Below, in pieces: positions 1 through 64,000 of a stretch of DNA of 64,000 bases. Source of the stretch: Streptosporangium brasiliense. Lineage in GTDB: Bacteria; Actinomycetota; Actinomycetes; Streptosporangiales; Streptosporangiaceae. Under the pieces are notes generated by a model. That model was not told the DNA's origin. It saw only the letters and a list, made by a program, of their open reading frames with translations, and searched no databases. The stretch lies in assembly GCF_030811595.1 (NCBI RefSeq), contig NZ_JAUSRB010000002.1, positions 6,634,001-6,698,000 on the forward strand, in the 5' to 3' direction. How positions within the stretch are numbered: position 1 is the stretch's first letter; every line of letters starts with the position of its first letter. Made by a program: the position numbers and the translations under genes.

Positions 1-1
1 C

Positions 2-1105
2 CCGGCCGGCGGCGCGGCCGCGGCCCCCGCCCCCGCCGCCGCCGAACTCCGCACGCGCGGCGAGGGCGGGTACGTCCTGAACGACGGCCTGCTCCGGGTG
101 GAGATCGACGGCCGCGGCCTGGTCGTCTCGGCCTACGACCTGCGGGCGGGGCGGGAGACGGTCGCGCCGGGGCAGGTCGCCAACCTGCTGCAGATCCACC
201 CCGACTTCCCCAACATGTGGGACGCCTGGGACGTGGACCAGTTCTACCGGAACACGGTGACCGACCTGGTGGACGCCGACGAGGTCGCGCCGGGCGAGGA
301 GCCGGGCTCGGTCCGCGTGGTGCGCTCGTTCGGCACGTCACGGGTCACGCAGGCCCTCACCGTGGAGGCCGGGCGGCTCGACATCCGCACCGAGGTGGAC
401 TGGCACGAGACCGAGAAGTTCCTCAAGCTGGCCTTCCCGCTGGACGTGCACGCCGACCGGTACGCCTCCGAGAGCCAGTACGGCCACGCCTTCCGCGCCA
501 CCCACACCAACACAAGCTGGGAGGCCGCCAAGTTCGAGGCGTGCAACCACAAGTTCGTGCACGTGGAGGAGCCGGGCTGGGGCGTGGCGCTGGTCACCGA
601 CTCCACCTACGGCCACGACCTGACCCGCACCGTGCGGGCGTCCGACTCGGGCACGACCACCACGCTGCGGGTGTCGCTGCTGCGGGCGCCGCGGTTCCCC
701 GACCCCGAGACCGACCAGGGCCTGCACCGGTTCCGGCACGCGCTGGTGCCGGGCGCGGCGATCGGCGACGCGGTGCGCGAGGGCTGGTCCCTCAACCTGC
801 CCGAGCGGCGGGTCCCGGGTGACGTCGAGGTCGCGCCGCTGGTCACCGTGGACGACGACGCGGTCGTGGTGACCGCGGTGAAGCTGGCCGACGACGGGAG
901 CGGGGACGTCGTCGTCCGCTTCCACGAGTCCCGGGGAGGCCGGGCCCGCGCCTGCGTCTCCACCGGCTTCACCGCCACCGGTGTCGCCGTGACCGACCTG
1001 CTGGAGCGCCCGCTCGCCGACGCGGCCGCGCCGGAGCTGACCGACGGGTCGGTGGCGGTGTCGCTGCGCCCGTTCGAGCTGGTCACGCTGCGGTTCAGCC
1101 GCTGA
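2..1105 (+). CDS. alpha-mannosidase-like glycoside hydrolase (GH38), C-terminal part
   Basis: The gene enters from outside the window; the frame is open from base 2, so the true start lies upstream and the GTG at 98 is internal. The visible 367 residues look like the C-terminal beta-sandwich half of GH38 alpha-mannosidases: an ENGLLRV-like strand (LNDGLLRVEID), a segment with DVDQFYR, and a closing PFELVTLR strand typical of the family's last domain. The catalytic N-terminal domain is not in view, so substrate linkage cannot be judged. The gene ends at a TGA followed within 7 bases by a strong hairpin. Family assignment is from recognition of the fold's sequence pattern. Confidence 0.8.
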   Translation, partial: PAGGAAAAPAPAAAELRTRGEGGYVLNDGLLRVEIDGRGLVVSAYDLRAGRETVAPGQVANLLQIHPDFPNMWDAWDVDQFYRNTVTDLVDADEVAPGEEPGSVRVVRSFGTSRVTQALTVEAGRLDIRTEVDWHETEKFLKLAFPLDVHADRYASESQYGHAFRATHTNTSWEAAKFEACNHKFVHVEEPGWGVALVTDSTYGHDLTRTVRASDSGTTTTLRVSLLRAPRFPDPETDQGLHRFRHALVPGAAIGDAVREGWSLNLPERRVPGDVEVAPLVTVDDDAVVVTAVKLADDGSGDVVVRFHESRGGRARACVSTGFTATGVAVTDLLERPLADAAAPELTDGSVAVSLRPFELVTLRFSR

Positions 1106-1111
1106 GCGCGC

Positions 1112-1147
1112 GCCCTCGGCGTACCGCCCGGGCGGTACGCCGAGGGC
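1112..1147 (+). terminator. perfect hairpin after the alpha-mannosidase gene
   Basis: An 18-bp inverted repeat with no loop bases between arms (CCCTCGGCGTACCGCCC and its complement, plus one flanking pair). It sits 7 bases after the stop codon. There is no T-tract, as is usual for actinomycete terminators. Confidence 0.75.
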
Positions 1148-1198
1148 CGCCCCCGCCCGGACGCCGGGGGCGAGCCGCCGCAGGTCGTCCAGGCCTCC

Positions 1199-1227
1199 GG
1201 GGAGGATCGGACCGGATTTTGGCGCTA
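1199..1227 (+). repeat. left terminal inverted repeat of the Tn3-family element
   Basis: Begins GGGGAGGATCGGACCGGATT, the GGGG start typical of Tn3 ends. It matches the reverse complement of 9657-9685 at 26 of 29 positions. Three of the next bases outward also match because of an AGGCCT palindrome. Confidence 0.75.
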
Positions 1228-1299
1228 GAAAGACGATCTTGACGACGATTCGGTGACGACGGCTGTTTGCCCTGGTTGAGCGCCCTAGCGTGCCTGCTC

Positions 1300-4200
1300 A
1301 TGCCTGTGGATTTCCTCTCGAATGAGCAAGTAGCCCGTTATCGCCGGTTCCGGCCTGAGGTGTCGGTGGCCGAGCTCGAGCAGTTCTTCCGGCTGGATGC
1401 CAAGGCGCTGGAGGCGCTGGCGGGTAAGCGCCGCCCGGCGACGAAGCTAGGGTGGGCGGTGCAGTGGGGCACCGTGCGGATGCTCGGCACCTTCCTGACC
1501 GAAGATCCCCTGGACGTGCCCGGGGAGGTGCTGGCGTTCGTCGCCGAGCAGCTCGACGTCGACCCGGCGTGCGCGCCGGAGTACCTGACCCGGCCGAAGA
1601 CCGCATATGAGCATGCCTGGGAGATCCGGGACCTGCTGGAGCTGTCGGAGTTCTCCAAACGGGAGCAGGAGGTCCGCGACTACCTGGCCGCCCGGGTGTG
1701 GTCGACGGTCGAAGGGCCGCGAGCGTTGTTCGACCGCGCCGTGGTGCACATGCTGCGCGAGGGCATTCTGCTGCCCGCGGGGATCACCACGCTGACCCGG
1801 CTGATCAGCGAGGTTCGCCGGGCTGAGCACGCCCGGTTGTATCGCACGCTGGCCGAGCGCGCCGGCCCGGAGCTGCGGGTGAGGCTGGCCGAGCTGCTGC
1901 AGGTGCCTGCCGATCGGCGGGTCTCGGAGCTGGAGCGGCTGCGCACCGCGCCGACGCGGGCTTCGGGCCGGGTGATGGTGGCGGAGTTGCACCGGGTGGC
2001 CGAGATCGGCGGGCTGGGCGCTGGGGCAGTGCGGGTGGAGCCGGTGCCGGCGGTGAAGCTGTCGGCGCTGGCCCGGTATGGGCTGGTTTCCAAGGCGCCG
2101 ACGTTGCGGGATCTGGAAGGCGATCGGCAGGCGGCCACGCTGCTGGCCACCGTGCGGCACCTGGAGACCTCGTCGGTCGACGACGCCCTGGACGTGCTGG
2201 ACCTGCTGATCACCTCGAACCTGCTGGCCAGGGCAGAGCGGGCGGGTAAGGCCGAGCAACTGCGCACGTTCCCGAAGCTGCGCAAGGCAGCGCGGACGAT
2301 GGCCTCGGCGGTGGAGGTGCTGATGTCGGCGCCGGAGGCGACCGAGGATCGGCTGGTGTCGCTGGTGGAGGTGTGGAAGGCGATCGAGGAGGTGGTGCCG
2401 CGCGAGAAGCTGGCCTCGGCGGTGGAGACGGTCGCGGCCTTCGTGCCCACGACCGACGATGACGCGGCCGCCGAATGGCGGGCCGAGCTGGTCAAGCGTT
2501 ACCGCACGGTGCAGGGCTTCATCGAGCTGCTGCTGGAGGTGATCCGGTTCCGCGCGGTGGAGGCCGGCACCGCGGTGCTGGCGATGGTGCGCGCCGCGGC
2601 GGCGATGGCCAAGAGCCGCCGCCGCTACGGTCCCGGCGACATCACCGCGCACGAGACGCTGATCACTGGGTCGTGGCGGCCGCTGGTCTACCGCAACCCC
2701 GACGTCGCGGAGGGGCAGATCGACAAGGCCGCGTTCGTGCTGTGCGCGATCATGCACCTGCACCACGCGCTGCGCCGGCGCGATGTGTTCGCCGAAGGGT
2801 CCGAGCGGTGGAGCGATCCGCGCGCCCGGCTGCTGGACGGGGCGGCGTGGCAGGAGGCGCGGCCGCGCATCCTCACCTCGCTGGAGCTGGAGGTCGAACC
2901 GGCCGGGCATCTGGCCGAGCTCGCCGGCGCGCTGGAGGGCGCGTATGCGCGGGTGCTGGACGGGCTCGGCGCCAACACCGCGGTGCAGTTCGTCGGCGGC
3001 CGTCTGCAGTTGGAGAAGCTCGGCGCGGCCGAGGAGCCGCCGCTGATGAAGGAGCTGCGCTCCCTGGTCGATGACATGCTGCCCCGGCTGGACTTCCCCG
3101 AATTGCTGCTGGAGGTCTTCGACCGCACCGGGCTGCCGTCGGACTTCATCCACATCTCCGGCGCCGATCCATCGATGGAGGACTTCGGCGTCAGCCTGGC
3201 TGCGCTGATCGTGGCCGAGGCGTGCAACGTCGGCCTGGTGCCGATCGAGAAACCGAACGTGCCCGCGCTGACCCGGGCCCGGCTGCTGCAGGTGGATCAG
3301 GGTTACCTGCGCGGCGCGACGATCGCGGCGGCCAATGCCCGCCTGATCGCCGCCCAGGCGGAGCTGGACATCGTCGCCTGCTGGGGCGGCGGGCACATCG
3401 CTTCGGCCGACGGGCTGCGCTTCGTGGTGCCGGTGCAGAACTTGCACACCGGCCACAACCCCGCCTACTGGGGCAGGCAGCGCGGCGCGACCTGGCTGAA
3501 CGTGGTCAACGACCAGGTGATGGGTATCGGCGGGCTGGTGGTGCCCGGCACCCTGCGCGACTCGCTGTTCATCCTGGACGCCATCCACAACCTCGACGGC
3601 GGGCCCAAGCCGGAGACGGTGGTCACCGACACCGCCAGCTACTCCGACATCGTCTCGGGACTGTTCGCGATCTGCGGCTACCAGTTCTCCCCGCGCATCG
3701 CCGACCTGGCCGACACCCGGCTGTGGCGCACCAACACCCGGGCCGTCTACGGGCCGCTGGAGCACATGTCCCGCCACACCGTCCGGCTGGACAAGATCCG
3801 CGCGCACTGGGGCGACATGCTCCGGGTGGCCGGCTCGCTGACGATGGGCACGGTGCGCGCCTACGACCTGATCCGGATGCTGTCGGCCGATGGCCGCACC
3901 ACCGGCTTGGGCGAGGCGTTCGCGCACTACGGTCGGATTTTCAAGACGCTGCACCTGCTGCAGTTCATCGCCGACGAAGGCTACCGCCGCATGATCGGCA
4001 CCCAGCTCAACGTCCAGGAAGCGCGCCACCGTCTCGCCCGGAAGATCGCCTTTGGCAACCGGGGGCAGTTGCGCCAGCGCTACCGCGAGGGCCTGGAGGA
4101 TCAGCTGGGCAGTCTGGGGTTGGCGTTGAACGCGGTCATCTGGTGGAACAGCCTGTATCTGGACGCGGCCGTCAAGCATCTGCGCGCCCAGGGCTTTCCT

Positions 4201-4338
4201 GTCACGGACGAGATGTGCGCGCACTTGTCGCCGATCCAGTACGAGCACATCAACTTCCTGGGCCGTTACGCCTTTTCTCACGCGGACGTGGCCGGCGGCC
4301 TGCGCCCCTTCCATGACGGCGGTCACGAGCGGAGCTGA
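1300..4338 (+). CDS. tnpA: Tn3 family transposase
   Basis: Carries out replicative transposition of the element. The 1,012-residue length is normal for TnpA. The N-terminal half is the DUF4158-type DNA-binding region (starts MPVDFLSNEQVARYRRF). The C-terminal half is the DDE domain: Asp704 in SADGLRF, Asp777 in VVTDTASYSD, and an acidic cluster near residue 930 (YREGLEDQ) where the family's Glu lies. The segments HTGHNPAYWGRQRGATWLN and NAVIWWNSLYLDAAV are also family-typical. The ATG at 1300 is preferred over a TTG 33 bases upstream because the protein then starts exactly as relatives do. No frameshift was seen. The gene lies 73 bases inside the left inverted end. Confidence 0.95.
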   Translation: MPVDFLSNEQVARYRRFRPEVSVAELEQFFRLDAKALEALAGKRRPATKLGWAVQWGTVRMLGTFLTEDPLDVPGEVLAFVAEQLDVDPACAPEYLTRPKTAYEHAWEIRDLLELSEFSKREQEVRDYLAARVWSTVEGPRALFDRAVVHMLREGILLPAGITTLTRLISEVRRAEHARLYRTLAERAGPELRVRLAELLQVPADRRVSELERLRTAPTRASGRVMVAELHRVAEIGGLGAGAVRVEPVPAVKLSALARYGLVSKAPTLRDLEGDRQAATLLATVRHLETSSVDDALDVLDLLITSNLLARAERAGKAEQLRTFPKLRKAARTMASAVEVLMSAPEATEDRLVSLVEVWKAIEEVVPREKLASAVETVAAFVPTTDDDAAAEWRAELVKRYRTVQGFIELLLEVIRFRAVEAGTAVLAMVRAAAAMAKSRRRYGPGDITAHETLITGSWRPLVYRNPDVAEGQIDKAAFVLCAIMHLHHALRRRDVFAEGSERWSDPRARLLDGAAWQEARPRILTSLELEVEPAGHLAELAGALEGAYARVLDGLGANTAVQFVGGRLQLEKLGAAEEPPLMKELRSLVDDMLPRLDFPELLLEVFDRTGLPSDFIHISGADPSMEDFGVSLAALIVAEACNVGLVPIEKPNVPALTRARLLQVDQGYLRGATIAAANARLIAAQAELDIVACWGGGHIASADGLRFVVPVQNLHTGHNPAYWGRQRGATWLNVVNDQVMGIGGLVVPGTLRDSLFILDAIHNLDGGPKPETVVTDTASYSDIVSGLFAICGYQFSPRIADLADTRLWRTNTRAVYGPLEHMSRHTVRLDKIRAHWGDMLRVAGSLTMGTVRAYDLIRMLSADGRTTGLGEAFAHYGRIFKTLHLLQFIADEGYRRMIGTQLNVQEARHRLARKIAFGNRGQLRQRYREGLEDQLGSLGLALNAVIWWNSLYLDAAVKHLRAQGFPVTDEMCAHLSPIQYEHINFLGRYAFSHADVAGGLRPFHDGGHERS

Positions 4339-4399
4339 CCCGGGTCGACATCGACGTGCGGGGGCGGCGTGGACCCGCGGTGGGCGTCACCCGGCCCGG

Positions 4400-4756
4400 T
4401 CAGTCGTGGCGGGGGAGGCCGGAGACCTCGTGGTCGGCGTGGAAGAGGGCCTCGTTGATGATGGCTCGGACGTGGGCGTCACGGGCTCGGTAGAGCACGC
4501 GGCGGCCGTCGCGCCGGGTCTGCACGAGACCGGCCAGGCGGAGTTTGGCCAGGTGCTGGGAGACCGATGGCCGGGCGACGCCGATGGCGGCCGACAGGCT
4601 GCTGACGTCGTACTCGCCGCTGGACAGCAGCCACATCAGGCGCAGCCGGGTGGCGTCGCTGAGCATCCGGAAGGCTTCGACAGCCGTGTCGACCTGCGCG
4701 CTTGTCGGTTGCTCTTGCGACTGTGACGCACCTGATTGATTGTCGCGTGCATACAT
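4400..4756 (-). CDS. ArsR/SmtB-family metal-sensing repressor (NmtR/CzrA-like)
   Basis: A 118-residue winged-helix repressor, transcribed away from the CDF exporter gene that starts 50 bases off. The recognition helix region reads ARPSVSQHLAKLRLAGLV. The last helix has Asp93, His95, His106 and His109, the D-x-H-x10-H-x2-H pattern of the alpha-5 metal site in NmtR and CzrA. Those proteins sense Ni/Co or Zn/Co and release DNA on binding. The arsenic-type cysteine pair ELCVC is absent. The start is set at the ATG giving MYARDNQ; a longer frame upstream would run into the promoter of the exporter. Role as the exporter's repressor is inferred from divergence and the metal site. Confidence 0.85.
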   Translation of the reverse strand: MYARDNQSGASQSQEQPTSAQVDTAVEAFRMLSDATRLRLMWLLSSGEYDVSSLSAAIGVARPSVSQHLAKLRLAGLVQTRRDGRRVLYRARDAHVRAIINEALFHADHEVSGLPRHD

Positions 4757-4769
4757 GACTACATATAAT
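4740..4769 (+). promoter_or_regulatory. sigma70-like promoter of the CDF exporter
   Basis: TTGTCG at 4740-4745, 18 bases, then a perfect TATAAT at 4764-4769, pointing at the exporter gene 37 bases on. It overlaps the arsR start codon, so the repressor can cover both promoters. Confidence 0.55.
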
Positions 4770-4806
4770 CCCGGCAATTTGGTCACATGCAAGCGAGAGG
4801 TACGCG

Positions 4807-5862
4807 ATGGCTGAGGTTGGTCCCCCACAGCACGGTCACGGCCATGGTCACGGACATGGGCATGGGCATGGGCACGAACAGGGCAGGCGGTTGCTGTTGA
4901 AGCTTCGCCACGTCATCACCCCGCACAGCCATGACAGCGCGGACAAGACCGACACCGCGCTGGAGTCCAGCAGCCGCGGCATGCGTGTCCTGGCCATCTC
5001 GTTCGCCGCACTGACGGTCACCGCCCTCGTACAGGCCGTCATCGTCGCGCTGTCCGGGTCGGTGGCGCTGCTGGGCGATACGCTGCACAACTTCGCTGAC
5101 GCGCTGACCGCGGTGCCGCTGGCGATCGCCTTCTCCCTGGGGCGGCGGGCGGCCACGCGCCGCTTCACCTACGGCTACGGCAGGGCGGAGGATCTGGCCG
5201 GGGTCGTCATCGTGCTGCTGATCGGCGCGTCGGCGGCGCTGGCCGGTTACGAGGCCGTCAAGCGGCTGATCAACCCGGCCGACATGCAGGCGCTGGGCCT
5301 GGTGGCCGCCGCCGGCGTGGTCGGGTTCCTCGGCAACGAGTGGGTCGCCCGTTACCGGATCAGAGTGGGGCGGGAGATCGGCTCGGCGGCGCTGGTGGCC
5401 GACGGTCTGCACGCCCGTACCGACGGCTTCACATCGCTGGCCGTGCTGCTGGGGGCTGGTGGGGCGGCGCTCGGGTTCCCGCTGGCCGACCCCATCGTGG
5501 GCTTGCTGATCACCGTGGCGATCTGCTTCGTGCTGCGCGATGCCGCCCGCGAGATCTACCACCGGCTGATGGACGCGGTCGCCCCCAAGCTGATCGCCCG
5601 GGGGGAGGAGATCCTGGCGGCGGTGCCCGGAGTGGAGCGGGTCGGGGCGGTACGGCTGCGCTGGGTCGGTCACGCGCTCCGGGCCGAGGTCGAGATCGGC
5701 GTGCGGCACGACGCCTCGCTCATCGAGGCGCACGCCGTGGCGGTGGAGGCCGAGCACCGGCTGATGCACGAGCTGCCGCGGCTACGTGCCGCGATGGTGC
5801 ATGCCGACCCGGACGGCCCGGCCGGTACCGATCACCACGCCGTCCTCCTCGCGCACCGATAA
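4807..5862 (+). CDS. cation diffusion facilitator metal exporter with His-rich N-terminus
   Basis: Membrane antiporter that expels divalent metal (Zn, Co or Ni). Residues 9-23 are eight His-Gly alternations that can bind metal, followed by HSH at 40-42. Six membrane spans follow. The two metal-binding motifs are His94-x3-Asp98 in HNFAD and His202-x3-Asp206 in HARTD, the H-x3-D pairs of zinc-type CDF proteins. The C-terminal ~80 residues form the cytoplasmic domain (AVPGVERVGAVRLRWVGHALRAEVEI). Length 351 residues is usual. It is paired with the divergent ArsR sensor and sits in the transposon cargo, so it is probably the resistance determinant. The exact metal cannot be fixed from sequence. 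Confidence 0.92.
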   Translation: MAEVGPPQHGHGHGHGHGHGHGHEQGRRLLLKLRHVITPHSHDSADKTDTALESSSRGMRVLAISFAALTVTALVQAVIVALSGSVALLGDTLHNFADALTAVPLAIAFSLGRRAATRRFTYGYGRAEDLAGVVIVLLIGASAALAGYEAVKRLINPADMQALGLVAAAGVVGFLGNEWVARYRIRVGREIGSAALVADGLHARTDGFTSLAVLLGAGGAALGFPLADPIVGLLITVAICFVLRDAAREIYHRLMDAVAPKLIARGEEILAAVPGVERVGAVRLRWVGHALRAEVEIGVRHDASLIEAHAVAVEAEHRLMHELPRLRAAMVHADPDGPAGTDHHAVLLAHR

Positions 5863-5932
5863 GACCAGGTAAGGGCTGTTTTGTCGGTCGCTTGTGCCAG
5901 GATGACGCGCTGGCGAGTCGGGGGGAGCGCGC

Positions 5933-7156
5933 ATGCTGAGATCTTTGCCGGTGGCGGCCAGGACGCTGGTGTGGGTGCGTGTCCTCAACGCGCTCGGCGC
6001 CTACGCCCTGTCGTTCCTGGCGGTGCTGACGGGCCCTGAGCTGGCCGCGGTGGCGCTGGCCTTGTTCGGGGTCACGGCGCTGATCTCGCGGTGGGTGGGG
6101 GCGTTCCTGCTCGATCGGTTCTCGCCGCGCACGGTGCTGGCCTCCGGGTTGGTGGCGACCGGTCTGTCGCTGGCCGGGCTCGCGCTGGCCCATGGCCAGG
6201 TGCAGGTGCTGGTGGCGATCGCGGTGGTGGGTCTGGCCTTCGAGGTGTACGAGCCGGCGTCGCAGGAGCTGCTGGCCCGGGCGAGTACGGGAGAGCGGCG
6301 GCATCACACGTACGCGGTGATGGGGGTGGCGCTGTCGGCGGCCGGGGCGGCGGCGGGGCTGCTGGCGGCGGGGCTGCTGCCGCTGGGAGTGCGCTGGCTG
6401 GTGGCCGCCGACGCGCTCACCTGCCTGGTGGCGGCGGTCGTCGCGGTGGCGTTTCTGCCCCGCGAGTCTGGCCGGGGCGGCGGTCGCGGTGAGCGTGGGC
6501 GAGCGGGTGGGCGGTGGCGGCCCCCGGTGGCGCTGATGCGGCTGACCGTGGCGGGCACCGCGTTCGCGGTCGGCTCCCTGGCGGTGATGATGTATCTGCC
6601 GCTGGCGCTGCTGGAGCGGGGCGCGCCGGCGTGGCTGCCGGGGCTGGGGCTCGCGGGCGCGGCGGTGCTGGCTCCGGTGGCCTTGTGGCCGTCCCGGCGG
6701 CTGCTGGCCGGGCGGTCGCATGTGGTGATCCTCGGCGTCGGCACGGTGCTGCTGGGGATGCTCGCGCTGGTCATGGCTGTCACGGCCAGTCCAGCGGTGA
6801 CGATCGGTGCTTACCTGGCCTGTACGGTGGCGAACACTGTGCTGCTGGGTCGCTGGCAGTCCGCCGTGGCCGACGCCGCGCCTGAAGCCGATCGGCCGCG
6901 CTGGTTCGCTTTCCAGGGATCGTCGTGGGGCGTGGCGCAGCCGGCCGTGCCGCCGCTGGCCGCGCTGGCCGGCACCACGGCCGGAGCCATGGGGGGCGGG
7001 CGCCTTCCTGGCAGCCGGCGTGGCCTTCCTGCTGGTGCCCTTCATGCTGCGCCGCATCGCCGCCTGACCTCGATCACGGCTGCGCCGCCAGCGCCCGCAC
7101 GCCAGGAACGACAGCGGCACGAAAGGCCGCCTCCAGCTCGGCCGCAGTGGCGCTGA
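5933..7156 (+). CDS. MFS transporter, frameshifted near its 3' end
   Basis: A major facilitator protein of about 378 residues in its natural form, with hydrophobic spans from residue 1 on and a charged central loop (SGRGGGRGERGRAGGRWR). Near the end the reading frame is thrown by one extra G in the run at 6991-6996. As read, the frame runs on to 7156, ending in a basic, proline-rich tail overlapping the next gene. One base less gives GAFLAAGVAFLLVPFMLRR and a stop at 7067, which looks like a real last membrane helix. GGGGGAG precedes the ATG. It lies 70 bases after the CDF gene, likely in one transcript. The substrate is unknown. Confidence 0.75.
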   Translation: MLRSLPVAARTLVWVRVLNALGAYALSFLAVLTGPELAAVALALFGVTALISRWVGAFLLDRFSPRTVLASGLVATGLSLAGLALAHGQVQVLVAIAVVGLAFEVYEPASQELLARASTGERRHHTYAVMGVALSAAGAAAGLLAAGLLPLGVRWLVAADALTCLVAAVVAVAFLPRESGRGGGRGERGRAGGRWRPPVALMRLTVAGTAFAVGSLAVMMYLPLALLERGAPAWLPGLGLAGAAVLAPVALWPSRRLLAGRSHVVILGVGTVLLGMLALVMAVTASPAVTIGAYLACTVANTVLLGRWQSAVADAAPEADRPRWFAFQGSSWGVAQPAVPPLAALAGTTAGAMGGGRLPGSRRGLPAGALHAAPHRRLTSITAAPPAPARQERQRHERPPPARPQWR

Positions 7157-7652
7157 TCTCCCCATCGACCCATTTGGCCAGCATGGCCATGAACGCCCCG
7201 ACGACGCAGGTGACGACCAAGTCCAACCGCGTGGATGCCCGCACGCCACGGGCGAGCAGTTCGTCACGGACGACTGCCTGCAGGACCTGTTCGCCGTGGG
7301 CCATCACGGCCCGGCCGCTGCGCCGGCCGAGCAGTGCCCGCACCAGGTCCCGCTGGTCGTGTACGTGCTCGAACATCGGCCTGGCGAAGGCGAACAGCGG
7401 GCCGTCGGCACTGGGCACCGCGTGCAGGAACGTCAGCTCATCCAGGTTGGCCAGCAGCACCGCCTGTTTGCTGTCGAAGTGCGCGTAGAAGGTCGAGCGG
7501 CCCACGTCGGCGCGGCGGATCAGGTCGCTGACGGTCACCTGGTCATAGCCCTTGTCCAGGATCAGCTCGATCAGGGCGCGCTGGATCGCCTGCCGGGTAC
7601 GGCGCACCCGCCGGTCGACGGTGCCCGCCGGCGGGCCGGAGTTCGTGGCCAC
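7074..7652 (-). CDS. TetR-family repressor
   Basis: 192 residues. The N-terminal helix-turn-helix is at about residues 15-62 (TRQAIQRALIELILDKGYDQVTVSDLIRRADVGRSTFYAHFDSK). The C-terminal ligand domain has no recognisable specificity. The start is a GTG (MATNSGPPAG). It is divergent from the methyltransferase gene, with a perfect dyad in the gap, so it probably controls that gene and itself. Its 3' end faces and, as read, overlaps the frameshifted MFS gene. Confidence 0.9.
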   Translation of the reverse strand: MATNSGPPAGTVDRRVRRTRQAIQRALIELILDKGYDQVTVSDLIRRADVGRSTFYAHFDSKQAVLLANLDELTFLHAVPSADGPLFAFARPMFEHVHDQRDLVRALLGRRSGRAVMAHGEQVLQAVVRDELLARGVRASTRLDLVVTCVVGAFMAMLAKWVDGEISATAAELEAAFRAAVVPGVRALAAQP

Positions 7653-7734
7653 TTCACCGCCTGGTGTTCAGTACCGCACAGTCGGGCGGCACATGCTTGT
7701 TGACCCGCCATGTTATCGGCCGCACCATACGTAA

Positions 7735-7751
7735 CCGAACAGGTTGTTCGG
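7735..7751. promoter_or_regulatory. candidate TetR operator
   Basis: Perfect dyad CCGAACA-ggt-TGTTCGG between the divergent TetR and methyltransferase genes. It ends inside the ribosome-binding site (GGAAGGAG) of the methyltransferase. Assignment to this TetR is inferred from position. Confidence 0.6.
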
Positions 7752-7764
7752 AAGGAGACATGGA

Positions 7765-8418
7765 ATGGGACTGGGCAGACTGCTGCATGCTCACGCAGAA
7801 CACGCGGATGCGGGTGGAACGATCGACCGCCCACGCGGCTACGAGGTCATGGCGGAGGTCGGCTTCCTCGGCCGGCGAAGGGAGACCTTCACCAGGCTGG
7901 CCGCGTTGTCCGGAGCGCGGCCGGGTGACCGCGTCGTCGACGTCGGCTGCGGCACCGGCTACCTGACCCGGATCATGGCTCGCCTCGTCGGCCCGGACGG
8001 ACAGGTGACGGGAGTGGACCCTTCCGCCGCGGTCGTCGAACACGCCCGGCGGCGCGCCGCCGCCAACTGTTCCTACCTCGTCGGCGAAGGCCAGGCGATG
8101 GACCTGCCCGACGCCTGTGCCGACGTGGTGGTCTCCAGCCTCGCGGTGCACCACATGCCGGCCGCCGCGCGCGGCACGGCCATCAGGGAGATGTTCCGCG
8201 TGCTGCGGCCCGGCGGGCGGCTGCTAATCGCCGAGTTCCGCCCGCCCGCCAATGCGCTGCTCGCCCACCTGGTCGCGGCGCTGACCGGGCCCGCGATGCG
8301 GCACAACGCGCACGACCTGCTCGGTGACCTCATCCCGCAGGCAGGTTTTCAGGTCCTGGATACGGGTGACCTGCCGGTGATGCTCTCCTATGTCCGAGCG
8401 CGCCGCCCGGCCGCTTAA
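7765..8418 (+). CDS. class I SAM-dependent methyltransferase
   Basis: 217 residues with the SAM-binding motif I VVDVGCGTGYLTRIMARLV, an acidic motif at VTGVDPSAAVVEHA, and the post-motif LAVHHM...EMFRVLRPGGRLLIAEF characteristic of UbiE/Coq5-like small-molecule methyltransferases. The chosen ATG has GGAAGGAG 7 bases upstream; a TTG start 21 bases earlier lies inside the dyad. The C-terminal VLDTGDLPVMLSYVRARRP is typical of the group. It is cargo of the transposon beside its own TetR regulator. The substrate is unknown. Methylation of a toxic compound or metal(loid) is possible, but no ArsM-type cysteine set is seen. Confidence 0.88.
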   Translation: MGLGRLLHAHAEHADAGGTIDRPRGYEVMAEVGFLGRRRETFTRLAALSGARPGDRVVDVGCGTGYLTRIMARLVGPDGQVTGVDPSAAVVEHARRRAAANCSYLVGEGQAMDLPDACADVVVSSLAVHHMPAAARGTAIREMFRVLRPGGRLLIAEFRPPANALLAHLVAALTGPAMRHNAHDLLGDLIPQAGFQVLDTGDLPVMLSYVRARRPAA

Positions 8419-8569
8419 GCGTCCAGGCGACCACCACTGGTTGATCATCATGACGAACCGCAGGGCGGCCGTCGAGCAGCACCCGCCGGTCCTCGTCCGC
8501 GACCGGGCACCGAGCAAGGCGCCGCCGAGGTGCTGCGGACGTGCGCCCGACCTCGTCACCGGGTAATGG

Positions 8570-9511
8570 TCAGGATCGGCGGCGCGCTGCCGGGTCTCGC
8601 CCCTCCTGCCAGCGCGCCAGCGCATCCGGCGACACGCGGGCATAGCGAGCCAGCGATGCCACCGACGTGTGCCCGGAGAAGGCCAGCAGGGTGGAGGTGT
8701 TGGCCCCGTCTTCGGCAGCGTGCGTCAGGGCACTATGACGCAACTGGTGCAGCGTCCACGGACCCGCCGGCAGCTCACGGGTGGCCTGCTCGAACAGCTC
8801 GGCGGCACGCCGGTAGGACAGCCGGGCCCGGCCGCTGCCCGGGTCTAGGTCGCCCGGAGGCAGGGGGACACGGGCGCGGCGGCCGGTGAGGAAGACCGGT
8901 CCGGCACGGCGGCCGTCCAGCAGGCGGGGCAGAAGGCGGGCGGTGGCTGTGCGCCAGACGATGACGTCGACCGCACCGCCCTTGCGCCGTACCCTGGCCC
9001 GCCGGTTACGCAAGTCGAGCTCATCGACATCCAGGGCCAAGACCTCCTCGGTCCGGGCCGCCGACTCATACAGCAGCCGCCACAGCGTCCGCTCACGCAG
9101 GGCCAGATTCGGGCGGGTCAGCAGCGCCTCGACATCAACACGGGCCAGTGCCCGGGTCCGGTCCGGGGTGCGGGGCCGACGGCGGATGCGGCGCAGCGGG
9201 TCACCCGCCAGCCAGCCCTGAACGCGCCACCAGGCGCAGACCGAGCCGAGCGCGTCCAGACGCGCGTTGGCCGTGCCCGCGGCCGAGCCGCCCCACCGAT
9301 CGGCGAACCACGCGGCCACGCGGTCCGCGCCGGCCTCCCCCTCCAACTCGGCAAGGGCGGCATGCTCGCCGAACTCGGCGGCCAGGGCCCGGACCGCGAC
9401 CGCGTAAGCGCGGGCCGTGTTCCGATTGGCGATGGTAGCCAGGAAGGCCTCCGCGGCCGTGCCGAGCCGGGGCACGCCCTCGCGGGCGTTGAGCCGGTGC
9501 ACGGCCGCCAC
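8570..9511 (-). CDS. tnpI: tyrosine recombinase (TnpI-type cointegrate resolvase)
   Basis: 313 residues, expected to resolve the cointegrates that Tn3 transposition produces. The N-terminal SAM-like core-binding domain covers about residues 16-105. The catalytic domain has Arg153 (AARTEEV), Lys177 (RRKGG), His255-x2-Arg258 (HQLRHS), His281 (SGHTSV) and the nucleophile Tyr290 (ARYARV). Its start lies 19 bases from the first of three TATCGCAGATA repeats, the likely internal resolution site. Unlike Tn4430, where tnpI and tnpA adjoin, here the recombinase is at the opposite end of the element from tnpA. An ordinary phage-type integrase is the alternative, but the context argues for TnpI. Confidence 0.85.
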   Translation of the reverse strand: MAAVHRLNAREGVPRLGTAAEAFLATIANRNTARAYAVAVRALAAEFGEHAALAELEGEAGADRVAAWFADRWGGSAAGTANARLDALGSVCAWWRVQGWLAGDPLRRIRRRPRTPDRTRALARVDVEALLTRPNLALRERTLWRLLYESAARTEEVLALDVDELDLRNRRARVRRKGGAVDVIVWRTATARLLPRLLDGRRAGPVFLTGRRARVPLPPGDLDPGSGRARLSYRRAAELFEQATRELPAGPWTLHQLRHSALTHAAEDGANTSTLLAFSGHTSVASLARYARVSPDALARWQEGRDPAARRRS

Positions 9512-9529
9512 GGAACCTCCTCAGATCGC

Positions 9530-9627
9530 TATCGCAGATAAGCGCCGGGAGCCACGGGTGCCACGGTGAGGTGTTCTCCCAGGACGGGATCCAAGTTATC
9601 GCAGATAATGTGCCCCTATCTGCGATA
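9530..9627. promoter_or_regulatory. internal resolution site of the TnpI-type recombinase
   Basis: Three copies of the 11-mer TATCGCAGATA: direct at 9530-9540 and 9597-9607, inverted at 9617-9627. The last two face each other across a 9-bp spacer and would be the crossover core; the first is an outlying accessory arm site. This repeats the inverted-core plus direct-repeat plan of the Tn4430 site. Confidence 0.7.
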
Positions 9628-9656
9628 GCAACACAAGATCACCGGCTGTCTTCGCC

Positions 9657-9685
9657 TACCGCCAAAATCCGATCCAATCCTCCCC
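9657..9685 (-). repeat. right terminal inverted repeat of the Tn3-family element
   Basis: Reverse complement begins GGGGAGGATTGGATCGGATT and matches the left end at 26 of 29 bases. It lies 30 bases beyond the resolution-site repeats and 26 bases before the stop codon of the next gene. Confidence 0.75.
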
Positions 9686-9710
9686 GAAGGCCTCCAGGGC
9701 ATGACGGCGT

Positions 9711-10889
9711 TCAGGCCGCTTCGGCGGGCATCGCGTAGGTCGCGCCGGCCCGTTTCCGGACCTCGTCCACCACCGGTGAGCTGGTGAACGCCGCCGACAC
9801 CGCGCTCAGCCAGGCCGTCTCCGCGCCGATGCTGGGTACCGAGGAGGTGCGCGCGGCGGGCGCCTGCGGCCAACTGTGCCCGGACCTCCGGGCCACCAGC
9901 GCGGCGGCGACCTCGGCGGCCGCCATGGTCGGCCCGTCCTCGGCGGCGCCGTGCCGGCAGGCCGACTCGCGCACCCAGTCCGCCAGTTCGGGTGGCACAT
10001 GCTGGCGCAGGGCCAGCAGTCCGTCCCGGATCTCGATCAGCTTGCGGTACAGCACGAACTCCGCGCCGCACCGGGCAGTCGGCGGCAGCGCGATCCTGGG
10101 CAGCGCGGCCACCAACGCCGACCACAGCGGCGTCACCGCGCGGACGTCGCGCCGGGCCGTCAGCCACCGCAGCGGCCGCTCCACCATTCCCTGCCAGGTG
10201 GTCACCACCGCGCCCGCGACCCACAACACCATTGCCACCAGCCCGATCATCCGGCTGGCCGGCAGGAAGTTGTCGCCGGGCAGGCCGGTCACCGACACCC
10301 AGAGCGTGGGAAGGCCGGAGTACAGGCCCCACACCACGGTCACCGCCGAGGCCGTCACGATCACCTGCAGTCCGGTGCGGAAGCTGCCGCGTGGGCACTG
10401 CCGGGCATGCCGGGTGAGCACCCGCATGAACATCGTGAGGCAGCCGACCGCGTATCCGACCAGCACCATCTGGTACCCGACGGTACCGAACCGCCAGTCG
10501 AAACCGGGAGTGTCCGACTGATCGACATGCAGCACCATGTCGACGAAGCACACCGCCATCAGCACCCAGCACAGCACCAGCGGCCACGACCGGGTGCGCG
10601 GTACGGGGGTCTGGGTGGCGCGGGCCAGCCGCATCAGGAAGTGCACGGCCAGCACCTGCAACGCGTTGCTCACCAGCCGGCACACCAGGGTCGCCGTAGG
10701 CGCCCCATGGGCGGACAGCAGTCGCACGGTCGGTTCGGCCGAGACCGTCAGCGCTGCCGCCATGCTCAGGAAGAACCCCAGCAGGTATCGCATCCCGGGG
10801 CTCAACGGGACGCGCCGCGCGGCGGCCAGCTTGCCTGCGCTGATCAGCACCAGCATCCCGGCCGCGAAATAGCTGATCACCTCAGTCAC
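9711..10889 (-). CDS. MAB_1171c family putative transporter (multi-pass membrane protein)
   Basis: 392 residues. The first ~240 form about seven membrane spans (ISYFAAGMLVLISAGKL, YLLGFFLSMAAALTV, WPLVLCWVLMAVCFVDMVL and others). The last ~150 are a soluble, DUF6545-like cytoplasmic region with the family's PLWSALVAALPRIAL and LYRKLIEIRDGLLALR motifs. The biochemical role of the family is not established; 'transporter' is only a database label. The GTG start overlaps the end of the metallopeptidase gene by 8 bases, so the two are translationally coupled. Recurrent association with XRE and ImmA/IrrE genes suggests a membrane sensor for the peptidase-repressor pair. That role is inference. Confidence 0.8.
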   Translation of the reverse strand: MTEVISYFAAGMLVLISAGKLAAARRVPLSPGMRYLLGFFLSMAAALTVSAEPTVRLLSAHGAPTATLVCRLVSNALQVLAVHFLMRLARATQTPVPRTRSWPLVLCWVLMAVCFVDMVLHVDQSDTPGFDWRFGTVGYQMVLVGYAVGCLTMFMRVLTRHARQCPRGSFRTGLQVIVTASAVTVVWGLYSGLPTLWVSVTGLPGDNFLPASRMIGLVAMVLWVAGAVVTTWQGMVERPLRWLTARRDVRAVTPLWSALVAALPRIALPPTARCGAEFVLYRKLIEIRDGLLALRQHVPPELADWVRESACRHGAAEDGPTMAAAEVAAALVARRSGHSWPQAPAARTSSVPSIGAETAWLSAVSAAFTSSPVVDEVRKRAGATYAMPAEAA

Positions 10890-11394
10890 CGGGGCCGAAC
10901 GCCGAGTGCAGACGTTCCAGCTCGCTGCTCACCGGTTCGGCGGGCACACCGCGGCGGGCCTTGTGCATGATCAGCGAAGCGACCATCTCCGCCTCCTGCT
11001 CCTGCCGTTCGGCGTAGGTGGTGCGGCCCAGCACCCGCCGTACGAGTTCGACCGGAAGGTTCGGCATGAGCACCGAGGAGACCGTCTCGTCCAGCCCGCC
11101 GGAGCCCGCGTGGCCGCACAAGAGGTGGCCCAGCTCGTGCATCAGGATGTGCTCCTGGTGCAGGGGGCTGGTGTCGGCGGTGTAGAAGACGTAGTCGGTC
11201 CGGTCGGTTGCCGCGAGCACGCCGCACGGCCTGCCGGGCTGTGCCGCCAGCGGGATCAGCTCGATGGGCCGACCTCTTCTGGCGGCGAGTCCGGCGACGA
11301 GCGTGGCGACGTCAAAGGGATCCGGTATATCCACAGTGGACACGATCTGCGCGCAATGTCGCCAGAGCGCGTTTCGCCGGTACCGCAACCTCAC
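10882..11394 (-). CDS. ImmA/IrrE family metallopeptidase
   Basis: 170 residues with the zinc-protease motif HELGH at residues 86-90 (ILMHELGHLLCGH) and a downstream Glu-rich helix (AERQEQEAEMVASLI) carrying the third ligand candidate. Family members such as ImmA cleave or inactivate an adjacent XRE repressor to induce its regulon. Here the GTG start overlaps the XRE stop by 4 bases, so the two are made together. The likely substrate is therefore the XRE protein. Cytoplasmic, with no signal peptide. The N-terminal part (IPDPFDVATLVAGLAARRGRPIELIPL) matches the usual family lead-in. Confidence 0.88.
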   Translation of the reverse strand: MRLRYRRNALWRHCAQIVSTVDIPDPFDVATLVAGLAARRGRPIELIPLAAQPGRPCGVLAATDRTDYVFYTADTSPLHQEHILMHELGHLLCGHAGSGGLDETVSSVLMPNLPVELVRRVLGRTTYAERQEQEAEMVASLIMHKARRGVPAEPVSSELERLHSAFGPGD

Positions 11395-11855
11395 TCCCCC
11401 GGTTTGCGACCGTGCGCCTCCCTGGCGCCGCCCCGCTGCGCCTCGCGGCGCTCAATGGCATCGATGATGTCGGCGACCGTGCCGAGGCCCTCCTCGGAGA
11501 GGTTGACCGCACGCAGCGCCACATCACGCACCGCGCTGTTGCGCAACGCACCGAGCAGCTCCAACTCCTTGGCGATCACCGCGCCCTGTTCGTCGTCGAA
11601 GAAGTAGGCGGGTGGCACCTGGAAGAAGGCGGCGAGGGCCTCCAGGTGCCGCTTGGTCGGGTTGTCCCTGCGGCCGGTGCGGAGCTGCCAGAGGTAGGTC
11701 GCGGAGAAGGTCTCACCGGTGCTCTCCCGGCAGGCCTTGGCCACCTCCTCGTGGCTGTGCTGCTCGCCGTTGGGGCGACGGACCACCTGGAACAGGTGGT
11801 CGATCCGGTCGCTGAGCGTGCCGGCCACCGGTGCGCGGTCCTGCTCGTCGGTCAT
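11391..11855 (-). CDS. XRE-family transcriptional regulator
   Basis: 154 residues. The helix-turn-helix lies at about residues 30-80 (HSHEEVAKACRESTGETFSATYLWQLRTGRRDNPTKRHLEALAAFF). It is of the long-spaced type seen in actinomycete XRE proteins that partner ImmA/IrrE peptidases. The ATG giving MTDEQDRAP has AGAGG 6 bases upstream and is preferred to a start 60 bases earlier that would lie inside the operator dyad. It is divergent from two secreted mini-protein genes and probably represses them and its own operon through the dyad at 11884-11928. The C-terminal helix region (LELLGALRNSAVRDVALRAVNLSEEGL) is family-typical. Confidence 0.85.
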   Translation of the reverse strand: MTDEQDRAPVAGTLSDRIDHLFQVVRRPNGEQHSHEEVAKACRESTGETFSATYLWQLRTGRRDNPTKRHLEALAAFFQVPPAYFFDDEQGAVIAKELELLGALRNSAVRDVALRAVNLSEEGLGTVADIIDAIERREAQRGGAREAHGRKPGE

Positions 11856-11883
11856 CTGCGCCTCTGGAGGATAGGCGGCGACA

Positions 11884-11928
11884 TCAACTGATATGAATGA
11901 TCGAGAGGAGGTCATTCATATCAGTTGA
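11884..11928. promoter_or_regulatory. 17-bp-arm dyad, candidate XRE operator
   Basis: Perfect inverted repeat TCAACTGATATGAATGA at 11884-11900 and its complement at 11912-11928, separated by 11 bases. A related half-site, AGCTGAGATGAATGA (two mismatches), lies at 11970-11984 just before the first secreted gene. The dyad is unusually AT-rich for this genome and sits between the divergent XRE and secreted genes. Confidence 0.75.
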
Positions 11929-11997
11929 CATCACCGTGGTGCGTGACTAGCTTGTGTCTTGATCATATTAGCTGAGATGAATGAGAAGGGGGGGTGG

Positions 11998-12267
11998 ATG
12001 AAGAAGATGCTGGGTGCCGCCGTACTGGCCGCCGCCGCGATCGCGATCGCGGCGGGACCGGCGTCGGCGGAAGTCGGCTCGTTCACCGCGACCGCCATGG
12101 ACACGAGCCATAGCGGCGCGGTGAGCAGAGCGGTGAACTACGCCTACGGCAAGGCGGCCGTGGCCGGATTCCTGAGCTCGCAGTGCTACGTGAGCAGCAC
12201 CAGTGCGAGGGCCAGCGACATCCCGGGCAGCTGGTTCGGCACCGCGACGGTGTACTGCCAGCGCTGA
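11998..12267 (+). CDS. small secreted two-cysteine protein, copy 1
   Basis: 89 residues. The signal peptide MKKMLGAAVLAAAAIAIA ends at an AxA site near residue 23 (GPASAE), leaving a mature part of about 65 residues. That part has only two cysteines (SSQCYVSS and TVYCQR), probably one disulfide. A G-rich ribosome site precedes the ATG; a longer frame upstream would place coding sequence over the half-operator. The pattern GF-x3-QC ... WFGTATVYC-x-R is shared with the next gene, so the two are tandem paralogs. No known family recognised. Possible roles are secreted signal, toxin or inhibitor; no function can be assigned. Confidence 0.7.
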   Translation: MKKMLGAAVLAAAAIAIAAGPASAEVGSFTATAMDTSHSGAVSRAVNYAYGKAAVAGFLSSQCYVSSTSARASDIPGSWFGTATVYCQR

Positions 12268-12308
12268 ACCCTGGTACCGCAACCACACGACAAAAGGGGT
12301 CTACAGGA

Positions 12309-12617
12309 ATGCGTTCGATCGTTGCTCGCGGTTTCGTCGCCGCGATGATCACCGGCTTCACTGTCCTCGCTCCGGTCGCGGCGTTCGCCGCTCCGGCCGC
12401 GACGGGGCAGGCGAGCGTGCTCGAGGAGCGCGGCTTCAACGGCATGGCCCTCGAGAACAGCCCCAAGGAGGCCAAGCGCGAGGCGGAGAAGGACGCCCGC
12501 CGTCAGGCGCTGATCTCGGGCTTCAGCAACGAGCAGTGCGTGCTGCTGTTCGCCGACTCGTCCCGGCTCGGGCCGGGCTACTACTGGGGCAGTGCCTCCA
12601 TCCGCTGTACCCGCTGA
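12309..12617 (+). CDS. small secreted two-cysteine protein, copy 2
   Basis: 102 residues with a signal peptide (MRSIVARGFVAAMITGFTVL, cleavage near AFAAPA). The mature part carries a charged linker (NSPKEAKREAEKDARRQ) and ends ISGFSNEQCVLLFADSS...YYWGSASIRCTR, matching the last 45 residues of the preceding protein in layout and both cysteines. It is 41 bases downstream of copy 1, probably co-transcribed, and followed by a strong hairpin. The charged insertion replaces the serine- and alanine-rich section of copy 1. Function unknown. Confidence 0.7.
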   Translation: MRSIVARGFVAAMITGFTVLAPVAAFAAPAATGQASVLEERGFNGMALENSPKEAKREAEKDARRQALISGFSNEQCVLLFADSSRLGPGYYWGSASIRCTR

Positions 12618-12675
12618 TACCGGCGGTCACGGTTGATACCGGCGGTCGCGCCCGTGCCGCGCCGCTGACCACCGT

Positions 12676-12717
12676 CAATCGCCCGGAGGAGGCCCCCGGC
12701 CCGCCTCCGGGCGATTG
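12676..12717 (+). terminator. hairpin after the secreted mini-protein genes
   Basis: Perfect 14-bp arms (CAATCGCCCGGAGG and complement) with a 14-base loop, 59 bases after the second secreted gene. No T-tract. Confidence 0.7.
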
Positions 12718-12727
12718 CCCTGTCTGC

Positions 12728-12885
12728 TCACGGCGTACCGGCGGCAACGATCGCGTCGGGGACGCCGTACGCAGCCGTCTCCGCCCCGAGCTCCCGCCAG
12801 GGCGGCAGCCCCACCGGCGGCATCACGCGTCCCAGCCGCTCGGCGAACCACCCGTAGTCGACGATCCCGGCCGTTCCGCCGGCCT
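12728..12885 (-). pseudogene. unidentified gene remnant (C-terminal fragment)
   Basis: This lies in the 330-base gap between the secreted pair and the TetR gene. The minus strand reads IVDYGWFAERLGRVMPPV then PPWRELGAETAAYGVPDAIV and a stop at 12728. Composition looks protein-like rather than random, but no start and no full domain are present. It may be the tail of a deleted enzyme gene, family not recognised. Nothing else was seen in the gap except the terminator. Confidence 0.3.
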
Positions 12886-12948
12886 ACGGCCGGGTTCCGC
12901 TGGACCACCCCGCTCGCCGTCCCCCTGTTGGCGGACGGATCCGCGCTT

Positions 12949-13542
12949 TCAGAACGCGGTGTCGAAGGCTGAGGTCAGGGCGTGGCGCATGAGGGTGGGG
13001 AGATCCTGCCGGCCGTCACCTTCAGCCCAGCGGATGAGAGCGACATGGGTGGCGGCCAGGCATGCGGCGGCCGTGCTGCGGACACGGAATTCCAGGTCGG
13101 GATCGGTGGCGCCGGCGCAGAGGGTGTCGGCGATGGCGATCTCGGTGGCGTACTGGCTGTCCAGGTGGCGGGCTTGCAGGGCGGGTGTGGAGATCATCAG
13201 GTGGAGGCGGGCGAGCAGGAGGTCCCGGTCGGAGTCGACGGCCGTCGCGGCGGTCTGCACCAGTGCCCGGCCGATCCGCTGACGCAGCGGCTCCTGCTGC
13301 TGCTGCTGTGCCGCGAGCGTCGCCGCGGTCTCCCGGTCGTACTCGTCGTAGAGCACCAGATCCTCTTTTGTCGCGAAATGCCGGTACAGGGTCATCGCGG
13401 ACACCCCGGCCGCCTGTGCGACGTCGTTGATCGTGGTCGCGTCGTAGCCCCGTGCCATGAACAGGCGGACTGCGTGCGCCTGTAGCGCGCGCCGGGTCTC
13501 TGTCCGGCGCCGCTCGCGCAGGCTTGTCGGTTCCTCTACCAT
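12949..13542 (-). CDS. TetR-family repressor, divergent from SDR gene
   Basis: 197 residues. The helix-turn-helix is at residues ~10-55 (RRTETRRALQAHAVRLFMARGYDATTINDVAQAAGVSAMTLYRHFATKE). A five-Gln stretch follows near residue 80 (AAQQQQQEP). The ATG giving MVEEPTSLRERR is chosen over a TTG three codons upstream. It is divergent from the short-chain dehydrogenase with a dyad between them, so it is probably that gene's repressor. Confidence 0.88.
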   Translation of the reverse strand: MVEEPTSLRERRRTETRRALQAHAVRLFMARGYDATTINDVAQAAGVSAMTLYRHFATKEDLVLYDEYDRETAATLAAQQQQQEPLRQRIGRALVQTAATAVDSDRDLLLARLHLMISTPALQARHLDSQYATEIAIADTLCAGATDPDLEFRVRSTAAACLAATHVALIRWAEGDGRQDLPTLMRHALTSAFDTAF

Positions 13543-13550
13543 CCGGTACA

Positions 13551-13569
13551 AACTATCACGCTGGTAGTT
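13551..13569. promoter_or_regulatory. candidate TetR operator
   Basis: Dyad AACTATCA-cgc-TGGTAGTT with one mismatched pair, 9 bases from the TetR start codon and 25 from the SDR start. Confidence 0.5.
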
Positions 13570-13593
13570 ACTAACATGTTTGCGAGGCGCGCA

Positions 13594-14394
13594 ATGGGAC
13601 GGCTGACAGACAAGACAGCACTGGTGACCGGGGCCTCACGCGGTATCGGACGGGCGGTCGCCGAGCGGCTCGCCGCCGACGGGGCCCTGGTCGCCGTCCA
13701 CTACGGAAAGGACGCGGCGTCGGCACAGGAGACGGTCGAGCGGATCGAGCGGGCCGACGGGCGCGCATTCCCGATCGGCGCGGACCTGGAGGCCGAGGGA
13801 GCCGTCGATGCGCTGTTCACCGAGCTGGAGGCCGGCCTGGCCGGACGGCGCCTGGACATCCTGGTCAACAACGCCGCGGCCGCCCCGGCCGGTCCGATCG
13901 AGACCGACACGGCCGAGCAGTTCGACCGGCTCTTCGCGGTGAACGTCAAGGCGCCCTACTTCATCATCCAGCGCGCGCTCCCGCTGCTGGCCGACCGCGG
14001 ACGCATCATCAGCGTCTCCTCGGCCGTCACCCGGATCGCCAACCCCGCGCAGACCTCCTTCGCCATGACCAAGGGCGCGGTGGAGACCATGAGCCGCACC
14101 CTCGCCCTGGCACTGGGCGAGCGCGGCATCACCGTGAACGTCGTCGCACCGGGCGCGACCATGACCGAGGCGAACACCTCGCTGTTCCCCCCGGAGGCGG
14201 CGGCGTTCCTCGCCGGGCAGGCGGCGCTGGGGCGAGTCGGCCGGGCCGAGGACGTGGCCGACGCGGTGGCGCTCCTCGCCTCCGACGATGCCCGCTGGGT
14301 GACCGGGCAGGTGCTGGACGCCAGCGGCGGGCTCCATCTCGGGGCTCGGGTGGCGCTTGCCGCGCCGGCCGTACAGGAGGAGGAACTGCCGTAG
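13594..14394 (+). CDS. short-chain dehydrogenase/reductase with Phe in place of catalytic Tyr
   Basis: 266 residues. NADP(H)-type Rossmann motif T12-G-A-S-R-G-I-G19, structural NNAAAA motif, and a C-terminal GG-x-H end usual for the family. The catalytic YxxxK is instead Phe156-AMT-Lys160 (codon TTC), although the neighbouring Ser residues and Lys are in place. Loss of the tyrosine should cripple classical dehydrogenase activity, so the protein may be a binding or altered enzyme, or the residue may be a recent change. The ATG for MGRLTDK is preferred to one 18 bases upstream because of the family's usual start. Paired with the divergent TetR. Confidence 0.88.
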   Translation: MGRLTDKTALVTGASRGIGRAVAERLAADGALVAVHYGKDAASAQETVERIERADGRAFPIGADLEAEGAVDALFTELEAGLAGRRLDILVNNAAAAPAGPIETDTAEQFDRLFAVNVKAPYFIIQRALPLLADRGRIISVSSAVTRIANPAQTSFAMTKGAVETMSRTLALALGERGITVNVVAPGATMTEANTSLFPPEAAAFLAGQAALGRVGRAEDVADAVALLASDDARWVTGQVLDASGGLHLGARVALAAPAVQEEELP

Positions 14395-14560
14395 GGCAGC
14401 GCTGCGGCCGGGGCACGGACGGGCTCGACGAGATGGCGAGCCGGGCCGACGCGGTCGGCGTCGCGGCCGTCTTCCACAGTGCGGACCTTGTTCTGCCCGG
14501 TCTGGACGGAGTCGAGGCCGCGCCCCGGCCGAAGGGACGTCAAGCGCGCGGAGCGGGCGG

Positions 14561-15169
14561 TCAGGCCGGATCGCCTACATACAGGCGCACCACGCCGCTG
14601 ACGTAGCGGCCGCCCTTGACGTCGCCGGGCACCACCAGGCGTGGTCCCTCCTTGTCGAGCTTGGAGCCGTCCTGGGCGACGGCGAGCAGGACCTTTCTAC
14701 CGGAGAAGGCCGCATCGAGCTCGGCCCAGGCCACGGTGGCGCGGTAGCCGTCGGAGCCGGTGGCGGTGACGAACAGCCGCAGGTGCGCGTTCTTGGCGCC
14801 GGCATCGATGCGGGGTTTGGCCGGCTTCAACACCTCGGACAGCAGCGGGCCGGTGAAGGTGTGCTTTTCCGGGCCGTGCGAGGTCTCGTAGCGCACATGC
14901 ACGGTGTGCTGGGGCAGGCTGCGCAGCCGGGCGACGGTGAAGGAGCGCGGATGGTCCACGTGCCCGCGGATCTTGACGGTGACCGCCCTGGCGGAGGCGG
15001 TGCCGGTGACGGCCTGCTGGATGGAAGACGGGCCGGCAACCACGGTGGGCGCGGCAGCGGCTGCGGTGGCGGGCGTGAGCGCGACCAGTAAGGCGATCGC
15101 GGTCGCGGCCGCCCCGCGGCGCGGAGAACCGGCCTTCGCGGAGGGTTTCTGAGATCTCGTGGATGCCAT
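14561..15169 (-). CDS. secreted molybdopterin-dependent-oxidoreductase-fold protein
   Basis: 202 residues. A twin-Arg/Lys-rich signal region (SQKPSAKAGSPRRGAAATAIALLVAL) is followed by a domain resembling the oxidoreductase molybdopterin-binding fold of the sulfite oxidase family: VTVKIRGHVDHPRSFTVARLRSLP, then LLSEVLKPAKP, and RLVVPGDVKGGRYVSGVVRLYV. The cofactor-ligating cysteine of true sulfite oxidases is not seen, and the domain is short, so it may bind a ligand rather than catalyse. It is divergent from modA, which suggests a shared molybdenum theme. The chosen ATG (MASTRSQ) gives a normal signal peptide; the longer frame upstream lacks one. Confidence 0.7.
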   Translation of the reverse strand: MASTRSQKPSAKAGSPRRGAAATAIALLVALTPATAAAAAPTVVAGPSSIQQAVTGTASARAVTVKIRGHVDHPRSFTVARLRSLPQHTVHVRYETSHGPEKHTFTGPLLSEVLKPAKPRIDAGAKNAHLRLFVTATGSDGYRATVAWAELDAAFSGRKVLLAVAQDGSKLDKEGPRLVVPGDVKGGRYVSGVVRLYVGDPA

Positions 15170-15191
15170 GGAAGAACCGTAGGACATGCTG

Positions 15192-15203
15192 CCATTGCAA
15201 TGG
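15192..15203. promoter_or_regulatory. perfect 12-bp palindrome between divergent genes
   Basis: CCATTGCAATGG, 23 bases before the start of the molybdopterin-fold gene and in a locally AT-richer gap shared with modA. It does not resemble the E. coli ModE box. Possible operator. Confidence 0.35.
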
Positions 15204-15351
15204 AAGGTGGGTATTCGGGCTGGAATATGCGAGGGGTATGGTGAGGGTTTGTCGGGGGTGGTGGCGGTCGCCGTGATCAAGTCCACCAACGTCGTCGTGG
15301 AGATATCCGGTCACGAACGTGTGGCCGGTCACTTGTGAGGAGCCCCCTTTG

Positions 15352-16149
15352 GTGTTCAGACGTCTTTCCCGGTGGACGATCGCCCTGCCCGTCGCACTCG
15401 CGCTGGCGGGTCTGTCCGGGTGCGGGTCCGGCGGATCAGCCACGACCTCGGCGTCGGCTTCCGCGGCCGGTGGCGGGGCCAAGGAGGTGACGGTGTTCGC
15501 GGCGGCGTCGCTGACCGGCACGTTCACCGAATTCGGCAAGACCTTCGAAGCCGCGCATCCAGGCACGACGGTGAAGTTCAACTTCGGCTCCAGTGCCACG
15601 CTGGCCCAGCAGATCACCCAGGGCGCGCCGGCGGACGTGTTCGCCGCCGCCAGCCCGGCCACCATGAAGACCGTGACGGACGCGTCGCTGGCGAGCGCGC
15701 CGACCACGTTCGTGCGCAACAAGCTGCAGATCGCCGTGCCCGCCGACAACCCGGCCAAGGTGGACGAGATCAGAGACCTCACCGATCCGAAGGTGAAGGT
15801 GGCGCTCTGCGCCGAGCAGGTGCCGTGCGGCGCCGCGGCGGTCAAGGCGCTGGACGCGGCCGGGTTGAAGATCACCCCCGTCACGCTGGAGCAGGACGTC
15901 AAGGCCACCCTCACCAAGGTCGAGCTGGGCGAGGTGGACGCGGCGCTGGTCTACCGGACCGACGTGATCGCCTCGGCCGGCAAGGTGCAGGGCATCGCGT
16001 TCCCCGAGGCGGACAAGGCCATCAACGACTACCCGATCGCCACGCTGACCAAGGCACCCGCTGGTGACCTGGCCAGGCAGTTCGTCGACCTGGTGCTGTC
16101 ACAGCAGGGCAAGGACGCGCTGACCAAGGCCGGCTTCGAGGCTCCCTGA
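15352..16149 (+). CDS. modA: molybdate ABC transporter substrate-binding lipoprotein
   Basis: 265 residues, starting at GTG with GTGAGGAG 9 bases upstream. A lipobox LSGC at about residue 22 marks a lipoprotein. The mature protein begins VTVFAAASLTGTFTEFGKTFEAAHP and continues FNFGSSATLAQQITQGAPADVFAAAS, the classic ModA oxyanion-binding segments (Ser in AASL and SSA). The later segment ALVYRTDV is also standard. No modB or modC follows: the next gene is 150 bases on and unrelated, so this copy is an orphan whose permease must be elsewhere, or the operon has been broken. A hairpin follows the stop. Confidence 0.92.
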   Translation: MFRRLSRWTIALPVALALAGLSGCGSGGSATTSASASAAGGGAKEVTVFAAASLTGTFTEFGKTFEAAHPGTTVKFNFGSSATLAQQITQGAPADVFAAASPATMKTVTDASLASAPTTFVRNKLQIAVPADNPAKVDEIRDLTDPKVKVALCAEQVPCGAAAVKALDAAGLKITPVTLEQDVKATLTKVELGEVDAALVYRTDVIASAGKVQGIAFPEADKAINDYPIATLTKAPAGDLARQFVDLVLSQQGKDALTKAGFEAP

Positions 16150-16175
16150 CCCGCATGGTCACTCCCGCGCGCCGA

Positions 16176-16206
16176 TCCGGCGGCCCCGCCCGGCGGAGCC
16201 GCCGGA
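16176..16206 (+). terminator. hairpin after modA
   Basis: Perfect 9-bp arms TCCGGCGGC and complement around 13 bases, 27 bases past the modA stop. Confidence 0.6.
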
Positions 16207-16303
16207 CGCGCGACGTCCTTCGGGAAGCGTCCGGGCTGTTTGCCATGGCGCCGTACCGCTCGCGGCCGGACGGCAGCCCCCGAGAGACCCACGCCTCCCC
16301 CGC

Positions 16304-16540
16304 ATGAACGAGCTCTCGCCGGCCGGCCACCACGACCGCAACGCCATCTGTCTCGGCGGCCCCTGCCACGGCCTGCTCACCCACGTCGACCAGGACATCG
16401 GCATCCTTACCGTCCCCGTCCCGCGCCACTCGCCCGACCAGCCTGAGATGCACGCCCGCTATCGCATCACCCGGGAGCGGGTCCGCTACTGCGGCCAGGC
16501 CGAGCCGTACGTCGCCCTGCACTGGGCCGACCCGCCATGA
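16304..16540 (+). CDS. small cysteine/histidine-containing hypothetical protein
   Basis: 78 residues with strong third-position GC bias in this frame. It contains CLGGPCHG near residue 16 and a second half HARYRITRERVRYCGQAEPYVALHWAD that looks like a compact beta fold. The three cysteines and nearby histidines could bind metal. Not recognised as a known family. No clear ribosome site. It lies in the gap between modA and the phosphatase gene and could be chance, but the composition supports coding. A longer minus-strand frame covering the same bases has no protein-like sequence. Confidence 0.5.
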   Translation: MNELSPAGHHDRNAICLGGPCHGLLTHVDQDIGILTVPVPRHSPDQPEMHARYRITRERVRYCGQAEPYVALHWADPP

Positions 16541-16678
16541 GGCGGCTCGGCGGCGCGCGCCGTGATCTCGTCTGAGAGCCCGCGGCCGACCGGGGCCCTC
16601 CATCCGTCCGGAAACCTACGTCCAGGAAGTAGGGGCGGCTGTCGTCCCAGGGCCTTTCGGGCAAGCCCACTTCCGGGA

Positions 16679-17467
16679 CTACTGGTTGCGGATCAGGTCC
16701 AGCAGCGCCGCGTGGGTCTCCTGGTCGGCCGCCACGACGAGCCCGCCTGCGCCGGCGTGCGGCGGCCGTCCGTCGAGGCCGGTCACCACGCATCCGGCAG
16801 CCCGGCACAACGCGATCCCGGCGGCGAAGTGCACGCTGTCATGCTGTCGGCCGTCGGTGACGTAGGCGGCTCGCCGACCGGCGGCGACCCAGGCCACGGC
16901 CAGGGTGGTGGAGACGACGCGCGGGCGGAACCGCTCGGCGAACCCCGGCTCGGCGAGCAGGGCGGCAGCACGGAAAGCGGGCGAGTTCGGGAACGGCGGG
17001 TCGAGGTTGACGTCCACCAGCCGTGAATCGGGCGACGGTCGGAGCGGCCCGTCCAGGCCGTCGCGGCGGACGTAGGCGTGGACGCCGTCGGTCCAGAACA
17101 CCTCCTCGGTGAACGGGTCGGCCGAGGCCGCCACCGTGATGTCCGATCCCACACGCAGGGCGACGTTCACCGCGACCAGCATGCTGTGCGCGGTGTAGTT
17201 CAGCGTTCCGCACAGAGGGTCGACCAGCCACACGCGCTCCGCCCCCGCCGGACCTGTACGCCCGCTCTCCTCACCGATCACGGCATCGCCGGGCCGGGCG
17301 GCGCCGATCGTGTCAAGGATGGCCTTCTCCGCTTCCACGTCGGCGACCGTGGCGAAGTCACCACCGGATTTCTCCAGGCGCGCCAACGATGTGCCGAACA
17401 TGGTGCGCACGACGGCTGCTCCCGCCTGCGCTGCCGTACAGGCCAGCTCAACATCTGTGATCAGCAT
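16679..17467 (-). CDS. inositol monophosphatase family protein with altered metal motif
   Basis: 262 residues of the IMPase/FBPase/CysQ superfamily. Motifs: GEESG (metal site) and WLVDPLCGTLNY, where the usual DPxDGT has Cys86 in place of the second Asp, a metal ligand in known enzymes. The third motif reads QHDSVHFAAGIALCRAAGC rather than WDxxAG. The active site may therefore use fewer metals or be inactive. The ATG for MLITDVEL is chosen as relatives begin there. The gene lies immediately downstream (93 bases) of the SARP gene on the same strand, possibly co-transcribed. Substrate unknown. Confidence 0.8.
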   Translation of the reverse strand: MLITDVELACTAAQAGAAVVRTMFGTSLARLEKSGGDFATVADVEAEKAILDTIGAARPGDAVIGEESGRTGPAGAERVWLVDPLCGTLNYTAHSMLVAVNVALRVGSDITVAASADPFTEEVFWTDGVHAYVRRDGLDGPLRPSPDSRLVDVNLDPPFPNSPAFRAAALLAEPGFAERFRPRVVSTTLAVAWVAAGRRAAYVTDGRQHDSVHFAAGIALCRAAGCVVTGLDGRPPHAGAGGLVVAADQETHAALLDLIRNQ

Positions 17468-17560
17468 GGGTCGCAGGATAGACCAGGCGAGATCGGCCGC
17501 CACATGACGCCGGGCCGGTTGCCGGCCGTGAGGGCCCGGCGGCGGATCCGCGCAGCGCTG

Positions 17561-20500
17561 TCAGCCGGGCAGCGCTGTCAGCCGGTCGGTGGCCTCGTGG
17601 GGTGTCAGGTCGGCGCCCCGTCGGTAGGCGGTGTCGTAGTCGGTACGGCCGAGCCGTTCCGCGATCACCTCCGCGAGGGAGCGCAGTTCGGTGTCGCCGT
17701 GGTCGAAGGTGCCGCGGATGGCCCGGCTCAGGCCGAGCGCGGTGGCCGCGCCGGCCGGGTCGTCCTCCAGGAACAGCAGCCGGGCCAGGAGCTGGGCGGC
17801 CCAGGGGGTGTCCATGCGTGCCTGCGCCGCCTGCACGGCACGGGGCAGCAGCTCGCGCGCGGGTGCGGCGTCCCCGGCGGTGAGGAGGTTCGCCGCCCTG
17901 GCGGGTACCAGCAGGTTCTCAATCGTCTCCGCCGTAAGGCACAGCCGGCGGGCGAGTGTCTCCATCCGGTCGAGTTCCTGGTCGGCCCGTTCGATCTCGC
18001 CGGAGCGGCGATACAGCTCGGCCAGGCTGCCCAGGACCTCGATCTCCAGCACGGGCTGACCGCGCTCACAGGCCGCTCGTCCGGCGGTTTCGATGTCGTG
18101 CCGGGCGCCGGTCAGGTCGCCGGCGCGCATGCGTTCGGTGGCGAGCCCGAGCCGGGTCGAGACCTCGTCCTGCGAGCCGAGGTCGGTGGCGATCGCGATG
18201 CTGTGCTCGTAGGCGGCGATCGCCTCGTCGTGTTCGCCACCGATGGCGTGGATCTGCGCCAGGCCGTACAGCGTCTTCGCCGTCCACCAGCGGTCGCCCG
18301 CCTCCTCGAACACGTGCAGCGCCGCTGCCATCGCGGTCGCGGAGCTTTCCCGGTCGCCCCGTCCGCGGTACCGCATGGCTTCGATCATGAAGGTGCAGGC
18401 GATCGCCCAGCGGTCCGAGCCGCTGCGCACCCGGGCGACCTCCTGGTCGACCAGCTCGTCCAGCCCGACTGCCGCCGCCACCATCAGCGCTGTCGTCAGC
18501 AGCATCGGATAACGCCGCAGCGCGTCCGTGTGCGCGCAGTCGTCGATGAGCGCGCGCAGCCGCTCGGGGTCGGTGACCGGCCCGCCCTCGCCGGCTACCA
18601 GGTGGATCGCGGTGAAGGCGGCCCGGGCGTCGGCGGGCAGCGCGTCGCCGAACTCGGCGACCTTGGCGACGTAGGCATCGGCCCGAGCGTCGTAGCGGAG
18701 CATGACCCAGTACCAGTACAGCGGGCCGAGGAGGCGGGCCGCCGCATCGGCGTCGCCGGTGTCGATGGCCGTTTGCAGGGCGAACATCAGGTTGTCGTAC
18801 TCGGCCTGGAACAGCCGCAGCGACTCCACCTGCCTGTCCGAGCGCAGCAGCGGCTCGTGTTCCTCGGCCAGGTCGGCGAAGTGCCGCACGAGCCTGCGCA
18901 GGACGGCTCCGGCCTCCCCCGCGAGGCGGAGCTTGTCCGCCGAATGGGCTCGGATGGTCTCCAGCATCCGGTAGCCGTCGCCGGCCCGCTCCACGATGGA
19001 CTTGTCGACCAGGGAGTCCAGCAGATAGACGACCTCGCTCGCGGGGAGCGTCTCGTCCGAACAGACCGCCTCGATCGCGGCGATCCCGGTTCTCGCCAGA
19101 AAGATCGACATTCGGCGGGCCAGCGTCCGTTCTTGGTCGGTGAGGAGGTCCCAGCTCCATTCGATGACCGCATGGAGTGTCCGCTGCCGCGGCTGAGCGG
19201 CCCGGTTACCGGTGCTGAGCAGCCGGAAGCGGTCATCCAGCCGCCGGGCGAGCTGGTCGGCGCTCATGGTCCGCAGCCGCGCCGCGGCCAGCTCCAGGGC
19301 CAGCGGCAGCCCGTCCAGCCGGCGTACGATGTCCACGGTCGTGGCCGCGGTCGGCGCGTCCAGCGTGAAGCCGGGCTGTACGGCTGCCGCGCGATCGAGG
19401 AACAGCCGCACCGCGGCCGACTCGCCGGCCCGAGCGGGATCCGCGTGCGCCGGCGGCAGTCCGAGCGGGCCCAGACGGCACAGCGTCTCACCCATGACTT
19501 CCAGCGGTTCCCGGCTCGTGGCCAGGATGGTCAGGTACGGCTGGCGCTCCAGCAGCTGCCCGGCGAACTCCGCGACGGGGCCGGAGATCTGTTCGCAGTT
19601 GTCAAGCACCAGCAGACCTTCGTCACCGGCGAGCAGGTTGGCCACCCGCTCCAGCGGGGTGCCGGACGGCCGGGCATCGGCGACACCGAGCGTGCCCAGC
19701 ACCGCCTCGGGCAGCCCGTCCGCCGTGGTCACCCCGGCCAGGGGGACGAGCCAGACCCGGCCACGCCGATGGGCTCGATGCCGGCTCACCGCCTCCACGG
19801 CCAGCCGGGTCTTCCCCACGCCCCCAGGGCCGACAACGGTGACCAGCCGAGAGGTCTCCAGCGACCCGGCCAGCGATCCCAGCTCCGCAGCCCGGCCGAC
19901 GAAGCTGGTCAACTGGGCCGGCAGGCGTCCCGGCACCGCCTCCGGCCGGGCCTGTTCCACCTCGGGGATCTCCAGCTCGCCCCGCAGCACGGCCAGGTGC
20001 GTTCTGCGCAGTTCCTCGGACGGGTCGACGCCCAGTTCCTCGGCGAGCGTGCCGCGGACCTGTTCGAACACGGCCAGCGCATCGGACCGGCGGCCTGCCG
20101 CGTGCAAGGCCCGCATGCGCAATCCGGCCAGCCGTTCGCGTAACGGGTGGCCGGCGGCCACCGCCGCCATGTCGGCCAGGATCTCGTCGTGGCGGCCCAG
20201 CCGCAGCTCCGCCTCGAACCGGTCCTCGATCGCCGCGACGCGCAGCTCCTCCAGCCGCGCGCCGGCCGTACCGGCGAAGGGGGCGTCGCGCACGTCGGCC
20301 AGCGCGTCTCCCCGCCACAGCGCCAGCGCCTCGTCCAGCAGCGAGTCCGCTCGCTGTACGGCGCCCGCGGCCAGTTCGCGACCGCCCCGCTCCGCCTTCT
20401 CCTCGAACCGGTGGGCGTCGACGTCCTCGGCGCGTACGTGCAGGCGGTATCCGCCGGCCGCCCTCTCCACGGCCCCGGCCCCGCCCAGAGCCCTGCGCAG

Positions 20501-20707
20501 CCGATGCACCAGCCCGTGCAGTGCGTTGACGGTGCCCCCGCGCGGATGCTCCCCCCACAGGCCGTCGACGAGTGCGTCGACCGACACCGTCTCGCCCTCG
20601 GCCAGTGCCAGCCGGGCCAGCAGCGCGCGGACCATGACGCCGCCGACATCGATCGGCGCGCCATCGTCGGCATAGGCCCGGACCGGTCCCAGCACCTCAA
20701 TCCGCAT
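17561..20707 (-). CDS. SARP/AfsR-type regulator: BTAD domain plus NB-ARC-like ATPase
   Basis: 1,048 residues. Residues 1-95 form an OmpR-like winged helix (VSVDALVDGLWGEHPRGGTVNALHGLVHRLRRAL). Residues ~95-245 form the bacterial transcriptional activation domain. An NTPase follows with P-loop GPGGVGKT around residue 295 and LVLDNCEQ Walker B. The C-terminal ~450 residues are helical TPR-like repeats. Such proteins activate transcription on direct repeats. The ATG giving MRIEVLGPV is preferred over a TTG two codons earlier. It is divergent from a serine hydrolase gene preceded by two GCTGAAAG repeats 21 bases apart, a plausible target. Confidence 0.92.
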   Translation of the reverse strand: MRIEVLGPVRAYADDGAPIDVGGVMVRALLARLALAEGETVSVDALVDGLWGEHPRGGTVNALHGLVHRLRRALGGAGAVERAAGGYRLHVRAEDVDAHRFEEKAERGGRELAAGAVQRADSLLDEALALWRGDALADVRDAPFAGTAGARLEELRVAAIEDRFEAELRLGRHDEILADMAAVAAGHPLRERLAGLRMRALHAAGRRSDALAVFEQVRGTLAEELGVDPSEELRRTHLAVLRGELEIPEVEQARPEAVPGRLPAQLTSFVGRAAELGSLAGSLETSRLVTVVGPGGVGKTRLAVEAVSRHRAHRRGRVWLVPLAGVTTADGLPEAVLGTLGVADARPSGTPLERVANLLAGDEGLLVLDNCEQISGPVAEFAGQLLERQPYLTILATSREPLEVMGETLCRLGPLGLPPAHADPARAGESAAVRLFLDRAAAVQPGFTLDAPTAATTVDIVRRLDGLPLALELAAARLRTMSADQLARRLDDRFRLLSTGNRAAQPRQRTLHAVIEWSWDLLTDQERTLARRMSIFLARTGIAAIEAVCSDETLPASEVVYLLDSLVDKSIVERAGDGYRMLETIRAHSADKLRLAGEAGAVLRRLVRHFADLAEEHEPLLRSDRQVESLRLFQAEYDNLMFALQTAIDTGDADAAARLLGPLYWYWVMLRYDARADAYVAKVAEFGDALPADARAAFTAIHLVAGEGGPVTDPERLRALIDDCAHTDALRRYPMLLTTALMVAAAVGLDELVDQEVARVRSGSDRWAIACTFMIEAMRYRGRGDRESSATAMAAALHVFEEAGDRWWTAKTLYGLAQIHAIGGEHDEAIAAYEHSIAIATDLGSQDEVSTRLGLATERMRAGDLTGARHDIETAGRAACERGQPVLEIEVLGSLAELYRRSGEIERADQELDRMETLARRLCLTAETIENLLVPARAANLLTAGDAAPARELLPRAVQAAQARMDTPWAAQLLARLLFLEDDPAGAATALGLSRAIRGTFDHGDTELRSLAEVIAERLGRTDYDTAYRRGADLTPHEATDRLTALPG

Positions 20708-20743
20708 GCCCAAAGGCTATGAGCACAAAGACGCGCGCGTGCC

Positions 20744-20772
20744 GCTGAAAGTGGCGCCATGCCGGCTGAAAG
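20744..20772 (+). promoter_or_regulatory. direct repeats, candidate SARP binding site
   Basis: GCTGAAAG at 20744-20751 and again at 20765-20772, start-to-start distance 21 bases. SARP regulators bind short direct repeats spaced by one or two helix turns. Located between the SARP gene and the hydrolase start. Confidence 0.4.
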
Positions 20773-20847
20773 AGCGTTCCAAGAGGCATGTAAGCGCCGA
20801 TGGACACCGTGGAGGACGTACGGAAGAAACGTCCGAAAGGCAGTGCA

Positions 20848-21993
20848 ATGGCAGCGCACGAGAAAATGCAGCAGGTGCTCGACTGGGCGGTGGACGAGGT
20901 CGGCGTCCCCGGTATCGTCGCCGACGTCAAGGACGGGGACCGGACCTGGTCCGCCACCGCCGGCGTGGCCGACATCCAGACCGGCGCCCCACGCCTGCCG
21001 GGGGAACACCTGCACACCGGCAGCAGCGGCAAGGCCTTCACCGCCGCCGTACTTCTGGCCCTGGAGGCCGAGGGCAGGCTGAGCATCGACGACGCGGTGA
21101 ACAAGTGGCTGCCCGGCGTGCTGAACGTCAACGGCTACGACGGCGACAAGATCACCATCAGGCACCTGCTCAGCAACACCAGTGGTCTGTTCTCCACCGG
21201 CCTGGCGGCGGAGGTGGCCCACCGATACGCCACCCGCTCCGGGTTCCTCCAGCATCGCTTCGACGGATTCACCACCGAGGAACTGCTGAGGGTGGCGGTC
21301 TCCCAGCCGCCGGTCGGTGAGCCCGGCGAACGCTTCGAGTACTCCAACGGCGGCTTCCACCTCGCCGGGGCGATCATCGAGAAGGTCACCGGCAGCAGCT
21401 ACGCCGAAGAGGTCGAGCGCAGGGTCATCCAGCCCCTCGGCCTGACCCACACCCGCGTGCGCTCCGCCCAGGACACCGGATACCCCGATCCGTACCCGCG
21501 AGCGTACTCCAACCTGTTCTTCAGGGACGGCGTCGACCCGGCGACGGCCACCCCTGAGAACTGGGAATCGCTGATGGAGGATCCCGGCCTCCCGTCCCTG
21601 GACGTCACCGAGTTCAACTCCTCCCTGGCCTGGTCGGCCGGCGACGTCGTCTCCACCACCGGCGACATGATCCGCTTCGTCAACGCGATGGCCAGCGGCA
21701 GCCTGCTGCCGCCCGCCCAGCACCGGCAGATGTGGACCACGGTCTCCACCGAAGGCAGCTACTGGATGCCGCACACCCGCTACGGCCTCGGCGTGTTCGA
21801 GTTCGATCAGCGGGCGACGGGCGGCCGGGCGCTGCGCGGCGTCGGCGGCAGCCTCTGGGGATCCTGGTTCTTCGCGGTCGGCACCCCTGACGGCCGGCAC
21901 GCCGTCACCGTCCACACCAACACCGAATGGAAGACCTGGGACCTCATGTTCAAGATCATCAATGCGGAGTTCGGCGTCTCCATCGCCGCGTAA
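20848..21993 (+). CDS. serine hydrolase of the beta-lactamase / D-Ala-D-Ala carboxypeptidase family
   Basis: 381 residues. The SxxK active-site motif is Ser59-S-G-Lys62 (HTGSSGKAFTA), the second motif is YSN in FEYSNGGFHLAG, and the third KTG-like position is probably GVGGS near the C-terminus. The order and spacing match class C / esterase EstB-type enzymes. No signal peptide, so cytoplasmic esterase or peptidase activity is likely. The ATG for MAAHEKMQQ has GAAAGG upstream; a start 48 bases earlier has no ribosome site. Probably controlled by the divergent SARP regulator. Confidence 0.85.
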   Translation: MAAHEKMQQVLDWAVDEVGVPGIVADVKDGDRTWSATAGVADIQTGAPRLPGEHLHTGSSGKAFTAAVLLALEAEGRLSIDDAVNKWLPGVLNVNGYDGDKITIRHLLSNTSGLFSTGLAAEVAHRYATRSGFLQHRFDGFTTEELLRVAVSQPPVGEPGERFEYSNGGFHLAGAIIEKVTGSSYAEEVERRVIQPLGLTHTRVRSAQDTGYPDPYPRAYSNLFFRDGVDPATATPENWESLMEDPGLPSLDVTEFNSSLAWSAGDVVSTTGDMIRFVNAMASGSLLPPAQHRQMWTTVSTEGSYWMPHTRYGLGVFEFDQRATGGRALRGVGGSLWGSWFFAVGTPDGRHAVTVHTNTEWKTWDLMFKIINAEFGVSIAA

Positions 21994-22152
21994 GCGCGCG
22001 ACATCGCCGCGGTCGCCGTCCGTGCCCTTCTCGATCGGTGTGTCGGCGAGGCATATGCCCTGACCGGGCCGGAGGCGCTGACGAAGGTCGGTCTCTCCGG
22101 GCGTCAGCGGATCGTCGGGGCGCTGGATGCGGGCGAGCCGGGGCCGGAACTC

Positions 22153-22554
22153 TCACAGATGACCATTTATGAGAACCGCTTCGTTCATGCGCCTGGTGAC
22201 GTCGGCCGGGGCCGCGGCGATGACGTCATTGAGCGTGTTCATGGAGGTCTGAAGGTCGGTGATGATCCGAGCGATGCGGTCGCGCTCTCGGTGGAGGTCG
22301 GCGAGCAGGTCTGAGCAGGTGGGGACGAGACGGTCGCCGGTGTCCCGCAGGCACGGCAGGACCGTGGTGATCGTTGAGGTGTTCAGACCGGCGGCCAGGA
22401 GGCTGCGGATGCGGCGGACGACGGCAACGTCCTCTTCGACGTATTCCCGGTAACCGCTGGGACGCCGCTGCGGGTGGAGCAGGCCCTGCTCCTCGTAGTA
22501 GCGCAGCAGGTGCACGGCCACGCCGGTCCGCCGGGACAGCTCGCCGATGCGCAC
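22153..22554 (-). CDS. MerR-family regulator
   Basis: 133 residues. The N-terminal MerR helix-turn-helix (VRIGELSRRTGVAVHLLRYYEEQGLL) is followed by RRPSGYREYVEEDVAVVRRIRSLL and a coiled dimer helix. A single effector-side Cys lies in VLPCLRDTG and one in VPTCSDLL; no metal-site pair is evident. The start is a GTG with GGAGG 6 bases upstream; a longer frame would begin in the target promoter. It is divergent from the MFS gene and probably activates it through the 19-20 bp spacer promoter. Its relatives regulate drug efflux. Confidence 0.88.
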   Translation of the reverse strand: MRIGELSRRTGVAVHLLRYYEEQGLLHPQRRPSGYREYVEEDVAVVRRIRSLLAAGLNTSTITTVLPCLRDTGDRLVPTCSDLLADLHRERDRIARIITDLQTSMNTLNDVIAAAPADVTRRMNEAVLINGHL

Positions 22555-22594
22555 AAGAACCTCCGGATGGCCGCGCGGACCTTGGCTGCCCGAC

Positions 22595-22626
22595 TTGACT
22601 CTCATATTGATGTGAGACTTTAGCGT
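22595..22626 (+). promoter_or_regulatory. MerR-type promoter with long spacer
   Basis: TTGACT at 22595-22600 and TAGCGT at 22621-22626, spacer 20 bases (19 if read as TTAGCG). The spacer holds the dyad ACTCTCA-N8-TGAGACT (22598-22619, one mismatch). MerR activators untwist such overlong spacers. Transcription would start within a few bases of the MFS ATG at 22634, so the mRNA would be leaderless. Confidence 0.65.
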
Positions 22627-22633
22627 CTGCAGC

Positions 22634-23827
22634 ATGAACGTGAACAAGGGTTTCGCGACGCTCGCGGCATTGTGCGCGAGCGTCTTCGTCGTGGGTACCT
22701 CGGAGTATCTGATCTCCGGGCTGCTGCCCCAGGTCGGAGCTGATCTGGACGTCTCCGTAGGAACCGCTGGACAAGCGGTGACCGCATACGCGCTCGGAGT
22801 GGTGGTCGGAGGGCCCGTCATGGCCCTGCTGACCGCGCGTCTGTCACGCAAGGGGCTCGCCGTCGGCCTGATGGCGCTGTTCGCGGCAGGCAGCGCGATC
22901 AGCGCCCTGGCGCCTTCGTTCGGCCTGCTCCTGGTGGGCCGCGTGGTGTCCTCGCTCAGCCACGCCGCCTTCCTGGCTCTGGCGCTGGTGACGGCGGCCC
23001 GGGTGGTCCCGGCCGAGAAGACGGGCTCGGCCATCGCCACCGTCGCCTCCGGCTTCACCGTGGCCACGCTCCTCGGGGTGCCCCTGGGGGCGCTGCTCGG
23101 GCAGAGTGCCGGATGGCGGGCTCCGTTCGCTGTACTGACCGCTCTTGCCGTGGCGGGCACCGTTCTCCTGGCCGCGGTGCTGCCCCGGCAGGAGGTGCCG
23201 GCAGCGCGACTGCGTGACGAGATACGCGTGGTGGCGCGTCGGCCGGTCATGCTCGCCATCGCCACTACCGCGGTGGGTTTCTCCGGGGTCGCCACAGTGT
23301 TCACCTACATCGCCCCGCTGCTGACCTGGGTCTCCGGCTTCTCCGCCGCGGCGGTCTCAGGTCTGCTGCTCGCCTACGGCGTGGGCAGTTTCCTCGGCAA
23401 TCTCACCGCCGGAAAGCTGACCGACAAATCGATGAGCGCAACCGTACGCGGGGTCTTCGGCGGGTTGACGGGGACGCTCCTGCTCATTCCGTTCGCCGCG
23501 GTGTGGCAGCCCACCGCCGTGGCCGCGGTCCTGGTGCTCGGCCTGCTCGCCACCGCGACCATCGCCCCGCTGCAGGGACTGATCCTGCGCCACGCGGGCG
23601 CCGCTCCGACCCTGGCCGTCTCCGCCAACGTGGGCGCCTTCAACCTGGGCGCCGCAGCCGGCTCGGTCATCGGCGGCACGATCGTCGCCGTCGGCGCTCT
23701 GCGCTGGACCGGCCTGGCGGGCGCGGCGCTGAGCCTGATCGGACTGGCCCTCACCTATCTCGTCCTGCCCCGGACACGGACGGCGCAGGACGCCGAACCC
23801 GAAGTCTCCACCCTCACCGCCGCCTGA
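22634..23827 (+). CDS. MFS transporter, DHA1-type drug/metabolite efflux
   Basis: 397 residues with twelve predicted spans. The opening FATLAALCASVFVVGTSEYLISGLLPQVGADL and the motif VVGGPVMALLTARLSRKG between spans 2 and 3 are typical of the AraJ/YdhP-like DHA1 group. ATLLGVPLGALLG is the antiporter motif C. No ribosome site is visible, in keeping with a leaderless transcript from the MerR-type promoter. Substrate unknown. Confidence 0.9.
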   Translation: MNVNKGFATLAALCASVFVVGTSEYLISGLLPQVGADLDVSVGTAGQAVTAYALGVVVGGPVMALLTARLSRKGLAVGLMALFAAGSAISALAPSFGLLLVGRVVSSLSHAAFLALALVTAARVVPAEKTGSAIATVASGFTVATLLGVPLGALLGQSAGWRAPFAVLTALAVAGTVLLAAVLPRQEVPAARLRDEIRVVARRPVMLAIATTAVGFSGVATVFTYIAPLLTWVSGFSAAAVSGLLLAYGVGSFLGNLTAGKLTDKSMSATVRGVFGGLTGTLLLIPFAAVWQPTAVAAVLVLGLLATATIAPLQGLILRHAGAAPTLAVSANVGAFNLGAAAGSVIGGTIVAVGALRWTGLAGAALSLIGLALTYLVLPRTRTAQDAEPEVSTLTAA

Positions 23828-23861
23828 TTCCCCGTCCATTCGCCCCGCAAAGGAGGTCGCC

Positions 23862-23900
23862 ATGCACGCGATCCAGATCGCCAGCCACGGCGGGCCCGGC
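23862..23900 (+). pseudogene. truncated quinone/zinc-type oxidoreductase N-terminus
   Basis: A good ribosome site (AAAGGAGG) stands 5 bases before an ATG reading MHAIQIASHGGPG, the usual opening of NADPH:quinone oxidoreductases. The sequence then turns into non-homologous low-quality coding and hits the convergent small membrane gene. Only about 13 codons remain, so a deletion has removed the rest. It was probably the second gene of the MerR-MFS operon. Confidence 0.5.
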
Positions 23901-23902
23901 CG

Positions 23903-24199
23903 TCAGGGGCGCCGGGCTCGGCGCAGCTCCTGCACGCCGGTGACGATGCCGAAGGCGATCAACCCGGCGAGGTAGGCGATGACGCCGAAGACCAGGCCGT
24001 TGCCGTCGACGTGGTCCCACTGGGTGATCAGCAGCACACCGACGCCCACGCCGAGCACCGGCTGCAACGGCAGCAGCGTCACGGCCAGCAGGAGGCGGTG
24101 CCGCGCCAGGAAGGTGCGGCCCCGGACGGCGATGACCCGGGCGGTGACGGCCACCGCTGCGGCGGCGAAGAGGACGGCGAGCATCAAGGGGAAGTCCAT
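23903..24199 (-). CDS. small three-span membrane protein downstream of a Ser/Thr kinase
   Basis: 98 residues: MDFPLMLAVLFAAAAVAVTARVIAV, then LLLAVTLLPLQPVLGVGVGVLLI and GLVFGVIAYLAGLIAFGIVTGV give three membrane spans, with a basic RRARRP tail. The ATG is 2 bases after the kinase stop codon, so the pair is an operon. No family recognised. It may be a partner or anchor for the kinase. Confidence 0.65.
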   Translation of the reverse strand: MDFPLMLAVLFAAAAVAVTARVIAVRGRTFLARHRLLLAVTLLPLQPVLGVGVGVLLITQWDHVDGNGLVFGVIAYLAGLIAFGIVTGVQELRRARRP

Positions 24200-24201
24200 G
24201 C

Positions 24202-25257
24202 TCAGCTCCGTCTCGCCAGCAGGCGCAGCACCAGCGCGATCGCGCCGCCTGCGGCCAGGCCGGTCAGGATCGTGGGCCAGAACGGCAGGCCGTCCGTCCC
24301 GGGAACGGGGATGTCCGGCCACTGCCGGGAGTCAAGCTCCGCGGCGATCAGGAAGACCACCGCGGCGGCGAGGGTCGTGATGATCTGCGCCGCGAAGGCC
24401 AGGCCCCAGGGCCGCTCGCCGGCCGGGTCAGGCTCCTGGACCCGTGTCACGACCTGCGGTCCGGGCGGCGCCTCCTCGCCGACGATGAGCCGCACCAGCC
24501 CGCTCGCGTCCGGCCGGTGGCGCGGCTCCTTGGCCAGGCACGCGACCAGCAGGCCGCGTAACTCCGGCGGGACGCCGGTCAGGTCGGGCTCGTGGTTGAG
24601 GATGCGGTTGAACACCGCCGGCATGCTGTCCTGGCCGAACGCCGGCCGCCCGGTCGCGGCGAACACCATGGTGACCGCCCAGGAGAACACGTCCGACTCC
24701 GGCCCCACGGCCGCGCCGCGCAGCTGCTCGGGTGACATGTACGGCGGCGTGCCGACCACGGCGCTGGACTGCATGGTCGTTCCCTCCAGCACGCGGGAGA
24801 TGCCGAAGTCGATGACGCGCGGCCCGTCCGGCCCGAGCAGCACGTTGCTCGGCTTGAAGTCGCGGTGCACGATCCCGGCCTCGTGGATGGCCTTCAGCGC
24901 CGCCGCGGTGGCGAGCATCAGGCGCCGCGTGCCGCCGGCGGCACGCGGCCCCTCGCGGGTGATCAGCTGCTGGAGCGATTCGCCGGGGATGTACTCGCTG
25001 ACGATGTAGGGCTGGTTGCCCTGGACGTCGGCGTCCAGGATCTGGGCGGTGCCGAACGGCCCGACCCGGCGGGCCGCCTCCACCTCGTGCAGGAAGCGGC
25101 GGCGGTTGCCGGCGTCGTGGGCCAGCCTGGCGTGCAGGAGCTTGATCGCCACCCGGCCGCCCGACGGGTCGACACCGAGGTAGACCGCGCCCTGCCCGCC
25201 TTCGCCCAGCAGCCTCTCCAGACGGTAGGGGCCGACGTGGGAGGGTTCGACGATCAT
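24202..25257 (-). CDS. membrane-anchored Hanks-type serine/threonine protein kinase
   Basis: 351 residues. Kinase domain at ~10-265: glycine loop LGEGGQGAVYLG, catalytic Lys in VAIKLL, catalytic loop HRDFKPSNV, DFGISRVLEG, activation-segment end GTPPYMSPEQLRG, and later SDVFSWAVTMVFAATGRPAF. All catalytic residues are present. The tail has two hydrophobic spans (WGLAFAAQIITTLAAAVVFLIA and FWPTILTGLAAGGAIALVL) joined by a short ~20-residue loop, with no PASTA or sensor domain. The signal probably comes through the linker or the small membrane partner encoded next. ATG start with AAGG upstream. Confidence 0.92.
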   Translation of the reverse strand: MIVEPSHVGPYRLERLLGEGGQGAVYLGVDPSGGRVAIKLLHARLAHDAGNRRRFLHEVEAARRVGPFGTAQILDADVQGNQPYIVSEYIPGESLQQLITREGPRAAGGTRRLMLATAAALKAIHEAGIVHRDFKPSNVLLGPDGPRVIDFGISRVLEGTTMQSSAVVGTPPYMSPEQLRGAAVGPESDVFSWAVTMVFAATGRPAFGQDSMPAVFNRILNHEPDLTGVPPELRGLLVACLAKEPRHRPDASGLVRLIVGEEAPPGPQVVTRVQEPDPAGERPWGLAFAAQIITTLAAAVVFLIAAELDSRQWPDIPVPGTDGLPFWPTILTGLAAGGAIALVLRLLARRS

Positions 25258-25379
25258 GCACCTTCTTATATCAGGCGGGGGCAGAGTGGGCCCGCGGGAA
25301 GACTGCCGGCAGCGTGTGAGCTCAGCGTCATGTGCGCCGGCGGGGATGAAGACCACGGCGGCGTGGACGGGCGCTCCTG

Positions 25380-26027
25380 TCAGGGCATCAGCAGGTCGTC
25401 CAGTTCGGCCGCGAAGAGCAGGGCGGGGTCGAATCCCATCCCGGTGAAGTGGCCGGAGAGCTCCAGGGACAGGACGCCGTGGAGCCGTGTCCAGAAGCTC
25501 AGGGCCTGGCGGAGGACCGCGGGCGGGGCGGGGTGGCCAGCCGCCCAATCCCGGTGGTGTTCCAGGTGGATGTCGAACGGCGTGGCGGGGCGTTCCCGGG
25601 GTGACGTCGAGCCGGCGTCGAGCAGGATCATCATGATCTCGGATGAGATGGCCGTGATGTCGTCGGGCGCGTGGTAGCCGGGGACGGGGGTGCCGTAGAT
25701 GAGAAGATACCGCTGGGGGTCCTCCAGGGCCCAGCCGCGCACGGCGTGTGCCAGTACGGCCAGGTCGGCACCTGCGACGGAGGCCGAGCGGAGGGTGTCG
25801 GCGAGGCTTCGGTACGCGTCCCGGACGAGTTCGGTGATCAGCTCGTCGCGGTTGGCGTAGTAGCGGTAGAGCGCTGGTCCGCTCATGCCCATCTGCTTGG
25901 CGATCGCGTTGAGGGAGAGCGCGGACGTCCCCGTCGCGGCGATCTGCTCCCACGCGTGTTCCTTGATCTCTGCGCGTACCTGAGTGCGGTAGCGCTCGCG
26001 CGGGGTCTTCGCGTCCGTCTCCGCCAT
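25380..26027 (-). CDS. TetR-family repressor with WHG-type C-terminal domain
   Basis: 215 residues. The helix-turn-helix is at ~15-60 (EIKEHAWEQIAATGTSALSLNAIAKQMGMSGPALYRYYANRDE). The C-terminal part (VRGWALEDPQRYLLIYGTPVPGYHAPDD ... FWTRLHGVLSLELSGHF) is the pattern of TetR proteins with a WHG domain. It is divergent from a small membrane protein and a secreted SRPBCC protein, with a consensus-like promoter and AT-rich dyads between. Probably their repressor. Confidence 0.88.
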   Translation of the reverse strand: MAETDAKTPRERYRTQVRAEIKEHAWEQIAATGTSALSLNAIAKQMGMSGPALYRYYANRDELITELVRDAYRSLADTLRSASVAGADLAVLAHAVRGWALEDPQRYLLIYGTPVPGYHAPDDITAISSEIMMILLDAGSTSPRERPATPFDIHLEHHRDWAAGHPAPPAVLRQALSFWTRLHGVLSLELSGHFTGMGFDPALLFAAELDDLLMP

Positions 26028-26095
26028 GCCCTGCCGCCTTCCCCGCCCGTGAAGCTACAGCTTAAAAAGATAGTTAGAGGCTATCACGAAGCTTA

Positions 26096-26124
26096 TTGAC
26101 ACTCCTCTTCTCGTTTAGTTATAA
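26096..26124 (+). promoter_or_regulatory. near-consensus sigma70 promoter
   Basis: TTGACA at 26096-26101, exactly 17 bases, TTATAA at 26119-26124, pointing at the membrane/SRPBCC genes. A GTTATAAC palindrome lies on the -10 and related TTAGA/TCTAA blocks flank it, which fits TetR control. The region is strikingly AT-rich for this genome. Confidence 0.65.
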
Positions 26125-26211
26125 CTTCTAACGAACGCATGAGTCTCTAGCTCATCGTGGTCGCGCGGTGCGGGTCCGCAGCCATGGGCCCAGCCAGACG
26201 GAGGGAACGCC

Positions 26212-26559
26212 ATGACCACCACATCCAAGCCACTCATCCACGCGGGCCGGAGTACTCCGCCGGCGGTGACCGTCGCCTCCTGGGCGGTCCCCGTCATGGT
26301 TCTCGGCCGGTTCGCCCTGCTGGCGATCGTTCCGGTCGCGATCGCGCTGGTCGTCGCTCTCCGCCACGCCCGCGACCGGACGGTCCGCTGGGCGGCCACG
26401 CTTCTCACCCTCACGTACGCGATCCCGCTCGTCGTATGGCTGACGCGGCCCGACGGCGCGCCAAGCCTGTCCAAGGACATGCATCCCGCCTCCGTGGGGC
26501 TGATCGTCGCCGCGTCCGCCGCACTCATCGTGACCATCCTTCGAGCCCCCCGGCGCTGA
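26212..26559 (+). CDS. small membrane protein
   Basis: 115 residues with three hydrophobic spans (VTVASWAVPVMVLGRFALLAIVPVAIALVV, WAATLLTLTYAIPLVVWL, VGLIVAASAALIVTIL). GAGGGAACGCC precedes the ATG. It lies first in the TetR-controlled pair. No family recognised. A similar small membrane protein next to an SRPBCC gene is a common actinomycete pairing. Confidence 0.7.
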   Translation: MTTTSKPLIHAGRSTPPAVTVASWAVPVMVLGRFALLAIVPVAIALVVALRHARDRTVRWAATLLTLTYAIPLVVWLTRPDGAPSLSKDMHPASVGLIVAASAALIVTILRAPRR

Positions 26560-26723
26560 CGGAGCTGGAGCGAGCACCCGCCGTCGGCGAGTTTCCCGCG
26601 GTCTCGGCCGGCGAGCTCGCCTACCGCCTCGCTCCGGACCGGACCGCGCGCCCCCGCACTCACCCTCCGCACCAGCGCCCCATCCCGAGCATCCGATCCC
26701 GATCCCAGAACGAGAGGAACACC

Positions 26724-27410
26724 ATGTTCAGCAACGGCCCCGCGAACTCGCCCGCTCAGCAGTCCCGCCCCCGGACCCGCGTGCGCACCGCCGCGCTCAC
26801 GATCTCGCTCGCCGTCGCCGGCGTCCTCGCAAGCAGCGTCCCGGCCGCCCAGGCTGCCCCTGCTCCGTCCCAGACCGCCCCCCTCGGGGGCGGGTCCCAG
26901 TGCCGCGGCGAAGGCGTCGACACCACCGCCCGTATCCGCTACCGGTCCGACATCGTGATCAAGGCGCCGCTGAGCACCATCTTCAAGCTGCAGACCGACG
27001 TGGAACGCTGGCCCACCTGGCAGGCCCCCGTCCTCACCATGGAACTCCTCGACCCCGGCCTTCTCCGCAAGGGTTCGCGGTTCCGGTGGACCACCCCGGC
27101 GCCCCCCACCCCCACGACCCCCGCCACCACCATGCACATCACCTCCACCATCCGGCAGCTCCAGCGCAACACCTGCATCCTGTGGAGCGGACCCGCGATC
27201 GGAGAAGGGGTGCGCATCGACGAGGGCGTGCACCTGTGGACCTTCACCAAGGTCAAGGGCGGTGTGCGCGTACACACCGAGGAAACCTGGACCGGCGCCC
27301 AGGTCGAAGCGGACGTTCCCACCGCCACCAAGATCCTCGGCACGGGCCTCGAAGCGTGGCTGCGCGACCTGAAAACCACCGCCGAAGCCCGCAGCGACGG
27401 CAAGCCGTGA
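26724..27410 (+). CDS. secreted SRPBCC-fold protein (polyketide cyclase/dehydrase-like)
   Basis: 228 residues. A long signal peptide (RTAALTISLAVAGVLASSVPAAQA, cleavage near residue 45) precedes a START/SRPBCC domain: VIKAPLSTIFKLQTDVERWPTWQAPV, FRWTTP, LWTFTKVKGGVRVHTEETWTG and a C-terminal helix GTGLEAWLRDLKTTAE. The domain is a hydrophobic ligand-binding cup; export of such a protein is less usual than the cytoplasmic forms. AGAGGAAC precedes the ATG. It is 164 bases after the membrane gene and probably in the same TetR-regulated unit. Ligand unknown. Confidence 0.8.
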   Translation: MFSNGPANSPAQQSRPRTRVRTAALTISLAVAGVLASSVPAAQAAPAPSQTAPLGGGSQCRGEGVDTTARIRYRSDIVIKAPLSTIFKLQTDVERWPTWQAPVLTMELLDPGLLRKGSRFRWTTPAPPTPTTPATTMHITSTIRQLQRNTCILWSGPAIGEGVRIDEGVHLWTFTKVKGGVRVHTEETWTGAQVEADVPTATKILGTGLEAWLRDLKTTAEARSDGKP

Positions 27411-27514
27411 GACCCCCGCCGGCATAGGACCCCGGTCAGCGGAGACCACGCCCGAAGCGGTCGTCCCCCCCGCCCTCCTCAGCCCGTGCATGAGGAGGGC
27501 GGGGATCTGTACGG

Positions 27515-27580
27515 TTCGACCGGCCCCGTCCCCGGAAGGGTGAGACGTTCGACTAGCCCTGTCCCCGGAAGGGTGAGACG
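27515..27580. repeat. 33-bp tandem duplication across the end of an XRE gene
   Basis: 27515-27547 and 27548-27580 match at 30 of 33 bases, including a perfect 20-mer GTCCCCGGAAGGGTGAGACG. One copy contains the stop codon and last codons of the XRE gene; the other lies just outside it. Confidence 0.75.
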
Positions 27581-28440
27581 GGCGCCGTCTCGCCGGAACC
27601 GCCGGACGGACCGGAGGCGGCGAGGTCGAGGAGCGTCATCGCGTCGTGGTCCGGGCTGCCGGGCGGCGCCATGTAGACGATGAGGCGCTGGCCTTGTGCG
27701 CGGTTCAGGGACAGCCCCTCGTGCGAGAGCGTCATCGTGCCGACCTCCGGGTGCCGGAGCGTCTTCTCGCCGTCGCCGATCGTGTGCACCTCGTACCGCT
27801 CCCAGAGCCGGTTGAAGTCGGGGCTCTTGACGATCAGCTCACCTACGAGTGAGGCGAGATCCGGGGCATCCGGATCGGTGCCGGCGATCGCCCGCAACTG
27901 GGCGACGCACCCCTTGGCCTTCTGTTCCCAGTCCACCCACAGCTCGCGGGCAGCCGGGTGCAGGAAGGTGTACCGGACGGTGTTCCGCTGCCGCTCCGGC
28001 CAGTCGGCGATGCCGTGGAGCAGCCGCAGCCCGCCGGGATTGGCCGCCAGCAGGTCGTTGGTGCGGCTCACGACGTAGGCCGGGTTGGGCCGGAGCGTCT
28101 CCAGAAGCTGCGTGACGGTCGGACGGACCCGCCGTGACGGCAGGGGACGGGGCTCGGGCGCACGTCGCGCCGCCCGCGCCGCCAGCTCGCGCAGGAAGCC
28201 GCGCTCTTCCTCGTCGAGGCGGAGCGCGCCGGCCAGCGCCTCGACCACGGAGGGACTCGGACGGGTCTCCTTGCCACGTTCCAGACGTATGTAGTAGTCG
28301 ATGCTCACACCGGCCAGCGCCGCCAGCTCCTCCCGGCGCAGACCCGGCGTACGGCGCGTTCCGGTCCCGGCGGGCAGCCCGACGTCTGCCGGGCGTACGC
28401 CGCCACGGCGAGCCTGCAGAAACTTCCCGAACTCGGTCAT
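27553..28440 (-). CDS. XRE-family regulator with MmyB-like ligand domain
   Basis: 295 residues. The helix-turn-helix near residues 30-80 (TPGLRREELAALAGVSIDYYIRLERGKETRPSPSVVEALAGALRL) is followed by the MmyB-like domain (LLETLRPNPAYVVSRTNDLLAANPGGLRLLHG, then FLHPAARELWVDWEQKAKGCVAQLRA). That domain is expected to bind a fatty acid-like ligand. The ATG for MTEFGKFLQARRG is the family's standard start. It is divergent from a 14-span-type MFS exporter 125 bases away, its probable target. Confidence 0.9.
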   Translation of the reverse strand: MTEFGKFLQARRGGVRPADVGLPAGTGTRRTPGLRREELAALAGVSIDYYIRLERGKETRPSPSVVEALAGALRLDEEERGFLRELAARAARRAPEPRPLPSRRVRPTVTQLLETLRPNPAYVVSRTNDLLAANPGGLRLLHGIADWPERQRNTVRYTFLHPAARELWVDWEQKAKGCVAQLRAIAGTDPDAPDLASLVGELIVKSPDFNRLWERYEVHTIGDGEKTLRHPEVGTMTLSHEGLSLNRAQGQRLIVYMAPPGSPDHDAMTLLDLAASGPSGGSGETAPVSPFRGQG

Positions 28441-28565
28441 GTCGTCATTTTGCCAGCGGGTGACCACGGATCCGGCCCGGAGCCTGACCCTGTCACACCC
28501 CCCTATGGCGCACCCCGGAAGATCACGGTCTGCCCCGCCCCCGCGAGTCTCACCAGCCTGGACGG

Positions 28566-29951
28566 ATGACCCCTCTTGCACCGGCCCGCGCGTCACAGAA
28601 TGCCCGGCGACGCACGGCCGCACCGAAGCTGATCCTGGCGACCACGTTCATGGGCATCTTCCTGCTCAACCTCGACGCCATGGCGATGAACGTGGCGCTG
28701 CCCGGGATCGGGCGGGCCTTCGGCGGCAGCACGGCGGGACTGCAATGGATCGTGGACGCCTACACGCTGATGTTCGCCGCGCTCCTGCTCTCCGCGGGCA
28801 CGCTCTCCGACCGCATCGGGGCGAGCCGCGCGTTCGGCGCCGGCGTCGCGGTCTTCACGGTCGCCTCGGCGGCCTGCGCACTGGCGCCGGGGCTGGGCGA
28901 GCTGATCGCCGCCCGCCTGATCCAGGGGAGCGCGGCGGCGATCATGCTGCCCTCCTCGCTGGCCCTCGTCCGGCGGGCCTTCCCGGACGCGGCCGAACGG
29001 GCACGGGCCATCGCGCTGTGGACCGCCGGCGGAGCCGTCGCGGTTGCCGCCGGCCCGGTGGTCGGCGGGGTGCTGTCCAGCACCCTGAGCTGGCGGGCGA
29101 TCTTCGTCGTCAACCTGCCCGTCGGCGCCGCCGTCCTCGCGGTGTTGACCCGCGTGGAGCGCTCGCCGCGCCGTGCCACGCCGCTCGATCCGTACGGCCA
29201 GCTCACGGCGGTCGTCGCGCTCGCGGCGCTCACCTTCGCGGTGATCGACGGAGGGGAGAACGGCTTCGGCGAGCCCGTGGTGCTGGGCTGCCTGGGGCTC
29301 GCCGCGGTGGCGACGGCCGCGTTCATCATGATCGAGGCGCGTACCGCCGCGCCGATGGTCCCGCTCGACCTCTTCCGTTCGCGCACGGTGACGGTTTCGG
29401 TCGCGATCGGGTCCGTCGTCAATGCCGCGTTCTACGGGCTGGTGTTCGCGCTGAGCCTGTTCTTCCAGGACGTTCTGAACCTGTCCGTCATGGCCGCGGG
29501 GCTGATGTTCCTGCCGATGATGGCCGTGATCGCCGGAGCCAACCTGGCCTCGGCCAGGGCCGCGGCACGCTTCGGGCCGCGGATGCCGATCGCCGTGGGA
29601 CAGGCGATCTGCGTGCTGGCGATGTTCTGCCTGCTCTGGATGGACGAGGGGACCAGCAGACCGGTGATCGCGGTGATGCTCGTCCCGCTCGGCCTCGGCC
29701 TGGGTTCCGTCGTACCTTCCCTGACCGCCGTCCTGCTGAACGACATCGCCGCGGACCGGGCCGGAATGGCCGCCGGGATCCTGAACTCCTTCCGGCAGAC
29801 GGGCGGCGCGCTCGCCGTGGCCGTCCTCGGAGCCTTGGTCGCGGACCGGGGTGAGTTCATCGTGGGTCTGCGGGTCGCCCTGTGCGTCGCGGTTGTGATG
29901 TTGGTAGCCACCACGGCCGCGGCCCTCATGCTGCCGCGCGACCGTAGCTGA
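28566..29951 (+). CDS. MFS transporter, DHA2/EmrB-QacA-type drug exporter
   Basis: 461 residues with about 14 membrane spans. Family signatures: NLDAMAMNVALPGIGRAFGGS with the membrane Asp of span 1, LQWIVDAYTLMFAALLLSAGTLSDRIGASR (motif A), WTAGGAVAVAAGPVVGGVL (motif C). Exports hydrophobic or cationic compounds by proton antiport. Probably controlled by the divergent XRE/MmyB regulator. No clear ribosome site; the start follows a run of C and may be leaderless. Confidence 0.92.
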   Translation: MTPLAPARASQNARRRTAAPKLILATTFMGIFLLNLDAMAMNVALPGIGRAFGGSTAGLQWIVDAYTLMFAALLLSAGTLSDRIGASRAFGAGVAVFTVASAACALAPGLGELIAARLIQGSAAAIMLPSSLALVRRAFPDAAERARAIALWTAGGAVAVAAGPVVGGVLSSTLSWRAIFVVNLPVGAAVLAVLTRVERSPRRATPLDPYGQLTAVVALAALTFAVIDGGENGFGEPVVLGCLGLAAVATAAFIMIEARTAAPMVPLDLFRSRTVTVSVAIGSVVNAAFYGLVFALSLFFQDVLNLSVMAAGLMFLPMMAVIAGANLASARAAARFGPRMPIAVGQAICVLAMFCLLWMDEGTSRPVIAVMLVPLGLGLGSVVPSLTAVLLNDIAADRAGMAAGILNSFRQTGGALAVAVLGALVADRGEFIVGLRVALCVAVVMLVATTAAALMLPRDRS

Positions 29952-30099
29952 CGGCTGTCCGCAGGTTCCTCGACGAGGTGGGGGCGCGCCGGTCAGCCGG
30001 GAAGGCCGGTCCGGCGGAGTGGCCCCGGCAGTCGAGAGCCGCGGCCTGGGTGTCTGCCGCCTCGGCAGGCTCGGTGTGATTGATGATCCGCATTCCGTG

Positions 30100-30384
30100 T
30101 CACATCTCCCGCCTCGCCGTCTTTCCTACGGGGTGCACTCCGGTCAGCGCGAGGGTGAGCAGCCGGTCGGCCTGGGCCTGGCCGTCGGGTTCCTGCTCGA
30201 CGGCCAGGCCCCGGTTGGACACGGCATGCCGGGCGACGGCTCCCAGCCAGGTGGTCAGCGCGTGTCCGGGATCGGGGTCGGCGGCCAGGTCGGCGGCGGT
30301 GGCGCACAGGGCCTCGACCTTGTCGCGGAAGACGGCCTCCAGCAGGCGCTGCCGGGAGGGGAAGTGCCGGCGGAGACGGGCGGG
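30100..30384 (-). pseudogene. C-terminal remnant of a TetR regulator
   Basis: The minus strand reads RLRRHFPSRQRLLEAVF then RDKVEALCATAADLAADPDP and HALTTWLGAVARHAVSNRGLA to a stop at 30100. This matches TetR proteins from the end of the recognition helix to the C-terminus. A stop at 30385-30387 and loss of the N-terminal helices mark it as broken. It lies directly downstream of the LysR gene. The rest of the 29952-30397 gap shows no gene. Confidence 0.65.
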
Positions 30385-30397
30385 TCAGGTGTGCGGC

Positions 30398-31240
30398 TCA
30401 GATCATCCGCCGCAGGGCGGTCTCCACGGCGTCGATGAGCGCATCACCTTCGGTACCGGGGTGGCGGGCAAGGCCGAGTTCGACGTCCGGCAGAGCAGGC
30501 AACGCGGCCGCGTCGTGGCAGGCCATGGCCGGCTCGAGGTTGGCGGGCAGGAGCGCCGCGACTCCGAGCCCGGCCCGTAGCGCGGCGAGCACTCCGGCGA
30601 GACTGTTGCTTTCGAACGCCACCCGCCAGCGGCGCCCTGTGCCTTCCATCGCCTCCAGCACCGACGTCCGCCAGGCGCACGTGTTCGAGAACAGCACCAC
30701 CGGCAGCGGATCGGCGTCGGTGGCGACACCCTGCCCGACCGCCCAGACCAGCGGCAGGCGCACCGTCCAGCGCGGCGGCCAGGGAAGATCCGGGACCTCG
30801 TCGAGCACGAGTTGGACACGGCCCGTGTCGCAGGCCTCCCGCATCGCCGCGTTGGAAAGGCTGAGCACCTCCAGCGTCGCGTCGGGGTGCAGCCGTGCGA
30901 GGTCGGCGAGTGCCTGAGGAAGGCGGGAAGCGGCGAGATCTTCGAGGAGTCCCACCCCGCAATGCCCGGTGAGCGCACGTCCTGTTTCGGTGAGTGCCTG
31001 TGCCGACAGCGCGAGAATGCGCTCGGCGTAGGGCAGTAGTTCCTCGCCCACCCGGGTCGGCGAGACGCCGGACGGCGCCCGGTGCAGCAGCGGACTGCCG
31101 ACGGCCCTCTCGAGCTTGCGCAACTGCTGGCTGAGCGCGGGCTGGGTGCGGCCGAGCGCCGCCGCCGCACGGCTGATGCTGCCCGCTCGCACGGCGGTGA
31201 CGAACGACCGCAGCAGTGCGGTCTCGAGATCACGTGCCAT
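30398..31240 (-). CDS. LysR-family regulator
   Basis: 280 residues. The N-terminal winged helix (LLRSFVTAVRAGSISRAAAALGRTQPALSQQLRKLERAVGSPLLHR) is followed by a substrate-binding domain of two lobes. It is divergent from an MFS gene 72 bases away. ATAA-N7-TTAT at its start codon includes a T-N11-A site usual for LysR. Probably activates the transporter on an unknown inducer. It stops against the TetR remnant. Confidence 0.9.
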   Translation of the reverse strand: MARDLETALLRSFVTAVRAGSISRAAAALGRTQPALSQQLRKLERAVGSPLLHRAPSGVSPTRVGEELLPYAERILALSAQALTETGRALTGHCGVGLLEDLAASRLPQALADLARLHPDATLEVLSLSNAAMREACDTGRVQLVLDEVPDLPWPPRWTVRLPLVWAVGQGVATDADPLPVVLFSNTCAWRTSVLEAMEGTGRRWRVAFESNSLAGVLAALRAGLGVAALLPANLEPAMACHDAAALPALPDVELGLARHPGTEGDALIDAVETALRRMI

Positions 31241-31312
31241 AAGCGTTCATTATGCCTGGTCCAATAGATTGACGACTTCCTATGGCATTCCTAGTGGCTT
31301 AGCGTCAAACCG

Positions 31313-32539
31313 GTGATCAAGTTTCGACAGGTGCTCGCGGTGCCGGGGATGACGCCACTGCTGGGCATTTCGCTGCTCGCCCGTACCGCGATCACGGCGG
31401 ACGCGATGGTGTTGACGATGTACGTCGTCGTTGCCCTCGACATGAGTTACGCGGCGGCGGGAGCCGTGGTGGCGGCGCTCACCGCCGGTGTCGCGCTGGG
31501 CGGGCCGCTGCTGGGCCGGATGATCGACCGGCGGGGCCTGCGTACTGTGCTGCTAGCCACGGTTGTGCCGCAGCTCGTGTTCTGGCTGACCGTCCCTGCG
31601 CTGCCGTACGTGATCTTGCTGGGCGCCTCCTTCGCCGCCGGTCTGCTGATGGTGCCGGTCCAATCGGTCACCAGGCAGGCGATCGCCGCGATGACGACGG
31701 CGGGGCAGCGGCGGGCGGCGTTCGCGCTGGACTCGGTGGCGGGCGAGCTGTCGTACATGGTGGGGCCGGCGGTGGTGATCCTGTGTGCGGCGAAGGTGTC
31801 CCCCGGCGTGGTGGCATGGGGAGTGGGCGCCGCGATCGTCGTCGGCGGGGCGGGGATCGCCCTGCTCGACCCGCCGCTGCGGGCCGAGGACGAGGCGGAC
31901 GGCGAGGCAGCGGGTCGGCCCCGGCGCCGGGAGTGGCTGGGCGCGCGCATGGTCGCTGTCCTGGTGATGGGGTTCGGCGTCGCGATGCTGCTCAGCGGCG
32001 TCGACCTGGCCATCGTCGCCACTCTTCAAGAAGCCGGCCAGGTCTCCTGGGCGGCCGTGGTCGTCGCCGTGTTCGGGGTGACGTCCGTCGTGGGCGGTCT
32101 GGTGTACGGAGCGCTGCCCCGGCCGATGCCCACCTGGCTGCTGCTCGGCCTGCTCGGGCTGGTGACGATTCCGGCCGGACTCGCCCATGACTGGCCTTGG
32201 CTGTGTGTGGCCGTCATCGGTGCCGGGCTGCTCACCGCACCGACCCTTTCCACGGTCTCCGACGCGGTGAGCCGGCTGACGCCGGCCGGTGTGCGCGGTG
32301 AGGCGACCGGCCTGCAGTCCTCGGCGGCGAGCGCGGGGTTCGCGCTCGGCTCCCCGGTCGTGGGAATGGCGATCGACGTGTCCACGCCGACGGGCGGCTT
32401 CGCGGCGGCCGGCCTGGCCGGCCTGCTCGCCGCACTGACGGGATACCTGCTCTCGCGCCGGTCACCCGCCGCCGTGCCGTCCCCGATCACCTGGGTGGAC
32501 AGGCCGTGCCCATCCATCAGGCGATGCATCAACGATTGA
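31313..32539 (+). CDS. MFS transporter
   Basis: 408 residues with twelve spans, starting with GTG. The N-half has GGPLLGRMIDRRGLRTVLL between spans 2 and 3 (motif A). The C-half includes GLLTAPTLSTVSDAVSRLTPAGVRGEATGLQSSAASAGFALGSP, the pattern of uncharacterised actinobacterial exporters next to LysR genes. The last ~25 residues (VDRPCPSIRRCIND) are hydrophilic. Substrate unknown. Confidence 0.88.
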   Translation: MIKFRQVLAVPGMTPLLGISLLARTAITADAMVLTMYVVVALDMSYAAAGAVVAALTAGVALGGPLLGRMIDRRGLRTVLLATVVPQLVFWLTVPALPYVILLGASFAAGLLMVPVQSVTRQAIAAMTTAGQRRAAFALDSVAGELSYMVGPAVVILCAAKVSPGVVAWGVGAAIVVGGAGIALLDPPLRAEDEADGEAAGRPRRREWLGARMVAVLVMGFGVAMLLSGVDLAIVATLQEAGQVSWAAVVVAVFGVTSVVGGLVYGALPRPMPTWLLLGLLGLVTIPAGLAHDWPWLCVAVIGAGLLTAPTLSTVSDAVSRLTPAGVRGEATGLQSSAASAGFALGSPVVGMAIDVSTPTGGFAAAGLAGLLAALTGYLLSRRSPAAVPSPITWVDRPCPSIRRCIND

Positions 32540-32612
32540 GGGTTTACCTTGATAAGAGCGGAGATTTTCGGAGAAAAGTTTACACCGAATGTTCAACGAT
32601 ACCGTTTAAGGC

Positions 32613-33779
32613 ATGGATATCAAGGACACAGCCCGTCCGCTCGATGGGGCGGGCGTCTCGGCGTTCCTCCGGTCGCTGCCCGCCAGGCCCCTGCTGCTCG
32701 GCCTGGGCGAGGCCAGGCACTTCGTGGGAGAGCTGGGCGAGTTGCGCAACGAGATCTTCCGTCATCTGGTCGAGCACGAGGGCTACCGGTCGTTCGCCAT
32801 CGAGAGCGACTGTCTCATGGGCCTCGTGGTGGACGACTACATCACGACGGGCGCGGGCACGCTCGATGACGTCATGGAACGCGGCTTCAGCCACGGCTTC
32901 GGCGCCTCACCGGCCAACCGTGAGCTCGTGCGCTGGATGCGGGCGTACAACGAGGAGCATGACGAAAAGCTCCGGTTCTTCGGCTTCGACGGCCCTCTGG
33001 AGTATTGGGCGGCGAGCCCACGCCAGGCGCTCACCGCCCTCCACGCCCTCCTCGACGGCCCCCTCCCCCACACTGTGGTGACCAGGGAAACCCTCGACAC
33101 GCTGCTGGGCCCGGACGACCGGTGGGCGGACGAGGCCACGGCCATGGATCCGTCCCGGTCGATCGGCCAGTCCGCCGACGCCCAGCGGCTGCGGGTGATC
33201 GCCGACGACCTGGTGGCACTGTTCGACACGCAGGCGCCGCAGCTGAGCGCGGAGGACAGGGAGCGGGCGGCACTGTACGGGCGCACCGCCACCGGCCTGC
33301 TCCGCTACCACCACTGGATGGCCGACGCGTCCCCGGCGCGGTGGACCCGGCTGTCGGCCCTGCGGGACGCGATGATGGCCGCCAACCTGCGTGCCGTCGC
33401 CGAGCACGGCCCGGCCCTGGTCTTCGCCAGCAACCTCCACCTGCAGCGGAACAAGACCTTGATGGCGTTCGGCGACCAGCGGCTGGAGTGGTGGAGCGCG
33501 GGGGCGATCACCGCGACCCACCTGGGCGACCGGTACGCCTTCCTGGCCTCGGCCTTCGGCACGGCCGGCGACGACACCCCTCCCCCGGACACCGTCGAGG
33601 GCATCCTGTCCACGCTCCCGTGGGACCAATCTCTCATCGACGCCCGCCGCCTGGCCGAGGCCGTCACGGAGCCCACCCCGCGCGTCTCCCACGATTTCGC
33701 CTATTTCCCGCTGGACCCGGCCCAGCTCGACATGATCGACGGCGTCGTCTTCCTCAAGCAGGCTGTCAGGCTGGGGTGA
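32613..33779 (+). CDS. erythromycin esterase family protein
   Basis: 388 residues. The family core is visible: LLLGLGEARHFVGELGELRNEIFRHLVEHEGYRSFAIESD (GE-x-x-H and E-x-D active-site segments), then FFGFDGPLEYW, and FASNLHLQRNKTLM where EreA/EreB have a conserved His. These enzymes hydrolyse the macrolactone ring of erythromycin, but chromosomal members of wider sequence range often have other or unknown substrates. A fairly AT-rich promoter region separates it from the MFS gene. A hairpin follows. Whether it confers resistance cannot be said from sequence. Confidence 0.85.
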   Translation: MDIKDTARPLDGAGVSAFLRSLPARPLLLGLGEARHFVGELGELRNEIFRHLVEHEGYRSFAIESDCLMGLVVDDYITTGAGTLDDVMERGFSHGFGASPANRELVRWMRAYNEEHDEKLRFFGFDGPLEYWAASPRQALTALHALLDGPLPHTVVTRETLDTLLGPDDRWADEATAMDPSRSIGQSADAQRLRVIADDLVALFDTQAPQLSAEDRERAALYGRTATGLLRYHHWMADASPARWTRLSALRDAMMAANLRAVAEHGPALVFASNLHLQRNKTLMAFGDQRLEWWSAGAITATHLGDRYAFLASAFGTAGDDTPPPDTVEGILSTLPWDQSLIDARRLAEAVTEPTPRVSHDFAYFPLDPAQLDMIDGVVFLKQAVRLG

Positions 33780-33805
33780 CGCGCACGCGCGTCAGCAACG
33801 CCGGA

Positions 33806-33834
33806 GCCCCCTCCGCATCTCACGCCGAGGGGGC
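33806..33834 (+). terminator. hairpin after the erythromycin-esterase-like gene
   Basis: 8-bp arms GCCCCCTC and complement with a 13-base loop, followed by CCCTCGCTTTC. It lies between convergent genes and may serve both. Confidence 0.65.
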
Positions 33835-33936
33835 CCCTCGCTTTCAAGGCACCCGGGGTCACCAGCGAGAGCATCGCGTCCTCACCCGCCTCCTCCAGGC
33901 GGGTGGCCGTCTGCCGCCCTCGTTCAAGGTGTCGCG

Positions 33937-35226
33937 TCAGCGGAGGTCGGCGAGGTCGACGGCGTGAGCCGTCGCGCGATAACCGATGTCGTTGAGGTGC
34001 AGGTGGTCACCCGAGTCGTAGGCGGGGTTGAGCTGGTCCCCGTCGGAGGGTGCGGCCAGGGTGCGGTCGAGATCGACCACCGCGTCGTACTCGCCCGAGG
34101 TGCGGATCCAGGTGTTGACCTCATCCCGCTTGGTCTCGCTGCGCTCGCTGTAATACCGCGATCCCTTCATCGGCGGCAGGGTGGCGCCGATGACCCGCAG
34201 CCCCTTGGCGCGGGCCTGCCGGATCAGGTCGCGGTGCCCGGCGATGATCTGCCGGGCGGAGACGTCGGTGGGTGGCGCGCCGATCGGGGAGGGGGCCTCG
34301 CTCATGCCGATGTCGTTGATGCCCTCCAGAATGATGACCGTGCCCACGCCGGGCTGGCCGAGGACGTCGCGCCGGAAGCGGGAGGTGCCCTTGTCGCCGA
34401 GCCAGACGGAGTCGACCGTCACCCGATTTCCGCTGATGCCCTGGTTGAGTACGGCGCGAGGCCGACCGGCGGCGGCCAGGCGCTCGGCCAGTTCGTCGGG
34501 GTAGCGGTTGTCGGAGTCCGCGCTGGAGCCGTAGCCGTCGGTGAGGGAATCACCGAAGGCGACCACGCCCTGGCGCCGCGCGCCGCCGATGACATCGACT
34601 CCGCTCAGGTAGTACCAGGACTGGGAGGTCTCGGTGAACGCCGTGCCGCCGATGTCTGCCCGGTGGTCGCCGGCGGACCGGTAGCTGGTCGCCGTGGCCT
34701 GAGCGTGATAGGTCGCCGGACCGGTCGGTTCAGCGAGGTAGAGCGTGACCGTGACCGAGTCCAGGGCGTCCAGCGGCAGCGGTACCGCATCGCTGGTGAT
34801 CTCGGTGCCGGCCGGTACGGTGAAGGTCCGCGCCCGGTTGACGGTGAGATGCCGGAGCGACCCGCGCCGGACGGCGGCGCCACCCGCGGTGCGGGCGACG
34901 GTGGCCCCGGCAACCTTCAACGGGACGGTGCCGTAGATGTTGGACAGGCGGATCCGGGCCGCCACGCCACCGGCACTGACCCGGACCACCTGGCGGATCG
35001 TCTGACGGGCGAAGCCCTGCTCCGACCAGTTCGGGGTGTAGTTCACGCCCGGTCGCTGCGGTGAGGCGGCCCAGGTCGCGCCCCAACCGCCGGGTGCGCC
35101 GGCGGCAGAGGCCGCCATGGACGCCACTGACGACACGGACGACGCGGACGCCGCCCCGGAGCCGGCCGCCACCGCGGTGAGCACGAGGGCCAAGGCGGAC
35201 GCCAGTCGCCGGGGTTGGACATGCAT
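33937..35226 (-). CDS. secreted SGNH/GDSL hydrolase
   Basis: 429 residues. The signal peptide (ASALALVLTAVAAGSGAASA) is cleaved near residue 29. An N-terminal beta-sandwich of ~180 residues (WAASPQRPGVNY...) precedes the SGNH core: block I VVAFGDSLTDGYGS (nucleophile Ser), block II ISGNR (Gly), block III EGINDIG (Asn), block V SGDHLHLND (Asp and His). This architecture is that of actinomycete extracellular lipases/esterases acting on acylated carbohydrates or lipids. TAGGAGAC precedes the ATG. No close operon partner. Confidence 0.92.
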   Translation of the reverse strand: MHVQPRRLASALALVLTAVAAGSGAASASSVSSVASMAASAAGAPGGWGATWAASPQRPGVNYTPNWSEQGFARQTIRQVVRVSAGGVAARIRLSNIYGTVPLKVAGATVARTAGGAAVRRGSLRHLTVNRARTFTVPAGTEITSDAVPLPLDALDSVTVTLYLAEPTGPATYHAQATATSYRSAGDHRADIGGTAFTETSQSWYYLSGVDVIGGARRQGVVAFGDSLTDGYGSSADSDNRYPDELAERLAAAGRPRAVLNQGISGNRVTVDSVWLGDKGTSRFRRDVLGQPGVGTVIILEGINDIGMSEAPSPIGAPPTDVSARQIIAGHRDLIRQARAKGLRVIGATLPPMKGSRYYSERSETKRDEVNTWIRTSGEYDAVVDLDRTLAAPSDGDQLNPAYDSGDHLHLNDIGYRATAHAVDLADLR

Positions 35227-35366
35227 GGGTGTCTCCTAACTGTTGCCCGCGCGCGGAGTACGTGCGCGGCCGTTCAGGATGGATGGGGGGCTTCCCGCCA
35301 CGGGGCATCTCCACGAGGAGGCATCGCGGATCGCGGCGTGGTCTCGGGGAGGCGGCGAGGCCGCCG

Positions 35367-35848
35367 TCATTCAGCGGTGCCGGGCTTCCTGAGCCGGTCG
35401 CCGACGGTGACGAGCAGGACGATGAGGAGGAACGCGACGAACGCGGTGGTGGTCCGCAAGAAGTGGAACGCCTCCCACCGTTGCAGGATCGTCGCGTGAT
35501 CGGCTGAGGCCGAGGTGACGGCCCACTGCTTGATCTGGCCGTTGACGGGAACGTTGCCGAACCGGGTGACCAGGAACGAGGTCACGGCCAGGGCGGCCGC
35601 GCCCGCAGCGAGGAGCCGTGGGACGGCGTGTGTCATGACGGCGAGCACGAGTGAACTGGCTATCGCCATGGCATCAACGTCTGCATGACGACGCCGTTCA
35701 CCTGCATCAGCGCCGTGTGGAACGTCAGGCGCACGTCGAGGGGCACGATCCGGAACGCGTGGGCGACGTTCACGGCCCCATAGCCGAATGCGCCGGAGAG
35801 CAGGCCCGTGGACAGCAGCGCGAACGCTTTGACGGGTCGGACGAGCAC
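35367..35848 (-). pseudogene. DUF1772 membrane protein broken by one frameshift
   Basis: Two overlapping frames join to one normal DUF1772 (anthrone-oxygenase-like) four-span protein of ~160 residues: MLVRPVKAFALLSTGLLSGAF ... ALMQVNGVVMQTLMP in the first frame, then MAIASSLVLAVMTHAVP ... FGNVPVNGQIKQWAV ... RWEAFHFLRTTTAFVAFLL in the second. The break is one missing base near 35671 (ATGCCATGG where ATGCCGATGG is expected). The frame otherwise shows no decay, so this may be a very recent mutation or a sequencing error. Confidence 0.75.
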
Positions 35849-36305
35849 GTTGAGATCTCCTGTGAGAGCGAAGAGGACAGGCGCGCCCGGTGGCCGGGGC
35901 GGCGAAAGTCGGGCGGTGCTCGCGGGCCACGACGACGTGGCTTCCGCGGAGGGGTCATCCGGGTTTCTTCATGGAGAGATCGTCGCCGTGACGAGCACCC
36001 GCGGTCGTCGTTCGTGGGGAGTGCATCCGGCTACCACGCCGGGAGTAGGTACCGGGTTCCCGCCCGGCATGGAAGAGGGAGGTCCGGACCGGCCCTGCTG
36101 TGCGTGGATGAGGTATGAGACCCGGTGAAGTCAGATACCGCCTGACCAGGGCGCTGTCGCCTCCGCCGGAGAAGGTCTTGAACACCTCCGTCGGCAAGAC
36201 GGCGCGGCGGGCCGTCTCGGGGTGACCGGAGACGCTGTGCACAGGCAGGAGGCGGTGGTCGTAGCCGATGATGGATGAGGGCCTGCCCGGCGCCGGGCGT
36301 CCGGT
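35849..36305. other. 457-base gap without a supported gene
   Basis: Short frames are open on both strands but none has a ribosome site with protein-like content. One minus-strand frame at 35955-36242 (95 codons) gives no recognisable fold. No clear hairpin was seen. Confidence 0.5.
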
Positions 36306-36884
36306 CTACAGGCTCAAGCCCGACTCCAGGTGCGCCAGTGCCTTGTCGATCTCGGCCGGACCGTCCAGGCCGGAATTCTGTGCCCACTGCGCCCAGACCA
36401 TGGCCACCACGCCGAAGGCGGCGCCGACTGCGTTCCGGATCCGTGGGTCGTCCCCGGCGCATCCGGCCCTGTCCGCCAGGATGGCGCAGACCTCGCTGAT
36501 CAGGCCCGGACTTCTACGCAGGTTGGCGACCAGCAGCTCGGGCACGGTAGCCGCGAACACTTCCCGCGCGTGCCCTGCGGCGATCTCCTCGGCGGACAGG
36601 GCGGCGAATGCCGCACGGAACGCGCCGCGTAGCACGGTGACCGGGGCGCCTGGCGGCTGGGAGGCCAGTGCCTCGATGAGAGGCGGGAAGCGGTCGAGTG
36701 TGACCAGGTCTTCCTTCGTCGGGAAGTAGCGGAAGAAGGTGGCCGGGGAGACCTCGGCCGCTTCGGCTATCTGCTCGACGGTGGTGGCGTTGTAGCCACG
36801 CTCGCGGAAGAGCCTGAACGCTTCACGCAGGATCGTTTCCCTGGTCCTGGCCTTCTTGCGCTCGCGTAGTCCGATCTCAGCCAC
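36306..36884 (-). CDS. TetR-family repressor, divergent from VOC gene
   Basis: 192 residues. Helix-turn-helix at ~8-55 (RKKARTRETILREAFRLFRERGYNATTVEQIAEAAEVSPATFFRYFPTKEDLV), typical of regulators of redox or detoxification genes. The ATG abuts the palindrome GTAGGAATCCTAC, pointing to autoregulation and control of the divergent VOC-family gene. Confidence 0.9.
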   Translation of the reverse strand: MAEIGLRERKKARTRETILREAFRLFRERGYNATTVEQIAEAAEVSPATFFRYFPTKEDLVTLDRFPPLIEALASQPPGAPVTVLRGAFRAAFAALSAEEIAAGHAREVFAATVPELLVANLRRSPGLISEVCAILADRAGCAGDDPRIRNAVGAAFGVVAMVWAQWAQNSGLDGPAEIDKALAHLESGLSL

Positions 36885-36897
36885 GTAGGAATCCTAC
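36885..36897. promoter_or_regulatory. candidate TetR operator
   Basis: Perfect 6-1-6 palindrome GTAGGA-A-TCCTAC touching the TetR start codon, in the gap shared with the VOC gene. Confidence 0.55.
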
Positions 36898-36977
36898 TGC
36901 ACACACAAATGATGGTTTACTCTCACAAGACAGTAGTCTCTCACATTCGTGGGATCGGGGAACCGGAGGTGCCCGTC

Positions 36978-37940
36978 ATGGGCCATGACATCAACGGCCT
37001 GCACCACGTCGGCCACATCGTGCAGGACATGGACCAGGCGATGGAGCGGTACCGGCGGCTCGGCTTCACCGTGACCGCCCCCGCCTATCCCGTCATGCCA
37101 ACCACACCGGGAGGCCCTGTGGAGCCGTTCGGAGTGGCCAACGCCCATGTGCACTTCCCACGCGGTTTCGTCGAACTGGTGGCCGTCATCGGTGACACCG
37201 GCCGCATGCCCGGCGACGCGCGCCCGATCCCGTTGCAGGTACCCGAGGACAAGGTGCCGGGGTTGAGGGCCGCCATCCGCGCCACCGCAGCCAACATCAC
37301 GTCCTTTCTGCAGCGCTTCCAGGGCGTGCACATCATGATCGCCGATACGCCCGACATCGACCGCGTGGCCGCGCGGCTGACGGCCGATGGCGTCAGCCAC
37401 GGTGGCGTGCACGACATCCAGCGGCCCGTCGAGACCGCCACGGGGACCAGGATGGAGCCTGCTCGCTACCTGGAGGTCTCCGATCCCGATCTGCCACCAG
37501 GACGCGTGCCGGAAGGCAGGATCGGGTTCGCCGAGAACACGCCGGCCGAGGCGCCCCAGGACCGGCGGCACACCGACCATCCCAACGGCTCGACCGGGCT
37601 GGTCGAATGCGTGCTGTGCGTGGCCGACACGGCGCTGCCCGAGCTGGAGCGCCGCTACGGAAGCTACTTCGGCCGGGCGCGACATGGTCGGGTAACGCGT
37701 TTCGACCGGGCGAACGTCACCGTCGTGGCCGCATCGGCGCTCGCCGACCTGCTGCCCGGTGAGCGCCCGGCGGTCCTGCCCGCGTTTGTCGCGTACGCGG
37801 TAGCCGTACGCGACCTCTCCGCCACTGAGAAGCTCCTGCGCAGCAACGGCATCCCGGTCACCCGGACCGGCCCCGAGGAGATGTCCGTGCCCACCAGCGC
37901 CGCGCTGGGTGTCGCGATCATCTTCCGCCAGGACGGCTGA
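36978..37940 (+). CDS. VOC-family (glyoxalase-like) protein
   Basis: 320 residues. Starts MGHDINGLHHVGHIVQDMDQAMERYRRLGFTV, the first beta-alpha-beta unit of the vicinal-oxygen-chelate fold, with a second module from about residue 200 (LVECVLCVADTALPELERRYGSYFGRARH). His10/His11 and a Glu in the VELVAVIG strand are likely metal ligands. GGAGG lies 7 bases before the ATG. It resembles the glyoxalase-like domain proteins that act on large hydrophobic substrates. Probably regulated by the divergent TetR. Reaction unknown. Confidence 0.82.
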   Translation: MGHDINGLHHVGHIVQDMDQAMERYRRLGFTVTAPAYPVMPTTPGGPVEPFGVANAHVHFPRGFVELVAVIGDTGRMPGDARPIPLQVPEDKVPGLRAAIRATAANITSFLQRFQGVHIMIADTPDIDRVAARLTADGVSHGGVHDIQRPVETATGTRMEPARYLEVSDPDLPPGRVPEGRIGFAENTPAEAPQDRRHTDHPNGSTGLVECVLCVADTALPELERRYGSYFGRARHGRVTRFDRANVTVVAASALADLLPGERPAVLPAFVAYAVAVRDLSATEKLLRSNGIPVTRTGPEEMSVPTSAALGVAIIFRQDG

Positions 37941-38373
37941 GGCCACCGACCCACGCTGTGGACCCTCGTCCGAAGACCCTCGCCCGGTACGGGGCGGGCA
38001 GCACGGCTCCGCTTCCGGTTCACCTGTCGGAGCCGCGTCGGACGGCGACGACGGTGGCAGTGACCCGGTCGTTGGAGGCGGAGGTGGCCGGATCCGCCGG
38101 CCCTGTCCCTGGGCGGCTACGCCATCACCGCCTCCGCGCCCGCCCAGAGCCTTCGGCCGCTCGACGAAGTCCCCGACGCTGGGAGTGCGGCGGTCTGTTG
38201 CGGGATGACTTCGGTCATCTCGCAAGATCAACTGGCTGTCGTGAGCCGGAACCGCCCTCTCGGCGCGGGCCGTTCGATTCCCGGCTATCCGGCAGAGAGT
38301 GCGGCGATGCCCGGAAGGAACTCTGACGGAAGCTGTCGCCCCGTCCCTATCGGCGATCTCCTACCCGGGTTCC
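37941..38373. other. 433-base gap without a supported gene
   Basis: Between convergent genes. Frames here have no family resemblance and no ribosome sites. No strong hairpin or repeat was found by eye. Confidence 0.5.
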
Positions 38374-39351
38374 TCAGGGAGAGCCGGCCGTCACGTCGTT
38401 GACCGGGCTACGGGCGCTTTGCCCGGTCAGGACCCGTACGGCCTCTTCTGCGGCGATGTGTCGCACTGCTGTGATGGCCTGCTCGGAGTAGTAGGCGGCG
38501 TGGGGGGTGACGATCACGTTGGGCAGCGTGAACAGGGGGTTGCGGGGGCGCCAGTCGCGCTGTTTGGCGGGCTCCTCCTCAAGGTCGTCCAGTGCCGCGC
38601 CGGCGATCCATCCCTCGGTGAGTGCCTGATAGATCGCCGTATCCTCCACGATCGGGCCGCGAGCGGTGTTGACGAGGATGGCGGTCGGCTTCATCCTGCG
38701 GAGCGTCGTACGGTCGAAGGTGTGATGTGTCCCGGGGGTGAGCGGCGCCTGGATCACGAGGTAGTCGGCGCCTTCCACGAGTTGGTCGAAGGACACCGGC
38801 CGCACCTGGCGCGATCGGATCTCGGACTCGTCGAGGAACGGGTCGTGCGCCCAGACCTCGACGCCGAACGCCCTGGCACGTTCGGCGATGAGCTGTGCGA
38901 TGGCGCCGAAGGAGAGCAGCCCGAACACCCGTCCCCGCAGCCGCCAGATCGGCTCCCCGCTCTGCCACCGCCATACGCCCTGCCGGGTCGCCTGGTCGTA
39001 TGCGCAGATCTTGCGGGCGGCGGCAAGCCAGAGCGCGACGGCGTGGTCGGCGACCTCCTCGGCGCACCAGTCGTTCGGCGCGTTCGTGACCTGGATGCCC
39101 CGCCGGGTCGCGGCGTCGACGTCGACGATGTCCACGCCCGTGCCGTAGCGAGCGATCACCCGGCAACGGGTGAACGCGTCGATGGCACGGGACCCGACCC
39201 GGGCGTACTGGGTCAGCACGCCATCGACGTCCCGGCCCTTTTCGATCACCTCGTCCTCGCTCTTGCACTGTGCGGCGAGGAGCTCGAATCCGGCGCCCTC
39301 GACGATCGCACGTTCGATGTCCACGTCGCCGAAGTCGGAGTCGGCGATCAT
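38374..39351 (-). CDS. D-isomer-specific 2-hydroxyacid dehydrogenase (CtBP-like)
   Basis: 325 residues. Substrate-domain start MIADSDFGDVDIERAIVEGAG is followed by LTQYARVGSRAIDAF..CRVIARYGTGVDIVDVDAATRRGIQVTNAPN. The NAD Rossmann motif reads GLLSFGAIA instead of the usual GxGxxG, with Ser at the second Gly. Catalytic Arg in NTARGPIVE, Glu in LDDLEEEP and His in VTPHAAYYS are present. It reduces a 2-oxo acid or oxidises a 2-hydroxy acid. The ATG lies 17 bases after the dehydratase stop with AGGGG upstream: last gene of the sugar-acid operon. Confidence 0.9.
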   Translation of the reverse strand: MIADSDFGDVDIERAIVEGAGFELLAAQCKSEDEVIEKGRDVDGVLTQYARVGSRAIDAFTRCRVIARYGTGVDIVDVDAATRRGIQVTNAPNDWCAEEVADHAVALWLAAARKICAYDQATRQGVWRWQSGEPIWRLRGRVFGLLSFGAIAQLIAERARAFGVEVWAHDPFLDESEIRSRQVRPVSFDQLVEGADYLVIQAPLTPGTHHTFDRTTLRRMKPTAILVNTARGPIVEDTAIYQALTEGWIAGAALDDLEEEPAKQRDWRPRNPLFTLPNVIVTPHAAYYSEQAITAVRHIAAEEAVRVLTGQSARSPVNDVTAGSP

Positions 39352-39367
39352 GATGGTGCCCCTGGCG

Positions 39368-41137
39368 TCAGTGCGAGTCACGGGGAATCCCCTTGGTGTG
39401 TACGAGATCCTGGTAGGCCAGGGCGAGCTCCAAGCAGCCTCCGCTGTCCAGCTGCCCGACCGTGGCGCGATAGATCTCCTGCCACGGTGTCTGGTTGTCC
39501 AATACCGGCGGTGTGTAGTGGGCCCACCGCGCGGCGATCTCCTCATCCGGCAGCAGGACGTCGACGCGTGCGTTGTCCAGGTCGATACGGATGCGGTCGC
39601 CGGTGCGCAGGATGGCGAGATTGCCGCCGGCCGCGGCCTCGGGGCTGGCGTTGAGGATGGACGGTGCGTCCGAGGTGCCGCTCTGGCGGCCGTCACCGAG
39701 CGTGGGCAACGTGGTGACGCCCCGCCGGAGCAGCTCGGCGGGGATCTCCATGTTCACGACCTCGGCCGATCCCGGATAGCCGATCGGCCCGGTGTAGCGG
39801 ATGACGAGGATGCAGTCCTCGTCTACGCCCAGTTCGGGATCTTGGATGCGGGCGTGGTAGTCCTCGGGCCCGTCGAAGACGACGGCGCGATAGTCGGACA
39901 CCGCACGGAGGTCGTCGGTGAGGACCGAGGTCTTCATGACCGCGGAGCCGAACAGGTTGCCCGTCATGATGAGAAGTCCGCCGCGCGCGGCGAAAGGCTC
40001 GTCGAAGGGACGGATGACCGTCGGGTCGCCGGGCGGGGCATCGGCCAGGTCCTCGGCCACGGTACGGCCGGAGACGGTCATGGCGTCGCCGTGCAGGCGC
40101 CCCGCAGCCAGCAACGACCGCATGACGGCGGGCACTCCGCCGGCGCGGTAGAAGTCCTCGCCGAGGAACTCACCGGCGGGGGCGACGTTCGCCAGCACCG
40201 GGATGTCGGCTCCGACGCGTTGCCAGTCCTGGATGGACAGTGGCACCCCGACGTGTCGCGCGATGGCGTTGACGTGGATGGGCACGTTGGTGGAGGCGGC
40301 GATGGCCGAGGCGACCACGATCGCGTTCTCGAAGGCCCGTAAGGTCATGATCTTGCGCGGGGTGAGGTCCTCGCGTACGAGATCCACCGCTCGACGGCCT
40401 GTGTCGTAGGCCATCTGCGCTCGCCGGCGGTAGGGGGCCGGGATCGCCGCGCAGTCCGGCAGGGACATGCCCAGGGCCTCGGCCAGGCTGTTCATCGACA
40501 GCGCGGTGCCCATCGTGTTGCAGTGACCGATGCTGGGCGCGGAAGCGGCCACGCGCGCCATGAATTCGTCGTAGTCGATCTCCCCGGTGGCGAGCAGCCG
40601 CTTGGACTGCCAGATCACCAGTCCTGAGCCCGACGCGGCCATCCGCCGGCCCTTGTGATAGCCGTTGAGCATCGGCCCTCCGGACAGGACGATCGCCGGG
40701 ATGTTCACCGTGGCCGCTGCGGCCAGGCACGCGGGCGTGGTCTTGTCACAGCCTGTCGTCAGAACGACTCCGTCGAGGGGATATCCGTAGAGCACCTCGA
40801 CCAGCCCGAGGTAGGCGAGGTTGCGATCCAGCGCGGCAGTCGGGCGTTTACCGGTCTCCTGCAGCGGATGGACGGGAAACTCGAGCGGTATGCCACCGCC
40901 GTCGCGGATCCCGTCCCTGACCCGGTCGGCCAGGGCGAGGTGGTGGCGGTTGCAGGGAACGAGGTCGCTACCCGTCTGGGCGATGCCGATGATCGGCCGG
41001 CCGGACTGGAGTTCGGCCGGGGTCAGCCCGAAGTTGAGAAAGCGTTCGAGATACAGAGCCGTCATCTCCGGATTGCCCGCGTTGTCCCACCAGGCCTGGC
41101 TGCGCAGGCCGCCCGTGGCGCGCTCCGTAGACGGCAT
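39368..41137 (-). CDS. IlvD/Edd-family sugar-acid dehydratase
   Basis: 589 residues. Iron-sulfur ligands in SDLVPCNRHH, TTGCDKTTPA and SIGHCNTMGTA; later segments PAGEFLGEDFYRAGG and RYTGPIGYPGSAEVVNM are those of arabonate/xylonate/gluconate dehydratases rather than of IlvD proper (which reads SDGRMSG; here TLGDGRQSGTSDAPSIL). It converts an aldonate to a 2-keto-3-deoxy acid. The ATG shares one base with the zwf stop (TGATG), so the two are translationally coupled. Exact sugar acid unknown. Gluconate, xylonate and arabonate are candidates. Confidence 0.9.
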   Translation of the reverse strand: MPSTERATGGLRSQAWWDNAGNPEMTALYLERFLNFGLTPAELQSGRPIIGIAQTGSDLVPCNRHHLALADRVRDGIRDGGGIPLEFPVHPLQETGKRPTAALDRNLAYLGLVEVLYGYPLDGVVLTTGCDKTTPACLAAAATVNIPAIVLSGGPMLNGYHKGRRMAASGSGLVIWQSKRLLATGEIDYDEFMARVAASAPSIGHCNTMGTALSMNSLAEALGMSLPDCAAIPAPYRRRAQMAYDTGRRAVDLVREDLTPRKIMTLRAFENAIVVASAIAASTNVPIHVNAIARHVGVPLSIQDWQRVGADIPVLANVAPAGEFLGEDFYRAGGVPAVMRSLLAAGRLHGDAMTVSGRTVAEDLADAPPGDPTVIRPFDEPFAARGGLLIMTGNLFGSAVMKTSVLTDDLRAVSDYRAVVFDGPEDYHARIQDPELGVDEDCILVIRYTGPIGYPGSAEVVNMEIPAELLRRGVTTLPTLGDGRQSGTSDAPSILNASPEAAAGGNLAILRTGDRIRIDLDNARVDVLLPDEEIAARWAHYTPPVLDNQTPWQEIYRATVGQLDSGGCLELALAYQDLVHTKGIPRDSH

Positions 41138-42507
41138 CAGCTGCCCCTCACCGAAGTAGGCCCGTCTGATCCGGCCGGGTATTCGACAAGCGGCACCAGG
41201 TCCCTGGACCAGGCCGACATGACCGGTGTGAGGACCCGCCAGGCTTCTTCGGCCTCGTCGCCGCGGATGGACAGGGCGGCGTTCCCGCGCAGCACGTCCA
41301 GCAGCAGCTGGCCGTAGGCAGGCAGCTCGGGGGGCGCCGGCTGCGCGGCGAGGGTGAGCGGGGCGAGGTTGTGGGCACCGGTGCCGATGCCGGTCAGCGC
41401 CAGGGTCATGCTCTCCGGCTCCAGCCCGAAGCGCAGCACGTTGGGCGCGGCTTCCTCGTTGAAGCCGAAGGGCAGGTGCGGTACGGGCCGGAAGCGTACT
41501 GCGACCTCTTTGCGGTCATGGCCGAGCGCCTTGCCGGTGCGGAGCCGGAAGGTCGTGCCGGACCAGCGCCAGCTTTCGAGTTCCAGCTCCACCTCGGCGA
41601 AGGTCTCGGTACGGCGCCGCGGGTCCACGCCCTCCTCCTCGGCGTAGGCGGGGACGTCACGATCTCCGATGCGGCCGGCCAGATAGCGGGCACGGCGGGT
41701 GCGGCGTACGACGTCGTCGTCGGTGAGCGGGCGTACCGAGCGCAGCACGTCGATCTTCCGGTCACGCAGGTCGCGCTCGCCGAGGCTGAGCGGTGGCTCC
41801 ATGGCCACCAGGCACAGCACCTGGAGCAGGTGGTTCTGCACCATGTCCTTGAGCGCCCCGACGCCGTCGTAGTAGCCGGCCCTGCCCTCCAGGGCAAGGG
41901 TCTCGTTCCAGACGATCTCCACCTCGGCGATGTGCGCGCTGTTCCAGATGGGCTCCAGGACCCGGTTGGCCAGCCGGCTGCCGAGCACGTTCTGAACGGT
42001 CGTCATGGCCAGGAAGTGGTCGACGCGGAACACCGCCTGCTCGGGCACGACCCCCGTCAGCAGCCGGTTCAGCTCCACCGCGCTGTCGAGGTCTTCGCCG
42101 AACGGCTTCTCCAGCACGATCCGGCTGCCCGGCGGCAGGTCCGCGGCGCCGAGGGCGGCGACCGTGCCGGGGAAGATCCCCGGCGGGAGGGCGAGGTAGA
42201 CGGCGACGGGCCCGTCACCGGCGACGAGCGAGGCGATGTCAGCGGCGTCGGTGGCGTCCGCCTGCCGGTACCGGGCGGAGTCGGCGATCGCCTTCCTGAC
42301 CTCGCCGGGCTCCGTCGCGGCGTGCCGGTCGAGCTGGGCGGACGCCCAGCGGCGGAACTCCTCGACGGCCCAGTTCTGCCGGTCGGCACACGTCAGCTCG
42401 AACCGGTCGGCGAGGTCTCCGGCCGCGCGCAGGGCGGCCAGGGCCGGCAGCAGATAGCGGGCGTTGAGGTCGCCGGTGGCACCGAGGATGATGAGCCGGT
42501 TGATCAT
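41137..42507 (-). CDS. zwf: glucose-6-phosphate dehydrogenase
   Basis: 456 residues. NADP-binding GATGDLNARYLLPAL near the N-terminus, LEKPFG, and the substrate/catalytic motif RVDHFLAM (RIDHYLGK in most enzymes), followed by LEPIWNSAHIAEVEIVWNE and YYDGVGALKDMVQNHLLQVL. Oxidises glucose 6-phosphate to 6-phosphogluconolactone. The ATG overlaps the stop of the GH15 gene (ATGA), and its stop overlaps the next start. The RVDHFLAM variation marks a divergent actinomycete zwf paralog, so side substrates are possible. Confidence 0.93.
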   Translation of the reverse strand: MINRLIILGATGDLNARYLLPALAALRAAGDLADRFELTCADRQNWAVEEFRRWASAQLDRHAATEPGEVRKAIADSARYRQADATDAADIASLVAGDGPVAVYLALPPGIFPGTVAALGAADLPPGSRIVLEKPFGEDLDSAVELNRLLTGVVPEQAVFRVDHFLAMTTVQNVLGSRLANRVLEPIWNSAHIAEVEIVWNETLALEGRAGYYDGVGALKDMVQNHLLQVLCLVAMEPPLSLGERDLRDRKIDVLRSVRPLTDDDVVRRTRRARYLAGRIGDRDVPAYAEEEGVDPRRRTETFAEVELELESWRWSGTTFRLRTGKALGHDRKEVAVRFRPVPHLPFGFNEEAAPNVLRFGLEPESMTLALTGIGTGAHNLAPLTLAAQPAPPELPAYGQLLLDVLRGNAALSIRGDEAEEAWRVLTPVMSAWSRDLVPLVEYPAGSDGPTSVRGS

Positions 42508-44333
42508 GCCGTGGTACCTGCTTTCGCTCGCGCGAGGTTGACGCCGCTGGCGATGATCCCGATGTGGCTGAACGCCTGCGGGAAGTTGCCCATGAACGCC
42601 CCCGTGGACGGGTCGATCTGCTCGGGCATCAGCCCGACCGGGTTGGCGCGGGCGCACAGCGAGGTGTACAGATCCTCGGCCCGGTCCTGGTGGCCCTGCA
42701 GGATCAGGTTGTCGACCAGCCAGAAGCTGCACAGCACGAAGGCGCCCTCGTCGCCGGGCAGGCCGTCGGGCGAGTGCTCGTGCAGGTAGCGGTAGAGCAG
42801 GCCGTCACCGGCCGACAGGCGTCCGGCGATGGCCGCGGTGGTGGCGGCCATGCGCGGATGGTCGGCCGGTACGACCTTGCGCAGCGGCAGTGCGAGCAGG
42901 CTGGCGTCCAGGCCGCCGCCGCCGTCGAGGTGTTCGCTCAGGCACTGCTCGTCCTCGTTCCAGGCCTGGTCCAGGATGAGCCGGCGGAGCTTATCGGCGG
43001 TGGCGCGCCAGGTGGCGATCGGCCCGGACAGGCCGAGCCGCTCGCCGATGGCCGCGGCCCGGTCCAGGGCCACCTGGCACATCCCGGTCGAGTAGGTGAA
43101 GACGCGGCCTTCGCTGCGTACCTCCCAGATGCCCTGATCCGGCTGCCGCCACGTGTGCGCGGCGGCCTCGGCCAGCTCCGCCAGACCGGACCACAGCGCG
43201 GGCTGGGGATCGCGGCCGGGGAGCAGCCACTGGTCGGCGCAGTCCAGCACCTCGCCGTAGACGTCGTGCTGGCGCTGGTCGGCGGCGCCGTTGCCCCATC
43301 GCACCGGCGCCGAACGCCGGTAGCCCTCCAGGTCGGCGTCGTGGACCTCTTCCGGTACGGGGCGGCCGTCAAGGGTGTACATGATGCGTGGATGGCGGCT
43401 CTGCTCGAAGGCGTCGAGGACCCAGCCGAGGAAGGCGTCGGCCTCCTCCTCGAAGCCGACGCGGCGCAGCGCGAACACGGCGTAGGCGGCGTCGCGGATC
43501 CAGGTGTAGCGGTAGTCCCAGTTGCGTACCCCGCCGATCGGTGCGGGCAAGGAGGACGTGGGCGCCGCGACCAGTGAGCCGTTTCCCCAGTCGTCGCACA
43601 GCTTCAGCGTGATCACCGAGCGTCGGACCAGCGCTTCCTGCGGGCCGCGGTAGCTGCACTTGCGCATCCAGTGCCGCCAGGCCTCGGCGGTCTGCCGCAG
43701 CATCGCCTCGGGGTCGAACCGGTGATGGCGGTGGACGCGGCCCCAGGACAGCACCAGATCGAGGCGGTCGCCCTCCTGAAGGTCGTGCACGGTGCGCAGG
43801 CCGGTCAACGGACGGTTGGAACGCAGATGCAGCCGCAGATCGGGCCGCCGAGAGACGCGCACCTCCAGACCGTCGTACAGGGTCCGCGCCTGCCCGCCAC
43901 CACGCGGCTCCAGCTCCGCCCGCAGCCGCACGGTCCCGGCCCGCACGACCGCCGACCGGACCAGCTCGCCCCGGCCGCCGCCCGCGTCGTCGCTGAGGTC
44001 GGCGCCCGCACGCAGGGCCAGCGCGTCGGTGATCCGGACCAGGCCGGTCGGGCCGCGCAACTCGGTCACCAGCACCGCGGTGTCCGGCTCGTAGAACTGC
44101 CGGGCCTCGCGCAGGTCGTCCACGGTCAACGTGAAGTGGCCGCCGCGCTCATGGTCCAGCAGGCCGCACAGCAGCGGGTCGCTGTCGAAGCGGGGCAGGC
44201 ACAGCCACGGGATCGAACCGTCGACGCCGACCAGCGCCGCCGTCGTGCCGTCGCCGATGAGGCCCAGGTCCTCCAGCGCCAGATAGCCCTCCTGGCGGCG
44301 CACCGGGCGGAAGGGTGGATCGAGATCGAGCAT
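42504..44333 (-). CDS. glycoside hydrolase family 15 protein (glucoamylase/trehalase-like)
   Basis: 609 residues. N-terminal beta domain of the trehalase-like type (YLALEDLGLIGDGTTAALVGVDGSIPWLCLPRFDSDPLLCGLLD), then the GH15 (alpha/alpha)6 barrel: GGVRNWDYRYTWIRDAAYAVFALRRVGF with the general-acid region, and DEGAFVLCSFWLVDNLILQG near the end. No signal peptide, so it acts inside on trehalose or maltodextrins, releasing glucose. AGGAGATGG precedes the ATG. First gene of the coupled operon with zwf and the dehydratase. A GH15 gene next to zwf is a recurrent actinomycete arrangement. Confidence 0.92.
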   Translation of the reverse strand: MLDLDPPFRPVRRQEGYLALEDLGLIGDGTTAALVGVDGSIPWLCLPRFDSDPLLCGLLDHERGGHFTLTVDDLREARQFYEPDTAVLVTELRGPTGLVRITDALALRAGADLSDDAGGGRGELVRSAVVRAGTVRLRAELEPRGGGQARTLYDGLEVRVSRRPDLRLHLRSNRPLTGLRTVHDLQEGDRLDLVLSWGRVHRHHRFDPEAMLRQTAEAWRHWMRKCSYRGPQEALVRRSVITLKLCDDWGNGSLVAAPTSSLPAPIGGVRNWDYRYTWIRDAAYAVFALRRVGFEEEADAFLGWVLDAFEQSRHPRIMYTLDGRPVPEEVHDADLEGYRRSAPVRWGNGAADQRQHDVYGEVLDCADQWLLPGRDPQPALWSGLAELAEAAAHTWRQPDQGIWEVRSEGRVFTYSTGMCQVALDRAAAIGERLGLSGPIATWRATADKLRRLILDQAWNEDEQCLSEHLDGGGGLDASLLALPLRKVVPADHPRMAATTAAIAGRLSAGDGLLYRYLHEHSPDGLPGDEGAFVLCSFWLVDNLILQGHQDRAEDLYTSLCARANPVGLMPEQIDPSTGAFMGNFPQAFSHIGIIASGVNLARAKAGTTA

Positions 44334-44435
44334 GCCTGGCCATCTCCTCCGTGCCGACGCGCACCGTCGGAGAGGGGGGCGCTCCTGTCAGGCGGACGTC
44401 GCCGCTGTCCGTTACCGAACGATGATCAGCTTCCG

Positions 44436-45488
44436 TCACGAGAAGGTGATCAGCACTTTCACCATGTCGTCGAGCTTCTTGTCCGAGACCTCGAAGGCCC
44501 GCTCCATCTCGTCAAAGCGGAACGTGTGGGTGGTCATGTGCGTGGGATCGAGCCGCTTGCTCTCCAGGACGCGCAACAGCCGTTCCATGCGCAGCCTGCC
44601 GCCCGGGCACAGGCCGGTCGTGATCGTCTTGTCGGCCATCCCGACGCCCCACTCGATACGGGGAATGCGCACGAACTCGCCTTCTCCGTAATAACCGGTG
44701 TTGGACACCGTCCCGCCCGGTTTAGTGATCTTTATAGCGGTCTGGAAGGTGAGGTCCGCGCCGAGGGCTTCGATGGCGGTGTCCACGCCCTGTCCCTGGG
44801 TCAGGTCGAGGATGCGCTCGACGACGTCCTCGGTGGTGAAGTCGACGATCTCGTCGGCGCCGTAGTCGCGAGCGAGCTTCTGCCGGCTGGGCACCGATTC
44901 GACCCCGATGACCAGGCCGGCGCCGCGCAGCTTGGCGCCCGCGGTGGCCATGAGGCCCACCGGGCCCTGGGCGAGCACGGCGACCGTCCCGCCGATGGGG
45001 ATGTTGCCGTTCTCCGCGCCCATGAACCCGGTCGAGAGCATGTCGGCGCAGTAGACCGCCATCTCGTCGGGGACGCCGTCGGGGATCTTCGCCAGGTTGG
45101 CGTCGGCCTCGTTCACGTGGAAATACTCGGCAAAGACCCCATCCTTGGAATTGGCGAACTTGAACCCTCCGAGCGGTCCGCCGGACTGTGACGGATGGCC
45201 GTTCTGGGAGGCGAGATCGCCCCAGTCGGGGGTGATGGCGCCCACCAGGACCCGGTCGCCCGGCCGGAAGGCCGTCACCTCGCCGCCCACCTCGTGCACC
45301 ACGCCGACGCCCTCATGGCCGAGTGTCAAGTTCTCCCGCGGCCCGATGCCGCCATTGACGGTGTGGGAGTCCGACGTGCAGATCAGGGCGGTGGTCGTCC
45401 GTACGACGGCATCCAGCGGACCTGGCCGCGGGACGGGTTTGTCCATCAAGCCGACCTGCCCGATCTCCTTCATCACGAACGCTCGCAT
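44436..45488 (-). CDS. NAD(P)-dependent zinc alcohol dehydrogenase (TbADH-like)
   Basis: 350 residues. Begins MRAFVMKEIGQVGLMDKPVPRPGPLDAVV; catalytic zinc ligands in ICTSDSH (Cys) and GHEGVGVVHEVG (His/Glu). The structural-zinc cysteines are absent, as in Thermoanaerobacter-type secondary alcohol dehydrogenases. Rossmann GPVGLMATAGAKLRGAG. The ATG is chosen as the usual family start, with a frame open upstream to 45539. The gene lies 102 bases upstream of the GH15 operon on the same strand, perhaps in one longer transcript. Confidence 0.9.
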   Translation of the reverse strand: MRAFVMKEIGQVGLMDKPVPRPGPLDAVVRTTTALICTSDSHTVNGGIGPRENLTLGHEGVGVVHEVGGEVTAFRPGDRVLVGAITPDWGDLASQNGHPSQSGGPLGGFKFANSKDGVFAEYFHVNEADANLAKIPDGVPDEMAVYCADMLSTGFMGAENGNIPIGGTVAVLAQGPVGLMATAGAKLRGAGLVIGVESVPSRQKLARDYGADEIVDFTTEDVVERILDLTQGQGVDTAIEALGADLTFQTAIKITKPGGTVSNTGYYGEGEFVRIPRIEWGVGMADKTITTGLCPGGRLRMERLLRVLESKRLDPTHMTTHTFRFDEMERAFEVSDKKLDDMVKVLITFS

Positions 45489-45654
45489 CGTGCCCCCCGA
45501 ATGGTCCCCCGTGTCCGGCATCGCCGGGAACACCCCCAAATATGCCCAGGTCTACCCTGTCGATCTCGGCGTTTAACCTGGGCCTTTTCCCTGTGGACTG
45601 TCGCGGATCGGGCCCGCAGCCGGGTCCGCGGCGGTCCCGCGGTGGCGACTTGAC

Positions 45655-45698
45655 ACGTAGTAGCGGCCTTCAAGCGCACCTGAAGGCCGCTACTACGT
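45655..45698. terminator. large perfect hairpin in a 456-base gap
   Basis: 18-bp perfect arms ACGTAGTAGCGGCCTTCA (45655-45672) and complement (45681-45698), 8-base loop. The 45489-45944 gap holds no supported gene. The hairpin is 250 bases downstream of the coiled-coil gene on the minus strand and could end its transcript, or be a recombination or replication element of the decayed Tn3 unit. Confidence 0.6.
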
Positions 45699-45944
45699 CC
45701 GTGACGCCCAAGCCGCCCGACTCGCGCTGCCCGGTCACCTCGGACGTCCCCGGCAGCACCCTCGGTGGGCTGAGGCAGCGCCACGGAGGTGGCCCGTCCC
45801 AAGGACGCCTCCCAGGGAAGCGACTAACTTGGGCAAATAGCGCTTTTTCTCCTTATGTGCCATGCCGCCTGGATCGAGAGATCGTCATATGGCGCGTTCC
45901 CGCACAGCCGCAGCGTTGCGGACGAGGACGTGTCCCCCGAGAGG

Positions 45945-47123
45945 TCAGCCGCCCGGACCAGCCGGGCTCGGAGCCCGGCTGGACCCGGCGGCGCGCAGTT
46001 CCGCCGCCACCGCCCGCTCCCGCAGCTGGGCGGCCTCGGCGCGCAGCGTCTCCAGCTGCTCACGCAGGTCGGAGAGTCTCATCTGCTCCATGGCCAGCTG
46101 CATCCGCGCCTCGTCCCGCTCGGCCTGCGCCTCGCTCGCCTTCGCCGCGGCGAGATCTTGCGCTTCGGAGATCTTCCTGGCCGTGCGCCTGTCCGCCTCG
46201 GCCAGCCGCCGCGCCGTACGCCTGTCGGCTTCGGCGGTCTGTTTCTCCGCCCGGACCGCCTGGGCCCGGGCCTCGGCCGCCTCGGCCACCGCCTCACCGC
46301 GCGCCCGAGTCTCGGCGTCGGCCCGAGCCATCGCCCGGTCCCGTTCGGCCTCGGCCGCCTGGGCCCGGGCGGCCGAGGCCGCGGCGGCCCGTTCGGCCTC
46401 GGCCCGCGCCTCCTCGGCGGCGCCGGCCGCCCTCTGGGCCTGGTCCCGCTCCGCGCGTGCCTGCTCGGCCTGCCGCCTCTCCCCCGCGGCCTGCGCCCGG
46501 GCCTGCTCCGCTCCGGCCTCGGCCGCCTCCACCCGCTCGGCCATCTCCCGCACCGCCGCGTCCCTGGCCATCTCGGCCCGCTCGGCCCTCCGCCTGGCCT
46601 CATGCTCGGCGTTCCTGGCCAGGCGCTCCGTGGCGGCCGCTTCGTGCAAGGCGGCCAGCGCCTGTTCCCTGGCGGTCTCGGCGTCGGCCAGCGCGGTGTC
46701 CCGTTCGGCGTTGGCCTCCTCCACCTGCCGTGCCATCGCGTCACGCTCCCGGCGCGCGTGTCCGGTGGCCTCGCGTGCCAGCCGTACCTGCTCGAACGCC
46801 TGCTCCCGCTCGGTGCGGGCGATGGCGATGCGGGTGTGGGCCTCGGCCTGCACGGCGCTCACCTTCGCCTCGACCCCGGCAGGGCTCAGCTCCTCGGCCA
46901 GCACCTGCGCCAGCGGCGCGATCGCCGCCGCCATCCCTCGCTCCATGCGCTCGTAGAACTCCTCGGCCCGGGCCAGCGCCCCCTCCAGCCCCGGCGTCGC
47001 GCGCTTGATCTCCCGCTCCCGCTTGGCCGCCGCCTGGCAGTTCCCCTGCGGGCAGTACGCCCGCGGGCGCCCCCGCCCCGGACGCTGCTCGATCGGCGCC
47101 CCACAGTGCTTACACGGCGTCAC
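45945..47123 (-). CDS. long coiled-coil protein with N-terminal zinc ribbon (KfrA-like)
   Basis: 392 residues. The N-terminus carries a zinc-ribbon-like set: Cys-x2-Cys in TPCKHCGAP, then GRGRPRAYCPQGNCQ. From about residue 40 to the end it is an almost unbroken Ala/Glu/Arg coiled coil (ERAEMARDAAVREMAERVEAAEAGAEQ and so on). Such proteins occur beside Tn3-type transposases and on actinomycete plasmids, with KfrA- or TnpT-like roles in DNA binding or cointegrate handling; function here is inferred. The GTG giving MTPCKHCGAP is chosen; an ATG 36 bases upstream is also open. It is divergent from the degenerate transposase, with an AT-rich stretch (47160-47210) between. Confidence 0.65.
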   Translation of the reverse strand: MTPCKHCGAPIEQRPGRGRPRAYCPQGNCQAAAKREREIKRATPGLEGALARAEEFYERMERGMAAAIAPLAQVLAEELSPAGVEAKVSAVQAEAHTRIAIARTEREQAFEQVRLAREATGHARRERDAMARQVEEANAERDTALADAETAREQALAALHEAAATERLARNAEHEARRRAERAEMARDAAVREMAERVEAAEAGAEQARAQAAGERRQAEQARAERDQAQRAAGAAEEARAEAERAAAASAARAQAAEAERDRAMARADAETRARGEAVAEAAEARAQAVRAEKQTAEADRRTARRLAEADRRTARKISEAQDLAAAKASEAQAERDEARMQLAMEQMRLSDLREQLETLRAEAAQLRERAVAAELRAAGSSRAPSPAGPGG

Positions 47124-47319
47124 CGCGCCCCGCTCTTCCACACCCCGCCAGGGTAGCATTTCCGATTTTCCAGAAATTTAAATTCAATAATTGAGATCCG
47201 TTGTGTCGAGACTGTTTGCACGGACTTCCCTGGACTGACGTTCCCACAGTTCACGGCTTTGAGCGGAGCGCTGCGGCCGTCGGTGCGCCGCCGAGGGGGC
47301 ACCGCGGGCGCCTGCGGGT

Positions 47320-48650
47320 CACGCCGGGCCGGTTCGAGTGGATCGTGCGTTCGTGCCGGGCCCGGTTCGAGCGGTCGTTCAGTGAGCAGGTGACGGCCCG
47401 GTTGCCGGCCGAGTCCACCGCGGCGTTGCTGGAGTTGGCCAAGGGCGCGGACGGGTTCTTGGCGGAGCTGAAGTCCGATCCGGGGCGGCTGGGGCTGGAT
47501 ACGCTGCTGGAGGAGATCATCAAGCTGCGGCGGGCCAAGGTGATCGGGCTGCCGGCGGATCTGTTCGGCGTTCGCCGAGGCCAAGGAGGGGCACGGCAAG
47601 ACCGCCAAGCTGTACTCGATCGCCGAGGCGGTGCTGCAGCGCCCCGATGACAGCGTGCGCACGGTGGTGTTCCCCACGGTCGGCGAGGGCACGCTGCGTG
47701 CCCTCGCCGAGGCCAAGGCCGACGGCATGACCTACCGGGCGCGGGTGCGCACGGTGCTGACCAGCTCCTACTCCTCCTATTACCGGCGGATGCCGCCCAA
47801 GCTGCTGGCGTCGATTGAGTTCAAGTGCAACAACACCGCCTACCGGCCGGTGATGGACGCGCTGGACCTGCTGGCCCGCTACGCCGACGTGCCGAACAAG
47901 GTCCGCCACTTCGACGGCACCGACAAGGTCCTGGTCAAGGGTGTGGTCCCGGACGCTTGGCTGGAGGCGGTCGTCAACGGCGATGGGGTGATCGAGCGGG
48001 TCTCCTATGAGTTGTGCGTGCTGGTGGCGTTGAAGAACGCGCTGCGCCGCCGGGAGAATCACGTGCACGGCGCGACCCGCTGGCGCAACCCGGAGGAGGA
48101 CCTGCCGGCCGGCTTCGAGGACAACCGCGACGTGCACTACGAAGACCTGCGCCAGCCGCTGGACCCGTCCGAGTCCATGGCCACGTTGCAGGAGGCGATG
48201 CGCGTCTCGATGGCCGACTGCGCCACCGCGATCGGCCGCAAGCGCTCAGGCGGAACGAAGGCGAAGACTCACCGGGCGAGCCCCGGTGGCATGTTCCCGA
48301 CCTGGGCAAACTGGCCACCCCCGACAACCTCGAGGCGCTGTACGCCGAGGTGCAGGCACAGTGGGGCGTGATCGATCTGCTGGACTTTCTCAAGGAGTCC
48401 GACTTCGTCACCGGATTCACCGACGCCTTCTCCAGCGTCGCCACCCGCGAGAACACTCGGCGCGAGGTGATCCGCAAGCAGCTGCTGCTGGTGCTTTACG
48501 CGCTGGGTACCAACATCGGAATCAAGCGCGTCGCCGACGGGGCAAGCACGGCGAGAGCGGGGCCGCGCTACGTGCCACCCACTACCTGTTCGTCAACCGC
48601 GACAACCTGCGCAATGCGATCGCCATGCTCGTCAATGGATCCGAGCCTCT
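47320..48650 (+). pseudogene. tnpA: degenerate Tn3-family transposase
   Basis: Pieces of a second, different Tn3 transposase in changing frames: TPGRFEWIVRSCRARFERSF ... KVIGLPADLF (to ~47570), an apparent deletion, then KTAKLYSIAEAVLQRPDD ... FKCNNTAYRPVMDALDLLARYADV (to ~48290), then KLATPDNLEALYAEVQAQWG ... LLLVLYALGTNIGIKRVA (to ~48540), then ESGAALRATHYLFVNRDNLRNAIAMLVN. It stops where the catalytic DDE domain should begin. At least three frameshifts, an internal deletion and loss of both ends make it inactive. It shares the region with the divergent coiled-coil gene, probably one former element. Confidence 0.9.
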
Positions 48651-49521
48651 AACACTGCACGGTGAGCCGGACCTGGTCAAAGCGGTGGGTGGCGAGGTGT
48701 TCAGGGCGGATCAGCCAGTAGAGGGCGCCGGTGTCACCCCACATCATCTTCGCGTCGCTGTCACTGTCGAACTGGGCAAGCAGGACCCAGCGTTCGGCTT
48801 CCCGGTCCAAGACGGGGGTGCCCCAAGAGTGAACGCTGCCGAGCGCCGCGTTCGCGATCTCGTACTCCACCGGGCCCTGCACCGGTACGGCGTGGCCACC
48901 GATCTGGTGGTCGATGCGGGTGCGTAGCCGCCGGAAGGCCCGGAGGAACGGCCGGAGCCGGGCGGGGGTTTCACGAAGGTCGGGCCAGTGCCTGCCGTCG
49001 CCGAGCAGGGCTTCCCGGACCTGGGGCAGCCCCAGGTCCGGGGCGCTCTCCTCTACGCCTGCGGCCAGTTCCACGTGTGGGTACGGTTCCAGCTCCGGGG
49101 GTGTTTCTGCCCGGAAAACCGGCGTGTCTCCCGGGACGTACAGCACCTGGGCCCCGGCCCACGTCTCGGGGTCATAGGGGGAGACGAACGAGCCGTCATC
49201 GGCATTGTCGTCCTGGCCGTCGAAGTAGAAGAACAGCAGGGTCCCGTCTTGCGGGAAGGCCGTGGTCAGCCCAGCGCGAGGGAGCACCGCGCACCGCACC
49301 GATGCGATGAAGGACAGCAGACCGTGCCCCGGCCACTCGGGCCAGACGGCCCCGGCCGGTAGTTCCGGCTCCCCGCCGAGGGTGGCGACGGCCTGCTCGC
49401 CGTCCGCAACCCGGCGCAGACGTATGCAAGGACGCAGCAGTGCGGTCCACCGCTCAGCGAGATCGGTGGGCAGGTGCTCGGCAGCGAGCCGGGAGTATCG
49501 CTCATCAGTCATGAGAGCCAT
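48649..49521 (-). CDS. DUF1963 (YwqG-like) protein
   Basis: 290 residues. The YwqG pattern is visible: LGGEPELPAGAVWPEWPGHGLLSFIASVRC, FFYFDGQDD, AQVLYVPGDTPVFRA, IGGHAVPVQGPVEYEI and DSDSDAKMMWGDTGALYWLIRPEHLATHRFDQVRLTVQC. Function of the family is unknown; it often sits in toxin-immunity or contact-system neighbourhoods. The 3' end abuts the end of the degenerate transposase. Start uncertain among three near codons (49542, 49521, 49512), none with a strong ribosome site. Confidence 0.85.
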   Translation of the reverse strand: MALMTDERYSRLAAEHLPTDLAERWTALLRPCIRLRRVADGEQAVATLGGEPELPAGAVWPEWPGHGLLSFIASVRCAVLPRAGLTTAFPQDGTLLFFYFDGQDDNADDGSFVSPYDPETWAGAQVLYVPGDTPVFRAETPPELEPYPHVELAAGVEESAPDLGLPQVREALLGDGRHWPDLRETPARLRPFLRAFRRLRTRIDHQIGGHAVPVQGPVEYEIANAALGSVHSWGTPVLDREAERWVLLAQFDSDSDAKMMWGDTGALYWLIRPEHLATHRFDQVRLTVQC

Positions 49522-49617
49522 GATGGAGCGTGTCACTGACACCCGTGCCGTCTACCGGGCCAACCATTCGAGTCGTGCCGTCTAGGTGTATTGACCTGAG
49601 AGGTTAGGAACGCGGCT

Positions 49618-49760
49618 GGCTGGTGGGTGGCCGCCGACAAGGCGTACTCCTCCTGCGGCAACCGCATCTACCTGCGCCGACGCCGGATCAAAGCGGTCGT
49701 CCCCGAGAGGGCCGATCAGGTGGCCAACCGCAAGAAGCGCGGCTCCCGCGGCGGCCGGCC
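49618..49760 (+). pseudogene. IS5-family transposase fragment
   Basis: About 47 codons reading VAADKAYSSCGNRIYLRRRR then IKAVVPERADQVANRKKRGS and RGGRP, matching the segment of IS5-group transposases that carries a catalytic Asp (DKAYSS). Nothing of the rest remains. At about 49760 it joins the truncated aldo/keto reductase on the opposite strand, so insertion and then deletion are likely. Confidence 0.8.
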
Positions 49761-50024
49761 GCTCTCCACCTCGTCGAGGATGACCCGGCCCACCTTGGCC
49801 GACAAGACGTGGGAATCACGGGGCTTGGTGGACAGCAGGGTGCCGAGCCGGGCTTCGGCCAGACCGGCCCCGTAGAAGGGAGCGGTGTCGTAGAAGCGGA
49901 TGCCCTGCTCCCAGGCGGCCTCCAAGGTGGCGTGGACCTCCTCCTCGGGGATCGCGCGGAACATGTTGCCCAGAGGAGCCGTGCCGAACCCGAGTCGGCC
50001 GGGAAGGATGGCAGTGAGCGACAT
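49760..50024 (-). pseudogene. aldo/keto reductase, truncated after ~88 residues
   Basis: Starts with an intact ATG and GAGGAA upstream: MSLTAILPGRLGFGTAPLGN, then ATLEAAWEQGIRFYDTAPFYG (the catalytic Asp and Tyr region), then SAKVGRVILDEVE. After that the frame reads backwards through the IS5 fragment. The remaining two thirds of the barrel are missing. Closest in pattern to D-threo-aldose 1-dehydrogenase-like members. Confidence 0.85.
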
Positions 50025-50683
50025 GACATTTCCTCTTTCACTGCGCCGGCGCTGTGCCAGGCTCCTGGACGACGGTGGCGGACATGGAGTCCCTGTCGGC
50101 GCGCTGGAAACGGCCCTGCCCCATCCCTCTCGCACGCCCCCTGCCGGCTCAGTGGTAGCGCCGATCAGCGCAGGTCAGGTCCCGCAAGAACCGTTTGGAA
50201 TCAATTCCCCGCTGGTGGAAGGCCGCCACTTCGCGTTGATTAAAGATGGTGCTCTCAATGGATCAACGCATCACCATAGGTTGATCTTGCGGTGGCGGAG
50301 GCTTCCTCCTCCCGAACATGTCCTCAGCCGCCGACCAGCGACGCGGTCCTGTTCTCGGAAGTGCCGAGCTGGGGTTTCGCCTCTCAGCCGTGCATGTCCT
50401 CGGAAGTTGCGGCCGTCTCCGCTTCCGAGAACACGATCTTCTCGGAAGTCCGATGACCCGCGCGGACCGGCCCACTTTTGGGCTGGGGCCGCGTTCGGGA
50501 GGAGAATGCCTGATCGGAGGCGGCGGGCCGGTGGTGACGCCTCCGAGCCGGATACCGGACCACGCCCCAGCGGAGACATAGGGATTTTCTACATGAAGAG
50601 GCCGACTCCTCACACCGAAAGCCACTGCGCCGGCGAAAAGGACAGCATTTCCGCCGCTGGAATTCACTGGAAAGGGTAGGGAA
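50025..50683. other. 659-base gap with short dispersed repeats, no supported gene
   Basis: Holds the 10-mer TTCTCGGAAG at 50352-50361 and 50439-50448, a one-base variant at 50397-50406 and the inverse CTTCCGAGAA at 50422-50431, the last two copies forming a 10-bp-arm hairpin. It also holds a degenerate repeat shared with 53564-53604 and another shared with 55084-55121. No protein-like frame was seen. Confidence 0.6.
50246..50286 (+). repeat. dispersed repeat A, copy 1
   Basis: 41 bases with 31 matches to 53564-53604, same orientation, sharing CTCAATGG-N-TCAACGCA and TGATC. The second copy stands just before an IS30-like transposase start, so this may be a leftover insertion-sequence end. Confidence 0.5.
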
Positions 50684-51322
50684 ATGACCGACGCCAAAGC
50701 CGATTTCCTGTTCACCGCCCGCTCGGCCGCGGATCTGCTGCGCGATCCGGCGGTCGCCGCCGCCTGGAGCCGGCCGAGCGCGCTGCCGGAGTTCAGCGTG
50801 GCCGGTCTGGCGGGCCACCTGGCCTACCAGATCCTGGCCATTCCGCCACTTTTGACCAGCCCGGTGCCACAGGAGGAGACCGTAGCCCTGCTGGAGCACT
50901 ACAGCCGGGTGCGCTGGATCGGCGCGAGCCTCGACGACGACATCAACGTCCGCATCCGGCAGGGCGGCCAAGAGGTCTCGGCCGAAGGACACGCTGCACT
51001 GGTGACGCGCGTGGACCTGGCCCTCGAAGAACTGGACGGCTCCCTCGTCTCGGCGACGAACCGGCCGGTGCGCATCTCGCTGTGGGGACCGTGGTCGCTG
51101 ACGCTCGACGACATGCTGATCACCCGGATGATGGAACTCGCGGTCCACTCCGACGACCTGGCGGTCAGCGTGGGCGTCGAGACGCCCACCCTCCCACCCA
51201 GTGCCGTCGACACGGTGATCGGCCTGCTGGTCCGCCTGGCCGTACGCCGCCACGGCCCGACCGGCGTCCTGCGGGCGCTCAGCCGCGCCGAACGCGCCCC
51301 GGCCACCGTCGCCGCCTTCTGA
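50684..51322 (+). CDS. maleylpyruvate isomerase / DinB-fold protein (MDMPI N-terminal type)
   Basis: 212 residues. The N-terminal four-helix bundle resembles the mycothiol-dependent maleylpyruvate isomerase domain (SVAGLAGHLAYQILAIPPLL with the first metal His). The segment TRMMELAVHSDDLAVSVG carries the E-x2-H-x2-D-like pair usual in the fold, and the C-terminal VIGLLVRLAVRRHGPTGVLRALSRAERAP is typical of actinomycete members. Likely a metal- and mycothiol-dependent transferase or isomerase; substrate unknown. GGTAGGGAA precedes the ATG. An intact gene inside the decay zone. Confidence 0.8.
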   Translation: MTDAKADFLFTARSAADLLRDPAVAAAWSRPSALPEFSVAGLAGHLAYQILAIPPLLTSPVPQEETVALLEHYSRVRWIGASLDDDINVRIRQGGQEVSAEGHAALVTRVDLALEELDGSLVSATNRPVRISLWGPWSLTLDDMLITRMMELAVHSDDLAVSVGVETPTLPPSAVDTVIGLLVRLAVRRHGPTGVLRALSRAERAPATVAAF

Positions 51323-51695
51323 GGCCATCACACCGGTGATCCGCCCCCTGTACCGGCCAAGGGCGGCGCCGCTCAGTTCGGCGTCGCGCTGCCCGGGCAG
51401 GCCAGCCCGTCCGCCACGTCTGGAGCCCGGCAGGGGCACACGGAACAGTGCCCTCGCTTGTCCGACCTGCCTGATAACGATCATGTAGCGTCCGGCCGGA
51501 TGCGGGCCGCGGGCGGCGGGAATGGAGGGGTGCCGTTACTTACGCGCCCCCGTGCCCGCCGTCCCGCCGTCGTGATCGCCGCTCCGCCGGTGATGCGCGT
51601 GCCGCGCCCGGCGGCCTGTCAGCGACGTCCCGCCGTTCTGACCCTTGCCCTCCCTACCCTTCACCCGAGTTGCATCCTTCGAGAAAGGGCCCCCG
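51323..51695. other. 373-base gap without a supported gene
   Basis: Open frames exist but are proline/arginine-rich GC artefacts. No repeat or hairpin of note was seen. Confidence 0.5.
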
Positions 51696-52486
51696 GTGAG
51701 CGTTCCCGTGCGCCGCACCACCGCCCGCACCGCCACCCAGCTGGTCCAGGCCATGGACATCACCGCCGACCAGTTCGCCCGGGCCCACGCCGCCGGGCTC
51801 GTGCCCGACCCGGAGATGAAGACGCGCTGGTCCGGGCCGGTGGTGGACGACCTGGTCGCACGCCGCCAGGAGATCCTCGACGCGATCCTTGACGACCTGG
51901 ACGAGCAGCAGCTGCGCGAGGCCTTGGGCATGTCCTGGGACGACTGGAAACGCGCCCTGGAGGCCGACCCGATCCCAGCCCCGGACCGGGGCGATTACTG
52001 GACACGGCCGGCGGCCGACGCTCTCATCGCTCAAGCCGGCCGGTTGCGCGCTGAGATACCGCCGCAGCCGCTGGGCGCCACCCGGTGCGCCGCGCTGCTT
52101 GCCAGGGCGACCGGCGTAAAGGTCGACGTCGCCGACGTCCAGGCCTTGGCCGAGCTGGGCCATACCGAGATCGTCGACTGGTACGGGAAGTGGCCGCTGT
52201 ACGACGTCGGCCGCCTGCACGCCCTGATCGCCACCGAACAGGGACGCCGCCTGGTGGTCGACGTGGTGGCTGAGCGCACCGCGTGGCTGGCCGGCTCCCT
52301 CACCGCCGAACAAGCCGCCGCTGCCCTGGGCTGGCGCGAGACCGAACTGGCCCGCGTCGCCGCCGAGCGCGGTATCGCCCGCGGCCGGTTCGATCGCTAC
52401 AGCAGGACCGACATCGTCGCCCTGTCCGGCGACCAACACCCCAAGGTGGTGCGATCACCGCCGAGCGCATGCTCCGCCCCGGGTGA
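51696..52486 (+). pseudogene. helical hypothetical protein with one-base frameshift near its end
   Basis: The frame starts at GTG (MSVPVRRTTARTATQLVQAM) after AGAAAGGG. About 255 residues follow, made of repeated short helical modules of the kind ELGHTEIVDWYGKWPLYDVGRLHAL and LTAEQAAAALGWRETELARVAAERGI, which look like successive helix-turn-helix units. At about 52451 a base is missing (GTGGTGCG for GTGGTGGCG). With it restored the protein ends AITAERMLRPG at 52486; without it the frame runs on as antisense of the next gene to 53630. Family not recognised. Apart from the frameshift the gene looks intact. Confidence 0.6.
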
Positions 52487-52583
52487 CCGCTGCTGCTCAG
52501 CGGCCCCGAACCTGGCGGGTTCCCGGGCAGATGCGAACGGCCATCCCTCGCTGCTGTTCGTCAAGGCTTCCTCTCCCCGGTCG

Positions 52584-53525
52584 TCAGGCGGACCAGCGGA
52601 TGGGATGCCCAGAGGGGTCGGTGGTGAGCCATGTTCCGTCACCGAGCGGCTGGAGGTCATCGGCATGTCCGGCGTTGGGGGCCAGCTCCGCCCCGACGCG
52701 GCCTGTGGGAACGTTGACCCGGTAGTGGCGGAACCATTCCTGCCCATCCTCGTCCTCGCCCACCAAGGTGACGACGGCTACGTCCGGGGAGAGGTAGCCG
52801 CCACTCCACTCCAGGAACACCTCGTCCGGATCATGGCCGAAGTCCCCGACCTGCAACGCCACCGCCACCTCGCCGCCGGGGTAGAAGTGAAAGGCTACGT
52901 CAGCCTGTCCGTGATCGACCGTCATGAACTGCTGCCCGTCGGGCGCCAGATCGATCAGAATCCGGTCCACCCACGGATAGCGGACGGGAGCCAGCCGTCC
53001 GTCGGCCAGGGCGGCCCGGTAGATGATCGAGCCGTCCTGGCCCTCGCCAACGTTCAGGAGGACATGCCCGTCGCTCGGATGCCGGTACTGCCGGCCACCG
53101 TGCCCGACGGTCTCCAGATCCGACTGAGCCATTACCGCTCCGCTTTCGGCGTCGAGCACGGCCCACTGGTCCGGCCGGCCTCGGTCGGCCATGACATCTG
53201 GCCGATAGATCCATACTCTGCGGTCGTCCAGCGACAGAACACATCCTGGCTGGTGCCCGTGCCGCTGATGCGAGAACGGGTCGAACGCGGTCCGCCACCG
53301 CTCGTCTCCAGAACTCGTCACGCAAACGACCCCGTTCAGCGTCGTGTAGACAGCCCAACCAAGATCCACCGACGCGGCATGCTCGATGACGTCATCTCCA
53401 GGGCGCGGTGCGAAGACCACGGCCGGCGTCAGGACACCCAGAGAGGGAGATGCCAAGTCATAGACGCAGATCTGCCCGCCGACGAGCCGCGTGATGATCT
53501 GCAAGGAGCGAGGGGGCTGAACCAT
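52584..53525 (-). CDS. beta-propeller-like hypothetical protein
   Basis: 313 residues built of repeated strands (VDLGWAVYTTLNGVVCVTSSGDERWRTAF, RRVWIYRPDV..., DQWAVLDAESGAVMAQSDL, DGHVLLNVGEGQDGSIIYRAAL, GDGTWLTTDPSGHPIRWSA), the look of a WD/PQQ-type propeller. No signal peptide. No enzyme motif. Probably a binding or scaffold protein. It is convergent with the frameshifted gene to its left. Confidence 0.75.
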   Translation of the reverse strand: MVQPPRSLQIITRLVGGQICVYDLASPSLGVLTPAVVFAPRPGDDVIEHAASVDLGWAVYTTLNGVVCVTSSGDERWRTAFDPFSHQRHGHQPGCVLSLDDRRVWIYRPDVMADRGRPDQWAVLDAESGAVMAQSDLETVGHGGRQYRHPSDGHVLLNVGEGQDGSIIYRAALADGRLAPVRYPWVDRILIDLAPDGQQFMTVDHGQADVAFHFYPGGEVAVALQVGDFGHDPDEVFLEWSGGYLSPDVAVVTLVGEDEDGQEWFRHYRVNVPTGRVGAELAPNAGHADDLQPLGDGTWLTTDPSGHPIRWSA

Positions 53526-53563
53526 GCCGGGAGGTTAGCGCCTTCACGAACCTTCAAGAAACC

Positions 53564-53604
53564 ATGGCACCCTCAATGGGTCAACGCACCGCCCATGGAT
53601 GATC
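53564..53604 (+). repeat. dispersed repeat A, copy 2
   Basis: 31 of 41 bases match 50246-50286. It lies 19 bases before the start of the IS30-like fragment and may be the element's end. Confidence 0.5.
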
Positions 53605-53622
53605 ATGTAGCCGTGGAGGTAT

Positions 53623-53750
53623 GTGCGTGACTACGGGTTTTCACCCGCTCAGCAAGACGAGATCTGGCGGCGCCGGCGCGATGGGGAATCCTTCAGCTTG
53701 ATGGGCCGGGCGCTGGGCGCCCCGATGCATCACGTCCGGCGCTTTCTCTT
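53623..53750 (+). pseudogene. IS30-like transposase N-terminal fragment
   Basis: Reads MRDYGFSPAQQDEIWRRRRD then GESFSLMGRALGAPMHHVRRF from a GTG start, the N-terminal helix-turn-helix of IS30-group transposases. It breaks off at about 53750, where the S8 peptidase remnant begins on the other strand. Confidence 0.7.
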
Positions 53751-53751
53751 T

Positions 53752-54170
53752 GTCGGGTCCCGCTGCACGATGACCTGGGTGGCCTCCTCAGTGGCACCGC
53801 CCTTGGCAGTGTTCACGGCAGCGTCCGCCAGCAGGCTGACATTGAACAGATTACGATCCAGGCGCCCCGGCACGAAGCCGGCTACGTCATCCGGGATGAC
53901 GTACATCTGATCGTCCAGCTCGTACTGGTCGAAGCCGGGAACGTGACCGTCCTTCCGGGCCGCGGGATCGATGGTCGCGCTCTGACGTCCGTCGGACGTC
54001 TTCACAACAGTGACACGGTCGCCGGTGATGAGAGTGACCGTGGCCGACGAGGCCGGACCACTGACGCATCACCCTGAACCCCTGTCTCCAGCGGTGTCGA
54101 CCCCGGTGGAGCTGCACTCGACGGGGAAGCGCCCAGCGTGGAGACGACCAGGGCGGTCGCCGGCACGACT
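53752..54170 (-). pseudogene. N-terminal remnant of a secreted S8-type peptidase
   Basis: The minus strand gives a signal-peptide-like piece (PATALVVSTLGASPSSAAPP) and, after a frame change near 54040, ATVTLITGDRVTVVKTSDGR, then HVPGFDQYELDDQMYVIPDD and GRLDRNLFNVSLL. This is the propeptide of actinomycete S8 peptidases, which carries VTLITGDRV. The catalytic domain is missing. It is cut by the IS30-like fragment. Confidence 0.7.
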
Positions 54171-54323
54171 ACGGACGAGATTCAACGGTTGGGCACGTTG
54201 TCCCCTTACGATCGATAGCCAGTCCCTCCTGACTCGCGCTGAATGCGCAGACTCTTGCAGTGGCTCCCACCCACGGGATAGCCCGTTGGCATGTCGCTAT
54301 GTGGACAATGGCTACAACGCGAC

Positions 54324-54920
54324 ATGCTGTCCGACTTAGGCCTCACCGCGGACGAAGAGGCGGTGTGCCTGACGCTCGTGGAGCTCGGCTCCGCAACCCC
54401 TGACGACTTGGCTCGGCACCTGATGGGTGAGTCCCACGATGCTCGAGTGGCGACGGCCATCCGTTCTCTGCTCAGATGCCCGAAAGGACGCGGGAGATCG
54501 CCCTCAGCGTCGAGGCGGGAGAGGAGCCGCGGTTCACACCCGCGCTTCCCCTCAGACTGATGGTGGTCGACCGGGGCGTGGCCTTCATGAACGGGGTCCG
54601 TGGCGGGTCCCTGATCGACCCGCTCGTGGTCATCAAGGCAGGCCCGATGGTCGACGCCGTGGTCGTGGCGTTCGAGGGCACATGGGCCAAGGCCATCCCA
54701 TCGCCAGATGCCGCTGTCCGCAACACACGGCGCGACGAGCGCGATCTGCTGGATCTCCTGGATCTCCTGGGTCGCCGGCATGACCGACGAGTCGATCGCG
54801 CACCGGCTCGGTATCAGCAAGCGGACTGTGCAGCGGTGTGTGACCGACTTCGCCAAGAAGTTGGACGCCCAGACGCGCTTCCAGACCGGAGTCCAGGCCG
54901 CACGCCAGGGCTGGCTCTGA
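54324..54920 (+). pseudogene. LuxR/TrmB-type regulator broken by frameshifts
   Basis: Three frames in order: MLSDLGLTADEEAVCLTLVE ... VATAIRSLL (TrmB-like winged helix), then LRLMVVDRGVAFM ... VVIKAGPMVDAVVVAFEGTWA (phospholipase-like/sensor middle), then GMTDESIAHRLGISKRTVQRC ... GVQAARQGWL to the stop, the LuxR helix-turn-helix. Two or more frameshifts. A known actinomycete regulator layout, here dead. Confidence 0.75.
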
Positions 54921-55119
54921 GCCAGTTCGTCGGTGGAACGCGCCTGCCCTGGTGCCCGTCTCCTGCTCGACGCCGTCGAGCAGGGCACCTGGACCCACCA
55001 GGCATCCCCGGCCTGGGGCACCCGCATCCCCGGGACTACAGGGTGGCCACCTCCGCGAGCACGCCAAACCAAGATCGATCTCTACTTTGGGGCTGGGGTC
55101 AGTTTCGGGAGCGGAGGGC

Positions 55120-55845
55120 CTATACGGACAGTCGATCCAGCCATTCCGTCAGTAGCCGCTGTTCAGCGTGACTAAGAACGTTCTGGTCGGGCAATGCGGC
55201 GCGCAGGGCTCGGGCGGCGCCGGCCGGGCCCTGTTCCTGCACGGCCGCTTCCTGGGTGGTGACAGCAGTGATCATTGCTTCGCGCAGCGCGAGGAGGAGG
55301 GCGGGGTTACGCTGGGGCTCGGGCAGGGACAGCCAGGTCAGGACGGCGCCGCGTGCGGTGGCGTGGATGATCTGGGCCGCGAGATTCTCCTCGACGCGCA
55401 GCAAGCCTGTGAGGGCCAGGCGGCGGATGCGCTCCATGAGGTGTTCGAGGCCGGCTCGGAAAGCGGTGGTGGACCTGGCGGGCTCGGCGTACATCAGCGC
55501 GTACAGCGCGGGGTTGGCCAGTCCGAACTCGACCGCGATGTCCCAGCCGACGCGTAGCTCCTTGATCGGGTCGTTCGGGTCCGGGTCGAGGTGCTTGGCG
55601 GCCAGGAACCGGGTGAAGCCGTGTTCGGCCACGGCGTCAAGCAGCCCCTCCTTGTCACCGAACAGCCGGTACAGGGCCGGTGGTTGCAGTCCAGCGGCGT
55701 CGGCGACCGCGCGAGTGGTGATCGCGTCACGGCCCTTGCGTTCCAGCAGGCCGATCGCAACGTCGATGATCCGGCGGCGGGTCTGCTCGCGCGCTGCGGC
55801 GTTGGGCTCCGCGGCAAGCCCTGCGGGGCTCGGGTCAACCGGCAT
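55120..55845 (-). CDS. TetR-family repressor, divergent from amidohydrolase
   Basis: 241 residues. Helix-turn-helix at ~20-70 (REQTRRRIIDVAIGLLERKGRDAITTRAVADAAGLQPPALYRLFGDKEGLL). The C-terminal domain (NPALYALMYAEPARSTTAFRAGLEHLMERIRRL) is of the TetR_C_33-like type. The ATG directly touches the palindrome TTATCAATGATAA. Probably represses the amidohydrolase gene and itself. Confidence 0.9.
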   Translation of the reverse strand: MPVDPSPAGLAAEPNAAAREQTRRRIIDVAIGLLERKGRDAITTRAVADAAGLQPPALYRLFGDKEGLLDAVAEHGFTRFLAAKHLDPDPNDPIKELRVGWDIAVEFGLANPALYALMYAEPARSTTAFRAGLEHLMERIRRLALTGLLRVEENLAAQIIHATARGAVLTWLSLPEPQRNPALLLALREAMITAVTTQEAAVQEQGPAGAARALRAALPDQNVLSHAEQRLLTEWLDRLSV

Positions 55846-55858
55846 TTATCAATGATAA
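55846..55858. promoter_or_regulatory. TetR operator, first of three related sites
   Basis: Perfect 6-1-6 palindrome TTATCA-A-TGATAA next to the TetR start. Looser copies follow at 55881-55893 (TTATCAACGTTAA) and around 55912-55929 (GTTAGTAACGATGATAAC), all in the gap to the amidohydrolase. The gap is far more AT-rich than its surroundings. Confidence 0.65.
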
Positions 55859-55972
55859 CACCGTCCGAGTACCCGCGATATTATCAACGTTAACAGATCT
55901 ATGTTGACGACGTTAGTAACGATGATAACGTGTCCACACTTCCGTCGGAAACACCGTGCAAGGAGCATGACC

Positions 55973-57010
55973 ATGCCCGACCGTCTGCGGATCATCGGAG
56001 TGGAAGAGACCGTTGTCGTACCCGCCGTCTACGAGGCGTACCAGCGGGCCGGATCGCCACAGATCCCCGCCCGCGGCTTCGGCGACAGCCCGATCGCCAG
56101 GAACCTGCGCGAGGCCGGCGAGCAGCGGCTGGCCCACATGGACGACCAGGGCATCGACGTCGCCGTGCTGTCCCTGTCCTCGCCCGGCGTGCAGGACCTG
56201 CCCGAGGCCGACGCGATCACGGTGGCCCGCGAGGCCAACGACCAGCTCGCGGAGATCGTCGCCTCGCGGCCCGACCGTTTCCAGGCGTTCGCCGCGATCC
56301 CCACCCAGTCGCCGGCCGCGGCCGCGGCCGAGCTGGAGCGCGCGGTGGGCGAGCTGGGCTTCCCCGGCGCCATGCTGTACGGCCGCACCGGGGACAAACT
56401 GGCCGACCACCCGGACAACGACGAGCTGTACGCCACTGCCGAGCGGCTCGGTGTGCCGCTGCACTTCCACCCGCAGACGCCGGTCCAGCCGGTGATCGAC
56501 GCCTACTACTCCGACATCGGCCCGATCGGCACGCCGCTGGCCGGAGCGGCAATCGGCTGGTACTACGACCTGGGCGTGCAGTACCTGCGGATGATCTTCT
56601 CGGGTGTCTTCGACCGGTTCCCCGACCTGCAGGTGATCGCTGGGCACTGGGGCGAGGTCGTCATGTTCTACCTCGACCACACCGGATTCTTCGCCGAGGC
56701 CGGCGACCTTCAGCGGCCGCTCGCGGACTACTTCAAGCAGAACTTCTGGGTCGCGGGCAGCGGCACCAACAGCCCCCGCTACCTGCGCTGGACCGCCGAG
56801 GTCATGGGCACCGACCGGATGCTGTACTCCACCGACTACCCCTTCACCTACGGCTTCCGCCCAGGCGGCTTCCCCTATGTCGACACCAGCAACGGCGCCG
56901 CCCGCTCCTTCCTGGAGGACGCGCCCTTCACCGACGAGCAGAAGGCCGACATCGCCCACCGTAACTGGGAACGCCTCACCGCCCGCGCGGCCGAACGCCC
57001 GGCCGCCTGA
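55973..57010 (+). CDS. amidohydrolase-family (ACMSD/dihydroxybenzoate decarboxylase-like) enzyme
   Basis: 345 residues. Opens RLRIIGVEETVVVPAVYEAY with Glu at the first metal site, as in 2,3-dihydroxybenzoate and gamma-resorcylate decarboxylases. Later ligands: His in PLHFHPQTP, His in VIAGHWGEV, Asp in YSTDYPF. The segment QRLAHMDDQGIDVAVLSLSSPGVQ is also standard. It probably decarboxylates or hydrolyses an aromatic acid. AAGGAG lies 7 bases before the chosen ATG; another ATG two codons earlier is too close to it. Under the divergent TetR. Confidence 0.9.
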   Translation: MPDRLRIIGVEETVVVPAVYEAYQRAGSPQIPARGFGDSPIARNLREAGEQRLAHMDDQGIDVAVLSLSSPGVQDLPEADAITVAREANDQLAEIVASRPDRFQAFAAIPTQSPAAAAAELERAVGELGFPGAMLYGRTGDKLADHPDNDELYATAERLGVPLHFHPQTPVQPVIDAYYSDIGPIGTPLAGAAIGWYYDLGVQYLRMIFSGVFDRFPDLQVIAGHWGEVVMFYLDHTGFFAEAGDLQRPLADYFKQNFWVAGSGTNSPRYLRWTAEVMGTDRMLYSTDYPFTYGFRPGGFPYVDTSNGAARSFLEDAPFTDEQKADIAHRNWERLTARAAERPAA

Positions 57011-57217
57011 GACGACCGACCGCCGGAAGGGGGCCCGCGGGCAGCGGTGGGTGGCGTTCGTCGCGGTCGTCGTGCCGTCCACGACGCTGCCCCTGACACC
57101 GCGGCCCTTGGACGGCATCGCTGTGATCACAGTCGGGGCTGGATGCCACCCGCGAGCAGTCCGCCGGCTGCCTCGCCCGGACGGACCAGCCACTGATCCT
57201 GGAGCCGTCCGGGCCGG

Positions 57218-58132
57218 TTACCCGCCATGCGCTTGACGCGCGGCCTGCGCGGTGACGCGTTCAACGGCCTGGACGGCGACATCGGGCTGGTCGACGAAGA
57301 TGTAGTGGCCGCTGTCCGCGGCCGTGCTCAACTTGCCGCCGCTGGACAGCGCGAGCCATTTGCGCTGGCCCGCGGCCCACGCCTGCTCCAGGCGCGGCCC
57401 GTACCCGGGGACGGCCGCGAGGTACTGCTTCCCGTGCTGGATCACCTCCACCGGGATGTTCCCTGCGGAACGGACCTTGCCGTCGGTGATGACGAGCTTC
57501 TCCGGGTTCTCGCCCCGGAACATCGCCAGGTTCTGTGCGCGCAACTCGGCCGCCGGGCCGGTGGCGGACTCGGGGATCGCCTTCGTGATGTCGTCCACCA
57601 TGGTGGGCGGGGTGGCGTCCATCAGGACCAGCCCCTTGACCCTGTCCTGGTGGTCGGGGGCGTACCTGGCGGCGATCAGCCCGCCCAGCGAGTGCCCGGC
57701 CAGGACGACCGGGCCGTCACCGGCGACGCGGTCGAGCACCCCGGTCAGGATCTTGCCGGTGCTGGAGAAGCTCTGAGGGCCGTCCGGCTGGTCGCTCGCG
57801 CCCGCGCCGAGCCGGTCGTAGGAACAGACCCGGTTCTGCTTGCTCAGCGTCTTCTGGATGGCGGCCAGCTTGTCCAGCCCATCGCCTCCCCCGTGCATCA
57901 GGACGATGACCGGGCTGCCCTTCTCCGGGTCGCCCGAGCAGGACACGTTCACCGACCGGCCCGCGACATCGATCTTCTCGGTCCCGGAGATCGGGGCGGC
58001 ATCGGCTGTCCGCGTGGCGGGGGCGAAGGGGTCCCAGTTCTCCACCGCGTCGCCGTCGCAGCCGGCGACCCCCGTGCCGAGCACGGTGCAGCACAGCGCG
58101 GCCGCAACGGATGTCTTGATCTTGCGGAGCAT
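57218..58132 (-). CDS. alpha/beta hydrolase lipoprotein
   Basis: 304 residues. Signal peptide with lipobox VAGC at about residue 24. The hydrolase core has the oxyanion HGGGDG, nucleophile Ser in VLAGHSLGGLIAARYAP, acid in LVLMDATPP and His in ADSGHYIFVDQPD. Extracellular, membrane-tethered esterase or lipase-like enzyme. GGAGG just before the ATG. It is divergent from the CPBP protease operon, and the gap contains the 124-bp palindrome, so the two are probably controlled together. Confidence 0.88.
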   Translation of the reverse strand: MLRKIKTSVAAALCCTVLGTGVAGCDGDAVENWDPFAPATRTADAAPISGTEKIDVAGRSVNVSCSGDPEKGSPVIVLMHGGGDGLDKLAAIQKTLSKQNRVCSYDRLGAGASDQPDGPQSFSSTGKILTGVLDRVAGDGPVVLAGHSLGGLIAARYAPDHQDRVKGLVLMDATPPTMVDDITKAIPESATGPAAELRAQNLAMFRGENPEKLVITDGKVRSAGNIPVEVIQHGKQYLAAVPGYGPRLEQAWAAGQRKWLALSSGGKLSTAADSGHYIFVDQPDVAVQAVERVTAQAARQAHGG

Positions 58133-58219
58133 GAGGTCCTCCAGTAAGGGAGCCGGCGCCGGGATGACGCGCACGGCGGTGCAGCGGGGAAGGCGGACGG
58201 AGCACCGTGGCCGCGTCGT

Positions 58220-58343
58220 AACGCTACGGATCGGGCGGTCCAGGATCGTCCCCGCACGGTGGACATTCGCCTGTCCCCCGTGCGAGCTACCGGCGAGTGT
58301 CCACCGTGCGGGGACGATTCCGGACCGCCGGATCCCTAGCGTT
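58220..58343. repeat. 124-bp near-perfect palindrome between divergent genes
   Basis: Arms 58220-58265 and 58298-58343 match at 42 of 46 bases, with a 32-base centre whose ends (TCGCC and GGCGA) continue the symmetry. Each arm includes CGTCCCCGCACGGTGGACA. It lies 88 bases from the lipoprotein hydrolase start and 55 from the CPBP start, so both genes have the same upstream sequence. Likely a duplicated promoter/operator; a small mobile palindrome is the alternative. Confidence 0.85.
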
Positions 58344-58397
58344 TCCCGGCGTAGCGGCGGCGCCCCGTCGCGGAGTCCCCCACGTAAGGGAGTCGTC

Positions 58398-59219
58398 ATG
58401 CGGTTGTTGAAACAGCTCGTGCCCGTCGCGGTGGTCGCCTTCGCCGGCGGCGCGATCGTGGGCACGGTGCAGGGGAGCCCGCTCCTCACTCTGCTCCTCG
58501 GCGTCGCGACGGCTGTGCTCGCCGTACTCGTGTACGCCCGCGTGGTGCGGTGGTCCGAGCGCCGCGCACCGGTGGAAGTGGCGGCGCAAGGCGCCGCCCG
58601 CGCCATCGCGCGAGGGGCGCTGATCGGGGCCGCGTTGTTCGCGGCCGTCATCGTGAACATCGCTCTCGTGGGCGGCTACCGGATCGAGGGCCAGGGCTCG
58701 CTGCCGGGCGCGGTCGGGCTGCTCGGCTTCATGGCCGCCGCCGCGGTGACGGAGGAGCTGCTGTTCCGCGGCATCCTGTTCAGGATCGTCGAGGAACGCA
58801 CGGGGACGTGGCCGGCGCTGGCGCTGACCGCTCTGCTGTTCGGCCTGTCGCACCTGTTCAACCCGCACGCCGACCTGTGGGGCGCGATCGCCGTCGCGAT
58901 CGAGGCGGGCGGCATGCTCGCCGCCGCCTACGCCGCCACCCGCACCCTGTGGGTGCCGATCGGCGTGCACTTCGGCTGGAACTTCGCGGCGGCCGGCATC
59001 TTCGGCACCGAGGTCTCAGGCAACGGCGCGACGCAGGGGCTGCTGCACGGCGTGACGTCGGGCCCAGCCCTGCTCACGGGCGGCGAGTTCGGGCCGGAGG
59101 CGAGCCCGTACGCGGTGGTGTTCGGCCTGCTGCTGACGGTCGCGTTCATGCGGCTGGCCCGCCGGCGCGGCAACGTGGTCCCGCTCCGACGCGGCGCGAC
59201 CGCTACGCTCGCCCGATGA
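58398..59219 (+). CDS. CPBP-family intramembrane metalloprotease
   Basis: 273 residues with about eight spans. The three active-site motifs of the CPBP/Rce1 family are complete: VTEELLFRG (EExxxR), FGLSHLF (FxxxH), and GVHFGWNF (HxxxN-like). Cleaves membrane-bound substrates, or acts as an immunity-type protein in some clusters. First gene of a three-gene operon; its stop overlaps the kinase start (ATGA). Its partner across the palindrome is the lipoprotein hydrolase. Confidence 0.9.
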   Translation: MRLLKQLVPVAVVAFAGGAIVGTVQGSPLLTLLLGVATAVLAVLVYARVVRWSERRAPVEVAAQGAARAIARGALIGAALFAAVIVNIALVGGYRIEGQGSLPGAVGLLGFMAAAAVTEELLFRGILFRIVEERTGTWPALALTALLFGLSHLFNPHADLWGAIAVAIEAGGMLAAAYAATRTLWVPIGVHFGWNFAAAGIFGTEVSGNGATQGLLHGVTSGPALLTGGEFGPEASPYAVVFGLLLTVAFMRLARRRGNVVPLRRGATATLAR

Positions 59220-60370
59220 CCGACCTACGGCGGGTCACGGACCTGTGGCGGCGGTGCGACGTCGTGATCCGGGATCTACCGTTCGGGCTGCTGCTGGCCG
59301 TCGCATCGCTCCTGCCGGCGCTCCACGGCAAGGGGACGCAGGTCGGCGACCTGCCGGCCCGGCCCTTCGACGCGGTGGCGCTCGTGGTGATCGCCCTGGA
59401 GTGCCTTCCCCTCGCCGTGCGCCGGCGGTGGCCGGCCGTGTGCGTGGCTCTGGTGTCGCTCGGCTTCGTCCTCGACGAGTTCCGCGCCTACCACGTGTTC
59501 GCGAGCAACGCGATGCCCATCGCGCTCATCAGCGCGGGCGCCCACCTGGAGCGCCACCGGCGCGTCACCGTGGTCCTCCTCTCCATGGCGTACGTGCCGC
59601 TGGCGCTCGCGCTCGGCCGGCTCGGCGCGACCGAGAAGGTGGAAGGTTACGTGGTGTTCTACCTGGCCCTGGCCCTCGCGTGGGGCATCGGGGCCTGGCT
59701 GCGCTCCACCCGCGCCGCCGAGGCGGAACGCCGCCGCCACGTCGCCGAGGCCACCCGCGCCGCCGAACGCACCCGGATCGCCCGCGAGCTCCACGACGTC
59801 GTGACGCACCACGTGACAGCGATGGTCGTGCAGGCCGAGGCCGCCCGCTACCTGACCGCCACGCCCGACCGCCTGGAGGCGGCCCTGAGCGCCGTCACCG
59901 ACACCGGCCGACGGGCCATCGCCGACCTGCGGTACATGCTGGACCTGCTCAACCCCGGTCACGACACGGACGGCAGGACGCCGTCCGCCGGCGACCTGCA
60001 CGCGCTCGTGGAGCGGACGCGCCGGGCCGGGCAGCCGGTGGAGTTCGCCGAGGAGGGCAGTCCGGCGGAATCGGTGGGCAGCGCCGAGTTCGTGACCTAT
60101 AGGGTCGTGCAGGAAACCCTGACGAACGCCCTCAAACATGCCCACGGCAGCCGCACTGTGGTCCACGTGCGCTACGGCCGGAAGGAGATCAGCGTGGAGG
60201 TCAGCACCGACGGCTCCGGTTCCGGGGCCGCCTCTCCCGGTGGCAGCGGGCGGGGCCTGGCCGGGCTCCGCGAGCGGGTCGGTGCCCTGGGCGGCGAGTT
60301 CAGCGCCGACCGGCAGGCGGGTGGCGGCTTCCTCGTGCGGGCCCGCATCCCCGCAGGGAGCCCATCGTGA
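59216..60370 (+). CDS. NarL-type sensor histidine kinase
   Basis: 384 residues. The N-terminal ~160 residues have four to five membrane spans with very short outside loops, suggesting sensing within the membrane. The dimerisation/phosphoacceptor helix has His193 in ARELHDVVTHHVTAMVVQA (HisKA_3). The ATPase domain has VVQETLTNALKHA (N box) and GSGRGLAGLRERV (G box). Start overlaps the protease stop; stop overlaps the regulator start (GTGA). It works with the response regulator encoded next. Confidence 0.93.
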   Translation: MTDLRRVTDLWRRCDVVIRDLPFGLLLAVASLLPALHGKGTQVGDLPARPFDAVALVVIALECLPLAVRRRWPAVCVALVSLGFVLDEFRAYHVFASNAMPIALISAGAHLERHRRVTVVLLSMAYVPLALALGRLGATEKVEGYVVFYLALALAWGIGAWLRSTRAAEAERRRHVAEATRAAERTRIARELHDVVTHHVTAMVVQAEAARYLTATPDRLEAALSAVTDTGRRAIADLRYMLDLLNPGHDTDGRTPSAGDLHALVERTRRAGQPVEFAEEGSPAESVGSAEFVTYRVVQETLTNALKHAHGSRTVVHVRYGRKEISVEVSTDGSGSGAASPGGSGRGLAGLRERVGALGGEFSADRQAGGGFLVRARIPAGSPS

Positions 60371-61026
60371 GCACGCCGGTCCGGGTCCTGGTCTGCGACG
60401 ACCAGGCGCTGATCCGCACCGGGTTCGCGACGATCATCGACGCGCAGGCGGACCTGGAGGTGGTGGGCGAGTGCGGCGACGGCCGCGCCGCGGTCGACCT
60501 CGCCCGCCGGCTGAGCCCCGACGTGGTCGTCATGGACGTGCGCATGCCGGTGCTCGACGGCATCGAGGCGACCCGCCTGCTGGCCGGCGCCGGCGTGGCG
60601 GACCCCGTCAAGGTGCTCGTGGTGACCACGTTCAACCTGGACGAGTATGTCTACGAGGCGCTGCGCGCGGGGGCGAGCGGGTTCCTGCTCAAGGACGCGC
60701 CGCCGGCGCAGCTCCTGCACGGCATCCGCACCGTCGCCTCGGGCGCCGCGCTGCTGGCACCCGAGGTGACCCGGCAGCTCGTCGGCAGGTACGCCTCCCG
60801 GATCCGCCCCGCCCAGGACACGCCCGACGAGATCGCGCTGACCCCGCGCGAGCTGGAGGTGCTGCGCCTCATCGCCGACGGCCGGTCCAACAGCGAGATC
60901 GCCGCCACGCTGGTGATCAGCCAGGAGACCGTCAAGACGTACGTGTCGCGCATCCTGACCAAGCTCGACCTGCGTGACCGCGTGCAGGCGGTGGTCTACG
61001 CCTACCGCAGGGGCCTGGTGACCTGA
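60367..61026 (+). CDS. NarL/LuxR-type response regulator
   Basis: 219 residues. Receiver domain with Asp11/Asp12 and phospho-acceptor Asp57 (VVVMDVRMPVLDG), Lys in LLKDAPP, then the LuxR helix-turn-helix LTPRELEVLRLIADGRSNSEIAATLVISQETVKTYVSRILTKLDLRDRVQAVV. GTG start coupled to the kinase. Probable target: the palindrome upstream of its own operon (inference). Confidence 0.95.
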   Translation: MSTPVRVLVCDDQALIRTGFATIIDAQADLEVVGECGDGRAAVDLARRLSPDVVVMDVRMPVLDGIEATRLLAGAGVADPVKVLVVTTFNLDEYVYEALRAGASGFLLKDAPPAQLLHGIRTVASGAALLAPEVTRQLVGRYASRIRPAQDTPDEIALTPRELEVLRLIADGRSNSEIAATLVISQETVKTYVSRILTKLDLRDRVQAVVYAYRRGLVT

Positions 61027-61099
61027 GGCACACCGCCGGGGAACCTCGACGGGGCGAACGCCGCAGACGTCAGGAACCGTCCGTGGCCCTGTTCGGCCA

Positions 61100-61552
61100 T
61101 CAGCGTGCGTCCGTCGGCCCCGGGGCGGCGTGTGCACGCGACGAGCGGGCCGAGACGACGTCGAGCAGTTTGACGAGCCGATCGAGCTGTTCCGGGTCCA
61201 GCCGGCCGGTCGCGGGCGCCAGGGCACGCCGGATGTCGTCCTCCACACGTCTGGCGAGTTCGAGCCCGGCCGGGGTCATATACACCTCGACGACCCGGCC
61301 GTCTTCGGGGTTCTTGCCGCGTGTCAGCAGCCCTCGGCGCTGGGCGCGGTCGATGAGTCCGGACAGCGTGGACTTGTCCAGGCCGAGGTAGGCGGCCAGT
61401 TCGGTAACGCGTGCGCGGCGGTCGCGGAGGATGCCGAGCACCCGTAGCTGGGTGAGCGACAGATCGTGCTCGCCACCGATGCGGGTCAGCACGCCTGCCA
61501 CCTCGAAGGTGGTCCGGACGAGGGCGTCCATGGCATCGTCGGCGGCGGTCAT
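61100..61552 (-). CDS. MarR-family repressor
   Basis: 150 residues. Winged helix DLSLTQLRVLGILRDRRARVTELAAYLGLDKSTLSGLIDRAQRRGLLTRGKNPEDGRVVEVYMTPAG with the family's DxR wing. It is divergent from a quinone-oxidoreductase gene. Two dyads sharing TTGGTAA lie in the gap, one at its own start and one on the other gene's promoter. Confidence 0.92.
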   Translation of the reverse strand: MTAADDAMDALVRTTFEVAGVLTRIGGEHDLSLTQLRVLGILRDRRARVTELAAYLGLDKSTLSGLIDRAQRRGLLTRGKNPEDGRVVEVYMTPAGLELARRVEDDIRRALAPATGRLDPEQLDRLVKLLDVVSARSSRAHAAPGPTDAR

Positions 61553-61566
61553 GCCGTCATGCTAGT

Positions 61567-61597
61567 CCGGCATGGTTGGTAATGCCAACCATGCCGG
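61567..61597. promoter_or_regulatory. MarR operator at its own gene
   Basis: Perfect 13-bp arms CCGGCATGGTTGG and complement around TAATG, 15 bases before the MarR start. Inner part TTGGTAATGCCAA recurs in the second site. Confidence 0.7.
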
Positions 61598-61694
61598 AGC
61601 GAGGAACGCCTGCACCGCGGCCGCCCCCGGACGCCTCGCGGCCCGATCCCGCGTCAGTTGATCGACGGATATCGCATCGATCACGCCGCATCCG

Positions 61695-61745
61695 TTGACA
61701 TGGTTTGTATTACCAACCACTATAGGGGTAGTTGGTAAAGCAAAC
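61695..61745 (+). promoter_or_regulatory. promoter with overlapping MarR operator
   Basis: TTGACA at 61695-61700, then a TATA-type -10 (CACTATAGG around 61718-61726). A 15-bp inverted repeat (GTTTGTATTACCAAC at 61703-61717; partner 61731-61745, 13 of 15 matched) covers the spacer and start region, so binding would block polymerase. Confidence 0.65.
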
Positions 61746-61763
61746 TATTTTCTGGAGGCCGCC

Positions 61764-62690
61764 ATGCACGCTGCCGTCATCCGGGCAGCCGACGCCTCGC
61801 CGGTCTATCGCGAACACCCCGACCCCGCGCCACACCACGGCGACGAGCTGGTCGTCGAGGTCCTCGCGGCCGGCCTGCACCATCTGACCAGGGCCAGGGC
61901 GAACAGCTCGCACTACTCCGGCAACGGCGTGTATCCGCTCGTCCCCGGCGTCGACGGCGTGGTACGCGACGAGGAGGGCAACGTCCGCTACGTGGCTCTG
62001 GACGACACTCCTCTGGGGACGTTCGCCGACCGCACCCTCATCGACCCCCGCCGCAGCGTGATCCTTCCCGACGGCATCGACCCCGTACGGATCGCCGCCG
62101 CGATGAACCCTGCCATGTCGTCCTGGGTCGCGCTGCGCCGACGTGTCGCCTTCCACGCCGGCCGGCGCGTCCTCGTCCTCGGCGCCACCGGCAGCGCCGG
62201 ACGGATGGCGATCCAGATAGCCAAACTGTTCGGCGCCGCCCAGGTCATCGCCGCCGGCCGCGACACCACCCGTCTGAGGGCGCTGACCGCGCTCGGCGCC
62301 GACGAGACGATCACCTTCGACCAGATCGGCCGGGCGGCCGATGTCGACGTGGTCATCGACTACGTGTGGGGTGAACCCGCCGCCCGCGCCATGATCCCGA
62401 TGCTCACCGCCCGTGCCGACCGCGCCGCCCCGCTGACCTGGATCCAGATCGGATCCATCGCCGGCCGGACCGCGCCGATCCCCTCCGCGGCGCTGCGCTC
62501 CGCCCGCCTACAGATCGTCGGCAGCGGCATCGGCTCGGTCCCCGCCCGCGACTTCCTCGCCGAACTGCCGGAACTGGCCTCAGCGGTGGCCGCGGGCGCG
62601 ATCGACGTACGGGCGCGCGCCGTACCCCTCGCCCAGGTCGCGCAGGCGTGGACCGGCGAGACCGACGACCGCGTCGTCTTCGTCCCCTAG
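61764..62690 (+). CDS. zinc-free quinone-oxidoreductase-type dehydrogenase
   Basis: 308 residues of the medium-chain dehydrogenase family without the zinc ligands. Starts MHAAVIRAADASPVYREHPDP; cofactor motif VLGATGSAGRMAIQIAKLFGAAQVIAAGRD (NADPH type); end VRARAVPLAQVAQAWTGETDDRVVFVP. TGGAGG precedes the ATG. Probably reduces quinones or enones. Controlled by the divergent MarR and followed 34 bases later by the FAD monooxygenase. Confidence 0.9.
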   Translation: MHAAVIRAADASPVYREHPDPAPHHGDELVVEVLAAGLHHLTRARANSSHYSGNGVYPLVPGVDGVVRDEEGNVRYVALDDTPLGTFADRTLIDPRRSVILPDGIDPVRIAAAMNPAMSSWVALRRRVAFHAGRRVLVLGATGSAGRMAIQIAKLFGAAQVIAAGRDTTRLRALTALGADETITFDQIGRAADVDVVIDYVWGEPAARAMIPMLTARADRAAPLTWIQIGSIAGRTAPIPSAALRSARLQIVGSGIGSVPARDFLAELPELASAVAAGAIDVRARAVPLAQVAQAWTGETDDRVVFVP

Positions 62691-62724
62691 CAAGCCCCTA
62701 GCCGTCACCTCCGAGGAGAAAGGC

Positions 62725-63945
62725 GTGACTTCGTTGAGCAGCAGGAGGAAACGGGCCCTGGTCGTGGGTCTCGGCGTCAGCGGCATGGCCACGGCGATCG
62801 GCCTTCGGCGCATCGGCTGGGATCCGGTGATCGTGGAGAGAGCACCGGGCCGTCGATCGGGTGGTTACTTCGTCGTGTTGTTCGGCGCCGGCCAGGCCGC
62901 CGCGCGGCGACTCGGCATCCTCGATGCCATCCCCGACCGGTCGCCGCCCGGCGGCGTCACCTACACGGTGGATCGCGCCGGCGTCCGCAGACCCGGCCTG
63001 GGGTTCGGGGATCTGCCGGTCTCGCCTCGCATGATGCTGCGCGGCGACGTGGAACGTGCCGCCTTCACCGCGCTCTCGCACGACGTGGAGATCCGCTACG
63101 CGACGACCCCCACCCGCATCGAGCAGGACGCCTCTGGCGTCGAGGTGACGCTCGAACACGACGGTGGGTCCGTGACCGAGCGATTCGACCTCGTCGTGGG
63201 CGCCGACGGGTTGCGGTCCACGGTCCGGCGGCTCGTCTTCGGCCCGCACGACAGGTATCTGCATCGGCTCGGCTACATGATCGCGGCGACGCTGCTGCCG
63301 GGCCCGGTCGGCGGGCTCTCCCCGCACGAGGGGGCGAGTCTTCTCGAGCCCGGCCGGGCCATGTGGGTCTTTCCGTTCGCCGATCACCCGCCCACCGTGC
63401 TCTTCTCGTACCGTACCGACGACGTCGATGCCGAGTTCACCGGCCGGCCCGCCGAACGGGTGCGCGCCGCGTACGGACCTCAGCCCGCGGGCCGGCTGCT
63501 CGGCGAGGCGCTCGACACGCTCGACGCCGCCGACGAGTTCTTGTTCGACTCGGTCGAGCAACCCCGCATGGACGCCTGGTCGCACGGCCGGGTTGTGCTG
63601 GTCGGCGACTCCGCATGGTGCCCCAGCCTGTACGCCGCCATGGGGATCTCCGCCGGGCTCGCCGGAGCCGACCTGCTCGGCAGCATGCTGCACCGTCACC
63701 CCGGCGACATCCGCGGCGCTCTGCGCGCCTGGGAGACGCAGCTCCGCCCGCACATGACTTACTACCAGGCCAACGGCGTCGAACAGCGGTATTTCGTCAC
63801 CCCCGGCAACCAGCGGCAGATCGCCCTCCGGCCCCTCATGGCGCGCAGCCTCCGGCTCCCGGTGATCGGCAACGCCTTGCGCTCCCTGCGAAGCAACACC
63901 AGGTCCATCCGGGAACGGGAACTGGACATCGCCCACGCCGGCTGA
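62725..63945 (+). CDS. FAD-dependent monooxygenase/oxidoreductase
   Basis: 406 residues. FAD-binding GLGVSGMATAIGLRRIGWDPVIVERAP near the N-terminus, the DG motif FDLVVGADGLRSTVRRLVFG in the middle and the GD motif GRVVLVGDSAWCPSLYAAMGISAGLAGADLL late: a group A flavoprotein monooxygenase layout. Aromatic hydroxylases and antibiotic-inactivating flavoproteins share this layout; substrate unknown. GTG start with GAGGAGAAA upstream. Second gene of the MarR-controlled pair. Confidence 0.9.
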   Translation: MTSLSSRRKRALVVGLGVSGMATAIGLRRIGWDPVIVERAPGRRSGGYFVVLFGAGQAAARRLGILDAIPDRSPPGGVTYTVDRAGVRRPGLGFGDLPVSPRMMLRGDVERAAFTALSHDVEIRYATTPTRIEQDASGVEVTLEHDGGSVTERFDLVVGADGLRSTVRRLVFGPHDRYLHRLGYMIAATLLPGPVGGLSPHEGASLLEPGRAMWVFPFADHPPTVLFSYRTDDVDAEFTGRPAERVRAAYGPQPAGRLLGEALDTLDAADEFLFDSVEQPRMDAWSHGRVVLVGDSAWCPSLYAAMGISAGLAGADLLGSMLHRHPGDIRGALRAWETQLRPHMTYYQANGVEQRYFVTPGNQRQIALRPLMARSLRLPVIGNALRSLRSNTRSIRERELDIAHAG

Positions 63946-64000
63946 CGACCACCCGCTCCGCATGCACGCACTCAGACGGTGATGCCCGCCCGGACAGCGT

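What the first reader, a model, noticed from the sequence alone, without database searches (positions are those of the whole stretch)
9711..12717. Candidate undescribed system: membrane protein, ImmA protease, XRE repressor and two secreted mini-proteins
Three minus-strand genes overlap by 4 and 8 bases (XRE, ImmA/IrrE HELGH peptidase, MAB_1171c-family membrane protein), and two secreted paralogs diverge from them across a strong dyad, ending in a terminator. Known: ImmA-type proteases relieve XRE repression. Inference: the membrane protein senses a signal, the protease inactivates the XRE protein, and the secreted proteins are released. The small proteins may be the signal itself, giving a feedback loop.
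Basis: partly seen in the sequence, partly recalled or inferred. Interest (0 to 1): 0.75.

Follow-up and report, generated by a model that had tools for sequence, protein, structure and literature searches.

The report
Protease-controlled switch for secreted proteins
A five-gene cassette in a soil actinobacterium looks like a membrane-sensor, protease and repressor switch for two small secreted proteins; its repressor is a relative of EspR, a virulence regulator of the tuberculosis bacterium, and many mycobacteria carry a related protease gene next to the gene for EspR.

Summary
The five genes and a hairpin form a ~3.0-kb cassette (window 9704-12711) that recurs at 91-92% DNA identity in two other genomes of the genus, with nothing similar adjoining it. 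The 'XRE' protein is EspR-family over its full length (E=5e-35). The dyad is a pair of inverted EspR-like half-sites; a third lies just past a TTGACA-N17-TAGCTT promoter facing the secreted genes. These are the only exact sites in the genome. The site recurs upstream of 17 of 40 held-out XRE genes, against 3-4% in controls, although the facing genes differ: phospholipase A2, other secreted proteins, linaridin-like peptides. EspR-like/M78/DUF6545 is thus a widespread module with exchangeable, often exported cargo; the secreted pair also occurs without it. DUF6545 models as seven long helices, the last running on into a helical C-domain. In a mycobacterial genus an M78 gene lies convergent with espR itself in 69 of 72 cases; DUF6545 was seen between them in the three loci read. 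Best reading: sensor activates protease, protease inactivates the EspR-like repressor, secreted genes switch on. Sensing and cleavage are inferred.

The parts
9704..12711 (.). cassette: the block shared with two other genomes of the genus at 91-92% DNA identity
   Evidence: blastn: 9704-12711 vs L041 (90.7%), 9693-12755 vs L042 (92.1%), nothing adjoining
9711..10889 (-). DUF6545 / MAB_1171c-family membrane protein; model with seven long helices, the seventh running on into a helical C-terminal domain
10882..11394 (-). M78 (ImmA/IrrE-type) metallopeptidase with HELGH and a conserved EQEAE stretch
11391..11855 (-). EspR-family helix-turn-helix regulator ('XRE')
11883..11900 (+). operator O1 (core 14-mer 11886-11899)
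11912..11931 (-). operator O2, inverted (core 11913-11926), overlapping the first two bases of the -35 box
11925..11953 (+). candidate promoter of the secreted genes: TTGACA 11925-11930, 17-bp spacer, TAGCTT 11948-11953
   Evidence: sequence; not reported by the strict sigma-70 scan
11967..11984 (+). operator O3 (core 11970-11983); the core starts 16 bp after the -10 box
11998..12267 (+). secreted protein 1 (89-aa precursor with signal peptide, two Cys; predicted beta-alpha-beta-beta fold)
12309..12617 (+). secreted protein 2 (102-aa precursor with signal peptide, two Cys), paralog of protein 1
12676..12717 (+). 42-nt hairpin at the end of the cassette, likely a terminator without a T-run

Best explanation
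The cassette is a receptor-protease-repressor switch with its own exported cargo. The EspR-family protein binds three half-sites (O1, O2, O3) between the two transcription units, covers the -35 box and the start region of the secreted-gene promoter, and holds down the secreted genes and probably its own operon. The DUF6545 protein senses something at the membrane and, through its long seventh helix and C-terminal domain, activates the M78 peptidase. The peptidase cuts the C-terminal dimerisation domain of the repressor, the operators are vacated, and the two small two-cysteine proteins are made and exported by the general secretion route. Shown by sequence: gene families, the EspR relationship, the operators and their local position, module conservation, cassette structure, exchangeable cargo. 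Inferred: repression, cleavage, sensing and the order of events.
For: EspR homology over HTH and C-terminal domain. Operators: the only three exact matches in 10.5 Mb are here; a matrix made from the three same-genus loci finds a site above 12 bits upstream of 17 of 40 XRE genes in 38 other loci, against 3.3% of 800 shuffles and 9 of 219 upstream regions of other genes; inverted pairs recur at 26-29 bp start to start, 17 of 22 pairs (no shuffle control run for spacing). Similar geometry at the M. tuberculosis espR promoter, CAGCAAA<16>TTTGCTC (PMC3315491, passages). M78: H86 and E87 invariant, H90 at least 90%, in 28 sequences. M78 with DUF6545 directly downstream and XRE within 4.5 kb in 28 of 40 family loci chosen by XRE and 43 of 60 class loci chosen by M78. 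Distances correlate over 66 loci: r=0.73 XRE-M78, 0.72 XRE-DUF6545, 0.84 M78-DUF6545, 0 of 2000 permutations as high. Signal peptide in the facing gene: 12 of 16 loci with module and operator, 2 of 14 other XRE loci, 49 of 252 background genes (Fisher p=6.5e-6 against background); 7 of 11 after I collapsed homologous cargo by hand, binomial p=0.0017. EspR without its last ten residues does not dimerise or activate espACD (PMC3315491, passages); the M78 protease PprI cuts DdrO between Leu108 and Arg109 (PMC4374696, passages).
Against: No binding, cleavage or expression was measured. 12 of the 40 family loci chosen by XRE lack the full triad (some lie on short contigs). L043/L044 (XRE 67-70% identical) have the module but no operator match and no facing gene. 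The operator test fades with distance: above 10 bits in 3 of 5, 11 of 16, 3 of 12 and 2 of 7 genes at XRE identity 60-80, 50-60, 45-50 and 30-45%, and the loci include near relatives. Outside the family the cargo is mixed and mostly not secreted by my reading, and the operator is mostly not recognised. With up to two mismatches the operator pattern has 57 matches in the genome against 13 for the pattern read backwards, so weaker sites elsewhere are not excluded. The signal-peptide test uses a crude predictor of mine, and the 16 loci include the window's own cargo three times. No M78 relative in the PDB by sequence. Distance correlation is confounded with species kinship.
Confidence: 0.55

Rival explanations
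1. The EspR-like protein is an activator or architectural protein rather than a plain repressor: it bridges O1/O2 and O3, and the M78 peptidase ends expression instead of starting it.
For: M. tuberculosis EspR is described as nucleoid-associated, bridging sites, and as activating espACD (PMC3315491, passages). Three sites on both sides of the promoter would allow a loop. Weaker pattern matches elsewhere exceed the control (57 against 13 at up to two mismatches).
Against: O2 overlaps the -35 box and the O3 core starts 16 bp after the -10 box, positions expected for repression; exact sites are local only.
Confidence: 0.2
2. Feedback loop: the secreted proteins are the ligand of the DUF6545 protein.
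For: Co-inherited in one cassette in three genomes; secreted 2 is as conserved as the regulators (93-94% to the window's).
Against: The module also stands beside unrelated cargo and the secreted pair exists without the module; secreted 1 is only 74-76% identical between the cassettes while DUF6545 is 87-88%.
Confidence: 0.12
3. A toxin-antitoxin or mobile-element immunity module (Xre-COG2856, ImmR-ImmA) that happens to neighbour secreted genes.
For: Xre-COG2856 pairs were proposed as toxin-antitoxin-like systems (PMC2701414, passages); weak hits of M78 and XRE to phage families and of XRE to the CBASS regulator capH.
Against: No known toxin family and no integrase in the cassette; the neighbouring tyrosine recombinase lies in a separate Tn3-like element; the cassette boundaries include the secreted genes.
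Confidence: 0.08
4. DUF6545 is a transporter, as the NCBI family name says, and exports the small proteins or imports a substrate.
For: Family name MAB_1171c putative transporter; one paper lists MAB_1171c as a membrane transporter and reports about 50% less biofilm in its mutant (PMC8707978, passages).
Against: The secreted proteins carry ordinary signal peptides (by eye); the model is one seven-helix bundle plus a C-terminal domain; its 50 listed PDB matches are GPCRs, GPCR-like designs, rhodopsins (some of them light-driven pumps) and one designed filament, none significant (E 0.05 or higher).
Confidence: 0.1

Closest known systems
EspR (M. tuberculosis ESX-1 secretion-associated regulator; PDB 3r1f, 3qf3, 4ndw)
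   Same: Full-length homology including the C-terminal dimerisation domain; inverted half-sites with AA<17>TT here, AA<16>TT at the espR promoter.
   Different: EspR is reported to bind hundreds of sites; exact sites here are three and local, weaker ones not excluded. The core read is ARCTGANATGAATG, not TTTGC[TC][GA]. M78 and DUF6545 partners do not appear in the EspR passages read.
IrrE/PprI-DdrO and ImmA-ImmR (M78 peptidase plus XRE repressor, COG2856-Xre)
   Same: Adjacent M78 peptidase and XRE regulator with local operators.
   Different: The regulator's best PDB relatives are EspR (E about 1e-35), with no DdrO entry among the 14 matches; a third conserved membrane gene is added; the cargo is exported proteins rather than DNA repair or conjugation.
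MAB_1171c family putative transporter (NF042915) / DUF6545 (PF20182)
   Same: Member above both curated cut-offs.
   Different: Model and gene context suggest a receptor; no transport evidence found here.
CapH-CapP of CBASS (CapP recalled, not from a call)
   Same: Weak match of the XRE protein to capH (21 bits).
   Different: No other PADLOC hit among the five proteins.

Membership tests
EspR family | homology over HTH and C-terminal dimerisation domain | tested here: met
   E=4.6e-35, profile positions 8-138 of 147
EspR family | inverted half-sites about 16 bp apart | tested here: met
   CTGATATGAA<17>TTCATATCAG here; CAGCAAA<16>TTTGCTC in PMC3315491
EspR family | genome-wide, nucleoid-type binding | tested here: inconclusive
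   three exact sites, all here, but 57 matches at up to two mismatches against 13 for the backwards control
EspR family | control of or secretion by ESX-1 | not tested
   -
M78-XRE protease/repressor switch | M78 domain with HEXXH | tested here: met
   24.1 bits against 22; H86, E87 invariant, H90 at least 90% in 28 rows
M78-XRE protease/repressor switch | XRE gene adjacent | tested here: met
   4-bp overlap; 52 of 60 class-level M78 loci have an XRE gene within 4.5 kb
M78-XRE protease/repressor switch | protease cleaves the repressor | not testable with these tools
   -
MAB_1171c putative transporter | family score above cut-off | tested here: met
   163.7 against 100
MAB_1171c putative transporter | transporter fold or activity | tested here: inconclusive
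   no significant fold match; listed matches are receptors and rhodopsins
type II toxin-antitoxin (Xre-COG2856) | toxin component in the operon | tested here: inconclusive
   no known toxin family in the five proteins, but the two secreted proteins have no family at all
phage or ICE immunity module | lies in a phage or integrative element | tested here: not met
   no integrase or phage structural gene in the cassette; only weak phage-family hits of M78 and XRE; bounded at 9704-12711
CBASS CapH-CapP | CBASS core genes in the unit | tested here: not met
   no PADLOC hit among the five proteins other than weak capH; neighbours not scanned

The most novel reading that the evidence does not exclude
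EspR-family regulators belong to an unrecognised actinobacterial signalling system in which a seven-helix membrane receptor (DUF6545) switches an M78 protease that removes the EspR-like regulator, often to release exported products. EspR of the tuberculosis bacterium would be a member by descent; whether that species still carries the receptor and protease genes was not tested (57 of 128 sampled genomes of the mycobacterial genus gave no close M78 ortholog).
Probability: 0.42. Interest if true: 0.85.

Novelty: new variant of a known kind. Interest (0 to 1): 0.68.

Why it matters
EspR positively controls ESX-1, the main virulence secretion system of M. tuberculosis (PMC3315491, abstract and passages), and the passages read here do not say what signal controls it. 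An M78 protease gene beside espR in 69 of 128 sampled genomes of a mycobacterial genus, with a DUF6545 gene between them in the three loci read, and the same three families in one operon elsewhere in the class, give a concrete candidate that can be tested in harmless soil strains. The module also marks exported products (secreted enzymes, linaridin-like peptides, Cys-containing proteins) of unknown function, so it can be used to find them.

Tried and rejected
Rejected: cassette inside the Tn3-like element (its 38-nt inverted repeats, 1191-1228 and 9656-9693, end before the cassette). Not claimed: a target-site duplication of that element; I looked at the ends and saw no clean one. Rejected: secreted pair always tied to the module. 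Inconclusive: fold of the secreted protein (weak dodecin-like matches, best E 0.2) and of DUF6545.

Paper searches (listings only unless passages are cited): DUF6545 0 papers; MAB_1171c 1 (passages); 'ImmA IrrE'+Streptomyces+XRE 0; M78+XRE+actinobacteria+secreted+metalloprotease 0; EspR+four terms 7; EspR+Streptomyces 29, 12 listed; any two of EspR, IrrE, ImmA, Peptidase M78, COG2856, DdrO 104, of which the 30 listed hold no EspR; two of EspR, Rv3849, Rv3850 22, 15 listed; linaridin/ImmA/XRE/others 267, 12 listed; ParH+Streptomyces 1, unrelated. I saw no paper that joins EspR with an M78 protease, but unlisted papers were not seen.

The operator matrix was scored on its own training loci (any site in 72% of 43 against 5.6% of 126 control stretches); only one search is held out; searches use the matrix. 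L041-L080 were mostly the best XRE hits and L134-L193 mostly the best M78 hits, so counts on them are not random samples. One search lost two of 43 XRE genes (L046, L060) that my gene caller missed. One search used 66 of 101 loci (all three proteins present and long enough); only one of three mycobacterial loci passed.
Full report
WHAT IS THERE. Families are supported by Pfam and NCBIfam; the secreted proteins match no family above its cut-off. Between the two units lies a dyad with 25-nt arms, and a third copy of its half-site lies further right. The plus-strand unit ends in a strong hairpin (-35.4 kcal/mol, z -5.3) without a T-run.

THE FIVE GENES ARE ONE CASSETTE. In the order sample the first secreted protein is found in 3 of 345 genomes, all of the same genus; one is Streptosporangium carneum. 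The DNA is 90.7-92.1% identical from 9704 (or 9693) to 12711 (or 12755), with no match adjoining the block; the only other match, 69% over 182 bp, is 8.5 kb away in the window. A DNA match (71%) to the flank of the S. carneum cassette lies about 65 kb from the cassette in the window's own genome. So the block moves or is inherited as a unit that starts just after the DUF6545 stop codon and ends at the hairpin. A Tn3-like element (38-nt inverted repeats at 1191-1228 and 9656-9693; Tn3 transposase) ends directly beside it but does not contain it.

THE REGULATOR IS AN ESPR RELATIVE. A profile of 24 XRE homologs matches M. tuberculosis EspR at E=5e-35 over both domains, far above the next solved structure (E=2e-8). 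The half-site pattern ARCTGANATGAATG occurs exactly three times in the 10.5-Mb genome, all in this intergenic region; with up to two mismatches there are 57 matches against 13 for the pattern read backwards, so weaker sites elsewhere are not excluded. A matrix made only from the three same-genus loci finds a site above 12 bits upstream of 17 of 40 XRE genes in 38 other loci (XRE identity 35-70%), against 3.3% of 800 dinucleotide shuffles and 9 of 219 upstream regions of other genes; above 10 bits it is 3 of 5, 11 of 16, 3 of 12 and 2 of 7 at identities of 60-80, 50-60, 45-50 and 30-45%. Inverted pairs recur at 26-29 bp start to start (17 of 22 pairs). The M. tuberculosis espR promoter holds CAGCAAA<16>TTTGCTC (PMC3315491, passages read); here it is CTGATATGAA<17>TTCATATCAG. 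O2 overlaps a TTGACA box (11925-11930), which is followed after 17 bp by TAGCTT (11948-11953), and the O3 core begins 16 bp after that. The same order, AGTTGAC, a -10-like stretch, then an AACTSAGATNAA-like site, can be read by eye in L048, L049, L050, L051, L053, L054, L055 and L058.

THE MODULE IS WIDESPREAD, THE CARGO IS NOT FIXED. XRE relatives occur in 130 of 345 genomes of the order, 31 of 70 genera; the M78 profile hits 69 of 325 genomes of the class, 28 of 121 genera. M78 with DUF6545 directly downstream and an XRE gene near is seen in 28 of 40 family loci chosen by XRE and 43 of 60 class loci chosen by M78. Distances of the three proteins correlate over 66 loci. The gene facing XRE changes: secreted phospholipase A2 (L048, Pfam; L053 and L055 by eye), other secreted proteins (L049, L050, L051, L054, L059, L066), tandem 62-71 aa peptides with a weak linaridin match (L045/L046; E=0.017, below cut-off) followed by a hydrolase, and by eye a methyltransferase and a transporter gene, and genes without signal peptide (L052, L058, L061). 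By my crude predictor a signal peptide is present in 12 of 16 facing genes at loci with module and operator, in 2 of 14 at other XRE loci, and in 49 of 252 background genes; 7 of 11 after collapsing homologous cargo by hand. Beyond the family the cargo is mixed and the operator mostly unrecognised. In a Streptomyces clavuligerus plasmid the M78 gene (annotated ParH-like) and DUF6545 gene lie beside a cellulose-binding protein and an LxmA-type peptide, with an EspR-like gene about 3 kb further on the same strand.

THE SECRETED PAIR IS INDEPENDENT CARGO. A profile of the pair finds it in 3 of 394 class genomes: the window's own and two of another family, again as a tandem in the same order. In those two, no XRE, M78 or DUF6545 gene lies within the 14-kb stretches by single-sequence tblastn or by profile at E<=1, and no operator pair is seen. 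The mature protein is modelled as beta-alpha-beta-beta with high confidence and has two invariant cysteines, on the last two strands; its matches to dodecins are weak. Its function stays open.

THE MYCOBACTERIAL LINK. In L191, L192 and L193 the XRE gene is espR itself: the L191 protein matches PDB EspR at E=5e-68, about 82% identical by my count of the printed alignment. An M78 gene and a DUF6545 gene, overlapping by 4 bp, lie tail to tail with it in all three. In 128 genomes of that genus EspR is found in 126 and a close M78 ortholog in 71 (72 copies); 69 of the 72 lie within 4 kb of espR, all convergent; of the other three, two have espR on another contig and one genome, 63% complete, gave no EspR hit. 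The DUF6545 gene was not checked in the 69. 57 of the 128 genomes gave no close ortholog, two of these a distant M78 match. Recalled, not tested: in M. tuberculosis espR is followed directly by Rv3850, which would mean that the pair is missing there.

HOW IT MOST LIKELY WORKS. The DUF6545 model has seven long helices, the seventh continuing to residue 262 and leading into a helical C-terminal domain; most invariant columns lie from residue 226 on. Its listed PDB matches are GPCRs, GPCR-like designs, rhodopsins and one designed filament, none significant. With M78 precedents (PprI cuts DdrO between Leu108 and Arg109, PMC4374696, passages; ImmA is needed for inactivation of ImmR, as reported in PMC2701414, passages) the simplest mechanism is receptor, then protease, then loss of the EspR-like repressor, then expression of cargo. 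Shown: families, operators, context. Inferred: sensing, activation, cleavage, repression.

VERDICT. A new variant of the M78-XRE protease/repressor kind, of interest mainly through EspR.

Noticed in passing
window 1191-9693: Tn3-like element with 38-nt inverted repeats (89%), Tn3 transposase, ArsR regulator, cation-efflux protein, MFS protein, TetR regulator, methyltransferase, and a tyrosine recombinase beside TATCGCAGATA repeats (9530, 9597, 9617 reversed), reminiscent (recalled) of TnpI/IRS resolution.
   Followed up: partly
L045 5755-6955 and L046 3849-4897: Tandem short peptides (MSTLxD.., M[TP]LLAEK..) under a copy of the operator, followed by hydrolase and (by eye) methyltransferase and transporter genes: a candidate linaridin-like cluster controlled by the module.
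   Followed up: partly
L191, L192, L193: M78 and DUF6545 genes convergent with espR in mycobacteria; 57 of 128 sampled genomes of the genus gave no close M78 ortholog.
   Followed up: yes
L206 (NZ_CP065235.1 44692-55465): Streptomyces clavuligerus plasmid: cellulose-binding protein, LxmA-leader RiPP, M78 gene annotated 'ParH-like' and MAB_1171c gene in a row, with an EspR-like gene at 8844-9287 of the locus.
   Followed up: partly
L141 and L158: The triad lies divergent from genes for large MmpL-like membrane proteins (by eye).
   Followed up: no
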